A DNA stretch of 35,375 bases from a virus, in IMG/VR virus record IMGVR_UViG_3300028597_000048, positions 1 to 35,375 of that record. The stretch is one strand, 5' to 3'. Shown piece after piece: positions 1 to 35,375 of the stretch. Under the pieces are notes generated by a model. That model was given only the letters and a program-made list of their open reading frames with translations. It was not told where the DNA came from and searched no databases. How positions within the stretch are numbered: the stretch's first letter is position 1; every line of letters begins with the position of its first letter. The position numbers and the translations under genes were made by a program.

Positions 1-1277
1 CGCTCTGCCTTGGCTATCAGGTGATGGATCATCTTGACTTCAAGGCCGATGCGGTACTTGACCCATGCGGCGAAGAAGTCTGGGTAGTTCATGTACTTGA
101 ACTTGTTGGCGGCATTCTCGCGACGGATCGTGATGCCGAGTCGGTAGTTCACACTACTGGTGACCTTGCGCTCGATTTCCTCGACGATATCCATGAAGCG
201 GTCTTCGCCGACGTTCTTGCCGCACTCGACGATGAACATGGCGCCATACGGGCCGGCGTTCTTGGTCTTCTTGCCCTGCTTGTTGAACGCACGCTTCACG
301 CCGGTGATCTTGGCGATGGCTTCGAGCGTCTTGTCGATGGCCTTGATCGACGACAGGCCGGCAGGCACGAACGAGCGAATCTGGATGGTGCGAGTCTTGA
401 ACTCGGAATCCATCAGTGGCGCGTAGGTGATGTTGCCCTTACCTGTGGCGATCATTTCGAGGTAGGCTTCTTCCTCGGTCACGTCTTCACAACCGTAGGC
501 GTGCTGAATCTCCAGCACTTGCGCCAGCTTCTTGGCGTTGAACTCTTTGCCCTTGAGCATGGCAATGATGATCTTCGCCACGGACTTCACGGAGAAGCTT
601 GGGTTACCTGCACGCACACCGTAAGCTGGCGCTGGCACGTTGCCGTTGAACAGCACGTACGGGAGCAGCGCTGGCAGATACAGCGGGATCACGTCGTCGC
701 CGGAGAAGTTTGGAATCTTCGGCACGACTTCCAGGTACTTCGAGTCAAGCAGGAAGCGGTGCGCAAACTTCGACATGCGCGCTTCGGTGTATCGCTGGGC
801 CGCAGCTGGGTTGATCGGCGAGCCCCAGTTACCTTGACCATCGACAGCAGGTGGCATGGTGTTTGCGATAGTCACCATCGCGCCGTATGCTGCGGCGTCA
901 CCGTGCGGGTGATACTTACCAATGGTGTCACCGACGGTACGCGCCGACTTCTTGTAGCCGTTGGACGGACGCAGGTTCAAGCCAGCGAGCGACCAAAGCA
1001 GCGAACGGTGCACAGGCTTGAGCCCGTCACGGAAGTCAGGGACCGCACGCTCTTCCACGACATACGAGCCGTAGGTAAACATCGCTTCGGCAGTGAAGCC
1101 CTTGAGCGTCTGGTCCTTGATTTCGGTGCCTTCGTGACCCAGCATGGGGAAGCGCGAGTAGCCAGTCATCGGCAGCGTTTCGAGCAGCTTGTTCACTAGG
1201 TGCTTTGGTACTTTGGTCTTGCCCTTCACTTTCTCAGGCGCTTCGGCAATCGCCGCTTTCTTCGTTTTCTTGGCCAT
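1..1277 (-). CDS. Type IIA DNA topoisomerase subunit A (GyrA/ParC-like), C-terminus outside window
   Basis: This is the breakage-reunion subunit of a gyrase/topoisomerase IV-type enzyme, which cuts and passes duplex DNA together with the ATPase subunit encoded just upstream. The first 425 residues are in the window; the frame is open to base 1. Visible landmarks, in family order, are DGLKPVHR (about 84-91), KYHPHGD (121-127), GQGNWGS (147-153) and the catalytic-tyrosine motif RYTEAR with Tyr at 163. A Lys-rich tail of about 30 residues precedes the core, so the Tyr lies about 40 residues later than in E. coli GyrA. The ATG at 1277-1275 shares one base with the TGA of the upstream B subunit, so the two are translationally coupled. 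Whether it is gyrase-like or topo IV-like depends on the C-terminal domain, which is not visible. Confidence 0.93.
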   Translation of the reverse strand, partial: MAKKTKKAAIAEAPEKVKGKTKVPKHLVNKLLETLPMTGYSRFPMLGHEGTEIKDQTLKGFTAEAMFTYGSYVVEERAVPDFRDGLKPVHRSLLWSLAGLNLRPSNGYKKSARTVGDTIGKYHPHGDAAAYGAMVTIANTMPPAVDGQGNWGSPINPAAAQRYTEARMSKFAHRFLLDSKYLEVVPKIPNFSGDDVIPLYLPALLPYVLFNGNVPAPAYGVRAGNPSFSVKSVAKIIIAMLKGKEFNAKKLAQVLEIQHAYGCEDVTEEEAYLEMIATGKGNITYAPLMDSEFKTRTIQIRSFVPAGLSSIKAIDKTLEAIAKITGVKRAFNKQGKKTKNAGPYGAMFIVECGKNVGEDRFMDIVEEIERKVTSSVNYRLGITIRRENAANKFKYMNYPDFFAAWVKYRIGLEVKMIHHLIAKAE

Positions 1278-3292
1278 CAGTCTTCCAGCCCCAGCAGGCG
1301 ACGACGATACACAGCGTCCTCAGCAACAACACCGCGGAACCACAGCTCTTGCTCGTGGTCTTGGAACGGGTTGATGCGGATGAGTTTGCGCGTCTTCGGG
1401 TTGAATGCAATCGGTTCGAGGTAGGTTTCGTCAACCTCACCCCAGCCCTTGATGCGGGTAATGTCTTTGTCTTTTACAGCCTTCGGAGCCGCAGCGCGAC
1501 ACTCTTGGAAGGTCATGCCGCCGTAGAGTTTGCCGTCATGCAGACAGGCGTACAGCGGAGCGAGCACGCACCAAACGCGACCTTCACGGAACAGGTTCGG
1601 CATCAAGCGGTAGATCGCAGCGAGGAACAGCACAGCGATGTGGCCGCCGTCCGGGTCCGGGTCGACGAGGAAGATCAGGTTGCCAGTCCGCAGGTTGTCG
1701 GTGCTGATGACCGGCGCTTCTGCTTTCGGGTCCAGGGTCTTGATATCGGCACCCATGGCGATCAGCATGTTCTGGACTTCTTCGTGGCCGAGCACTTTCG
1801 CGAGCGCAGCCTTGAGGGCGTTCAGTGGCTTACCGCCAGCACCCAGCACTTCCTGATAGTCAGAGTTGCGGGCATTGATCGCGGTACCTGCTGCCGAGTC
1901 ACCTTCCACGAGGAAGAGTTCGCGGTGTTCAGGCTTCGCCTTGTCCGCCATCGCGAGCACAGACGGCAAGCTGGCACCCTTGGCACCCTTCTTCACGTCA
2001 GCCATCGACTTGACAACGGCGGCGAGTTCTTCACGGCCCTTGTTCATTGCCTGGGCGCGCTTGATGATCGTGGTCGCGACCTTCTTGTTCTGCTCGAAGT
2101 ATTTCTCGAACACTGGGAACATGATGGTCTGGACTTCTTTGTCCACCTTGGATGCCAGCTTGTCTTTCACCTGTGAGGTGTACATGGCGCCGTGCATCCG
2201 CCAGTCAAACATACCGACCAGACCGATCAGCAAGTCGCTGCTGGAGAAGCCGTTGCTCGAACCCTTCTTGGTCTTCTTCGGCGCTGGCAGGTACGGCTTG
2301 ATTGCAGCCATGAGTGCAGCGGTGAAGCCAGTGACGTGCCAGCCACCATCGACAGTCGGCGAGGTGTTTACGAACGTCAGGAAGTTGTCGCTGTCTGGAT
2401 GATCTGCCCAAACGACGGTGCAACTGATGTTGTCAGACTTGAACGTCAACGGCTTGCCGATGGTGTTGAGTTCGCGCTCGTCACACATGGCTTTCGGGAC
2501 CCAGGCCAGGTCCTTCTTGTTGATGAACTTGAAGTCCTTGCGCTGCTTGCCCTTGATCACGGAGAAGCGAATCTCCAGACCTGGGTTCAAGTTGGCCATG
2601 TTCTTCAACCAGTGCGCAACGGCTTTCGCTTGCGGACGGGCGTGAACGTAGTCCTTCGGCAGGGCTTTGCCACGACGTGCAGACTCGCTCACTACGGTCT
2701 GGTCGAGGTGACCGGCGATGATGGTGCCGTACTTCGCAGCTTTCATCGACAGGCGGGACGCGACGTCCTTGTCAACACCTTTGACCTTGACTGGGTCTTT
2801 GCCTTCGGTGGTGATCTTGCCTTTCGAGTACGACTGGAACGCGCACTTGCCCTTGTACATCGACCAGACGCGAAGCTGTTCGCACACGGCGTTCACGGCT
2901 GCAACACCAACACCGTGAGTACCTGCCGAGGTCTTGTACGCATCACTGTTGAACTTGCCACCAGCATGGGCGCGAGTGAACGCTGCCGTCATGATGGTCT
3001 CTTTGCTGCCGTCTTCCAGCTTCTTGTAGTCGGTGGGGATACCGCCAGCGGCGTCTGCCACGATGTGGAAGTCGGCGTCGTAGTCGAGAATGACTTCGAT
3101 CAACTTGTTGCGGCCAGCGACTGCTTCGTCGTAGGCGTTGTCCACTTCTTCTTTGATGACTCGGTAGGCCATGTCGTGGCCGAGGTTACCGAGGTACATT
3201 GTTGGGTTCAGCCGGATGCCGTTCAGGCCTTCGGCAATGATGAAGCCGTCCTGCGAAGCGGACTTACGCTTCTTGACCTTGTCTTTTGCCAT
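1277..3292 (-). CDS. Type IIA DNA topoisomerase subunit B (GyrB/ParE-like)
   Basis: ATPase/TOPRIM subunit, 671 residues from the ATG at 3292, similar in length to ParE. A GHKL ATPase domain is shown by EEVDNAYDE (48-56), a divergent GGIP loop (about 83-86) and GTHGVGV (124-130). The TOPRIM metal site is EGDSA (463-467) with DPDPDGGH (544-551), where most family members have D-x-D-x-D-G-S-H. KGWGEV near 615 replaces the usual KGLGEM. The frame can be extended to a GTG at 3388, but that extension would translate through a terminator hairpin and a promoter-like motif, so I prefer 3292, although no strong ribosome binding site is visible. It forms one unit with the A subunit. Large phages use such enzymes to relieve replication stress; that role is inferred. 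Confidence 0.93.
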   Translation of the reverse strand: MAKDKVKKRKSASQDGFIIAEGLNGIRLNPTMYLGNLGHDMAYRVIKEEVDNAYDEAVAGRNKLIEVILDYDADFHIVADAAGGIPTDYKKLEDGSKETIMTAAFTRAHAGGKFNSDAYKTSAGTHGVGVAAVNAVCEQLRVWSMYKGKCAFQSYSKGKITTEGKDPVKVKGVDKDVASRLSMKAAKYGTIIAGHLDQTVVSESARRGKALPKDYVHARPQAKAVAHWLKNMANLNPGLEIRFSVIKGKQRKDFKFINKKDLAWVPKAMCDERELNTIGKPLTFKSDNISCTVVWADHPDSDNFLTFVNTSPTVDGGWHVTGFTAALMAAIKPYLPAPKKTKKGSSNGFSSSDLLIGLVGMFDWRMHGAMYTSQVKDKLASKVDKEVQTIMFPVFEKYFEQNKKVATTIIKRAQAMNKGREELAAVVKSMADVKKGAKGASLPSVLAMADKAKPEHRELFLVEGDSAAGTAINARNSDYQEVLGAGGKPLNALKAALAKVLGHEEVQNMLIAMGADIKTLDPKAEAPVISTDNLRTGNLIFLVDPDPDGGHIAVLFLAAIYRLMPNLFREGRVWCVLAPLYACLHDGKLYGGMTFQECRAAAPKAVKDKDITRIKGWGEVDETYLEPIAFNPKTRKLIRINPFQDHEQELWFRGVVAEDAVYRRRLLGLED

Positions 3293-3328
3293 GTTCGATG
3301 CTCGGTTGATGATGGGTGCTTTCAAGTG

Positions 3329-3336
3329 GTTTACAG
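3329..3336 (-). promoter_or_regulatory. CTGTAAAC motif, putative promoter element for the topoisomerase operon
   Basis: The minus strand reads CTGTAAAC 37 bases before the topoisomerase B start, immediately after a terminator. The same octamer or close variants lie ahead of other operon-leading genes in the window (6441, 9064 on minus, 17161, 21737, 23898). A promoter role is inferred from position; no conserved -35 box is obvious. Confidence 0.45.
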
Positions 3337-3350
3337 TAACCGTGAAAATG

Positions 3351-3377
3351 ACAAAACCCAGCACGAGGCTGGGCTTG
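3351..3377 (-). terminator. Rho-independent terminator
   Basis: On the minus strand, CCCAGC-loop-GCTGGG is followed by TTTTGT. It lies about ten bases after the stop codon of the P-loop gene and ends the four-gene minus-strand unit that begins at 6418. Confidence 0.8.
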
Positions 3378-3384
3378 TCTTCGA

Positions 3385-3876
3385 TCACTGGGCGTAAATA
3401 ACGTCAGCCAGATATTGGCCGGGTTGCAGTACGAGGTGGACGCAACCAGTCTGCTTTTCGCACTGGCCGAGGAAGTCGTCCCACTTCTCGTCCATGAGCT
3501 TGATGAACGCCGCCGGAGAGCCGCGCTCAACGTAGCGCTTCAGGTAATCGGTCTTCTGGTCACGCGAAGGGTACACCAGAACGAAGGGCATGTTCTGCTC
3601 AACCAGCGCAGCGCGCACCACATCATGGCTGGAGACCAGGATGTAGTCGACGGTGGGTGCCGTCTTCTGGATGTGCTCGATATAGTTTGCAGGGAAGTGC
3701 GTCTTGTCGAAGGTGGACGAGTCACTGTCCGCAACGCGCAGGCGTTCATCCCGGAACACGGTCGACTTGCCAATGCCGGGGAAGCCAGAGACGATGTTGC
3801 TACCAACGGCTGCGAGAGCTTCGTGGCGACCGCCTGCTGCGTTCACTTCGACGTTCATTGGAACACTGATCTTCAT
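3385..3876 (-). CDS. P-loop nucleotide-binding protein, possible nucleotide kinase
   Basis: A 163-residue protein with a clear Walker A motif, GFPGIGKST, at 31-39, an acidic strand VADSDSS (48-54) where small kinases hold the substrate site, a hydrophobic strand ending at about 82, and a lid-like basic segment around R105-R114. The size and layout resemble phage nucleotide or polynucleotide kinases of the adenylate-kinase fold, but substrate residues cannot be assigned. It is the last gene of the unit that starts with the Cas4-like nuclease and is followed by a terminator. An AGAGGG sequence lies about nine bases before the ATG. The N-terminal 25 residues before the core are unusual, so the true start could be later, although no better start codon is visible. 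Confidence 0.7.
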   Translation of the reverse strand: MKISVPMNVEVNAAGGRHEALAAVGSNIVSGFPGIGKSTVFRDERLRVADSDSSTFDKTHFPANYIEHIQKTAPTVDYILVSSHDVVRAALVEQNMPFVLVYPSRDQKTDYLKRYVERGSPAAFIKLMDEKWDDFLGQCEKQTGCVHLVLQPGQYLADVIYAQ

Positions 3877-3891
3877 TCGGGTGACCCTCTG

Positions 3892-4362
3892 TTATTCGCC
3901 GCGATTTACGCGACGTGGTTTTTGATCCTTGGGCAGGAAGCCCGCAGTATCCATGTGGACGAAGTGGGGAGTCTGACCACGCGCGACCTTGCGAGGCTGT
4001 GCAGATGCTTCGGCCTCTTCGGTTTCTTCCTCGTCGTCTTCATCACCTTCTTCGCCTTCGTCTTCCTCACCAGCGTCGTCTTCATCACTGGCATCGTCGT
4101 CCGAATCTTCGTCTTCATCACCAACGTCTTTGTCGTCATCGGCGGATTCATCGTCGCCTTCGTCTTCTTTGTCGGTGGTGCCAGCAGGTTTCTTCTTCAC
4201 TGCCTTGCGCTTGTTCTCCGCCTCTTCCTCAGCGCGGCGCTTCTCGATTTCGGCGAGCTCCTCGTCGCTGGGTAGGAGTTGCTGTGCGCGCCCAGCCCGT
4301 TGATCTACGGTGGCGTACATATTGGAGTTTGCTTCGGCAGCAAGTGGGAATGTGAGCTTCAT
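3892..4362 (-). CDS. Highly acidic, low-complexity protein of unknown function
   Basis: A 156-residue protein whose middle (about residues 60-122) is almost entirely Asp, Glu, Ser and Ala, preceded by a charged helix-like stretch (about 33-55) and followed by a basic, Pro-containing tail. The acidic block is disordered by composition. No domain is recognised. The ATG overlaps the TGA of the upstream gene as ATGA and has a GGAGAG site about six bases before it. Such acidic tracts occur in DNA mimics, histone-like chaperones and scaffold proteins; nothing here decides among these. The basic tail argues against a pure DNA mimic. Confidence 0.8.
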   Translation of the reverse strand: MKLTFPLAAEANSNMYATVDQRAGRAQQLLPSDEELAEIEKRRAEEEAENKRKAVKKKPAGTTDKEDEGDDESADDDKDVGDEDEDSDDDASDEDDAGEEDEGEEGDEDDEEETEEAEASAQPRKVARGQTPHFVHMDTAGFLPKDQKPRRVNRGE

Positions 4363-5384
4363 GCGACTCTCCGTTTAGGCCGTTTAGGTTTGCGAATGCC
4401 TCCGGGCCGACTGACTTTCGACACGGGCTTCTTGACAGGTTTCTTGACTGGCTTCTTCACCAGACGACGCGCACCAGGAGTTTCGAGAACAGATGGTGCT
4501 TTGGTGACTGGACGGGTAGTGCCCGAGTCATCCACGTATTTGGGCAGCGCAGCCGAGCGAGCGTACACCCACTTCACCATGTCGGCAAACACAGAGGCGG
4601 TCACTTCACCGTCGTAGCGCAGCTTCCACGTCGGGTAGCTGCCTTTGGCGACAGCGCGAGTGCAGCGACCATACGCACCGTCTTTGTCGATGCGCAGGTC
4701 AATGGTACGCTGGCCAGACTTGATACGCACGGACAGCGCGTTGTTCAGCTTGGTGACTGTTGCATCTGGATAGTCTGCCTTGATCTTCCGCGACAGGCCA
4801 GTGAACTTTGTGGTCGTGTGGTTGATGTGGATGACTTGCGATTTGGTGACCTTAAGGTTCTGCGCGTTGTTGAGCACGATGGCTTCTGCCTCACCACCCA
4901 TGTTCGTTTTCATCCTCTGCATGAACGCAGCAGTCTTTGCCTTTGCCACACGGGTGTAGTCATCGGTCGTCAGGTTATTGAACTTGACGAAGTTGGGCAG
5001 GTAGATCAGGCACTCCTCTTTCTTGATCGCCCGTTTGAGGATGACCATCGACTTGGAACTCGCGCCGCCTTGTGCAGTGAAGTTGATTGCGAACGTCTTG
5101 TTCTTGGTCCACGAACTTAGCGGCGTAGGATTGAGCTCCATGACAACGGTCTTTGGCTTAGCGTCTGGATCGTTGACTGCTTCCACCAAACGCTGAGGTA
5201 AAGTGATCTGGCGATACATCGGACCAGACGTCACATACTCAGGACGGATTTTGCACTTCATCAGCGCTGCGCCTGCTACTGCGCGTGTGGCCGCTGAACC
5301 AAACACCCACTTGAAGACCAAGGGTAATAGCTCGGCGTCTGGTGTGTACTTCGGCGTGGCCGCCAAACTTACTTGGATTTTCAC
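4359..5384 (-). CDS. Hypothetical protein with Lys-Pro repeat tail
   Basis: A 341-residue protein of unrecognised family. The start chosen is a GTG at 5384 inside the stop region of the upstream nuclease gene (the TGA and GTG interlock), with a GAGGTT site seven bases upstream; a longer frame from 5513 would overlap the nuclease gene by over 130 bases. The body is mixed alpha/beta by appearance. The last 50 residues are very basic and contain the tandem repeat KKPVKKPVKKPV, suggesting a nucleic-acid-binding or disordered tail. Coupling to the Cas4-like nuclease suggests a joint role in DNA processing, which is inference only. Confidence 0.78.
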   Translation of the reverse strand: MKIQVSLAATPKYTPDAELLPLVFKWVFGSAATRAVAGAALMKCKIRPEYVTSGPMYRQITLPQRLVEAVNDPDAKPKTVVMELNPTPLSSWTKNKTFAINFTAQGGASSKSMVILKRAIKKEECLIYLPNFVKFNNLTTDDYTRVAKAKTAAFMQRMKTNMGGEAEAIVLNNAQNLKVTKSQVIHINHTTTKFTGLSRKIKADYPDATVTKLNNALSVRIKSGQRTIDLRIDKDGAYGRCTRAVAKGSYPTWKLRYDGEVTASVFADMVKWVYARSAALPKYVDDSGTTRPVTKAPSVLETPGARRLVKKPVKKPVKKPVSKVSRPGGIRKPKRPKRRVA

Positions 5385-6418
5385 GAGGTAACCTCGATCG
5401 GCAGACGGGCAATGATGCGGTCCCTTGCCGCGTCTGTGTATGGGAATTCCTTCAGCATGAGCTTCAGGTGCTTCTCCAATCCGGGCTTGAAGCATATGTC
5501 GAGGTACGGGCATGGATCGTAGAAGTCAATCTCCCGTTCGTACTCGGCTTGGCAACTGCACGGCTTGGACTTGATGGCGATCTTCGGATCACGGTTCTTG
5601 AATGCTGCAACGCCAGCCTTGAACTTGCGCTTCTCAGTGCTGATGACCTTGCGCACACGTTCGCGCCAGCGATCATTCCAGAACTCAGCGTGCTCATGGA
5701 ACTCGAAGGGGTTGTCACGGCTCAGGTAAAGGACGCTGAACCCCTTGATGGGCATTTTGTACTTCTTCTCCAGCACGTAGCAGTACGTGGGAATCTGCTT
5801 CAAGTGAGCCTTGTGCGGCAGCTCCGATTTCTTCTTGAGCTTGTTCTTGGTGCAGGTCTTGTAGTCAGCAACCCACCAACCGCCGCCAGCTAGTTTGACG
5901 ATGGCGTCGATGTGGCCTTTGAGGCCGTTGTAGTTGATGCACTTCTCCACGTACTCCATTGGGTGCTTGCACTTGGGGCACTTGTTGTTCGTGGTGTTCT
6001 TGCGAGTCAGGATACCTTTGCGCCAGCATTTACCCTGTTCGTCAAACAGGTCTTGCGCATCGTGGCGCTTCTGGCAGGTTGGGTTTTTGCACTTCCAGTC
6101 ACCCCAGACTTTACCTGTCTGGCCGATGTAATACTGGATGTTCTCGTGCGCTGCTGTACCGACAGAGGTGAAGTAACCCCCGGATGCGGTCATGCGACCA
6201 CGAAAGAATCCGAGGTGAGCACCTGCGGCGAAGCGCATCAAGTGATGAATTGGGCAGCCTGGAAACGACGATGGCCGATACTCTGGACCGCGACCGTAGT
6301 CGGTCACAATCTCCGTATCCATGGTCTTCTCGTACATTTCACCGAACAGTGAGGCCTTCACGACACTGGGTCTAGCTATCCCGCTCCAGAGAGTCTTGGG
6401 GCTGATCGAGGAAAACAT
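5381..6418 (-). CDS. Cas4/RecB-like PD-(D/E)XK nuclease with inserted zinc ribbon
   Basis: A 345-residue nuclease. The PD-(D/E)XK core is visible as H91, GHIDAIV (D171) and VADYKT (D185, K187), with the QxxxY element Q208-Y212 typical of the RecB/Cas4/AddB group. One Cys near the N-terminus (C55) and a C-terminal set (C287, C289, C303, C309) match the iron-sulphur cluster arrangement of Cas4 and AddB. Between H91 and D171 sits a zinc-ribbon-like insert with C110, C115, C147 and C150. It leads the minus-strand unit down to 3385, with an AAGGATAG ribosome site before the ATG. Family knowledge suggests 5' or 3' end resection in recombination-dependent replication. No cas1 or cas2 gene and no CRISPR array is present here. 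Confidence 0.82.
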   Translation of the reverse strand: MFSSISPKTLWSGIARPSVVKASLFGEMYEKTMDTEIVTDYGRGPEYRPSSFPGCPIHHLMRFAAGAHLGFFRGRMTASGGYFTSVGTAAHENIQYYIGQTGKVWGDWKCKNPTCQKRHDAQDLFDEQGKCWRKGILTRKNTTNNKCPKCKHPMEYVEKCINYNGLKGHIDAIVKLAGGGWWVADYKTCTKNKLKKKSELPHKAHLKQIPTYCYVLEKKYKMPIKGFSVLYLSRDNPFEFHEHAEFWNDRWRERVRKVISTEKRKFKAGVAAFKNRDPKIAIKSKPCSCQAEYEREIDFYDPCPYLDICFKPGLEKHLKLMLKEFPYTDAARDRIIARLPIEVTS

Positions 6419-6440
6419 AGCTATCCTTATGCGTGTTTTT

Positions 6441-6448
6441 CTGTAAAC
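6441..6448 (+). promoter_or_regulatory. CTGTAAAC motif between divergent genes, putative promoter
   Basis: CTGTAAAC, here extended to the dyad CTGTAAACAG, lies in the 59-base gap between the nuclease gene (minus) and the primase gene (plus), 37 bases before the primase ATG. This is the same spacing as in front of the topoisomerase B gene. Because of the dyad it could serve either direction. Confidence 0.45.
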
Positions 6449-6477
6449 AGAGAGAAATTAGACGATTTGTGGCTACT

Positions 6478-7497
6478 ATGGCTAAGAAGACTGAGAAGGT
6501 GGTTGACCAGATCGTAGACGCCCTGACTCACGTTACTGGTGAGCTGGAGACGTACGGCGGTCGTACCAAAGAGATGGGCAGTAACGTCCATGTGCTGTGT
6601 CCTTTCCACGACGAGAATACACCCTCCTGTTCGATCAACCTGAGCAACGAAGCGGACGTTCCAATCGGTTCGTTCTACTGCTTCGGCTGTGGCGAGTACG
6701 GTGGGTGGAACAAGTTTGCTGAGAAGGCTGGACTGACTTCGGTTAAGAAGTGGCAGCACTTCGAGGGGAATACCGAAGGCGGTAAGAAACGCTTCGAGAA
6801 GCGCAAGATGGAAATGATGGGTGCCAACAACCTGTCGATCCAGCGACTGTTTGACGAAGTAGGTAACGCCGTAATCCCATGGCCCAAAGAGCGCGAGTGG
6901 CGTTCGTACCCAGGCAAGCTGGTGCATCGCATTGGCGGCTACTGCTACAACGAAGAACGTCGTACCAAGATGGACGGCGGGGAACTGATGTTGGTCTTTC
7001 CTGTTTACACTAACGGACGGTATCGCGGCGGTGTTCGGGCATTCTTCGAGAAGCAAAAGAACGGGCTGTCCTACCTGACAACCACAGGTGACTGGGTAAA
7101 GTCCTACGGGCTGCTCGGCTACGACTACATCGACAAGAAGAAGCTCTGGGGTTGCGACTCGCTGGTACTTGTCGAAGGTCCACGTGACTGGCTTCGCCTG
7201 ATGCGCAACAAGATTCCTGCTCTGGGTATCTTGGGTGCGAACATGATGGACAAGAAGAAAATGCAGTTGATCGTGTCACTTGGTATCAAGCGCCTGTTCG
7301 TCATGCCTGATAATGACAACGCGGGTCGCAAGATGGCGAAGCTGGTGAAAGAGTTTGCGGAGGAAGCGGGCATTCCTTGCGAGTACCTGAAGCTCCCAAG
7401 GAAGACTGACAAGAATGGTGAACTCATTAAGCTCGACCCAGACAACGCCTCGCAAAAGATCATCGACCAAGTCAAAAAGATCGTCTATCGTGATTGA
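6478..7497 (+). CDS. DnaG-type DNA primase
   Basis: A 339-residue primase that would make RNA primers for phage replication. The N-terminal CHC2 zinc finger is visible: CPFH (C41, H44) and FYCFGC (C68, C71). The TOPRIM catalytic fold follows, with VEGPRD (E233) and MPDNDNAG (D278, D280). It is shorter than bacterial DnaG and lacks an obvious C-terminal helicase-binding domain, as is usual in phage primases. I chose the ATG at 6478; an in-frame GTG at 6469 is possible, and neither has a strong ribosome site. The 3' end overlaps the next gene by eight bases. Confidence 0.92.
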   Translation: MAKKTEKVVDQIVDALTHVTGELETYGGRTKEMGSNVHVLCPFHDENTPSCSINLSNEADVPIGSFYCFGCGEYGGWNKFAEKAGLTSVKKWQHFEGNTEGGKKRFEKRKMEMMGANNLSIQRLFDEVGNAVIPWPKEREWRSYPGKLVHRIGGYCYNEERRTKMDGGELMLVFPVYTNGRYRGGVRAFFEKQKNGLSYLTTTGDWVKSYGLLGYDYIDKKKLWGCDSLVLVEGPRDWLRLMRNKIPALGILGANMMDKKKMQLIVSLGIKRLFVMPDNDNAGRKMAKLVKEFAEEAGIPCEYLKLPRKTDKNGELIKLDPDNASQKIIDQVKKIVYRD

Positions 7498-7759
7498 GCT
7501 AACGAACGCGGACAGGCTGAACATCGGAAGTTTGAGTGATTCGCAGATCAGCAGGGACTATCATCGGTTCCTGCTGGAAGATATGACTACGCTGTTTCGA
7601 GAATATCGAAACGTGCAAGTCACGAAACATGAGGAGGACGAGATACGAAGGAGAGTTGATTACCTTGAGTTCAACTACCATCGCATAGTGGGTAGAACGT
7701 TTGGCATCATGTTCAAGGTGCGAAGTGGTTGGCTCGATATGTTGCTGTATCCATTATAG
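7490..7759 (+). CDS. Small hypothetical protein downstream of primase
   Basis: An 89-residue protein starting at a GTG inside the last codons of the primase gene. It is mainly charged and helical by appearance, with no recognised domain. It is translationally coupled to primase, and its stop codon sits in the ascending arm of the terminator that ends the unit. The longer frame from 7415 is less likely because it would run far into primase. Confidence that it is expressed is moderate. Confidence 0.62.
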   Translation: MIELTNADRLNIGSLSDSQISRDYHRFLLEDMTTLFREYRNVQVTKHEEDEIRRRVDYLEFNYHRIVGRTFGIMFKVRSGWLDMLLYPL

Positions 7760-7791
7760 GGAGGAACATTCATTTGGCCTCCCTATTTTTT
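7756..7791 (+). terminator. Rho-independent terminator after the primase unit
   Basis: A perfect 9-bp stem ATAGGGAGG / CCTCCCTAT is followed by a run of six T. The stop codon of the preceding gene lies inside the stem. Confidence 0.88.
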
Positions 7792-7828
7792 GGCGTCCAA
7801 TCTACAAACTTTTCTCCAATCGGAGACC

Positions 7829-7865
7829 TAAAAAAGGGAGACCGCATGGTCTCCCTTTTCTTTGC
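7829..7865. terminator. Bidirectional terminator between convergent units
   Basis: AAAAAGGGAGACC - GCAT - GGTCTCCCTTTTC forms a long stem flanked by A on one side and T on the other. It can terminate the minus-strand unit that ends at 7879 and back up the plus-strand terminator at 7756. Confidence 0.85.
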
Positions 7866-7878
7866 GCGAACGCCGACG

Positions 7879-8484
7879 TTACAGGTCTTCCAGCTCGGAG
7901 CTGGCGTATTCCTTCAGGTCGCTGTGACCGGCGTGTGCGGCCAGGTACTCGAAGTCTTCCTTGGTCAGGGTGTGCTTCTTGCTGTCCACTTCGCTGATCA
8001 GGTCGGCAACGTCTTCTTCGTCTTTCTTCGAGCGCAGAACGATGGACTCGATGAAAGGGTTTTCGGACTCGACACCCAGGCTGGCTTTCAGCTTCAGGTC
8101 TTGCGCGATCTGAGCCATGCCAGCTTCGAGGTCTTCGTCGCCTTCGATGACCTGGTAGATGCGCTTGGTTTCGGCGATGCCGCGCTCGTCGGTGGTGATG
8201 AACTTCTCGGCTTCGTCGTTGTCGATCAGGACGATCGCGGTCTTGGAGACCATGCGACGGAAGTCCGGGTTACGCAGGATGCTCACCTTCTCGACGAAGT
8301 TCGACAGGTCGACAGGAGCCGAGGTCAACGGCAGGCTGACCACGATACGCTCGCCAGCGCTGTCGGTGACGTTGAAGTTGATGTTGCCGGCAGGATTGCT
8401 GCGGTTCAGTACGAACAGGCGGCTGTCGTCGGTATCGCGTTCAGCTTCACGAATGGTTCTGGGAGTGAATTTTACTTTGGCCAC
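7879..8484 (-). CDS. Hypothetical protein
   Basis: A 201-residue soluble, acidic protein of unrecognised family, with a basic N-terminal 17 residues and a charged helical C-terminal half. The start is taken as the GTG at 8484 because GAGGAA lies seven bases upstream; an ATG at 8502 in frame has no ribosome site. The first 38 bases overlap the end of the upstream Cys-rich gene, and a strong terminator follows. Last gene of the resolvase/Cys-rich unit. Function unknown. Confidence 0.8.
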   Translation of the reverse strand: MAKVKFTPRTIREAERDTDDSRLFVLNRSNPAGNINFNVTDSAGERIVVSLPLTSAPVDLSNFVEKVSILRNPDFRRMVSKTAIVLIDNDEAEKFITTDERGIAETKRIYQVIEGDEDLEAGMAQIAQDLKLKASLGVESENPFIESIVLRSKKDEEDVADLISEVDSKKHTLTKEDFEYLAAHAGHSDLKEYASSELEDL

Positions 8485-9025
8485 GATGGTTCCTCGCTTC
8501 ATTAAGGGAGTCTGCAACAATCTCAAGCTCCTTCGCAGTCCATCGGAAAAGCAAATGGATGGCGAAGCGGTCGAAATCAGGCACGACTTCGTTTGCGTAC
8601 TCTTTGTCGAGCACGAATGGGATCATCCAGACTTCAAAGTCCAGATGTTTGATACGAAAGAGCTTGCTGCGGAAGGACTTCTTCAACAACCTTCTGGCTT
8701 CTCCAGAGAGCAGCTTCATCAGCTTGGTGTTGAGTCCCGCCTCAGGTCGCTCCTTCGCACGGATTTTTGTGGTGAGTGTGTGCAGTGCAACGACAGCCTG
8801 CACTCGGCTGACTGCGCGCTTGCGTATCGAGGAGACCTCACGCGGAGTTTTGTCTGGAAACTTGTAGAGGACCAACTCGGAGTCACTGATGGATTTATCG
8901 TGAGCAGCGAAGTTGGTGTCCAAGCTCAGGCAATTGCACTTGGTCTTCTCGTTGTACATCTTGCAGGTGGTAATGCGACACTGAGTCCGAAATCGGTACT
9001 CTTCGTCGAGCGGACATTTGAACAT
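8447..9025 (-). CDS. Cys-rich, probably zinc-binding hypothetical protein
   Basis: A 192-residue protein whose first 32 residues contain five Cys (at 4, 16, 21, 30 and 32), suggesting a zinc-binding knuckle, followed by a strongly basic helical region (about 65-120). The combination suggests nucleic-acid binding, but no family is recognised. A near-perfect AGGAGG lies just ahead of the ATG at 9025, and a CTGTAAAG promoter-like motif lies 39 bases upstream, so it probably has its own transcript start even though the resolvase gene is just upstream on the same strand. Confidence 0.8.
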   Translation of the reverse strand: MFKCPLDEEYRFRTQCRITTCKMYNEKTKCNCLSLDTNFAAHDKSISDSELVLYKFPDKTPREVSSIRKRAVSRVQAVVALHTLTTKIRAKERPEAGLNTKLMKLLSGEARRLLKKSFRSKLFRIKHLDFEVWMIPFVLDKEYANEVVPDFDRFAIHLLFRWTAKELEIVADSLNEARNHRGQSKIHSQNHS

Positions 9026-9063
9026 GGGAAACCTCCTAAACGCCTGAGCGTTCCTTGGTCTCC

Positions 9064-9071
9064 CTTTACAG
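9064..9071 (-). promoter_or_regulatory. CTGTAAAG motif, putative promoter element
   Basis: The minus strand reads CTGTAAAG in the 50-base gap after the resolvase gene, 39 bases before the next start. Between it and the start lie a small hairpin (9039-9052, AACGC/GCGTT) and the AGGAGG ribosome site. Confidence 0.4.
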
Positions 9072-9075
9072 TTCC

Positions 9076-9741
9076 TTAGGCACGCTTCCTTACACTTTTG
9101 GTTTTGCGCCGGCTAGTGCGACGTGGAACCTTGAGCGCTGGGGCAAGGCAGGTGAGAGCCGGAGCGCACGCCAGGCGACGCAGGAGCTTCTCCTCCTTCG
9201 CACGGGTGTTGACGAAGTTGAATGGCTTGATGCCAAGCTTCTTGCACGCGGCGTAGATACCCAGCAGCATGGAGTCCAGCTGGTGAATGGCGATAGGCAC
9301 TGGCAGCTTGTTGGCCCGGTTCTCCTTGCGCAGTTCAGCAAGGTCCAGATACATTTCCTTCAGGTCTGCATGGCGGTTGAACTCGTTCTTCCAGACGCCA
9401 GCGGTGATGAAGTCTGCTGTCTCGATGTGCTCGCTCATGCCAGCCATACGACCGAGCATGCAGTTCACCGATTCGATGGTTGGACCTTTGCCGCCACGAG
9501 CTTGGAAGCGCTCAGCCACGAAAATGTCATACTGGCCTTCGAACAAAGGGCGCACGTAGTCCTCGAACTGCTTGAGCGAGGCTCGCATGGTCTTCATGTC
9601 CTTGAGCAGGCGTGCCTTGTCCAGCATCGCCGTGCCTTCGCACTTGAATTGAAACTTTCCCTGAACGTACCGCACGCGCATGATCGACACTGCGAAGTTG
9701 CTGGTGCCTGGGTCCATTGCAAGGATGCGTAACTCAGTCAT
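9076..9741 (-). CDS. RuvC-like Holliday junction resolvase
   Basis: A 221-residue protein of the RuvC/RNase H fold. The N-terminal strand LRILAMDPGTSNFAVSIM carries the first catalytic Asp (D10), IFVAERFQARG the Glu (E77), and the late helix IHQLDSMLLGIYAA the last Asp (D156). The C-terminus is very basic (RRTSRRKTK), fitting DNA binding. The ATG at 9741 has a GGAG site about nine bases upstream; a longer frame from 9816 is not needed. In large phages such enzymes resolve branched replicative DNA before packaging. It is divergent from the plus-strand unit starting at 9831. Confidence 0.85.
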   Translation of the reverse strand: MTELRILAMDPGTSNFAVSIMRVRYVQGKFQFKCEGTAMLDKARLLKDMKTMRASLKQFEDYVRPLFEGQYDIFVAERFQARGGKGPTIESVNCMLGRMAGMSEHIETADFITAGVWKNEFNRHADLKEMYLDLAELRKENRANKLPVPIAIHQLDSMLLGIYAACKKLGIKPFNFVNTRAKEEKLLRRLACAPALTCLAPALKVPRRTSRRKTKSVRKRA

Positions 9742-9830
9742 TGGTAACGCTCCATCAGTCTTTGAGGCAAAATAAGTATTTCGCACCTCGACCATGCGGA
9801 GTAATTTACTACCCAAAGAGGAGAGTCACT

Positions 9831-10943
9831 ATGGCGATCAAACGTGGTACCCGCACGATCAGTCGCGTGAATGCCAAGAACTTCACGCAAGACATTGCCC
9901 AGCGCAGGCTGGATGAAACCGTTGCACCATTCAACCGTCAGGTGGAGAACTCGCTGGCCGTTGACGGTGTGGAGGTCGACTACTACAGCATTCAGCAGCG
10001 CGTCGGTGTGCCGTGCACATGCGAGAAGACGGCTGTCCTGCCGTTGGGATCGCACGACTACGACACCGGCGTGGCGCCTGTGATTCCGCACAAGCACAGC
10101 GACAACTCCGGCATCAAGTTGAAGTTCCAGGACGACGACGTGTTTGGTGAGTCGATTGCCGAGAAGGTGTTCAACGATGCGGCCGACGAGGTGATTGACG
10201 TCACAGGCGAACGCCACACGCACTTCGAGGAAATCGACGACGGACCACAGCAATACGACGATACTGCGCTTGGTGGCGGCAGCGTGAACTGTGGCATCTG
10301 CTACCGCACAGGCATGGTGCCGCCGTACAAAGCGTATGGCAAGCAGCGCTTCCTGTTCACGAACTACGAAGTGGCTGACATTGATGGGTTCTTCCTTGAC
10401 AGCACCGAGCAGCCGCACAAATTCAAGGCGCACAGCATCGGCCAAGGCTGGGTTAAGTTCAAGACCATCGTGCCGAAGTATTTCGCTGGCGTAACGTTCA
10501 GCGTGCGCGACAACATCCAGTATCTGCCACAAGGTAAGCTGTTCAACACCGATGGCACCATGCTGGGTCTGCGCGACTTCAAAGCGCACGCTGGTCGGAC
10601 GCTGGAGTTCCTCGTCAAGGCTTCGCAGTTCACCCACGTCGTGATCGAGTTCGACCTGTCGGTACCAAAGATCATCGCGAACATCAGCGCCGAGCAAATG
10701 GCTCTGGACTATGAGCGCCTGACAACCATCAGCGACATTAACGTCATCCTGCCGCCATCGCTTTCCGAAGTGGAGCCTGGTGACGTCATCATTATCAAGA
10801 AGCGGAACCTCGCTCTCAAGGTGCGTGACAAGGAACGCAAGATCACAGCGAGCACGCGACGCCTTGAGTGGAGCGTTTCGACCCGAGTGCTGCAACCCAC
10901 CGAAGCCCTGCGCCTGTTGTCGTACGGGTTCAAACTCTACTGA
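9831..10943 (+). CDS. Hypothetical protein, possibly virion-associated
   Basis: A 370-residue protein starting at an ATG with a strong AGAGGAGAG ribosome site. It looks beta-rich, with Cys pairs in the middle (CTCEK near 62-64, CGICYRTG near 153-160) that could bind metal. No enzyme motif is visible. It leads a three-gene unit with two small proteins. The composition and unit organisation resemble structural or baseplate-type genes of large phages, but this is a guess; I do not recognise the family. Confidence 0.85.
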   Translation: MAIKRGTRTISRVNAKNFTQDIAQRRLDETVAPFNRQVENSLAVDGVEVDYYSIQQRVGVPCTCEKTAVLPLGSHDYDTGVAPVIPHKHSDNSGIKLKFQDDDVFGESIAEKVFNDAADEVIDVTGERHTHFEEIDDGPQQYDDTALGGGSVNCGICYRTGMVPPYKAYGKQRFLFTNYEVADIDGFFLDSTEQPHKFKAHSIGQGWVKFKTIVPKYFAGVTFSVRDNIQYLPQGKLFNTDGTMLGLRDFKAHAGRTLEFLVKASQFTHVVIEFDLSVPKIIANISAEQMALDYERLTTISDINVILPPSLSEVEPGDVIIIKKRNLALKVRDKERKITASTRRLEWSVSTRVLQPTEALRLLSYGFKLY

Positions 10944-10955
10944 TAGGAAACCTAG

Positions 10956-11258
10956 ATGGAAGCCATCCTGCAAGAAAACCCGCAACTCACCGTGACCACA
11001 GTGATCGTGCGCAAGCCGGGTGACCGTGCACCGTATCCCGAGTCGAGCTACGACTTCCCCAACCTGATGGGTGTGCGTAACCAACTCGGTGAAGCCGTGA
11101 AGCTGCGTGGCCGTACAATCGGGCGTGTCGTTCTGCACGGCTTGAAGCCCGACCAGCTGCACCCAGAACTCGTTCAGCAATTCGATATTGGTACCTTGAC
11201 CTTGCGCAACAAGGGTGCCGAAATCATTTACCTCGAAGTGGAGCCTATCAATGAATAA
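10956..11258 (+). CDS. Small hypothetical protein
   Basis: A 100-residue protein with alternating hydrophobic strands and no recognised motif. It follows the 370-residue gene by 12 bases, and its end overlaps the start of the next gene by eight bases, so the three are probably co-translated. Function unknown; possibly a partner of the larger upstream protein. Confidence 0.8.
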   Translation: MEAILQENPQLTVTTVIVRKPGDRAPYPESSYDFPNLMGVRNQLGEAVKLRGRTIGRVVLHGLKPDQLHPELVQQFDIGTLTLRNKGAEIIYLEVEPINE

Positions 11259-11577
11259 TCGTGACCTGAAGATCGTTGGCAACATGCTGGCACTCGCTCG
11301 CAAGGGTGGGAAGAAAGGGAAGAACAAGCGAAGCGTCATGCTCCGCACCGTCATGCCTTTCTTGAGCCAGAAGACCGGCGACCAGCTTGCCGACGCTATC
11401 ATCGGCAACAACCCGACCGAGTTCACGAAGGTGTGGAACCACGTGCGCGCCGAGATTGCAGCGACACTGCATCGCAATCGTGCGCACGCTTCTGCCGATA
11501 GTGCTGAAATCGGAGCAGAGGAAATCTCCGACGCGCTGATCCAGCTCGGTGAAAACCACGTCGCTCAAATTTCCTGA
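11251..11577 (+). CDS. Small hypothetical protein
   Basis: A 108-residue protein whose ATG lies within the last codons of the preceding gene (ATGAATAA). The N-terminal 40 residues are strongly basic (a KGGKKGKNKR segment) and the rest is helical and acidic, ending just before the long gene-free stretch. No family recognised. No terminator is seen directly after it. Confidence 0.75.
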   Translation: MNNRDLKIVGNMLALARKGGKKGKNKRSVMLRTVMPFLSQKTGDQLADAIIGNNPTEFTKVWNHVRAEIAATLHRNRAHASADSAEIGAEEISDALIQLGENHVAQIS

Positions 11578-11611
11578 AAACCTGCTTTGGCCGCACGGGA
11601 CCTGCATTTGC

Positions 11612-12109
11612 ACGACTGATTGCAGCTAAAATCGAAAAATCCCGTAGGTGCTTGTTTCGTCAGGATACGCTAGTTCCACGTGACCTTTCGTGCGTTTCTC
11701 AGGATCGTCCTCAAAAGTGCGGTCCTGAGGAATCGCGCTGTACCATGCCACAGAGGACCGCGGTTAGCGTGTAGGTTCGTTTCTTGGCAAAGTGACCTCG
11801 CTTTGGTGTGTATGAAGGGCTGTTCAAACGCCCGTTTGAAAATATAATTCGCGATTTGATCAATTTTTGTACAGCGTTTTTTACCCCTCGGAAAGTGAGA
11901 AATCGCGCCAGGCCTAGGCTAGACATACCGCCAGCGTCAGGAAATGAGTGCCTCGTGCAAAGTCGTCGGTTTGCACTACTGATTACAGCAAAACTACTGA
12001 TTACAGCAGTACCCAACTTTTCGCATTTGGTGCATGCCCCGAGCAACCGCGGTGCCGAGGAATGGACCAAACAGCAAATCGACCCAAGCGGCTGCACTAC
12101 TGATTGCAG
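11612..12109. repeat. Four copies of the short repeat ACKACTGATTRCAG
   Basis: Copies lie at 11612-11625, 11975-11990, 11993-12008 and 12096-12109. The middle two are identical over 16 bases (ACTACTGATTACAGCA) and spaced 18 bases apart. The core CTGATTRCAG is an imperfect dyad whose reverse complement, CTGTAATCAG, resembles the CTGTAAACAG seen between the divergent genes at 6441. Such spacing suits iterons or operator sites. Confidence 0.7.
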
Positions 12110-12643
12110 TTGTAAAAGTGCAGTTGTTTGGACGAAAAACATTGAAGCTCCAAAGTGACCCTCCTAGGCGTATGCGTAGCTGCGCTAGGACTACGAGGAC
12201 CTGTCGTTTCTCACCATGTTTTTGTTTGCCTTCGACCACGCTGGAAGTCAGTCCACACGCTGCTTCCAGAGCGGACGGTTACTTTTTAACCAAATTGTCC
12301 AAAAAATGACCACTGACCCCTCAGTTTGCTGGTTTTAGGAACTGTCAACACTCACGAAGTTACTTCGCATCTTCGCACTCACGTCCGTTCGTCCTCATCT
12401 GACCATTCCATTCTCCACCTTCGGCACACACGGTGCCTATTCAGAATGCGCTTCTCTGTAATTCGTCGCCTACCCAGGAAGTCTTCCAAGACGCATCAGG
12501 GTGACACTCAGGCACGGACCAGCGGAGCGAAGCGAAGCGATAGAGAAAGAAAAGTCCATGTGCCGAAGGCACAGACCGAACGAAGTGAGGGAAGCGTGTA
12601 CCGAAAGACACCAGCTCTTTCGAGCACCGCACACCAACGGGGA

Positions 12644-12813
12644 TTTACGTTAGGGCACTGCCTCCAGTGCTTTAACGTAACGCTCCGGCGTTAATCGAAA
12701 GGCCAAAGTCTGCTTCCTGAATTCACCTTGTGAACAGGTCGCCTCTGAAAGTTGTTCAGTGCTTAGGTCGGAACGTAGGTTCCAGAGCTATTGGTTGAGA
12801 GAACTGGTAGCTG
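12644..12813 (+). ncRNA. Core hairpins of a candidate structured RNA (limits unknown)
   Basis: Two very stable stems are seen here. At 12645-12680, TTACGTTA+GG+GCACTG pairs with CAGTGC+TT+TAACGTAA around a CCTC loop. At 12786-12812, AGCTATTGGTT pairs with AACTGGTAGCT around GAGAG. A third stem, TAACGC/GCGTTA (12678-12693, TCCG loop), competes with the base of the first. Smaller hairpins continue to about 12995. Direction and ends cannot be fixed from sequence alone; plus strand is assumed from the flanking genes. Confidence 0.4.
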
Positions 12814-13012
12814 GTAGCTGTCGGTGGGATTTCTTTGACCTCTCGCTTCGCTCGGAGGTCGTGGTCTTTTCTTTAGCCTTCGGCTTTCAGGAGCCTACTC
12901 GCTAGGGTGAGGTAACAAGGAAGCTATTCGCCCGCGGTCGAAAAGGCGTGCGGCTGAAAAGTTCGCACAAATCAGAACTCGTCGCTATGCGACAAAGCTG
13001 GATAACTCGAAC

Positions 13013-13831
13013 ATGGGACTATACCTACGTGTCACGGAGAAATCAATTGTTGATGCGGTGAAACTTACTCAAGGCGAGGAAGCAATCGCTGATCCGCGGA
13101 GTCTGTTGGACAAATGCCCGCAAGCGCACAGCGTCCACTATGCAAACGGCTTGCCCGTCGGTTTGCTGTTCCCGATTTCAACGCGGAGCACCGTTGCGCT
13201 ACTGGAATACGGAGGCTGTTCAACTCCAAGCATGAAGCTCGCGGCTCGCAACATTCCGCGCTTCGGCCAAGAGTATGACCTATACACGCCAGTCGCCGAT
13301 ACTCAAGAAGGCCGGGAACTCGCTGAGCACTTGGAAGCGCTTGCCGCCTCCGTGAAGCTCGCACGTTACGCGCTCGACCTTGTTGGGCCAAAGATCAAGT
13401 CCAAGCTGATGATCGACGAGCTGGGCTTCGACTACCTGTCGCAGGCTCGCGTGCATGTGATTCGGGACGTGATCTACATTGCGCTTACTGGCGTGTCGAT
13501 GTTGACCCAGTGCTACGAACGGCCTGGTGGCGTGGAGTTTATCACTCGCACCGAGTACCGTGCGGCGATCAAGCAGTCGGCACTGATCCGCCAGAACCTC
13601 CTGTTCAGCGATAGCGACTCGCTGGTGCTACGCTCCCAGGCTGCGCTGGCTCCGTTCATTGAAGTGGAAGCGAGCGTCGTCAATGTCCTGCTGACGGATA
13701 TCTGGGACCGCGTGATCACGGAGCCTGATGACCTGAAGCACTATCTGCGACAGCTCCTGCTGGAACGTGAACTGACCTACGTGTTCACGACTCTGGTGGG
13801 GATCCTCCACGCATTCTATGGAGTGGAATGA
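13013..13831 (+). CDS. Hypothetical protein
   Basis: A 272-residue soluble protein of unrecognised family, mostly helical by appearance. The ATG at 13013 has only a weak ribosome site (GGATAACTCG), so its translation may depend on the structured leader upstream. Its TGA overlaps the ATG of the next gene. It leads a run of five small plus-strand genes ending with the one at 16020, which includes a Tad2-domain protein, so roles in host takeover or defence evasion are possible but not shown. Confidence 0.78.
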   Translation: MGLYLRVTEKSIVDAVKLTQGEEAIADPRSLLDKCPQAHSVHYANGLPVGLLFPISTRSTVALLEYGGCSTPSMKLAARNIPRFGQEYDLYTPVADTQEGRELAEHLEALAASVKLARYALDLVGPKIKSKLMIDELGFDYLSQARVHVIRDVIYIALTGVSMLTQCYERPGGVEFITRTEYRAAIKQSALIRQNLLFSDSDSLVLRSQAALAPFIEVEASVVNVLLTDIWDRVITEPDDLKHYLRQLLLERELTYVFTTLVGILHAFYGVE

Positions 13832-14157
13832 TGAACAGCATCTGGATTGTCGGTGGACTGCTCGTTGCCTACTACCTGTTCGCCTACCTCTGGCAGAAGG
13901 CGTACAACGAGATTTACCTGAACGTGGCGCAAGCCATTGTTGACGCAACCAAGTGCGAAATCCTGTTCGACCAGATCGAGGACGGTACGTTCGATCCTGC
14001 CAACGGTGAGTTCTTCGACCTCGAGTTCATGGACTTGAGCAAGGAGCCTGTCACTTGGTGGTACGCCATTTGGCTGTTCGACTTCTACGCTCGCCAGATC
14101 ATCATGGAGCACAGCACGCATTACATGCAGGTGTTGGTGCCGGAGGAAGGCGTATGA
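13828..14157 (+). CDS. Small membrane-anchored hypothetical protein
   Basis: A 109-residue protein with one N-terminal hydrophobic segment (about residues 4-23, IWIVGGLLVAYYLFAYLW), likely a membrane anchor, followed by an acidic soluble part with a second semi-hydrophobic, Trp-rich stretch near 76-90. Two ATG codons in tandem start the frame, overlapping the stop of the previous gene. No family recognised. Confidence 0.75.
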   Translation: MMNSIWIVGGLLVAYYLFAYLWQKAYNEIYLNVAQAIVDATKCEILFDQIEDGTFDPANGEFFDLEFMDLSKEPVTWWYAIWLFDFYARQIIMEHSTHYMQVLVPEEGV

Positions 14158-14807
14158 ACTTCCAACTGGCCAGAGTCGAAGAACTCAATCGCCCGCTCAT
14201 GGTTGTTGGACTCAACGCTCTGGAGTTTGGCAACTACCTGCGATCAACTGCGACGGTGTCGTGTGCTCCGCCTGATGCAGGTCGGAACGCTGAGGCATAT
14301 CTCGAAAACGCCTTGAGCCCGTGGGTTGACCCGAGCGCGGAAGTCCTGTTCATCGAGGCGCATGACTACACCCGCGACTTCTTTGAGCGCCGGCAGTTCA
14401 TGCACGTCTGCAACGCTCGCCACTTCATGCTGTTCAGGCCTGAGCATTCGTCCGAGGCGCTGATGTTCCTGCGGATGAATCGACTCGATCCTAATGCGCG
14501 GCGCATCTATCGCGGCTACCAGCTCTACCAGAGCACGTTGAAGGCTCTGAACGTTGGCGCACTGTATGACGATCTGGTGCAGTGGGGTTCCTACCTGCAA
14601 CTCGTCCGCGATGTTGTGATGGCGCGCAGAATGCCGTGGAAGCGCAGCTACCTGACGCTGCTCGCGCCACGTGTCATGCTGGTTCAGTTGCTCACCGAAC
14701 CTACCATGGAAAAGATAATGTATGCACTCAAGTGTGTGCGTGACTCTTTCTCGATGGAGCTCCACCGCGATCGTTTCATCTGTGACGAACTCGACAACCT
14801 ACTGTGA
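14154..14807 (+). CDS. Hypothetical protein
   Basis: A 217-residue protein. The ATG at 14154 overlaps the stop of the preceding gene (ATGA) and is preceded by GAGGAAGG, which decides this start over the upstream in-frame one at 14055. Hydrophobic and Arg-rich helices predominate in the C-terminal half. No motif recognised. Confidence 0.78.
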   Translation: MNFQLARVEELNRPLMVVGLNALEFGNYLRSTATVSCAPPDAGRNAEAYLENALSPWVDPSAEVLFIEAHDYTRDFFERRQFMHVCNARHFMLFRPEHSSEALMFLRMNRLDPNARRIYRGYQLYQSTLKALNVGALYDDLVQWGSYLQLVRDVVMARRMPWKRSYLTLLAPRVMLVQLLTEPTMEKIMYALKCVRDSFSMELHRDRFICDELDNLL

Positions 14808-14814
14808 GGCAAGC

Positions 14815-15480
14815 ATGATTCCGCTCGAACAAGATTTGTTGCTCAACATCCTGAAGCCGCTTGGTCTGCATGTGATCCGCGGCCTCGATCACGGTACCTA
14901 CATGGACGTCGCAGGCAACACTCGCGTCGTTAACTACACCGATGTGGCCACCACCGTCGATACCGACGACGTGCGTGAGGTGATTCCACGTCTGGAGCTC
15001 AAGCTGCGCGAACTCAAGGGTGATGCGACTGCCGTGTACTTCCTCGAAGGTCACGTATCGCAGGTGTTGCTCACCAAAGTTCCGCCAGTGCCGCAGACCA
15101 CGATCACGCTCAAGGTCGCATTCGCCCGTCGCGCCGACGATCACCACCCGTGCTTCCCAGAAGTTCAGGATTTCGATTCCCTGGTTGAAAGCCAAGCGCC
15201 GCAGTCTTTCGGCACTGCTGTCGAAGCGATCAAGGCTGGCTATCGTGCCTGCCGCCAGAACTGGAACGGCAAGAATATGTTCATCTACTACGTGCCTGCG
15301 TCGACCTTCACGGTCAACCGCGCGCCGTTGGCGAGCATCTTCCCAGAAGGCAAGGTCATCAGCTACCGTGACCACATTGATATGTACACGGCGCAGGGTG
15401 ACTGCGTTGCCTGGGTTGCCAGTCAGTCGGACGTGACCGCCAACGACTGGATCATCCTTCCACGCAAGGCGGAAGTGTAA
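14815..15480 (+). CDS. Protein with C-terminal Tad2/DUF2829 (anti-Thoeris) domain
   Basis: A 221-residue protein. Residues about 130-217 match the DUF2829 family, whose founding phage member Tad2 sequesters the cyclic-ADP-ribose signal of Thoeris defence. Conserved landmarks are FGTAVEAIKAGYRACRQNWN (131-150) continuing GKNMFIYYVP, then IDMYTA (188-193) and WVASQSDVTANDWIIL (200-215). Most members are only about 90 residues long; here about 125 residues of unrecognised sequence precede the domain. The ATG at 14815 follows GAGGCA and lies eight bases after the previous stop. Cytoplasmic; acts on signal molecules if the family function is kept. The family assignment is strong; the anti-Thoeris role is inferred. 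Confidence 0.82.
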   Translation: MIPLEQDLLLNILKPLGLHVIRGLDHGTYMDVAGNTRVVNYTDVATTVDTDDVREVIPRLELKLRELKGDATAVYFLEGHVSQVLLTKVPPVPQTTITLKVAFARRADDHHPCFPEVQDFDSLVESQAPQSFGTAVEAIKAGYRACRQNWNGKNMFIYYVPASTFTVNRAPLASIFPEGKVISYRDHIDMYTAQGDCVAWVASQSDVTANDWIILPRKAEV

Positions 15481-15488
15481 ACCGCGAT

Positions 15489-15500
15489 TGCTAATTCATT
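15489..15500 (+). promoter_or_regulatory. TGCTAATTCATT motif, possible promoter element
   Basis: The 12-mer TGCTAATTCATT lies 20 bases before the gene at 15520 and recurs exactly at 16291-16302 inside the next non-coding region; its first eight bases recur at 35095. TGCTAAT resembles an extended -10 box (TG-n-TAAT). A near match of the CTGTAAAC motif (GTGTAAAC, ending at 15481) lies just upstream. Confidence 0.35.
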
Positions 15501-15519
15501 GACAAGCACGGAGATTGCT

Positions 15520-16020
15520 ATGTCGGATTCAGTACAGCTTACCGTTGCAGGCAAGGTTAGTTTGGATGACGTTACCGCGATCAAACAGATCGCATTGAAC
15601 GACAACTTTGACCTGTGGCGGATCGACTGTTCTCAGGAAGTGGCGCCAGTTCTGGTGAATGCCATTCAGGCACTCCAGCTGAACCTGAGAACTGTGAAGA
15701 TCACCGAACAAGATTTCGTCTTTGCGTCTGATCTTGCTGCGGGTGCAATGATGCAAGCTGCGGAGTTTGCGTTCAGCGACTTCGTTCCAGCCGAACAGGA
15801 AGTGCTCGACGGTATCGAAGCCTTCAAGACTACCAAGCTGGACGCGATCATCCTGCGTCAGTTCGGAGCTGATGGTGAAACTGTCAAGTATCTCAAACTG
15901 GCCAACGTGGTGCACGCCAGCGTCAAGCGTGCCTTCAACGGTGCAGACGGTACCGAACTGTTTGCTGTTCACAAACTGGCATTCGGCCGTCTCACCGAGC
16001 ACGTCGAACAACCTGCGTAA
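15520..16020 (+). CDS. Hypothetical protein
   Basis: A 166-residue acidic soluble protein of unrecognised family. The ATG at 15520 is chosen over an upstream in-frame one at 15499 because ACGGAG lies at a proper distance. It is the last gene before a 1.2-kb non-coding stretch. Nothing in the sequence indicates function. Confidence 0.8.
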   Translation: MSDSVQLTVAGKVSLDDVTAIKQIALNDNFDLWRIDCSQEVAPVLVNAIQALQLNLRTVKITEQDFVFASDLAAGAMMQAAEFAFSDFVPAEQEVLDGIEAFKTTKLDAIILRQFGADGETVKYLKLANVVHASVKRAFNGADGTELFAVHKLAFGRLTEHVEQPA

Positions 16021-17160
16021 GGACACACCTTGCTGATCTTCATTTTGAGCCTGTGCAGCGTCAGGCTCCAGACAGTGCAACACCCGCCGGAATCGGGTGA
16101 AGCGCTGCAACCACAAACAGAACCATCGCCTGCCGGAAGTCAGGCTGCGCGATGTAGATAGGGATGGGTACCTGATCCGGCCAGCGATCCCATCCCGCAC
16201 AAACCACAAAGGCGCCGCCATTGGCTGCGGTTGCTGAATCGAGGAGAGGCTTGCACGAAGCCAGATGTACGGTGCAGGCCAATCTCGAAATGCTAATTCA
16301 TTACTCGCACTGATGAACGGTTCAAGTCCGTGTATGGGTGAAAGGCCCACGAAACTCTACGGAGTCTGCGACAGCCAACGGCCTGATAAGCTGTGCGGCT
16401 GAGTTCAGCGGTCAAAGGGGCGATTTCCCGGACCGTCACCACGGAATCTCCTGCTGTGGTTAATGGATGAATTGCGGAGCATAGGCCGCGTGAGTCTTGC
16501 GTTGGCGTGCCGTTGCGTTTGTCTCTGCGCAATGTACAAGGGACTAGAGTGATCGCTTATCAAGCGCACGGTTGCCTTCTGTATTACTGGATGCGGTGTT
16601 GGGCCTCTAACCCAGGAATCAGTTGCTCGCTCGGCTTCTTCGGAAGTCGCAACCACTCCCACCTAGAAGTGTAAAGGAAAGAAAGCCAACACAACGCAGC
16701 TTCGAGCCAGCCAGATCAAGCCCTTCAGCTTTGGGTAGTGACAGCAGGAATTCCGCCGCGACATTAGCATAAGCCTTCCATCTTCTAGGTGGGTTTCATT
16801 TTTCGCCTCAGGCTCGACTCCTTACTGAGAATTTAAGAGACGTTACAGGATCGCCCGCTGCGCGCAGGATAGAGAACAGATGCTACGGTCGAACGACCGG
16901 GCTACCCAATTTCAACTCCTGGCACATGGTGAACTCTAATCTCCTTCTGGTTCTGACGCGGTAACGAGTCTGAGGCACCTAATCATTCGTCTGGTACCTA
17001 CGCGGAGCCGATGGAATGCAGCACGTCAGATAGAGCGTTTGGGAATACGGCACCCGAGCTGTTCGATAAGGTAATGCCACGCTGCTTGGTACGCACACTG
17101 GTCCACGTTGCCCGCCCCAGCAACGAGTACGTGCGGTAAGTTTACCTGCTGGCACCAATT
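16021..17160 (+). ncRNA. Candidate large structured non-coding RNA region beside the tRNA cluster
   Basis: No credible gene occupies this 1.1 kb, but inverted repeats are dense. They include GAGCCTG/CAGGCTC (16047-16068), CACCCG/CGGGTG (16081-16099), GGGATGGG/CCCATCCC (16161-16196), ACGG/CCGT around TTCAAGT (16317-16331), GTTGC..GGCTTC-TTCG-GAAGTC..GCAAC (16622-16653) with a cUUCGg tetraloop, and a perfect 12-bp long-range stem CCCACCTAGAAG (16658-16669) / CTTCTAGGTGGG (16782-16793) followed by TTTCATTTTT. The TGCTAATTCATT motif at 16291 could start a transcript of about 500 bases ending near 16806. Position next to phage tRNAs is typical of the giant RNAs GOLLD and ROOL; I cannot assign a family by eye. 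Confidence 0.45.
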
Positions 17161-17168
17161 CTGTAAAG
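17161..17168 (+). promoter_or_regulatory. CTGTAAAG motif, putative promoter for the tRNA-cluster transcript
   Basis: CTGTAAAG lies 41 bases before the small membrane-protein gene and the tRNA cluster. It overlaps a hairpin arm, AAAGCAGA (17165-17172), that pairs with TCTGCTTT (17183-17190). Confidence 0.4.
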
Positions 17169-17201
17169 CAGAGTCACACAATTCTGCTTTTGGTAATATA
17201 C

Positions 17202-17408
17202 ATGCTCAAGCGAATCTTCAAGCCATTCTGCGAAACGCGGTACGATGCGTGTGTTTGGACTGCCTACGTGCTTGTCGGTGCTGCGCTGTATTTCACCAAC
17301 ACACTTGTGAAGTACGGACACGTCGCACCCATCGGACTCAGCATCGCCCTTATGTTGCCGAGCGCGAAATTGCAGATAGCTAATTTGTTGAGCAAGCTAC
17401 GATCATAG
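17202..17408 (+). CDS. Small membrane protein at head of tRNA cluster
   Basis: A 68-residue protein with a hydrophobic segment at about 15-33 (ACVWTAYVLVGAALYFT) and a second at about 42-55, so probably two membrane passes with a basic N-terminus. ATG at 17202; a TTG at 17190 is in frame, but neither has a clear ribosome site. The TAG stop shares its last base with the first base of the tRNA-Asp gene, suggesting co-transcription and processing. Family not recognised. Confidence 0.62.
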   Translation: MLKRIFKPFCETRYDACVWTAYVLVGAALYFTNTLVKYGHVAPIGLSIALMLPSAKLQIANLLSKLRS

Positions 17409-17484
17409 ACCCGGTAGTTCAGTCGGTTAGAATGCTGGCCTGTCACGCCAGAGGTCACGGGTTCGAGTCCCGTCCGGGTCGCCA
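17408..17484 (+). tRNA. tRNA-Asp (GTC), copy 1
   Basis: A full cloverleaf: acceptor GACCCGG/CCGGGTC, D-arm GTTC/GAAT, anticodon stem CTGGC/GCCAG with loop CTGTCAC (anticodon GTC), and T-arm ACGGG/CCCGT with TTCGAGT. G discriminator and encoded CCA. Confidence 0.97.
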
Positions 17485-17489
17485 CTTTC

Positions 17490-17566
17490 GGCTCCATAGT
17501 TCAGTCGGTTAGAATGCTGGCCTGTCACGCCAGAGGTCACGGGTTCGAGTCCCGTTGGAGTCGCCA
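17490..17566 (+). tRNA. tRNA-Asp (GTC), copy 2 with different acceptor stem
   Basis: Acceptor GGCTCCA/TGGAGTC (one G-U pair), anticodon GTC, encoded CCA. From the base after the 5' acceptor strand to the end of the T-arm (59 bases) it is identical to copy 1; only the acceptor stem differs. Confidence 0.96.
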
Positions 17567-17583
17567 CATCCGAGAGCACCGCC

Positions 17584-17799
17584 ATGCAAATTTTTGTGAA
17601 TGCAAAGCCGCATGAGTTTGTCTGCCGCACCATCAGCTACGAAGAAGCCGTCAAACTTGACGGTCGAGACCCGAGCGTGGTGTACACAGTGACCTGGTCA
17701 GTTAAAGGTTACGGCGGCGGTGTCCTCACACCTCGAGGCAGTCCTGTCGAGGTGAAAGAAAACATGCAGGTGTTTGTCGCGTATACCGGCAATGCCTGA
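17584..17799 (+). CDS. Ubiquitin-like protein of the multiubiquitin family
   Basis: A 71-residue protein matching, over its whole length, one repeat of the bacterial multiubiquitin domain: a starting strand IFVNAKPHEF, the signature ISYEEAVKL (18-26), then VVYTVTWS (32-39), a Gly-rich turn, VEVKENMQVFV (55-65) and T near the end. In bacteria this beta-grasp family is usually found as tandem repeats with E1/E2/JAB-type conjugation genes, some of which are anti-phage. Here it is a single stand-alone domain ending GNA, without a terminal Gly-Gly. It sits between tRNA genes, a common place for accessory phage genes. It might be a decoy for host conjugation-type defence; that is inference. ATG at 17584 with only a weak GAGAG upstream. 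Confidence 0.75.
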   Translation: MQIFVNAKPHEFVCRTISYEEAVKLDGRDPSVVYTVTWSVKGYGGGVLTPRGSPVEVKENMQVFVAYTGNA

Positions 17800-17974
17800 T
17801 TCGTTGCAAAGCGAGCACACCCAGCAAGCTTGTGGTGGATTACTGGGAAACGTAAAAGAGCGCTGACCGTACGCGGAGGCTGCTTCGCAACTTTGAACGA
17901 GCTGTGCCTGTTAGCCAAGATATGATTTGCACGTTTATCCTTGGCGATGCGCACGAAACCGCACACTTCACCAT

Positions 17975-18050
17975 TCCCGCTTAGCTCAGTCGGTAGAGCA
18001 CACGGCTGTTAACCGTGGCGTCCCTGGTTCGAGTCCAGGAGCGGGAGCCA
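17975..18050 (+). tRNA. tRNA-Asn (GTT)
   Basis: Acceptor TCCCGCT/AGCGGGA, D-arm GCTC/GAGC, anticodon stem CACGG/CCGTG with loop CTGTTAA (GTT), T-arm CCTGG/CCAGG with TTCGAGT, and encoded CCA. The 175 bases before it hold no gene; they contain a near-complementary pair (about 17803 and 17890) but nothing I can name. Confidence 0.97.
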
Positions 18051-18051
18051 C

Positions 18052-18128
18052 AGGATGTTAGCTCAGTTGGTTAGAGCAGCGGCCTTTTAAGCCGTTGGTC
18101 CTGGGTTCGAGTCCCAGACGTCCTACCA
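18052..18128 (+). tRNA. tRNA-Lys (TTT)
   Basis: Acceptor AGGATGT/ACGTCCT, D-arm GCTC/GAGC, anticodon stem GCGGC/GCCGT with loop CTTTTAA (TTT), T-arm CTGGG/CCCAG with TTCGAGT, and encoded CCA. One base separates it from the tRNA-Asn gene. Confidence 0.97.
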
Positions 18129-18238
18129 TTTTCTACGGGCCAGGTGCATGGCTGCAACGCTTATTCGCTAGTGCTGCCGCGCATTGACAGGTAACTCCTG
18201 TACTGGCTCTGCCTACACGCTGCTTTGGAAACTGATCC

Positions 18239-18547
18239 ATGAGTCAGATGACTGCGGAAGAAATCAAGCTGCTGTTTACCTCGTGCTCATTGGACATTGT
18301 CCATTTGGACCAGGGTCAAGTTCCGAAGCTCGGCGACAAGTATGTCACTGTCAACGAAGTGCTGGCTGTCAACGACACCAGCGACCGTCGCTTGCTTCTT
18401 TCCTCGATCCGCAAGGTGATGAAGAATCATCTGCGCAAGATCAAGAACAAAACCAGACAGGCGTACACCTACGGCGGTTCATTCTTCACGAATCCCGATG
18501 GTAAGTTCTGTCTGGCGGTGAGCGTTGGAGTGGCGCTCAAAGACTAA
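18239..18547 (+). CDS. Small hypothetical protein within the tRNA cluster
   Basis: A 102-residue protein, basic in the middle (RKVMKNHLRKIKNKTR, 60-75), with no recognised domain. GGAA precedes the ATG by nine bases. The 110 bases between tRNA-Lys and this gene hold nothing identifiable. The stop is one base before the tRNA-Asn-like element, so it may be processed from the same transcript. Confidence 0.68.
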   Translation: MSQMTAEEIKLLFTSCSLDIVHLDQGQVPKLGDKYVTVNEVLAVNDTSDRRLLLSSIRKVMKNHLRKIKNKTRQAYTYGGSFFTNPDGKFCLAVSVGVALKD

Positions 18548-18548
18548 T

Positions 18549-18622
18549 GGGACGTTAGCTCAGTCGGTAGAGCACCGGAATGTTAATCGGCGTGGTCCTG
18601 GGTTCAAGTCCCAGACGTCCCA
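18549..18622 (+). tRNA. Degenerate tRNA-Asn-like element (GTT), possible pseudo-tRNA
   Basis: Acceptor GGGACGT/ACGTCCC, D-arm GCTC/GAGC and T-arm CTGGG/CCCAG are all intact, and the loop ATGTTAA presents GTT. The anticodon stem is broken (CCGGA against TCGGC), the variable region has one extra base, and no CCA is encoded, unlike the other four. Acceptor and T-arm resemble the tRNA-Lys gene upstream. Confidence 0.6.
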
Positions 18623-18977
18623 ACTGTTCTCCTCGTGAGAGGTAATACGTGTAGCCGTAAGGCACCATTGGTAGACACTCATCCAGCTGCCATGCTCCTT
18701 GAAGCCAGCCCTCCCCAAGCGCCGCGCCGCCGAGCCTCTACACCAAGCAGGGTAAGAGCCTGCACCTATTCGGAGCCTAGCTCCAGCATGAGCCCGCGAA
18801 AGCGGAGACTACCGATAACTGCCCAGGGTTTTCCGGCTCGGCAGTTGTTGCGTACGGGGGAAGGGCCCGTTGAGTAGGCATGTCTACAGCCTCTCCGCAG
18901 ACCGCAGTGTTGTTCGGGCGACAGTGCTGGTGTGCGGGAAACAGTGGACACTAAGGCGGCCTTCGGGTCGCCTTTTT
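18623..18977 (+). ncRNA. Candidate structured RNA with three GNRA-type tetraloops and a terminator
   Basis: About 350 bases with no gene. Clear hairpins are CCTC-GTGA-GAGG (18631-18642), GCC-GTAA-GGC (18654-18663), GCAGG/CCTGC (18747-18763), GGAGC-CTA-GCTCC (18772-18784), CCGC-GAAA-GCGG (18794-18805), AACTGCC/GGCAGTT (18817-18846) and TGTTG/CGACA near 18908-18923. Three stems are capped by GNRA-type loops. The stretch ends in a strong terminator. It may be processed from the tRNA transcript. I could not match it to RNase P, tmRNA or any other family. Confidence 0.45.
18953..18977 (+). terminator. Rho-independent terminator (UUCG loop)
   Basis: AAGGCGGCC-TTCG-GGTCGCCTT followed by TTT: a 9-bp stem with one G-U pair closed by a C-UUCG-G loop. 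It ends the tRNA/ncRNA transcript. Confidence 0.92.
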
Positions 18978-19005
18978 CATTTCCACACGCTACCGAAGGT
19001 ATATC

Positions 19006-19443
19006 ATGGCATCAGGTGTATTCTCCCACTTTGACACACGCGAGCTCCAACGGCGGCTGTATCAAATGCTCGCCGTGTTCACCTATCAGGACTCTGTGTT
19101 CGGCAAGATCGAGGTAGATAAAGGCTTCCAGACCAACTACGCCTCGATTGACGTGCTGCACAACATCTGGCTGTTCGTGTTCTACGCCCTGCTCGCCAAC
19201 TACGGTGACAAAGCAGCCACGATTCACGACTGGTTGTACTCAGGCTACGGCATTCGCCAAGCGGACGGGTCGATCTACTACCCGAACCGTAAGGAGTGTG
19301 ACCAAGTCCTGTACCGTGCGTTGCGGGCAGAAGGCGTAGCTCGCTGGCGTGCTTGGATGTTCTACGCTGGTGTGCGCATCGGCGGGCGCAAAGCCTACAC
19401 TGCCTCGCCAACCGAAGTACCAGTGTTTAGCATCGCCGCATGA
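19006..19443 (+). CDS. DUF1353 family protein
   Basis: A 145-residue protein matching the phage-associated DUF1353 family: VDKGFQTNYASIDVL (38-52), the characteristic AATIHDWLYSGYG (71-83), then RKECDQVLYRALRAEGVARW followed by a hydrophobic helix and GVRIGGRKAY. The family is common in tailed phages; its biochemical role is not established, though the conserved His-Asp and the acidic position suggest hydrolase-like chemistry. AAGG lies eight bases before the ATG. It is a single-gene unit between two UUCG-loop terminators. Confidence 0.78.
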   Translation: MASGVFSHFDTRELQRRLYQMLAVFTYQDSVFGKIEVDKGFQTNYASIDVLHNIWLFVFYALLANYGDKAATIHDWLYSGYGIRQADGSIYYPNRKECDQVLYRALRAEGVARWRAWMFYAGVRIGGRKAYTASPTEVPVFSIAA

Positions 19444-19449
19444 CCTCTC

Positions 19450-19476
19450 AGGGCTGCCTTCGGGTGGCCCTTTTTA
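19450..19476 (+). terminator. Rho-independent terminator (UUCG loop)
   Basis: AGGGCTGCC-TTCG-GGTGGCCCT with a TTTTTATTTTT tail, directly after the DUF1353 stop codon. Confidence 0.92.
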
Positions 19477-19547
19477 TTTTTACCGTTCGTCAACTTTCAC
19501 GGAACTTTCTGCTGGGTATGTCGTCTAATCTAATAGGAGGAGACAGA

Positions 19548-20282
19548 ATGTCTTCTTCGCAATGTCCAACCACTGAGGATACTGCCATGACTACCGACAA
19601 AGACCCGAAAGAAGCTCAAAAAGCCAACGACGAGGCTCAGGCCAAACTGAACGGCGGTGAGAGCAACGATCCCAACACTACCAGTGCTGGCGACGTGAAG
19701 GGCAACAACCAGAACGTTGCTCCGAAAGACGGCGAAGTCAAAGTCCATGTTGACGTCACCAAGGAAGCTGACAAGGACCCATCGCGCGAATACCCATACG
19801 CCAGCCACACTGTTGGCACCGAGGGTGTGAACGCAACTGGTGCAGGCAGCAGCGCATCCAAAGTGGCATCGACCGGCAACGCTGGTAACCAGCCGATCAT
19901 CAAGCCTGATCCAAACGCTTCGGCGGAAGACAAGGTCGAGAAAGAAGACATTCGCGACCTGCAGCCTTCCAAGCAGAAAGCCGCTGCCAAGGCCGAAGAG
20001 AAGAAGCTGCCGAAGGACTACGCTGTCGAAATCAACGGCCAGCGTGAAGAAGACCTGGACATTCAGGAAGCCTCGGCCAAAGCCTTCGAAGCTCTGTCGT
20101 ACGGCGGTGCTACCAGCTCGGCTGTGTATCGCAAAGACAACCGTCTGGCCACCTTCGCGACCGAAGATCATCACGGTCAAAAGCGCCTGGCGGTAAAGCC
20201 TGATGATGGCAAGATCAGCGACGACGAAGCTGACGTGCTGAACAGCTACCATCAACGCATCGTCACCGGCAATCCGAAGTAA
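19548..20282 (+). CDS. Hydrophilic, low-complexity hypothetical protein
   Basis: A 244-residue protein starting at 19548, chosen for a strong TAGGAGGAGA ribosome site (a second ATG 39 bases later is possible). Residues about 15-165 are rich in Asp, Asn, Lys, Ala, Gly and Thr and look disordered; the last 80 residues (from about YAVEINGQ) look folded. There is no signal peptide or hydrophobic segment. The strong ribosome site suggests abundant expression. Function unknown. Upstream (19477-19547) lies a short leader with no motif I can name. Confidence 0.8.
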   Translation: MSSSQCPTTEDTAMTTDKDPKEAQKANDEAQAKLNGGESNDPNTTSAGDVKGNNQNVAPKDGEVKVHVDVTKEADKDPSREYPYASHTVGTEGVNATGAGSSASKVASTGNAGNQPIIKPDPNASAEDKVEKEDIRDLQPSKQKAAAKAEEKKLPKDYAVEINGQREEDLDIQEASAKAFEALSYGGATSSAVYRKDNRLATFATEDHHGQKRLAVKPDDGKISDDEADVLNSYHQRIVTGNPK

Positions 20283-20307
20283 CACTCGGGCTGCATAGGA
20301 GGTTGCT

Positions 20308-20481
20308 ATGTCTCTTGTAGGCCTTTTGGTGTTGGTGCTGGTCGGTGTGCTGATTTACTATCTGCTCACCCTGCTTCCTCTGCCTCCGCGGATCAAGCAA
20401 GTCGTCATCGTCATCTTCATCATCATTGCCATCATCTATCTCCTGAGCACGCTGGGAGTGGTGAGTGGCTTACGCTTGTAA
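20308..20481 (+). CDS. Small two-pass membrane protein, Thivi_2564-like
   Basis: A 57-residue, almost wholly hydrophobic protein: segment 1 about residues 3-23, a short LPLPPRIKQ turn (25-33), segment 2 about 34-52. This layout (helix, Pro/Lys turn, Val/Ile-rich helix, LLxxxG) resembles the Thivi_2564 family of tiny phage and bacterial membrane proteins. A near-perfect ATAGGAGGT site precedes the ATG. It lies 25 bases after the preceding gene and before a terminator. Role unknown; it has no muralytic or holin signature beyond its size. Confidence 0.78.
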   Translation: MSLVGLLVLVLVGVLIYYLLTLLPLPPRIKQVVIVIFIIIAIIYLLSTLGVVSGLRL

Positions 20482-20500
20482 GCAAACGCAACATCCTCTG

Positions 20501-20525
20501 AGGCGGCCTTCGGGTCGCCTTTTTG
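20501..20525 (+). terminator. Rho-independent terminator (UUCG loop)
   Basis: AGGCGGCC-TTCG-GGTCGCCT followed by TTTTT. Its core is identical to that of the terminator at 18953. Confidence 0.92.
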
Positions 20526-20529
20526 GTAT

Positions 20530-20537
20530 CTGTAAAA
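20530..20537 (+). promoter_or_regulatory. CTGTAAAA motif between terminator and gene
   Basis: CTGTAAAA directly follows the terminator and runs into the AAGGA ribosome site of the next gene, only 19 bases from the ATG. As a -10 box this would leave almost no leader, so this copy fits the promoter idea poorly. Confidence 0.25.
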
Positions 20538-20548
20538 GGACTGAGTGC

Positions 20549-20950
20549 ATGAAGCTGAACATTCTGTGGGACGACAGCGCAACGCGCACTCGCCTGCTGG
20601 ACGAACTCTGGAAAGAGAGCGTACCTGATCTGGACTTGTTTATCACCCATGCTGCGGCGAGTAGCGAGCGCACCTACCCTGAGTTCGACATTCAGGTATA
20701 CGCCACCCTGCCAAGATTCCCCGAAGTTGTCTGCTCCCAAATACGCAGGCACGATGTTCTCCACGTTGCAGCATCCACGCATGACGTGGACGCGCAAGGC
20801 TATCTGGACTTCTGTGACTACGTCCTGCGACAACATCCGGACGTCCTGATATTCGACCCATTCAACAAGGACCGCACGTATGACGAACTTGTTTCCTTCC
20901 TCCGAGAGAGCCGCGGAGGTGTTCTCGAAACTGACAACTCTGGCTGCTGA
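20549..20950 (+). CDS. Hypothetical protein
   Basis: A 133-residue acidic protein with alternating strands and helices and no recognised motif. The ATG at 20549 follows AAGGA by nine bases; the frame upstream of it crosses the terminator and is not coding. Its last 71 bases overlap the next gene in another frame. Confidence 0.75.
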   Translation: MKLNILWDDSATRTRLLDELWKESVPDLDLFITHAAASSERTYPEFDIQVYATLPRFPEVVCSQIRRHDVLHVAASTHDVDAQGYLDFCDYVLRQHPDVLIFDPFNKDRTYDELVSFLRESRGGVLETDNSGC

Positions 20951-21173
20951 AATGGGTGAGACGATTGGTGAGTTTGACCAGTCAGCCACAACGTTCAAAC
21001 GCAAGCCACCCCACGACAACGTGCGCGTCCAAGTTACGGACACTCTTCTGGTGTTCTTCGCTCGTGGACCCTACAAGGAACCACTGCGCGAGTTCTTCGA
21101 GAACCCTGTACATAGCAATGATCCAGTTAGACTGCGCAGTGCCATCCGCGCAATGGTAATACGGGAGCCCTAG
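20880..21173 (+). CDS. Small hypothetical protein
   Basis: A 97-residue protein of unrecognised family. The ATG at 20880 has AAGGA eight bases upstream, giving a 71-base overlap with the preceding gene; the alternative ATG at 20952, just past the previous stop, has no ribosome site. Its TAG lies in the loop of the following terminator. Confidence 0.65.
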   Translation: MTNLFPSSERAAEVFSKLTTLAAEMGETIGEFDQSATTFKRKPPHDNVRVQVTDTLLVFFARGPYKEPLREFFENPVHSNDPVRLRSAIRAMVIREP

Positions 21174-21188
21174 TGGTTCCCGTTTTCA
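21161..21188 (+). terminator. Rho-independent terminator
   Basis: ACGGGAGCC pairs with GGTTCCCGT (one G-U) around CTAGT, followed by TTTTC. The stop codon of the preceding gene is in the loop. Confidence 0.82.
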
Positions 21189-21231
21189 TTTCCCTTGGTA
21201 ATTTTTCCAGCATTGACTGGGAGGTTACCGT

Positions 21232-21735
21232 ATGCAAGGTCTGTTTGGAAACAACGCACCGATGAAGAAACGCAGACAGAAGCGTTCCGAGAAGTACAAG
21301 CAGTACCACTATGAGTTCCACGGTCGGCAACTGCTGGTTCAAGGCTATGAGCGCCAAGCGCTGGAGTACCTTGTCGAGAAAGGCGGATTCGATCCTGCCG
21401 ATATTCGTACCGAGTGCGAAATGGGTAACGCCTTGAACATTCGCTACAAGTACGGCAAGCGCTGGCGTACCTACATGCCCGATATCTTCATTCGTAACCA
21501 CAACATCATCGTGGAAGTGAAGTCGAAGGCGACGATGGGCCTGATCAATAACAAGAAGCGCGGCTGGAGCATGAACAAGGCGAAAGCCAAGGCATGCCAA
21601 GAGCGCGGCTTCAAGTTCTGCGTGCTGCTCATGACCGGCTCTGGTAAGCGCATCCCGTTACCGAAGCGCTGGATGTTCATGCAGAAGGATGAGTGCCTGC
21701 GCATCATGCGTGAGGAACTCGGAGTGGTGATCTAA
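21232..21735 (+). CDS. PD-(D/E)XK-type nuclease
   Basis: A 167-residue basic protein with a clear PD-(D/E)XK core: MPDIFIRNHNIIVEVKS places P83-D84, E95 and K97 on two adjacent strands, with an earlier Glu (E61/E63 region) as a possible fourth residue. The N-terminal 25 residues are strongly basic. This compact form resembles phage endonucleases of the Vsr/TnsA/T7 endonuclease I type; substrate is not predictable. GGGAGG precedes the ATG at a normal distance. It follows a terminator, so it is probably transcribed alone or with the next gene. It could also be a free-standing mobile endonuclease. Confidence 0.75.
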   Translation: MQGLFGNNAPMKKRRQKRSEKYKQYHYEFHGRQLLVQGYERQALEYLVEKGGFDPADIRTECEMGNALNIRYKYGKRWRTYMPDIFIRNHNIIVEVKSKATMGLINNKKRGWSMNKAKAKACQERGFKFCVLLMTGSGKRIPLPKRWMFMQKDECLRIMREELGVVI

Positions 21736-21736
21736 A

Positions 21737-21772
21737 CTGTAAACTCCACCTATCTCCCACACAGATAGGGTG
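21737..21772 (+). promoter_or_regulatory. CTGTAAAC motif followed by hairpin over the ribosome site
   Basis: CTGTAAAC (21737-21744) is two bases after the nuclease stop. Then CACCTATCT (21747-21755) can pair with AGATAGGGTG (21763-21772) with one bulge, covering the AGGG that would serve as ribosome site for the next gene. This suggests a promoter plus translational control; both are inferred. Confidence 0.45.
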
Positions 21773-21777
21773 CAATC

Positions 21778-21999
21778 ATGCGCGACAAGCCAAAGTCCAA
21801 TCTCAAGGATCACCTCATTCTCGCAGGTGCTGGGGTACTCGTTATCGCAGTCCTCCTAGGGGTCGTCTTCGCTATCCGCTGGTTCGGCGCAGTCACCATG
21901 CAAGACCGAATCGTAACTCCACGTGCCGGCGTTGAATGCCTCGTCGTGTCTGCGCATGACGGCGTCGGCGTGTCGTGCTATCACATTCCCAAGAACTAA
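21778..21999 (+). CDS. Small single-pass membrane protein
   Basis: A 73-residue protein with a basic N-terminus, one membrane segment (about 12-34, LILAGAGVLVIAVLLGVVFAI) and a short C-terminal domain containing two Cys (54 and 67) that could form a disulphide in the periplasm. No family recognised. The ribosome site is sequestered in a leader hairpin. Confidence 0.72.
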   Translation: MRDKPKSNLKDHLILAGAGVLVIAVLLGVVFAIRWFGAVTMQDRIVTPRAGVECLVVSAHDGVGVSCYHIPKN

Positions 22000-22014
22000 C
22001 AGGCTATTAAGCAA

Positions 22015-22827
22015 ATGGCAGAACTGACCATCAAGGACCTCAAAGAGGCCAAGTACAACCCGCGTGTCATCAGTGAAAAGCGACTGGACAACCTGCACCT
22101 GTCCATGACTACCTACGGTGACCTGTCTGGTGTCGTCTTCAACAAGAAGACCCAGAACCTAATTTCCGGTCACCAGCGCTTGAAGCGTCTGCGCGGCAAG
22201 GACGTCAAGACCAAGATCGTCACAAAGCCTGTGAAGGACGCCTTCGGTACCGTTGCAGAAGGTCACATCGTTGCGAAGACTGCGAGCGGCGAAATCCGTA
22301 TCCCACTCCGCATCGTGGACTGGAGCGACAAGAAATCCGAGATGGCGGCCAACATCGCAGCGAACGCGCACGGTGGTGACTTCGACCGTACCAAGCTGGG
22401 CGCCATGCTGGAGAAGCTCGACGCAGGCAAGTCGTTCGACGTGAACGTCCTGGGTATCGACCCACTGAGCCTGCGTGGCTTGATGCCAAAGATGCCAACG
22501 CTCGACTCCAAAGGTCGCGAAATCGACAACGATGGCGAAGGCAAGGAGTCGTTCCAAGAGTTCGGCGAGGACAGCTTCGAGTTCGAGCATTGCTGCCCGA
22601 AGTGCAAGTTCCAGTTCAACACCAGTGCCAAGTCGCAGCCTGCGGCCAAGGCTGAGCCGAAAGCTCCGAAGCTCAAGCTGAAAGAGAAAGACGGCAAGAA
22701 GGCCAAGGACACGTCGAAAGACAAAGAGAAGGTCAAGAGTAAGGACAAGGGTGACAAGCCCAAGAAATCCAAGCTCGCGGCTCCGAAGAAGACAGAGCTG
22801 AAAATGCCAGCGAAGAAAAAGAAGTAA
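22015..22827 (+). CDS. ParB/sulfiredoxin-fold protein with zinc knuckle and Lys-rich tail
   Basis: A 270-residue protein. The N-terminal ParB-like fold is shown by NPR (15-17), a short hydrophobic strand GVVFN and the phosphate-binding ISGHQRL (50-56). A CCPKCKF knuckle lies near 193-198, and the last 70 residues are mostly Lys with Ala/Pro/Asp, probably a DNA-binding tail. Proteins with this domain commonly sit beside DNA methyltransferases in phages, and some act as nucleases or NTP-dependent switches. The next gene, ten bases downstream, is a cytosine methyltransferase, so a role in target choice or in cutting unmodified DNA is plausible but inferred. Confidence 0.78.
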   Translation: MAELTIKDLKEAKYNPRVISEKRLDNLHLSMTTYGDLSGVVFNKKTQNLISGHQRLKRLRGKDVKTKIVTKPVKDAFGTVAEGHIVAKTASGEIRIPLRIVDWSDKKSEMAANIAANAHGGDFDRTKLGAMLEKLDAGKSFDVNVLGIDPLSLRGLMPKMPTLDSKGREIDNDGEGKESFQEFGEDSFEFEHCCPKCKFQFNTSAKSQPAAKAEPKAPKLKLKEKDGKKAKDTSKDKEKVKSKDKGDKPKKSKLAAPKKTELKMPAKKKK

Positions 22828-22837
22828 GGACGCAGCC

Positions 22838-23851
22838 ATGGCCAATGAGAAACGCATTCCCAAGATCCCTTCGATGAAGAAGATCAACGCGCTGCCCAAG
22901 CACTTCAAAGGCATCAGTTCTTTCAGTGGCTGTGGCGGCTCGTCTACTGGCGTGAAGATGGCGGGCATCCAAGTGCTCGCGGCTACCGAGTTCATCAAGC
23001 CGGCCATCGAAACCTACCAGAAGAACCACAAAGGTACCATGGTCATCGGCGAAGACATTCGCAAGGTTGACTGGGCAGCCATTCGCAAAGAGCTTGGCCT
23101 GAAACGTGGCCAGCTCGACTTCTCGGAAGGTAGCCCACCGTGCAAGTCCTTCTCCACGTCTGGCACTGGCAGTGATGACTGGGGCAAGGAAAAGCTGTAC
23201 AGCGAGAACGTCTACCAGCGCACAGACGACCTCTTCTACGAGGAAATGCGCAAGCTGGAAGCCTTCATGCCGAAGGTGTTTGTTTGCGAGAACGTCAAAG
23301 GCATGGTCGAGGGTGACGCGAAGGGTTACTTCGTCGAGATTCTCCGTGACCTGAAAGCGATCGGTTACAGCGTGCGTGCGCAAGTGCTCAACGCTGCGTA
23401 TCTCGGCGTGGCACAAGCCCGTGAGCGTGTGATCTTCGTCGGTGTGCGCGACGACTTGGTGAAGAAGGGTTTCAACCCTGTATTCCCAACGCCTCACAAG
23501 TATGCCATCAACGTGAACGATGTTCTGCCTCACGTGGCGTACCTGAAGTCGAAGCACAAGGGTGACCTGAAGTACGTACCTGCGTCGATCCCTTCGCCAA
23601 CGATCGTGGCCAGTGATGGTACCAACAGCGAGACTGCTGGCTTCTCCTCTGGCGGGTTCATCGAGACCCTTGATGGTGATCGCCGCAAGTACACCATCGA
23701 CGAGTTGAAGACCATTTTCACCTTCCCCGAAGACTTCATCTTCACTGGTACCTACAAGCAGCAGTTTGAACGCATCGGCCGTTCGGTACCGCCGCTCATG
23801 ATGTACCACGTCGTGCGCGAACTCCGCAAGCACATCCTCGAAAAGCTGTAA
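22838..23851 (+). CDS. C5-cytosine DNA methyltransferase-family enzyme with Arg in motif X; likely carboxymethyltransferase
   Basis: A 337-residue enzyme with all core C5-methyltransferase motifs: I FSGCGGSSTG (29-38), IV SPPCKS with catalytic C102, VI ENV (151-153), VIII QARERV (193-198) and motif X. In motif X, G-N-(A/S)-V-P-P is nearly universal; here it reads IGRSVPP, with R315 in place of the Asn. From memory of the literature, changing this same Asn to Lys in M.MpeI lets the enzyme use carboxy-SAM. The next gene is a CmoA homologue, which would supply carboxy-SAM. I therefore infer that it installs 5-carboxymethylcytosine. The target recognition region (about 215-290) is short, so target specificity is probably relaxed or short. 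Part of a unit with the ParB-like gene, closed by a terminator. Confidence 0.9.
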   Translation: MANEKRIPKIPSMKKINALPKHFKGISSFSGCGGSSTGVKMAGIQVLAATEFIKPAIETYQKNHKGTMVIGEDIRKVDWAAIRKELGLKRGQLDFSEGSPPCKSFSTSGTGSDDWGKEKLYSENVYQRTDDLFYEEMRKLEAFMPKVFVCENVKGMVEGDAKGYFVEILRDLKAIGYSVRAQVLNAAYLGVAQARERVIFVGVRDDLVKKGFNPVFPTPHKYAINVNDVLPHVAYLKSKHKGDLKYVPASIPSPTIVASDGTNSETAGFSSGGFIETLDGDRRKYTIDELKTIFTFPEDFIFTGTYKQQFERIGRSVPPLMMYHVVRELRKHILEKL

Positions 23852-23860
23852 GCCTCGCAC

Positions 23861-23886
23861 AAAGGGAGCCTCGCGCTCCCTTTTTG
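23861..23886 (+). terminator. Rho-independent terminator
   Basis: A 9-bp stem AAAGGGAGC / GCTCCCTTT continuing into TTTTTG, ten bases after the methyltransferase stop codon. Confidence 0.9.
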
Positions 23887-23897
23887 TGGCCTTGAAA

Positions 23898-23905
23898 CTG
23901 TAAAT
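23898..23905 (+). promoter_or_regulatory. CTGTAAAT motif, putative promoter of the CmoA-like unit
   Basis: CTGTAAAT lies between the terminator and the CmoA-like gene, 50 bases before the chosen ATG. It would give the cofactor gene and the ligase gene a transcript of their own. Confidence 0.42.
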
Positions 23906-23947
23906 GACCAGTAAGCCCACATGGGCATCAAACATGGAGTTACGGAC

Positions 23948-24733
23948 ATGCAACCAATCGAAACCCTGCGCGACGATCACGTACCCGGCCAGAAGTGGGA
24001 GTTCAACGAGGACGTCGCCAAGAAGTTTGACAACATGCTGGAGCGCAGCATCCCCGGCTATGGTTCGATGCGTGAATTGGTGTGGCGACTGGGCAAGAAC
24101 TTCGTCAAGACACCGTGCAACGTCATTGACCTCGGTGCAAGCCGCGGTGAAGCGAGTGCCAAGTTCATCGGTGCGTTCCCAGAAGCCCAGTTCTACCTGA
24201 GCGAAATCTCTGACCCGATGCTGGAAGAAATGCGTGGGCGCTTCGCCGATCAGTTCAACGTGCATCCGTGCAGCTACGACCTGCGCAAGAAGGCCAAAGA
24301 GATTGCTGACGCCATTCGCTGGCCGAGCGCGCACATGAGCGGCAGTGTGGAAGTCCACAAAGTGCAGACGCTGCCGACGAACCTCGTGCTGTCGATCCTC
24401 ACCATGATCTTCGTGCCGATCAACTTCCGACCATCCATTCTCAAGGGTGTGTACGATGGTCTGGAATCTGGCGGTGCCTTTTTCATGGTAGAGAAGGTGC
24501 TGGGCAACACGGCAGTGATGCAAGAACTGCTGGTCGATGCCTACCATGAGTACAAGCACGACAACGGCTATAGCTGGGAAGACATTGAGCGCAAGCGTGC
24601 AGCCCTCGAAGGTGTTCAGGTCCCAGTGACCCATGAGAACAATATCGAAATGCTGCGCACCGCTGGTTTCCGTAGCGTCGAGACGTTCTTCCGCAACCTC
24701 AACTTCGTGGGCTACATCGCCATCAAGGACTAA
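23948..24733 (+). CDS. CmoA-like carboxy-SAM synthase
   Basis: A 261-residue SAM-fold protein clearly related to CmoA, which converts SAM and prephenate to carboxy-SAM. Matches to my memory of the E. coli sequence include the N-terminal FDNMLERSIPGYGSM (27-41), motif I VIDLGASRGEAS (59-70), GVYDGLESGGAFFMVEK (167-183), DAYHEYKHDNGYSWEDIERK (197-216) and the ending FFRNLNFVGYIAIK. R217 aligns with CmoA Arg199, which binds the cofactor carboxylate. The ATG at 23948 is chosen for GGAG eight bases upstream rather than the one at 23921. In bacteria the product serves tRNA wobble modification by CmoB. Here the neighbouring DNA methyltransferase with an altered motif X suggests use on DNA. None of the phage tRNAs in this window would carry cmo5U. 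Confidence 0.87.
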   Translation: MQPIETLRDDHVPGQKWEFNEDVAKKFDNMLERSIPGYGSMRELVWRLGKNFVKTPCNVIDLGASRGEASAKFIGAFPEAQFYLSEISDPMLEEMRGRFADQFNVHPCSYDLRKKAKEIADAIRWPSAHMSGSVEVHKVQTLPTNLVLSILTMIFVPINFRPSILKGVYDGLESGGAFFMVEKVLGNTAVMQELLVDAYHEYKHDNGYSWEDIERKRAALEGVQVPVTHENNIEMLRTAGFRSVETFFRNLNFVGYIAIKD

Positions 24734-24736
24734 GCA

Positions 24737-25189
24737 ATGCGCGAACTCCAATTACTCCGCAAGCGTGTGAAAACGCTGTGGAAAATGGAAGAGGGCCTGA
24801 GCCCGAATGAGCGTCGTCTCCATCAGTGGCAAGTGTCTGCAACCCAAGCAGGCATCATGTACACCGTAGGTAAGGGCGATGCCAACACGTTCTTCTATGC
24901 CGTCAACGGCAACGATATGAAGTTCGTGATGCCAGACGTGATGATGAAGTTGCTGGACGATTGGACCAACAGCGATTACGTGGCGTACACGATCACCAAG
25001 AAGAAGGATATCAGCGGCATGCCTTTGCGCACGTCGCCAGCCGCCTTCCTCAAAGTGACGAAGGACAAGTACCTGGGTTACTACATCGTGGGCATCAAGT
25101 CCAACGGTGACATTGTTCGCCTGCACAAACTTGAAGGCGGACTCCAGGGTAACCACTGGGTCAAATTCAAAGGCAAGAAGAAACGCTAG
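24737..25189 (+). CDS. Hypothetical protein between CmoA-like and ligase genes
   Basis: A 150-residue basic protein with mixed strands and helices and no recognised motif. It starts three bases after the CmoA-like stop and ends eight bases before the ligase ATG, so it is tightly bound into that unit. It could be an accessory or recognition factor for DNA modification; nothing in the sequence shows this directly. Confidence 0.78.
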   Translation: MRELQLLRKRVKTLWKMEEGLSPNERRLHQWQVSATQAGIMYTVGKGDANTFFYAVNGNDMKFVMPDVMMKLLDDWTNSDYVAYTITKKKDISGMPLRTSPAAFLKVTKDKYLGYYIVGIKSNGDIVRLHKLEGGLQGNHWVKFKGKKKR

Positions 25190-25197
25190 GAGCGATC

Positions 25198-26055
25198 ATG
25201 GATCAGAAGACGCGAGCCAGAAAGCTCCGTAAAGCCCTCGTTGAACGGGCAGCGTCGTACGGCGTGAAGAAGGTAGCCGTGCCAATGAGCAGCGGTGTGG
25301 ATAGCCACTGCGCTCTGTTTGCTTGCCTCGAGGCTGGGTTGAAGCCGCATGTGTATAGCTTCCACCTCGAAGGTGTCGAGAGCCGTGACGTGCGCATCGC
25401 CCAGCTGACTGCGAAAGAGTTCGGGCTGCCGTTCACCAAAGTCACGTTGCCCACTGGCCAGAAGCGTTTGATGAAGGACGTCGTGAAGCTTGCCGAGTTT
25501 GGCTGCCGATCGAAGACCGACTTCGAGTGCTTCTGGCCGATGTACCATCTGCTACCTAAGATCAAAGAAGATGTGTTCTTCACTGGTCACGGTGCAGACA
25601 GCCTGTACTGCCTGAGTCGCAAAGCCTGCCAGCACTACGCTGGGCGCGAAGACGAATTCCGTGCGCTCGCCTTCTCGTCCAACAAAGCCTTCCAGAAGGG
25701 CTTGATCGAGAAGTGGTGCGCAGAGAACGGCGGCGACCTTGCGTACTGCCCGATCTTCTTCACGCCGAAGATTCTGAAAATCTTCCAGGGTGCAACACCT
25801 GCTGACCTGAACAAGCCTATCCAGAAGGCAGTCAGCCGCATGGCATTCGAGGAGTATTTCGAGCGCGTGCGTGTGTACGTTCACCAACCGTTCCAGTTGG
25901 GCGACACCGGCATCAAGGCTGGGTTCGAGGAGCATCTGCTCGAAAGCCCACTGAACACCAAAGGCTACAAGTCTGTAGTCGGCATCTACAACGAGCTGGT
26001 GCGTACTAACGGTCCAGCAGTAAGCGAACCAGATACAGGGTGGGACGACGAATGA
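25198..26055 (+). CDS. Asparagine-synthetase-like ATP-dependent (amido)ligase
   Basis: A 285-residue protein of the PP-loop ATP-pyrophosphatase superfamily, closest in layout to the C-terminal domain of asparagine synthetase B. The PP-loop is VPMSSGVDSH (28-37), and FTGHGADSLYCLS (128-140) matches the GxGxDELF region of AsnB. No N-terminal glutaminase domain is present, so the amine source would be free ammonia, another amine or a separate protein. Such enzymes adenylate a carboxylate and pass it to an amine. In this operon a carboxymethyl group on cytosine would be a fitting substrate, giving an amide or conjugate; that is inference. AGGAGC precedes the ATG; the end overlaps the next gene (ATGA). 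Confidence 0.8.
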   Translation: MDQKTRARKLRKALVERAASYGVKKVAVPMSSGVDSHCALFACLEAGLKPHVYSFHLEGVESRDVRIAQLTAKEFGLPFTKVTLPTGQKRLMKDVVKLAEFGCRSKTDFECFWPMYHLLPKIKEDVFFTGHGADSLYCLSRKACQHYAGREDEFRALAFSSNKAFQKGLIEKWCAENGGDLAYCPIFFTPKILKIFQGATPADLNKPIQKAVSRMAFEEYFERVRVYVHQPFQLGDTGIKAGFEEHLLESPLNTKGYKSVVGIYNELVRTNGPAVSEPDTGWDDE

Positions 26056-26687
26056 GCACCGTGATGACCAAGTACACTCGGATCAACCTGAACACGGCCG
26101 AGCTGTACTTCAAGCAAGCCTGCGCCGAACTCTACCCAACGTTCGATCACCCGAACAAGGCACAGTTGCGCGCAGCCTACGACAAGATCATGGACGGCGG
26201 TGTTGAGCGTCCAGACTTCGAGCGTCCTGCCGAGTGTCCTGCCCTGACGCCTCTCCAGATCGAGTTCGCAGAAGGCGTAGCCAAGTTGGTTGAAGAATAC
26301 TTCGACTCGGCATCACCAAGCGCGACCGCAGTGCACACATTCCTCGCGTTCGAAGGCCTCGACCCGAAAGAAGGCTACCACATCAGCGAAGACAAGCATG
26401 TGATCGACCTGTTCGCTCGCTTCGTTGACCTCGGCAAAGGTGCCTACGACTACATCGCTCGCCGTGCAATCCAGCAGACCCACGTCGATCCACGTTTCAT
26501 CGTGATCCGTTTGGCTGACGACTGCAAGCGCTACGGTGTGCGTACTCTGCGCGCTCCAACGTCGGAAGGTGAAGTGATGTTCAGCCTTGATCCGCTTGAG
26601 CACCACAAGAAGTTCGACAACCAAATCTTCATCCCAGCGATCGGCGGTTACTACGGCATCGTTGGCAAGACTCGTTCCGAGGGCTGA
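26052..26687 (+). CDS. Hypothetical protein
   Basis: A 211-residue acidic protein of unrecognised family, coupled to the ligase gene by an ATGA overlap. It begins with a helical region and has a stretch of conserved-looking Asp/His/Arg (about 155-195), but no motif I can name. Coupling suggests a link to the modification genes or simply operon packing. Confidence 0.8.
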   Translation: MSTVMTKYTRINLNTAELYFKQACAELYPTFDHPNKAQLRAAYDKIMDGGVERPDFERPAECPALTPLQIEFAEGVAKLVEEYFDSASPSATAVHTFLAFEGLDPKEGYHISEDKHVIDLFARFVDLGKGAYDYIARRAIQQTHVDPRFIVIRLADDCKRYGVRTLRAPTSEGEVMFSLDPLEHHKKFDNQIFIPAIGGYYGIVGKTRSEG

Positions 26688-26689
26688 CC

Positions 26690-27298
26690 ATGTCTCAGTT
26701 CAAACTGAAAGACTTCCCGATGCTGGAGTACGACTATCCGACCGATCAGATCGAACGCTCTGGTGGCATCAGTCAGGACACACGCTACGACTACGTTGCC
26801 AGTTCGTTTCTCAACGGCCTGATCAACTACGGCAAGAATCACAAGTGGTTCCTGCTGGCACGCTACGGGCTGGAGAAGCCTGAGGCTGAACGTGTCGATG
26901 ACGACGATGACAACGACGCCAACTGGATTGCACCCACCGAAGCGAACTACCAAGCGTTTGCTGATCGCGTGACCGCAGATCGTATGCAGTGCTTCAAGCC
27001 CATCGGCGATGACTGGCTGGTGCTGTACGAAACCGAGGCCAGCTACTTCTTCATGTGGTATGACCAAGACAGCAGCGATTGCAGCGTCGAGCGCTTCTGC
27101 CGCCGTTCGCTTGCCGATCCTGTGTACGGCATCACCACATTCGAGCAATTCGTCGAGGCACGTATTTCCTGGTTCAAGGAAGCTCACTTCGGCGAGAGCG
27201 AGCGTTGCGGCTACTACCCGCAAGGCCAAACACCACAAGAGCGTGTTGACATCCTTGTCAGCCCAGCCCAACAACCGAGAGGCTGGTTCAGCTCGTAA
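26690..27298 (+). CDS. Hypothetical protein
   Basis: A 202-residue acidic protein with an Asp-rich patch VDDDDDNDAN (69-78), many aromatic residues and a C-terminal Pro/Gln-rich tail. It starts two bases after the previous stop. No domain recognised. Confidence 0.8.
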   Translation: MSQFKLKDFPMLEYDYPTDQIERSGGISQDTRYDYVASSFLNGLINYGKNHKWFLLARYGLEKPEAERVDDDDDNDANWIAPTEANYQAFADRVTADRMQCFKPIGDDWLVLYETEASYFFMWYDQDSSDCSVERFCRRSLADPVYGITTFEQFVEARISWFKEAHFGESERCGYYPQGQTPQERVDILVSPAQQPRGWFSS

Positions 27299-27307
27299 GG
27301 AATTCCC

Positions 27308-28333
27308 ATGGCCAAGAAAGACAAAGAGAAGAAAAAGGAGAAGAAGTCCAAGTCTCCTGCGATGATGGCAATCCAGAAGGACAGCTACATCATCGTGCGT
27401 GTTGGCACCAAGCATCATCTGTGCCTCGCGATCAACCCTGAGCGCAATCGCGCAGTGATCGACCGCACTCTGGCTGACGAAGAACACCAGACCATCGAGT
27501 ACGATGACCAAACACTGGTCGCCAACCTCGGTCTGAACCCGAAGCCAGGCGGCAATGCGTTTGGTGTGAAGATCAACCCGTACATCACCAGCGTCGATTC
27601 CAAGTACGGGCCGATGCACTTCTTCCGTGTGCTGGAAGACCTGGAGAAGAAAGCGCTCAAGTCTGCGCTGCGTCGTACCTACGATGCGATGCTGGAGAAC
27701 AACCTGAACATCTTCCCGCTGGGTAGCATCAAGCTGTTCCCGAAGCGGGGCAAGTACGCAGGTTGCTACCACATCAAGCGCTCCATGAGCGAGTTCACTG
27801 ACGGCATCGACCTGTACCCAGACACGTTCACCGACCGTGCGTACAACGAGTATGTCCTGTACCACGAGTACGCGCACGCCGTCTGGTTCCGCATGGTACC
27901 GGGTGCGTACAAGGCGCGCTGGATCAAGCTCTACCACAAGCGTCTGGAGCTGAACAGCATCCTGAAAGATCGGTTGGAGTCGATGCTTGGCGAACTGATC
28001 GAGTTCAGCGGCACGTTCAAGGAATTCTATAAAGAGCTTGAAGATCAAGACTCTCTGGTATTCCGTGAAGTGCTCAGCCACTACAAGCGCTACCACAAGC
28101 TCGACGGCCGCAGCCTCGAAATCCTCTACCTCGAGGACAGCGAGAAGTTTGCCTCGATGTGGCCGAAGCGTACCACGATCGTTGAGTCGCGTCCTGATCT
28201 GTCCGAATACTCCATGGTGAGCCCGGACGAGTTCTTTGCAGAGGCATTCGCATTCCACATGACTGGGAAGACGATGCCTAAAGACATTACCAAGGCTATG
28301 GAGAAAACCCTGAAGGCGCTCCAGAGCATCTAA
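27308..28333 (+). CDS. Putative zinc metallopeptidase (HEXXH)
   Basis: A 341-residue protein with a very basic N-terminus (first 17 residues largely Lys/Glu) and a zincin motif HEYAH at 186-190, followed about 115 residues later by DEFFAEAFAFH (307-317), where a Glu (308 or 312) can be the third zinc ligand. The arrangement resembles gluzincins, including the anthrax-lethal-factor-like and ImmA/IrrE-like groups. There is no signal peptide, so it would act in the infected cell or as a virion-associated protease. Targets are unknown: head-protein maturation and cleavage of a host regulator are both possible. It lies in the same direction as, and close to, its neighbours. Confidence 0.72.
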   Translation: MAKKDKEKKKEKKSKSPAMMAIQKDSYIIVRVGTKHHLCLAINPERNRAVIDRTLADEEHQTIEYDDQTLVANLGLNPKPGGNAFGVKINPYITSVDSKYGPMHFFRVLEDLEKKALKSALRRTYDAMLENNLNIFPLGSIKLFPKRGKYAGCYHIKRSMSEFTDGIDLYPDTFTDRAYNEYVLYHEYAHAVWFRMVPGAYKARWIKLYHKRLELNSILKDRLESMLGELIEFSGTFKEFYKELEDQDSLVFREVLSHYKRYHKLDGRSLEILYLEDSEKFASMWPKRTTIVESRPDLSEYSMVSPDEFFAEAFAFHMTGKTMPKDITKAMEKTLKALQSI

Positions 28334-28345
28334 AGGAGTTCACTG

Positions 28346-28912
28346 ATGAACGACCTCGCTACCTTGAAGTCCCTTACGAACATTATGCCGATCGCTACTC
28401 TCGGCAATCGCCCGCGTGACATTGCGTTCAACCGCTTCAAGTTTGAACGCCTCAGCGCGCACGGCTCTGTGGAAAACGGCATCGTCCTGACAATCAACGA
28501 CGACGCCTTCGAAGATGTTGAGGAGTGGATGGACTACATCCACTCGCCCATTGGAACTCAGACGGTGCATCGCACTGCTACAGCTGAGGACCTGCAGAGC
28601 CTATCGTTGGCTATGCCTGCAAATATGCTGCGCAAACGCAACGTCACCAACTACGTGACGATGCTGACCGACGACAAAGTGGTGTTTCGTTTCGTGACGG
28701 CTCGGTGGCGAGGCGTGGACTATCCGATCGAAGAACTCAATCGGTACTTCACCCAGCTGCGACTCGCGTACTACCTGAGCGACGAAGTGGGCGTTATTGA
28801 TCTGCGAATTGCGCTGGGTAGTGTAAACCATCATTACACCAGCATACATCAACTCGAGGACATCCTGTACACGATGGCCTACCATTTCTTCCGCGAAGAT
28901 ACGGAGCTCTAA
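28346..28912 (+). CDS. Hypothetical protein upstream of clamp loader
   Basis: A 188-residue protein of unrecognised family with AAAGGAG before the ATG. It looks alpha/beta and has no metal or nucleotide motif. It lies four bases before the clamp-loader gene, so probably part of the replication-recombination unit that runs to 35026. Confidence 0.78.
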   Translation: MNDLATLKSLTNIMPIATLGNRPRDIAFNRFKFERLSAHGSVENGIVLTINDDAFEDVEEWMDYIHSPIGTQTVHRTATAEDLQSLSLAMPANMLRKRNVTNYVTMLTDDKVVFRFVTARWRGVDYPIEELNRYFTQLRLAYYLSDEVGVIDLRIALGSVNHHYTSIHQLEDILYTMAYHFFREDTEL

Positions 28913-28916
28913 TAGC

Positions 28917-30053
28917 ATGGCGAAGAAGCAGAAGGCTGCGATTGAAGAGACGGCATCAGCCACTCAGTCTCTCGCCGTTACTCACCGACCGCGCACACTC
29001 AAAGACGTTGTTGGTCAAGACGACAGCGTTTCCATCATCAAGGGTATGATTAAGCGCAACCGTTTCCCGGGCGCCATCTTGATTAGCGGTGTCACAGGCA
29101 CTGGCAAGACGACGCTGGCGCGTATCCTTGCGACGTACATGAACGCCGACGATCCGAAGAACGTCCGTGAGTCCATGGCGTACAAGCTGGGCGAGAAGCA
29201 TCCAGACGTCACCATCGTCAACGCAGGTACTCACGGTAAGGTCGAGGACATTCGCTCTCTCGTCCGTGGTGCCAACGCTGCGCCGCATACCAACTACCGC
29301 GTGTTCATCATCGACGAGGCGCACAAGCTCACCGGTGCGTCCGCAGAAGCGCTGCTGGTTCCTATCGAAGAGCCTAGCATCCACACCATCTGGATTCTCT
29401 GCACGACGAACCCAGAGAAGCTGGTCGATACCATCGCCGGGCGTTGCACCAAGATCAACCTGAACCGCATCGAACCAGAGCACATCGTCTCTCGCCTGCA
29501 GTACATTGTCGAGCAAGAGAAGATGGACTTCGTCAAAGGCAAGGAAGGCAAGAAGGCATTGGAGCTGATCGCCGCCATGTGCGACGGCAGTATGCGCAAC
29601 GCCATTGCCCACCTTGAAGCCGTGATGTTCGCGGGCTTCGGCGGCAAGAAGCTCGACGCAGAAGGTGCACTCAAGGCATACGTCGAATCGTCGGCAGCAG
29701 ACCTTGACAAGGCGGCAGCATCTGTCGTTGCAGCCACGATGAACCTAGACCTGCCTGGGTTGATCGCCATCATCCGTAAAGCGCAGAACCCACGCGGCAT
29801 CGTGTACAAGACACGCGCCCTGCTCGACTACCTGATCGGTGCGAAGACCAAGACGGCGAAGTTCCTGCCGTACTCCGGGCGCATCTTCGAGCAGCTTGCC
29901 AAGAAGATGGATATCAAATACGGGCTCAAAGGCCTGGTGATGCTCCAGCACACCATCGTCGAACTGGAGCTGCAACTCAACTCGACCAGCATCGACGAAT
30001 CGGTGCTCCTGCAAACCTATCTCGGCCGTTTCGTGATCGAGAACAAAGGCTAA
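28917..30053 (+). CDS. Sliding-clamp loader AAA+ subunit (T4 gp44 / DnaX-like)
   Basis: A 378-residue AAA+ ATPase that would open and load the phage sliding clamp. Motifs in order: Walker A GVTGTGKTT (58-66), Walker B VFIIDEAH (129-136), sensor 1 CTTNPEKL (162-169) and an RFC/DnaX-like GRCTKI (175-180, the SRC region). The N-terminal PRTLKDVVGQDD matches the family start. No DnaX-type zinc module is visible between Walker A and B. The C-terminal third is helical, as in the collar domain. Its small-subunit partner (gp62-like) is not evident in the window. It is followed seven bases later by the SbcC-like gene. Confidence 0.9.
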   Translation: MAKKQKAAIEETASATQSLAVTHRPRTLKDVVGQDDSVSIIKGMIKRNRFPGAILISGVTGTGKTTLARILATYMNADDPKNVRESMAYKLGEKHPDVTIVNAGTHGKVEDIRSLVRGANAAPHTNYRVFIIDEAHKLTGASAEALLVPIEEPSIHTIWILCTTNPEKLVDTIAGRCTKINLNRIEPEHIVSRLQYIVEQEKMDFVKGKEGKKALELIAAMCDGSMRNAIAHLEAVMFAGFGGKKLDAEGALKAYVESSAADLDKAAASVVAATMNLDLPGLIAIIRKAQNPRGIVYKTRALLDYLIGAKTKTAKFLPYSGRIFEQLAKKMDIKYGLKGLVMLQHTIVELELQLNSTSIDESVLLQTYLGRFVIENKG

Positions 30054-30059
30054 TCGAAC

Positions 30060-32486
30060 ATGCTCAAGCTGACTGACGTTGAACTCACCGACGTCGTCAA
30101 CTTCAAAAAAGTGAAACTGGACATTACCCGACATCCTTTTACGGTCATCACTGGCCATAATAAGGATAGTCGCATTTCCACAGAGACCAGCAACGGTGCG
30201 GGCAAGTCCCTGCTGTTGTCCTCTGTGCCAAACCTTCGTTATGAAGCCGCTCCCCTCGCCACAACCAAAAGCAAGAAAGATATGCTTGAGACGGCGAAGT
30301 CGAGCATCCGAATTGGGCTTATCGGAAATGACGGCAAGCCCTATTCGATCACTCAAACAAATTCCAAGTTCATCATTGAATGTGACGGCACCGACAAAGA
30401 AGTCAGGACCATCCCTCTCCAGAAGAAGGAGATTGAGCGGATTTTTCCGCTGACTGAGGATGAGTTCTATTCGTATGTGTACCTGCAGTCGCAACGCCCG
30501 CTGTCGTTCCAAAGCGACAAGCCAGCGGCGCGTCTCCAGTACATCACCTCGCTGTTCCAACTGGACGTGTACGATCGGTTGAAGCGGCACTTCACCCAAA
30601 AGCTGGGCGAAATCAAGAACAAGCAGGTCGAGTTTGACGTGGTGAATGCGCAGTTGGTGAAAATCAACGGCATCCTCGAACGTCTCGACTGGGACAAGGA
30701 GAAGGCGGAGAAGCTGGAAGAAGCGCGTGGTGTCATCAAGGCACTAGGTGACGAATCCAAGAAGCTGCACTCCAAGATCGAAAAGCTCAAGGGTGCCATC
30801 GCCGCAAGCGAGCGAATCTCCAAGCTCAAGAAGCAACGGAAGAAGCTCAAGCCCAAGCTGTCACGCAAAGCTGCACAGGCCGAGTTGCAACTGCACGAAG
30901 ACCTGGCCGAGTACGAGTCCGACCTTAAGTCGTTCCGCGCTCAGGTGAAGCAATACACCAACCAGCTTACCGAAATCGGTGAAGTGAGCGCGCCTGCTGT
31001 GCTGAAAGCGCACATGGCGAAGATCGAGAAGGAGCTGGAGAAGGAAGAAGAGTGGTTGACCGAAGCGCATAGCAAGCGCCAGCAGGTTAAACAGATCGCC
31101 AAAGACTTGGAAGAGGCGGAAGAAGCCTACAAGGCCGTTGGCGGTAAGCTCAAAGAGGTGAACGTTGCTGTCGCATTCGGCACTGCCGAGTTCGAGCGCG
31201 TGCTCCTGCAATACCAACCTGTGATGCAACTGGCTTCGATTGTCGATGACTGTGCAGATGGTGAGTGTCCAACTTGCCAGCAGACGGTTAACGTCAAGAA
31301 GTTCAGGAAGCAGATTGATCAGGCGAAAGGCAAGATCAAGGAAGCCAAGCGGTCCATCAAGATCACTGACGCCGCCGTTGTGCTCGCCAAACTGCGTACC
31401 AAAAGCCGCAAGCTGGAGTTCAACGAGGAAGAGTTCGTTGAGCGCCGTGAGAAGTATCGCAAGCGCGATGCCAAGCTTGACGAGCTCCGTGAGAAACTGA
31501 ACGACGCACGCCAAGCGCAGAAGCTGAAAGATCGACTGGGTGAACTGAAACAGCCGAAGGAGCCTAAGGCGATTCCGAATCACACTCGGAAGGACCTACG
31601 CACCATGCTGGAAGATCACTCGGAGATTGCACGCATCGACTCCGTGCTTGAAAGTTTATTGGAAGATTACGGAACTATTGATGTAGATTCGTTGTCTAAT
31701 AAGCTAGCAGAGGCAAAGCAGCGGTATGCAAAAGTCGAGCGCAAGTACAGCCGTGCGCAGGACATTGTAAGCTCCTACGGTTCCAAAGCCAGTGAGTTCA
31801 AGGTGCTCAAGCGCGAGCGCAACGACGCCCTTGTAAAGCTGGAAGACCTGAAGCCCATCATTGCTCAACGCGACCTCATTAAGTCGCTGGAGAAGGCGTA
31901 CTCCGCCAAGGGCTTGAAAGTAAACGCCGCGAACGAGATTCTCTTCCAGATCGAGGAGCAACTCAATCGCAACTCCCACCTGATCTTTGCCGAGCCGTTC
32001 AAGTTCAACGTCTTCGCGAAGGAGAATGGTGTGCATTGCATCGTTGACCGTGGCAACGGGAAGAAGCCGACTGACGTCCGCTTGCTCTCTGGTGCCGAGA
32101 GCGACTGTTTCAGGTTGCTCTGGTTCTTTGTAATGCTCATTATGGTGGAAGATGACCGTCGTACAAACTTCGCCGTACTGGATGAACCAGATAGCCACAT
32201 GGACCCGACCACTCGGTCGTTGTTCGTTGAGCGCTACCTGCCAGCACTGCGTTCGCTGGTGCCGCATGTGTTCCTGATTACTCCTCTGGATAAACACCTG
32301 TACACCGAATGCGCGTACCTGACGGTTGTCAAACACAAAGGCGTTTCACAGGTCATGGAGAACTACAATGAAGATGGTGAGCTTCGGGTGCCACGCGCCA
32401 GACGAAGTGCTGGTGAGGCTGAATCGAGAAAAGGGCGTAAAAAGAAGCCACGTTCTGATGATCGAGCCCGAAGGAAAGCTGCCTAA
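30060..32486 (+). CDS. SbcC/Rad50-like recombination endonuclease subunit (T4 gp46-like)
   Basis: An 808-residue SMC-type ATPase. Walker A TSNGAGKS (43-50), a Q-loop with YLQSQRP (about 140-146), two long coiled-coil arms (about 185-400 and 410-610) joined by a zinc hook CPTC (about 402-405), ABC signature LLSGAE (about 675-680) and Walker B VLDEPDSH (about 703-710) are all present. The tail is very basic. With the SbcD-like protein at 33965 it would form the nuclease that processes DNA ends in recombination-dependent replication. The last 119 bases overlap the next gene in another frame, which is long for this genome. Confidence 0.93.
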   Translation: MLKLTDVELTDVVNFKKVKLDITRHPFTVITGHNKDSRISTETSNGAGKSLLLSSVPNLRYEAAPLATTKSKKDMLETAKSSIRIGLIGNDGKPYSITQTNSKFIIECDGTDKEVRTIPLQKKEIERIFPLTEDEFYSYVYLQSQRPLSFQSDKPAARLQYITSLFQLDVYDRLKRHFTQKLGEIKNKQVEFDVVNAQLVKINGILERLDWDKEKAEKLEEARGVIKALGDESKKLHSKIEKLKGAIAASERISKLKKQRKKLKPKLSRKAAQAELQLHEDLAEYESDLKSFRAQVKQYTNQLTEIGEVSAPAVLKAHMAKIEKELEKEEEWLTEAHSKRQQVKQIAKDLEEAEEAYKAVGGKLKEVNVAVAFGTAEFERVLLQYQPVMQLASIVDDCADGECPTCQQTVNVKKFRKQIDQAKGKIKEAKRSIKITDAAVVLAKLRTKSRKLEFNEEEFVERREKYRKRDAKLDELREKLNDARQAQKLKDRLGELKQPKEPKAIPNHTRKDLRTMLEDHSEIARIDSVLESLLEDYGTIDVDSLSNKLAEAKQRYAKVERKYSRAQDIVSSYGSKASEFKVLKRERNDALVKLEDLKPIIAQRDLIKSLEKAYSAKGLKVNAANEILFQIEEQLNRNSHLIFAEPFKFNVFAKENGVHCIVDRGNGKKPTDVRLLSGAESDCFRLLWFFVMLIMVEDDRRTNFAVLDEPDSHMDPTTRSLFVERYLPALRSLVPHVFLITPLDKHLYTECAYLTVVKHKGVSQVMENYNEDGELRVPRARRSAGEAESRKGRKKKPRSDDRARRKAA

Positions 32487-33096
32487 AAAGAAACCTGACG
32501 GCGTCCAGTACGTCGTCGCGTTCTCTTTGAAGGACCTACGGCGTAATCTGGTTTGTCACGCTTCCTTCAAGGACGTGACCTTCCTCGTGTTCGATACACC
32601 AATTGCGCTTAGCGCTTTCAACATCCCGCGTATGGATTTCAAAATCGGCGGTGACATTCACATCGACGGCTTTGAGTGCTCTCCTCTGAATCTCAATTTG
32701 GATGTAGAGCCCACTACGCTTGTGCGCACTGGGTTCGATATTGTCCAAGCGTCGGTGGATGAAGTGAAGACGCTGCGGACTCTGCTCAACCAACTGATGA
32801 CATTCATCTATCAGCTTCCCAGGGCTACGCACCAAACTCCGATCAAGGAGCTCGTCTGTGGTTGGATGTGCTCCACTCGGACACTGGTGACACTCAACAA
32901 CAACCTGGATAAGTTGAAGGGAAGTCCATTAACGCCAAAGCAGCGCGCACGGCTCAACGAAATCCTGTCTTCCGAGACCGCCTTGATCTACAAGGAGGCG
33001 ATGCGTGAAGGCGGGGAGTCGAATGACCTAGCCCGTCGCTATGGCATCAGCGCGTATGAGATAAACTACATGCGCGCCATCGTAGCCAAGAGTTGA
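32368..33096 (+). CDS. Hypothetical protein with C-terminal HTH-like region
   Basis: A 242-residue protein. ATG at 32368 with GGAG eight bases upstream; this start overlaps the SbcC-like gene by 119 bases. The last 45 residues (ETALIYKEAMREGGESNDLA and on through RRYGISAYEIN) look like a helix-turn-helix of the sigma-region-4 or resolvase type. In T4-like genomes the gp46-gp47 neighbourhood also holds transcription factors, including the late sigma factor gene 55; a transcriptional role is possible but not shown. Confidence 0.75.
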   Translation: MKMVSFGCHAPDEVLVRLNREKGVKRSHVLMIEPEGKLPKKKPDGVQYVVAFSLKDLRRNLVCHASFKDVTFLVFDTPIALSAFNIPRMDFKIGGDIHIDGFECSPLNLNLDVEPTTLVRTGFDIVQASVDEVKTLRTLLNQLMTFIYQLPRATHQTPIKELVCGWMCSTRTLVTLNNNLDKLKGSPLTPKQRARLNEILSSETALIYKEAMREGGESNDLARRYGISAYEINYMRAIVAKS

Positions 33097-33104
33097 GGTC
33101 TATC

Positions 33105-33965
33105 ATGCCCAAGGTCGTTCTTTACCACGCAGAATGCAATGACGGCATCATGGCCGCCGCCGTTGTGTCTTACTTTGAACGTGATCCAACCATCACGTAT
33201 CATCCCGTGAACTACAAGGTACCCCTGCCTGAGATTCCCAACGGTGCAGAGGTAATCATGGTAGATTTCTGCCATGACGACCTGGGCATGATGCTCAATA
33301 TCCTCGACACTTGCCAGCACCTTACGGTGATCGACCACCATGCGAAAGCGGTGCCGATTCTTGAAGCGCTGTGCAAGGCCAACGAGGACAAGATCACAGT
33401 GGCGTATCACAGCCATGAGTCGGGTGCGTCGGCTACGTGGAAACACTACACGCAGAATCCGATGCCGAAGGTTGTGGAGCTGGTGCGCAATCACGACCTC
33501 CACGTTCACAAGACAATCGAGGACGACTACTTCTTCTACGGCGTGATGACCAAGGAACAGACCATTGCGTACTGGACCTCGCTCATTCTCGACAACAAGG
33601 AAGTGAACAACCTCGTTCTTGCCGGGCGTTCCGTCCACGCTTTCATCAGCAACACGGCAATCCCGCAGATCACGTCGAAGGCCCGCTTTGCTTCACTGCA
33701 AGGCTACATGGTCCCTGTCGTGAACTGCAACCGCGTGCTGCAATCCTTGGTCTTGGACTCGCTGCTGCCGATTCACATGGTGGCTATTGCCTACGAAGAC
33801 TGGGGCGATGGAAAGCGTAAATGGAGTGTACGATCTGCACCACAAACGAACGGTGTCGCTCAGCGCATTGCTGAGGAGTTCTTTGGCTCTGGCCATGAGA
33901 ACGCGGCCGGCTTCCTGAGTGATGTGGACTTCCAGCTCCCATACATTTCCACGGATACCGCATAA
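33105..33965 (+). CDS. DHH-family phosphoesterase
   Basis: A 286-residue enzyme of the DHH superfamily (NrnA, RecJ, nano-RNase group). Visible motifs are H8 and D13 in YHAECNDG, DFCHDD (54-59), the eponymous VIDHHAK (75-81), and HESGASAT (104-111). The C-terminal DHHA1-type GSGHENAAGF lies near 268-277. It would hydrolyse short oligonucleotides or cyclic dinucleotides; the substrate cannot be told from sequence. Because many defence systems signal with cyclic nucleotides, a counter-defence role is one option. It lies between the gp46- and gp47-like genes, with TTGAGG before the ATG and a one-base overlap (TAATG) with the next gene. Confidence 0.85.
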   Translation: MPKVVLYHAECNDGIMAAAVVSYFERDPTITYHPVNYKVPLPEIPNGAEVIMVDFCHDDLGMMLNILDTCQHLTVIDHHAKAVPILEALCKANEDKITVAYHSHESGASATWKHYTQNPMPKVVELVRNHDLHVHKTIEDDYFFYGVMTKEQTIAYWTSLILDNKEVNNLVLAGRSVHAFISNTAIPQITSKARFASLQGYMVPVVNCNRVLQSLVLDSLLPIHMVAIAYEDWGDGKRKWSVRSAPQTNGVAQRIAEEFFGSGHENAAGFLSDVDFQLPYISTDTA

Positions 33966-35026
33966 TGCTCGAAGCTCTCTCAACCAGCGACTGGCACCTT
34001 GACGGGATGAACAAGCACTTCTTGGATGCTGTCCAACGACAGCTCCGAGAGGTGGAGAAAATCTACAAGTACGCGCTGTCCAAAGGCATTCAGCACGTCT
34101 TCATCCCAGGTGATATCTCCGACACGCCGCACATGCCGGAGTCCACCTACCTGTCGCTGCTCCTGTTCCTGAAGAAGTACGACGGTATTCTGAACAGCTA
34201 CTACATCGGCGGCAACCACGATCGCAGTGACTCCACCACGACGTCCTGCGACCTGCTCCAGTTGTTGTGTGAGCACAAGTTCTTCAAATCGTTCCGTATC
34301 TTCCTGAAGCCTGATCAGGATCGGATCGACGGGCAGTTGGTCAACTTCTGCGCATGGCCGTGTTACGAAACGCTGACCGAGAAGGAAGGCGCGTTGAACT
34401 TCGCCCACGTCGAATACAATGGAGCCATCGGTGACAACGGTCGCTCCTTGAAGACCAAGCATGAGTTCGCAGCCCACAAGCGCGACTTCACGATCAGTGG
34501 CCACATCCACCAGTACCAGCACATCAAGTCCCGCCGTGTTGTGTTCAATGGCAACCCGTTCCAGAAGAACTTCGGTGAGAGCCTACCGAAGGGATTCATC
34601 CACTTCAAGGCCAAGTGCGAAAAGAACGAAATGCAGTTCCGCCATCGGTTCATGGACAACCAGCCGAACTTCCGACTGGAGACTGTGTTGATTGAATCGC
34701 CGGCCGACTTTGCCAAGTTGCGGCAGGACAACAACATCAGGTACAAGCTCCTCATTGCGCCTGACGTGTTGATCCCGGCCGATCTGCGAATCAACTACCC
34801 GAACATCACCGGTGGCTTCTTCAACGCCGAGACCAAGGCCAAGAAGACGGACGATGGGGAGATTGTGGAACACGTTGGTGAGGTGGTTGCTCGCCCACGG
34901 GTGAAACCTACCCACGGCCTGAAGGATTACTTGGCTGCGGCCGGCCACAACAAGAAGGAAATCAAGTATGCCCGGGATTTGGTACGGGATGCCATGAACT
35001 CCTTGGGAATCCAAACGGACTCCTAG
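33965..35026 (+). CDS. SbcD/Mre11-like nuclease subunit (T4 gp47-like)
   Basis: A 353-residue calcineurin-like metallophosphoesterase. Metal-site motifs are SDWHLD (8-13), GDISD (49-53), GGNHDR (79-84) and SGHIHQ (178-183). It partners the SbcC-like ATPase at 30060. The C-terminal 100 residues are mixed and would form the capping and ATPase-binding parts. The start overlaps the previous stop by one base. The stop codon lies in the first half of a small CCTAGG hairpin. Confidence 0.92.
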   Translation: MLEALSTSDWHLDGMNKHFLDAVQRQLREVEKIYKYALSKGIQHVFIPGDISDTPHMPESTYLSLLLFLKKYDGILNSYYIGGNHDRSDSTTTSCDLLQLLCEHKFFKSFRIFLKPDQDRIDGQLVNFCAWPCYETLTEKEGALNFAHVEYNGAIGDNGRSLKTKHEFAAHKRDFTISGHIHQYQHIKSRRVVFNGNPFQKNFGESLPKGFIHFKAKCEKNEMQFRHRFMDNQPNFRLETVLIESPADFAKLRQDNNIRYKLLIAPDVLIPADLRINYPNITGGFFNAETKAKKTDDGEIVEHVGEVVARPRVKPTHGLKDYLAAAGHNKKEIKYARDLVRDAMNSLGIQTDS

Positions 35027-35197
35027 GAGATTCCTAGGACATTCCAAAAACATTCCTGGGTTTTCTCTGTACGCTCGTCTCTTGCTGTAGATAATGCTAA
35101 TTTTTCTACATCGAGAGACTTGCATACCTTGGCGCTAAGGTTGTGTCCTGCGTCCTCGATGCAAAATACAACCCTTACCCAGATGGAGATTGCCAAA
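35022..35197 (+). promoter_or_regulatory. Intergenic leader: CCTAGG hairpin, TGCTAATT motif and folded 5' leader
   Basis: CCTAGG-AGATT-CCTAGG (35022-35038) can form a 6-bp hairpin over the stop of the previous gene, and ATTCC recurs three times after it without a T-run, so termination is doubtful. GATAATGCTAATT (from 35090) contains the TGCTAATT motif. Downstream, CATCGAG+GAC (35109-35119) pairs with GTC+CTCGATG (35152-35161), enclosing ACCTT/AAGGT; this gives a compact leader fold before the GGAG site of the next gene. Confidence 0.45.
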
Positions 35198-35375
35198 ATG
35201 GCAAAGACCCGTGCCGTAAAAGACCCGAAGGCTGGTAAGTTCGCCAAGCCGAAGATGGTCAAAGTGGACAACAGTCCAGAAGCGAAAGCCAAGGCCAAGA
35301 AAGCCAAGCAAGCTCGCCAATCGACCAAAGCCACCACCAACGCCAAAGCTCGTACCGAGCGCAAAACCCGTACCC
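35198..35375 (+). CDS. Very basic Lys/Ala-rich protein, cut by window edge
   Basis: At least 59 residues, about a third of them Lys or Arg (MAKTRAVKDP, AKAKAKKAKQARQ), with no hydrophobic core so far. It resembles histone-like or packaging proteins of large phages. The ATG at 35198 has GGAG ten bases upstream; in-frame ATGs at 35183 and 35159 are less well served. The 3' end is beyond the window, so length and class are open. Confidence 0.7.
   Translation, partial: MAKTRAVKDPKAGKFAKPKMVKVDNSPEAKAKAKKAKQARQSTKATTNAKARTERKTRT

Follow-up and report, generated by a model that had tools for sequence, protein, structure and literature searches.

Bub operons are widespread. An operon of this type encodes a multi-ubiquitin-like protein (Ubl), a DUF6791-ThiF protein, which resembles a fusion of E2 and E1 enzymes, and a DUF6527 protein. 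Bub operons have been described with CapP- or CapW-type regulators and are regarded as putative immune pathways; protection against phage has not been demonstrated for them (PMC13373217). The cellular relatives of the phage protein described here are found in such operons. We gathered 80 relatives from 84,980 species genomes, 79 of them intact. A DUF6791-ThiF gene directly adjoins every intact relative (79/79), DUF6527 is also present at 76 of these 79 loci, and in 72 loci the Ubl and DUF6791-ThiF genes overlap by exactly 26 nt. Regulators of the ImmA/IrrE (CapP-like) or WYL (CapW-like) kind occur at 33 of the 80 cellular loci, which on this account look defence-like. We have named the operons Bub, judging from structures and from the regulators. 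The sequence-only reading of the phage gene had looked to Bil- or CBASS-type conjugation as the relevant machinery; the neighbors of its relatives, the DUF6791-ThiF E2-E1 fusion and DUF6527, point to Bub-type machinery instead. That reading had also stressed the single domain, which is not special, as single-domain proteins of 80-100 aa are common among the cellular members. In even draws of whole genomes, the family (PF14452) was present in 11/390, 15/398, and 13/296 genomes, or about 3-4%.

The phage gene lies in a 35,375-nt stretch of viral DNA (IMG/VR record IMGVR_UViG_3300028597_000048, positions 1 to 35,375), hereafter the window. Much of the window is syntenic with the genome of PaBG, a jumbo phage of Pseudomonas, and the nucleotide identity there is roughly 64-75%. 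The source is a PaBG-like jumbo phage. The ORF encodes the protein MQIFVNAKPHEFVCRTISYEEAVKLDGRDPSVVYTVTWSVKGYGGGVLTPRGSPVEVKENMQVFVAYTGNA, and its coordinates, its length and its place in the phage tRNA cluster proved to be exactly as first read (Table 1). It lies between tRNA-Asp and tRNA-Asn. On its 3' side the order is tRNA-Asn, tRNA-Lys and then another tRNA-Asn. The spacing on its 5' side suggests that the ORF is co-transcribed with the second tRNA-Asp. The gene is found at 99-100% identity on two IMG/VR contigs. A 114-kb IMG/VR contig (L001/G001) is ~99% identical to the whole window, minus one tRNA-Asp copy. PaBG itself (258 kb, complete) has the tRNA cluster, and a PF14452 protein was found nowhere in it. 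The Ubl gene is thus accessory cargo of the window's lineage, either gained here or lost in PaBG.

Table 1. Features of the Ubl gene and the surrounding tRNA cluster, in window coordinates.
Feature	Position	Strand	Remarks
tRNA-Asp(gtc), first tandem copy	17408..17484	+	missing from L001
tRNA-Asp(gtc), second copy	17490..17566	+	17 nt upstream of the Ubl ORF
Ubl ORF, 71 aa	17584..17799	+	ATG start, 71 codons, TGA stop; single Bub/multi-ubiquitin-type beta-grasp domain
C-terminal tail codons T68-G69-N70-A71	17785..17796	+	as long, in alignments, as the T-x-x-S tail of cellular members, with the terminal Ser replaced by Ala
tRNA-Asn(gtt)	17975..18050	+	downstream of the Ubl ORF
tRNA-Lys(ttt)	18052..18128	+	part of the cluster collinear with PaBG

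The make-up of the tRNA cluster varies. The tandem duplication of tRNA-Asp(gtc) at 17408-17566 is present as two copies in the window and in L002 and as one copy in L001, and L002 has ~180 nt more than the window between tRNA-Asn and tRNA-Lys (L002:4256-4437). Window positions 16021-17189 form a 1.2-kb stretch with no convincing genes and no Rfam match, which may be structured, may be regulatory or may have been exchanged recently; it differs from L002 by only 8 substitutions, a per-base rate below that of the flanking coding genes. A DUF1353 protein (58.5 bits) is encoded just downstream of the cluster, at 19006-19443.

PF14452 (Multi_ubiq) is the sole ubiquitin-like family above noise for the phage protein, and the alignment to it covers the full length (residues 2-66 against profile positions 2-66 of 69). 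The score, 19.8 bits (E=9.5e-4), is below the curated gathering cut-off of 24.5, an outcome that the sequence-only reading had itself named as counting against the assignment. A better family profile removes this doubt: on the profile built from 79 bacterial relatives the phage protein scores 36.1 bits, and the best of 20,000 shuffles of its own sequence scores 12.3. When 72,556 plasmids were searched by tblastn, most of the best matches bore the annotation 'multiubiquitin domain-containing protein' and lay beside ThiF, with 30-42% identity; identity to single bacterial members reaches 46%. This evidence makes the homology firm in spite of the sub-threshold PF14452 score. Within the family, a profile of the subfamily whose members end in T-x-x-S gives 36-73 bits with the window protein and the domains of two other phages (see below), and the profile of the other PF14452 branch gives 3-7 bits (only ~3 for the window protein). 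We are nearly certain, as far as identity alone is concerned, that the phage protein is a true relative of the bacterial multi-ubiquitin (Bub-type) Ubls and belongs to the T-x-x-S subfamily. A chance ORF is ruled out by the profile scores, the shuffles and the relatives. Photolyase matches (NCBIfam, PDB) were weak and local only and were discarded, and comparison with PHROGs and PADLOC gave no match.

Given the family alignment, AlphaFold2 predicts a beta-grasp topology (pLDDT 91.4). The single-sequence model is not confident (pLDDT 52), so the predicted fold comes through the family. The nearest PDB structure is the multi-ubiquitin 9cd2_A (Z 10.8 over 69 residues), followed by 8u38, 9d5b, 9d5a, 9d59 and 9ea8 (BubA domain) with Z of 8.2-9.3; ordinary ubiquitins, at about Z 6.5, fall below all the solved multi-ubiquitin and BubA domains. 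The protein is therefore confidently modeled as a beta-grasp closest to the solved multi-ubiquitin domains. A structure search among viral models gave no confident match. The original description of the protein, as a multi-ubiquitin-family domain that a phage carries on its own, was right.

The same domain is found in two other phage lineages: in a 124-aa protein of a phage contig (L017/L018) that carries a terminase and a RecE-type exonuclease, and in a 148-aa protein of the 595-kb huge phage LR756511. In both, it forms the C-terminal part of the longer protein. Both relatives pass the PF14452 cut-off (47.9 and 24.6 bits), and the one with 47.9 bits is 43% identical to the window protein over the domain. 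No match was found by tblastn of the window protein against 50,697 phage records; the LR756511 relative was reached solely with the L017 protein as query. Wider viral scans showed no viral lineage beyond the three, and 10 of the 12 loci from a viral pattern scan were unrelated by profile. The N-terminal extension of the huge-phage Ubl has a CxxC and a further Cys (L125:5767-5985), and may be a zinc ribbon. In L017 the sequence accaactaacaataagattATGGA occurs twice (5815-5836 and 6213-6235), each time ahead of a small gene; the two genes are consecutive and one of them is the phage Ubl gene. It is perhaps a common translation or promoter signal.

The conjugation machinery does not accompany the domain. 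None of ThiF, DUF6791 and DUF6527 was found in the window, in the relatives of 114 and 103 kb, in PaBG or on the L017/L018 contigs; for the window's phage the E1 search covered the relatives, which together make up roughly half of a PaBG-size genome. The operon context of the cellular members, an adjacent DUF6791-ThiF gene plus DUF6527, is thus missing around the phage gene. In LR756511.1, a Prok-JAB (PF14464) gene and a ThiF-family E1-like gene lie close together (L188:1414-3339, about 280 kb), ~209 kb from the Ubl gene. This pair could be taken to mean that the phage Ubl has an E1-like partner whose gene lies at another place in the phage genome. Such phage-encoded conjugation is highly improbable, since ThiF is missing from the 114- and 103-kb relatives as well as from the complete PaBG, and DUF6791 was not found in LR756511.

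The C-terminal tail separates the phage proteins from the cellular ones. All 79 intact cellular Ubls end in T-x-x-S and none in Gly-Gly (the tail counts exclude L066, whose reading frame is broken in the tail, and L151, whose ORF is truncated). In an independent, profile-based draw of whole genomes, 18/18 complete members end in Ser (two overlap the first set); eight plasmid members also end in T-x-x-S, and PDB 9cd2 ends in T-D-K-S. The window protein ends in T-G-N-A: the Thr and the tail length are kept and the terminal Ser is lost. The lack of Gly-Gly, on which the sequence-only reading had dwelt, is true of the phage protein, which ends in Asn-Ala, but it is uninformative, and loss of Gly-Gly was dropped as the key feature because the whole family is without it. 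The informative feature of the tail is the change of the terminal Ser to Ala, which is common to all three phage lineages found (TGNA in the window, TNNA in L017/L018, TGDA in LR756511). In the alignment, the last column is Ser in 52/52 cellular rows and Ala in 3/3 phages. Most columns with at least 80% conservation among the 52 cellular rows are retained in the three phage domains, and the last is the sole one of them with a common foreign residue in all three. The position of the stop codon is identical in the three phages, indicating that a free tail is maintained. With kinship ignored, the probability of Ala in 3/3 phage and 0/97 cellular members is ~6e-6. In the best gene tree the three phage domains stand apart, which requires three Ser-to-Ala changes; a single phage clade is not rejected (p-AU 0.157), and the change may have been one ancestral event.

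In cells, the terminal Ser is probably under selection. In the 72 overlapping loci Ser is constant, whereas the E1 residue encoded beneath it can be His (51), Arg (16) or Leu (5), and six loci without gene overlap also retain Ser. This argument is limited in that mutating T to G in the Ser codon would change the overlapping E1 residue too, and the overlap somewhat constrains the first base of the codon. Given the missing operon context and the missing terminal Ser, we file the window protein as a phage-borne variant of a Bub-type Ubl and not as a functional Bub component.

Absence of machinery, retention of the core and of the exact tail length, and a changed last residue are best read together as marks of a substrate mimic for a foreign E2-E1. 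The phage would have captured the Ubl of a Bub-type operon without its machinery. The beta-grasp face and the T-x-x tail would dock in the host E2-E1 fusion, and the Ala in place of a near-invariant Ser would give a poor, dead-end or irremovable conjugate. By competing with the host Ubl, the phage Ubl would blunt the pathway during infection. The simplest outcome would be that it engages the host's Bub enzymes competitively or in a dead end. We put the chance that the protein is such a captured, C-terminally altered Bub Ubl mimic, engaging and jamming (inhibiting) the host E2-E1, at just short of even, mechanism included. The decoy or inhibitor role first proposed is thus retained as the best-fitting reading and is sharpened to one residue; we infer its mechanism, namely host E1-E2 binding, inhibition and a benefit to the phage. 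Several points count against a decoy: no more than about 3-4% of the sampled genomes have the family, Ser-to-Ala is possibly a single ancestral event, a distant E1 is possible, given the part of the genome covered, and a terminal Ala alone does not block ubiquitin-like conjugation, as CBASS shows (PMC10097602). There may also be nothing for the phage to counter, since phage protection is not demonstrated for Bub operons.

The main rival to jamming is that the phage Ubl is conjugatable but irremovable. The host Bub E1-E2 would activate it and attach it to chosen targets, and the Ala end would block a putative processing or removal by DUF6527, which is present at nearly all the cellular loci (76/79). 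The core and the tail length are kept as would be expected of a live substrate, and the phage protein could be an active tag because cGAS in CBASS is conjugated through a C-terminal Gly or Ala (PMC10097602). However, the Ser that all the cellular substrates keep is gone in all three phages, and we consider a hijacked tag unlikely. Filament formation offers another target, as the structure titles of two solved relatives, 9d59 and 9d5b, speak of filaments of multi-ubiquitin proteins: a single domain might co-assemble with and cap the host filaments, making the C-terminus irrelevant. Such poisoning of oligomers is very unlikely: it leaves unexplained the kept T-x-x tail, the stop position and the common Ser-to-Ala change in three phages, and the closest subfamily has many single-domain proteins. 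A captured Ubl may also have taken up a role outside conjugation, for example in phage protein assembly or sulfur carriage. Consistent with this, E1 and E2 are absent from the available genome of the window's phage, and the domain ends longer proteins in the two other phages. Retention of the tail length, the Thr and the core motif in three divergent lineages would not be expected of a repurposed domain, and sulfur carriers of the ThiS/MoaD type require Gly-Gly; repurposing, too, is improbable.

The occurrence of the same change in two unrelated phages suggests that phages produce modified versions of the tag in order to disturb, or make use of, the tagging machinery of their hosts. Somewhat less likely than not is the wider proposal that a Ser-to-Ala Bub Ubl was captured by, or evolved in, unrelated phages, from jumbo size up to 595 kb, as a counter-defence decoy, a mimic of ubiquitin. 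If true, this would be counter-defence by ubiquitin mimicry, directed at a bacterial pathway that resembles ubiquitination, and an anti-phage action of Bub operons would be implied. Phages with an altered Bub tag would independently point to the importance of the pathway in infection and provide a ready reagent for testing it, and the common Ser-to-Ala change makes a precise biochemical prediction about the role of the last residue of the tag. In the searchable literature, which did not extend to the primary Bub reports, no description of phage-borne Bub-type Ubls was found, and ThiF, JAB and phage ubiquitin-like proteins go unmentioned in a survey from 2021 that covered 224 jumbo phages.

Among known systems, CBASS cGAS/Cap2 resembles the present case as a bacterial ubiquitin-like conjugation in which a C-terminal Ala is usable as well as Gly (PMC10097602). 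However, cGAS is an enzyme and not a stand-alone beta-grasp tag, and Cap2 is a different E1-E2. The Bil system (bacterial ISG15-like) likewise uses ubiquitin-like tagging in anti-phage defence (PMC12948488); the phage protein would be set apart from it by its profile matches, to PF14452 as the only ubiquitin-like family above noise and to no PADLOC family. Vs.4 of phage T4 is also a small phage accessory protein that blunts bacterial immunity, but the analogy is functional only, as Vs.4 sequesters cGAMP and does not mimic a host tag (PMC10097602). ThiS, MoaD and ubiquitin share the general fold at a lower structural score (Z about 6.2-6.7) and, unlike the phage protein, have Gly-Gly ends; they show no specific sequence match to it. 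The closest system remains the Bub/multi-ubiquitin Ubl (PF14452; 9cd2, 8u38, 9d59/9d5b, 9ea8). From it the phage protein differs in being phage-borne, in having no partner genes nearby, in its Ala for the terminal Ser and in its sub-cut-off PF14452 score. With it the phage protein shares the fold, the subfamily, the tail length and the invariant Thr, and the C-terminal domain of the cellular Ubl aligns with the phage protein to the last residue.

Follow-up and report, generated by a model that had tools for sequence, protein, structure and literature searches.

A PaBG-like jumbo-phage fragment carrying a CmoA-CmoX-CmoY DNA hypermodification cluster that very probably makes a carboxymethylcytosine amide

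The window analysed here is an entire IMG/VR virus record of 35,375 bases, of which near-identical contigs are present in other IMG/VR records. Between positions 22015 and 26055 of its + strand, five genes follow each other in the order ParB-like protein, CmoX, CmoA, p150 and CmoY-like ligase:

22015..22827, + strand: ParB-like protein (ParBc), directly upstream of CmoX (phrog_620 ParB-like, E 2e-33)
22838..23851, + strand: CmoX, predicted DNA cytosine C5-carboxymethyltransferase (PF00145, E 1e-49; best PDB match 8yf3)
23861..23883, + strand: terminator-like hairpin AAAGGGAGC-CTCGC-GCTCCCTTT, then TTG, from the fold of 23850-23895, separating CmoX from CmoA
23948..24733 (ORF open from ATG 23921), + strand: CmoA, predicted carboxy-SAM synthase (phrog_4752, TIGR00740)
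24737..25189, + strand: p150, conserved 150-aa protein linked to CmoA and CmoY (phrog_23597, E 3e-47)
25198..26055, + strand: CmoY-like single-domain PP-loop (AMP-forming) amide ligase (PF00733 Asn_synthase, E 8e-7)

The ParB-like protein matches PF02195 weakly, with 16.3 bits and under the cut-off; its gene adjoins CmoX also in Pseudomonas phage PaBG, Yersinia phage fHe-Yen9-02 and Streptomyces phage TurkishDelight. The hairpin has a calculated stability of -20.9 kcal/mol (z -3.47; equally stable in 0/200 shuffles of the folded window 23850-23895) and was not detected by a simple terminator scan. Its position between the codirectional CmoX and CmoA genes, which are separated by about 70-97 bp depending on the CmoA start, argues against one simple transcript. 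A promoter search of positions 20800-28500 found no sigma-70-like site. Two further genes of the window were noted in passing. Upstream of the ParB gene, positions 21232-21735 encode a TnsA/PD-(D/E)XK-like endonuclease (DUF7487) with 76-78% identity to proteins of PaBG and of the related contig L358, which could cut unmodified DNA, and the product of positions 14722-15480 has at its C-terminus a Tad2-like domain, associated with Thoeris anti-defence (PF11195, E 1.5e-21).

CmoX is a full-length homologue of C5-cytosine methyltransferases (337 aa; Pfam DNA_methylase), preceded immediately by a GTAAGGA ribosome-binding site and scoring above the cut-off for TIGR00675 dcm. It contains the motifs SPPC (Cys102) and ENV (Glu151) and a motif X reading IGRSVPP (Arg315), in accordance with the preliminary description of this DNA as encoding a complete enzyme with an altered motif X. 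The additional statement that Asn is near-universal at this position does not apply to phage enzymes, as a large group of SPPC-type phage C5-methyltransferases contains Met. A PDB sequence search retrieved CmoX of Synechococcus phage S-B43 (SpCmoX, 8YF3) as the top match with E 4.8e-58, followed by M.HaeIII with E 2e-23. In the alignment F29, E51, F52, D73, C102 and R315 of the window protein correspond to F25, E47, F48, D69, C98 and R350 of SpCmoX, and S99, P100, P101 and C102 to S95-C98, so that every residue assigned to cofactor binding or catalysis in SpCmoX (PMC12783734) is conserved. Among the homologues collected, CmoX is interrupted by an intein (Hint/Intein_splicing matches) in Erwinia phage Yoloswag (L018:2663-4768), where the insertion point immediately precedes the catalytic Cys of the SPPC motif, and in Yersinia phage fHe-Yen9-02 (L182:16004-18082). 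In Staphylococcus phage vB-SscS-F1 (L022:5980-8498) cmoA, a CmoY-like ligase and a C5-methyltransferase are consecutive, and the motif X region of the latter reads VGGVINQ, without Arg; this enzyme may be a CmoX variant to which the R350 rule does not apply.

The CmoA homologue (ORF 23921-24733, + strand) matches phrog_4752 with E 7e-71 and, in the PDB, the CmoA/YecO structures 1im8 (E 2e-27) and 4gek (E 3e-25). Against the NCBIfam profile TIGR00740 for CmoA it scores E 1e-37 over residues 25-269, its 129.7 bits lying below the equivalog cut-off of 193.3, as might be expected of a diverged phage clade. Of the two candidate starts, ATG 23921 and ATG 23948, the second is preceded by the better ribosome-binding site, a GGAG located about 8 nt before it. 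The preliminary description had aligned R217 with Arg199 of Escherichia coli CmoA, and the alignment bears this out: R217, counted from ATG 23948, is R226 when counted from the first ATG, and E191 in the latter numbering aligns with E. coli E164 (E. coli numbering taken from 4gek minus its 14-residue tag). In the E. coli enzyme R199 forms a salt bridge with the carboxylate of carboxy-SAM (Cx-SAM), and the roles of R199 and E164 have been described (PMC3663124). The proven Cx-SAM synthase of S-B43, SpCmoA (L017:7255-7950), has a Glu in the R199 column, which implies that R199 is neither a strict marker nor an absolute requirement of Cx-SAM synthases.

Co-occurrence of a motif X Arg with cmoA had been set beforehand as a check on the preliminary description. 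Three independent queries (CmoX type; SPPC type with Met; GFPC/GPPC type with Asn) were used to gather C5-methyltransferases from viral contigs. The enzymes of annotated phages were added to these, and after removal of duplicates each protein was checked for a CmoA in its locus. In the main count, which left out loci fetched by way of CmoA and covers loci with differing flank lengths, CmoA accompanies 45/47 Arg-type enzymes and 0/155 of the Asn, Met and Leu types (Fisher p 5e-43; IMG/VR and phage C5-methyltransferases), the 45/47 not being independent events because the Arg-type enzymes form one related family. With CmoA-seeded loci added, 62 Arg-type enzymes have a CmoA in the locus and 3 lack it; one of the three, that of Erwinia phage Yoloswag, has its CmoA elsewhere in the genome.

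These features closely resemble a system reported in December 2025 for S-B43 (Yang et al., Nat Commun 17:281; PMC12783734). There, CmoA makes Cx-SAM, and SpCmoX, a C5-methyltransferase homologue with Arg350 where M.HhaI has Asn304, carboxymethylates cytosine in GC. SpCmoX uses Cx-SAM only, its R350N variant is inactive and its crystal structure is 8YF3 (PMC12783734). SpCmoY, an asparagine-synthetase-like ligase, then joins glycine to the carboxymethyl group; S-B43 virion DNA contains 5-glycylcarboxymethyl-dC (5gcxmdC), free 5cxmdC was not detected in it, and the modification introduced by SpCmoX was shown to protect from HhaI (PMC12783734). In the same study 5,615 CmoX candidates defined by SPPC and R350 were found in IMG/VR, UniProt and MGnify, often together with CmoA, a ligase and ParBc (PMC12783734). 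The window, itself from IMG/VR, has all four. As in S-B43, a Cx-SAM synthase homologue, a CmoX with motif X Arg and SPPC and a single-domain AMP-forming ligase are clustered in a phage, and the ParBc neighbour is shared with many of the published CmoX contigs. Sequence identity to the S-B43 proteins amounts to about 39% for CmoX and about 31% for CmoA and CmoY; the gene order differs (ParB-X-A-p150-Y in the window, A-Y-X in S-B43), p150 is extra in the window, and the window CmoA keeps the R199-type Arg which SpCmoA lacks.

A named relative is Pseudomonas phage PaBG (Baikalvirus), which has the same genes in the same order (PaBG_00176-00180), with protein identities of 89% for CmoX, 70% for CmoA, 53% for p150 and 82% for CmoY. 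The PaBG annotation names them only DNA cytosine methylase, tRNA (cmo5U34)-methyltransferase or asparagine synthase; the two genome papers of this phage were found to contain no DNA modification chemistry. A basic motif X residue is also known from the engineered M.MpeI N374K variant, in which it lets the C5-methyltransferase fold use Cx-SAM and yields 5-carboxymethylcytosine (PMC12783734), in agreement with the preliminary description, according to which replacing this Asn by Lys is reported to permit carboxy-SAM use. M.MpeI N374K differs from the window enzyme in having an engineered Lys instead of a natural Arg, a CG target and neither a dedicated CmoA nor a ligase. With the bacterial CmoA/CmoB pathway to tRNA cmo5U34 the window shares a CmoA with the R199 and E164 equivalents; the acceptor enzyme is a DNA C5-methyltransferase homologue in the window and CmoB in the bacterial pathway.

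Based on homology, residue conservation and co-occurrence, the window is thus very probably part of the genome of a PaBG-like (Baikalvirus-like) jumbo phage whose CmoA-CmoX-CmoY hypermodification cluster makes an amide of carboxymethylcytosine, with all of the chemistry transferred by analogy from S-B43. In the proposed scenario, CmoA would convert SAM and host prephenate to Cx-SAM, the carboxylate of which would be bound by the motif X Arg315 of CmoX. Via the covalent mechanism with Cys102, CmoX would transfer the carboxymethyl group onto C5 of cytosine in phage DNA to form 5-carboxymethylcytosine. The CmoY-like ligase would subsequently adenylate the carboxylate with ATP and couple an amine to it, yielding the amide, for which glycine is the precedent only. 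By analogy, the modified base would most likely shield the phage DNA from host restriction. The preliminary description had let the phage convert cytosine to 5-carboxymethylcytosine, and in kind this proposal agrees with the S-B43 system, with 8YF3 as best match and with the tie between Arg and CmoA, all pointing in this direction at the level of sequence; it was incomplete in that the CmoY-type ligase had been missed. Given this ligase, the pathway probably passes through free 5-carboxymethylcytosine and ends at its amide.

The ligase (25198-26055, 285 aa) scores above the cut-off for PF00733 and is devoid of a glutaminase domain. Aligned with SpCmoY over 263 aa, it shows 31% identity and the same FHLE, FEC, GxGAD, NKPxQK and QLG motifs, and it belongs to a supported subclade separate from that of SpCmoY, so that the amine may not be glycine. 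Coupling of another amine (an amino acid, ammonia or a small amine) to give a new amide would be a variant of, and compatible with, the pathway outlined above, and we give it a little less than an even chance. It would be in line with the distance to SpCmoY, with the ligase clusters of differing active-site residues and unassigned amines described by Yang et al. (PMC12783734) and with an apparent ligase swap: the relative L358 (the same contig as L008) has a CmoX 85% identical to that of the window, yet its ligase is just 35% identical. Against another amine, the window ligase has the same single-domain build and the same main motifs as SpCmoY, and single-domain SpCmoY-type clusters are predicted to bind an alpha-amino acid (PMC12783734).

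In L358 (L358:7352-9145) the ligase gene is followed by one for a 2OG-Fe(II) dioxygenase (PF13640, E 3e-15). Ligases of the same clade occur together with a PF13640 dioxygenase in Salmonella phage Sen-NF (L024:5953-7473) and in the Erwinia phages Yoloswag (L377) and Y3 (L367), and in every case seen of this distinct CmoY-like clade the dioxygenase comes next. The pairing suggests, from gene neighbourhood, ligation followed by hydroxylation in those phages; no description of the ligase exchange or of the dioxygenase pairing was found in open-licence PMC papers. Sen-NF has ligase and dioxygenase, yet the named organisms for which tblastn found a CmoA do not include Salmonella, and the CmoY-like ligase of this phage may act on another carboxylated base. 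In Alexandravirus phages (L181:3016-6250) CmoA and the ligase are separated by three unannotated genes of about 315-420 aa, which possibly encode further tailoring enzymes.

The third gene downstream of the ParB-like gene, p150, appears to be firmly associated with the cluster. A search of IMG/VR viral contigs with p150 only yielded 26 loci, and CmoA and CmoY were found within 10 kb in 26/26, a linkage for which shared descent accounts in part because many of the p150-bearing phages are related. A functional link is supported by the reshuffled gene order, as the orders X-A-p150-Y, X-Y-A-p150, X-Y-p150-A, X-A-Y-p150 and A-Y-p150 with ParB-X elsewhere were all observed. In annotated phages 53 p150 records were found, with the same counts per organism as the CmoA records from jumbo phages. 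An AlphaFold2 model calculated with sequences from the collection loci only reached a pLDDT of 88 and matched no PDB fold at E<=0.001. Assignment of a known function was rejected, since the sequence searches of Pfam (best E 0.07), NCBIfam, PADLOC and the PDB were negative as well, and no description of p150 was found in open-licence PMC papers. As a tentative extension, which we consider rather unlikely in its entirety, p150 might be an obligately linked extra component in PaBG and Alexandra/Yoloswag-type jumbo phages. Amide formation would be modular in these phages, with close relatives exchanging ligase subtypes, one of which would work with a 2-oxoglutarate dioxygenase that hydroxylates the attached amine; the amide of the window would then differ from that of S-B43, and p150 would act in its formation.

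It is improbable that, as in the preliminary description, CmoA and CmoX alone determine the final base and leave free 5-carboxymethylcytosine in the virion DNA, the neighbouring ligase serving otherwise. In the S-B43 system CmoX and CmoA do need no further enzyme to make 5cxmC (PMC12783734), phage S-CRM01 has adjoining CmoA and CmoX genes with no ligase annotated beside them, and CmoY was seen in only 13/47 Arg-type loci within the fetched stretches, many of which are short. However, a CmoY homologue lies two genes downstream in the window, in an order kept in PaBG, and S-B43 virions gave the glycine amide only, 5cxmdC itself being undetected (PMC12783734). That the methyltransferase makes ordinary 5-methylcytosine and owes its motif X residue to chance, with the adjacent CmoA serving tRNA cmo5U, is hardly credible despite the plain names given by the profile libraries (dcm, tRNA methyltransferase) and the tRNA genes in the neighbourhood: SpCmoX with the same Arg takes Cx-SAM only (PMC12783734), a chance substitution is rejected because Arg tracks CmoA (p 5e-43), and the tRNA role is rejected because profiling of the cluster genes found no CmoB and CmoA has a CmoX as its partner.

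The system as such was already published in December 2025 and the window represents a further member of it, not an unreported one; the novelty lies with the host group, p150 and the amine. With p150 and the pairing of ligase and dioxygenase, both absent from the open-licence PMC literature searched, there are leads to new modified bases. The carboxymethylcytosine-based hypermodification very probably encoded here extends 5-carboxymethylcytosine chemistry from a cyanophage to the PaBG jumbo-phage group, in which PaBG, growing on Pseudomonas aeruginosa PAO1, provides a cultured relative that allows direct chemical measurement.
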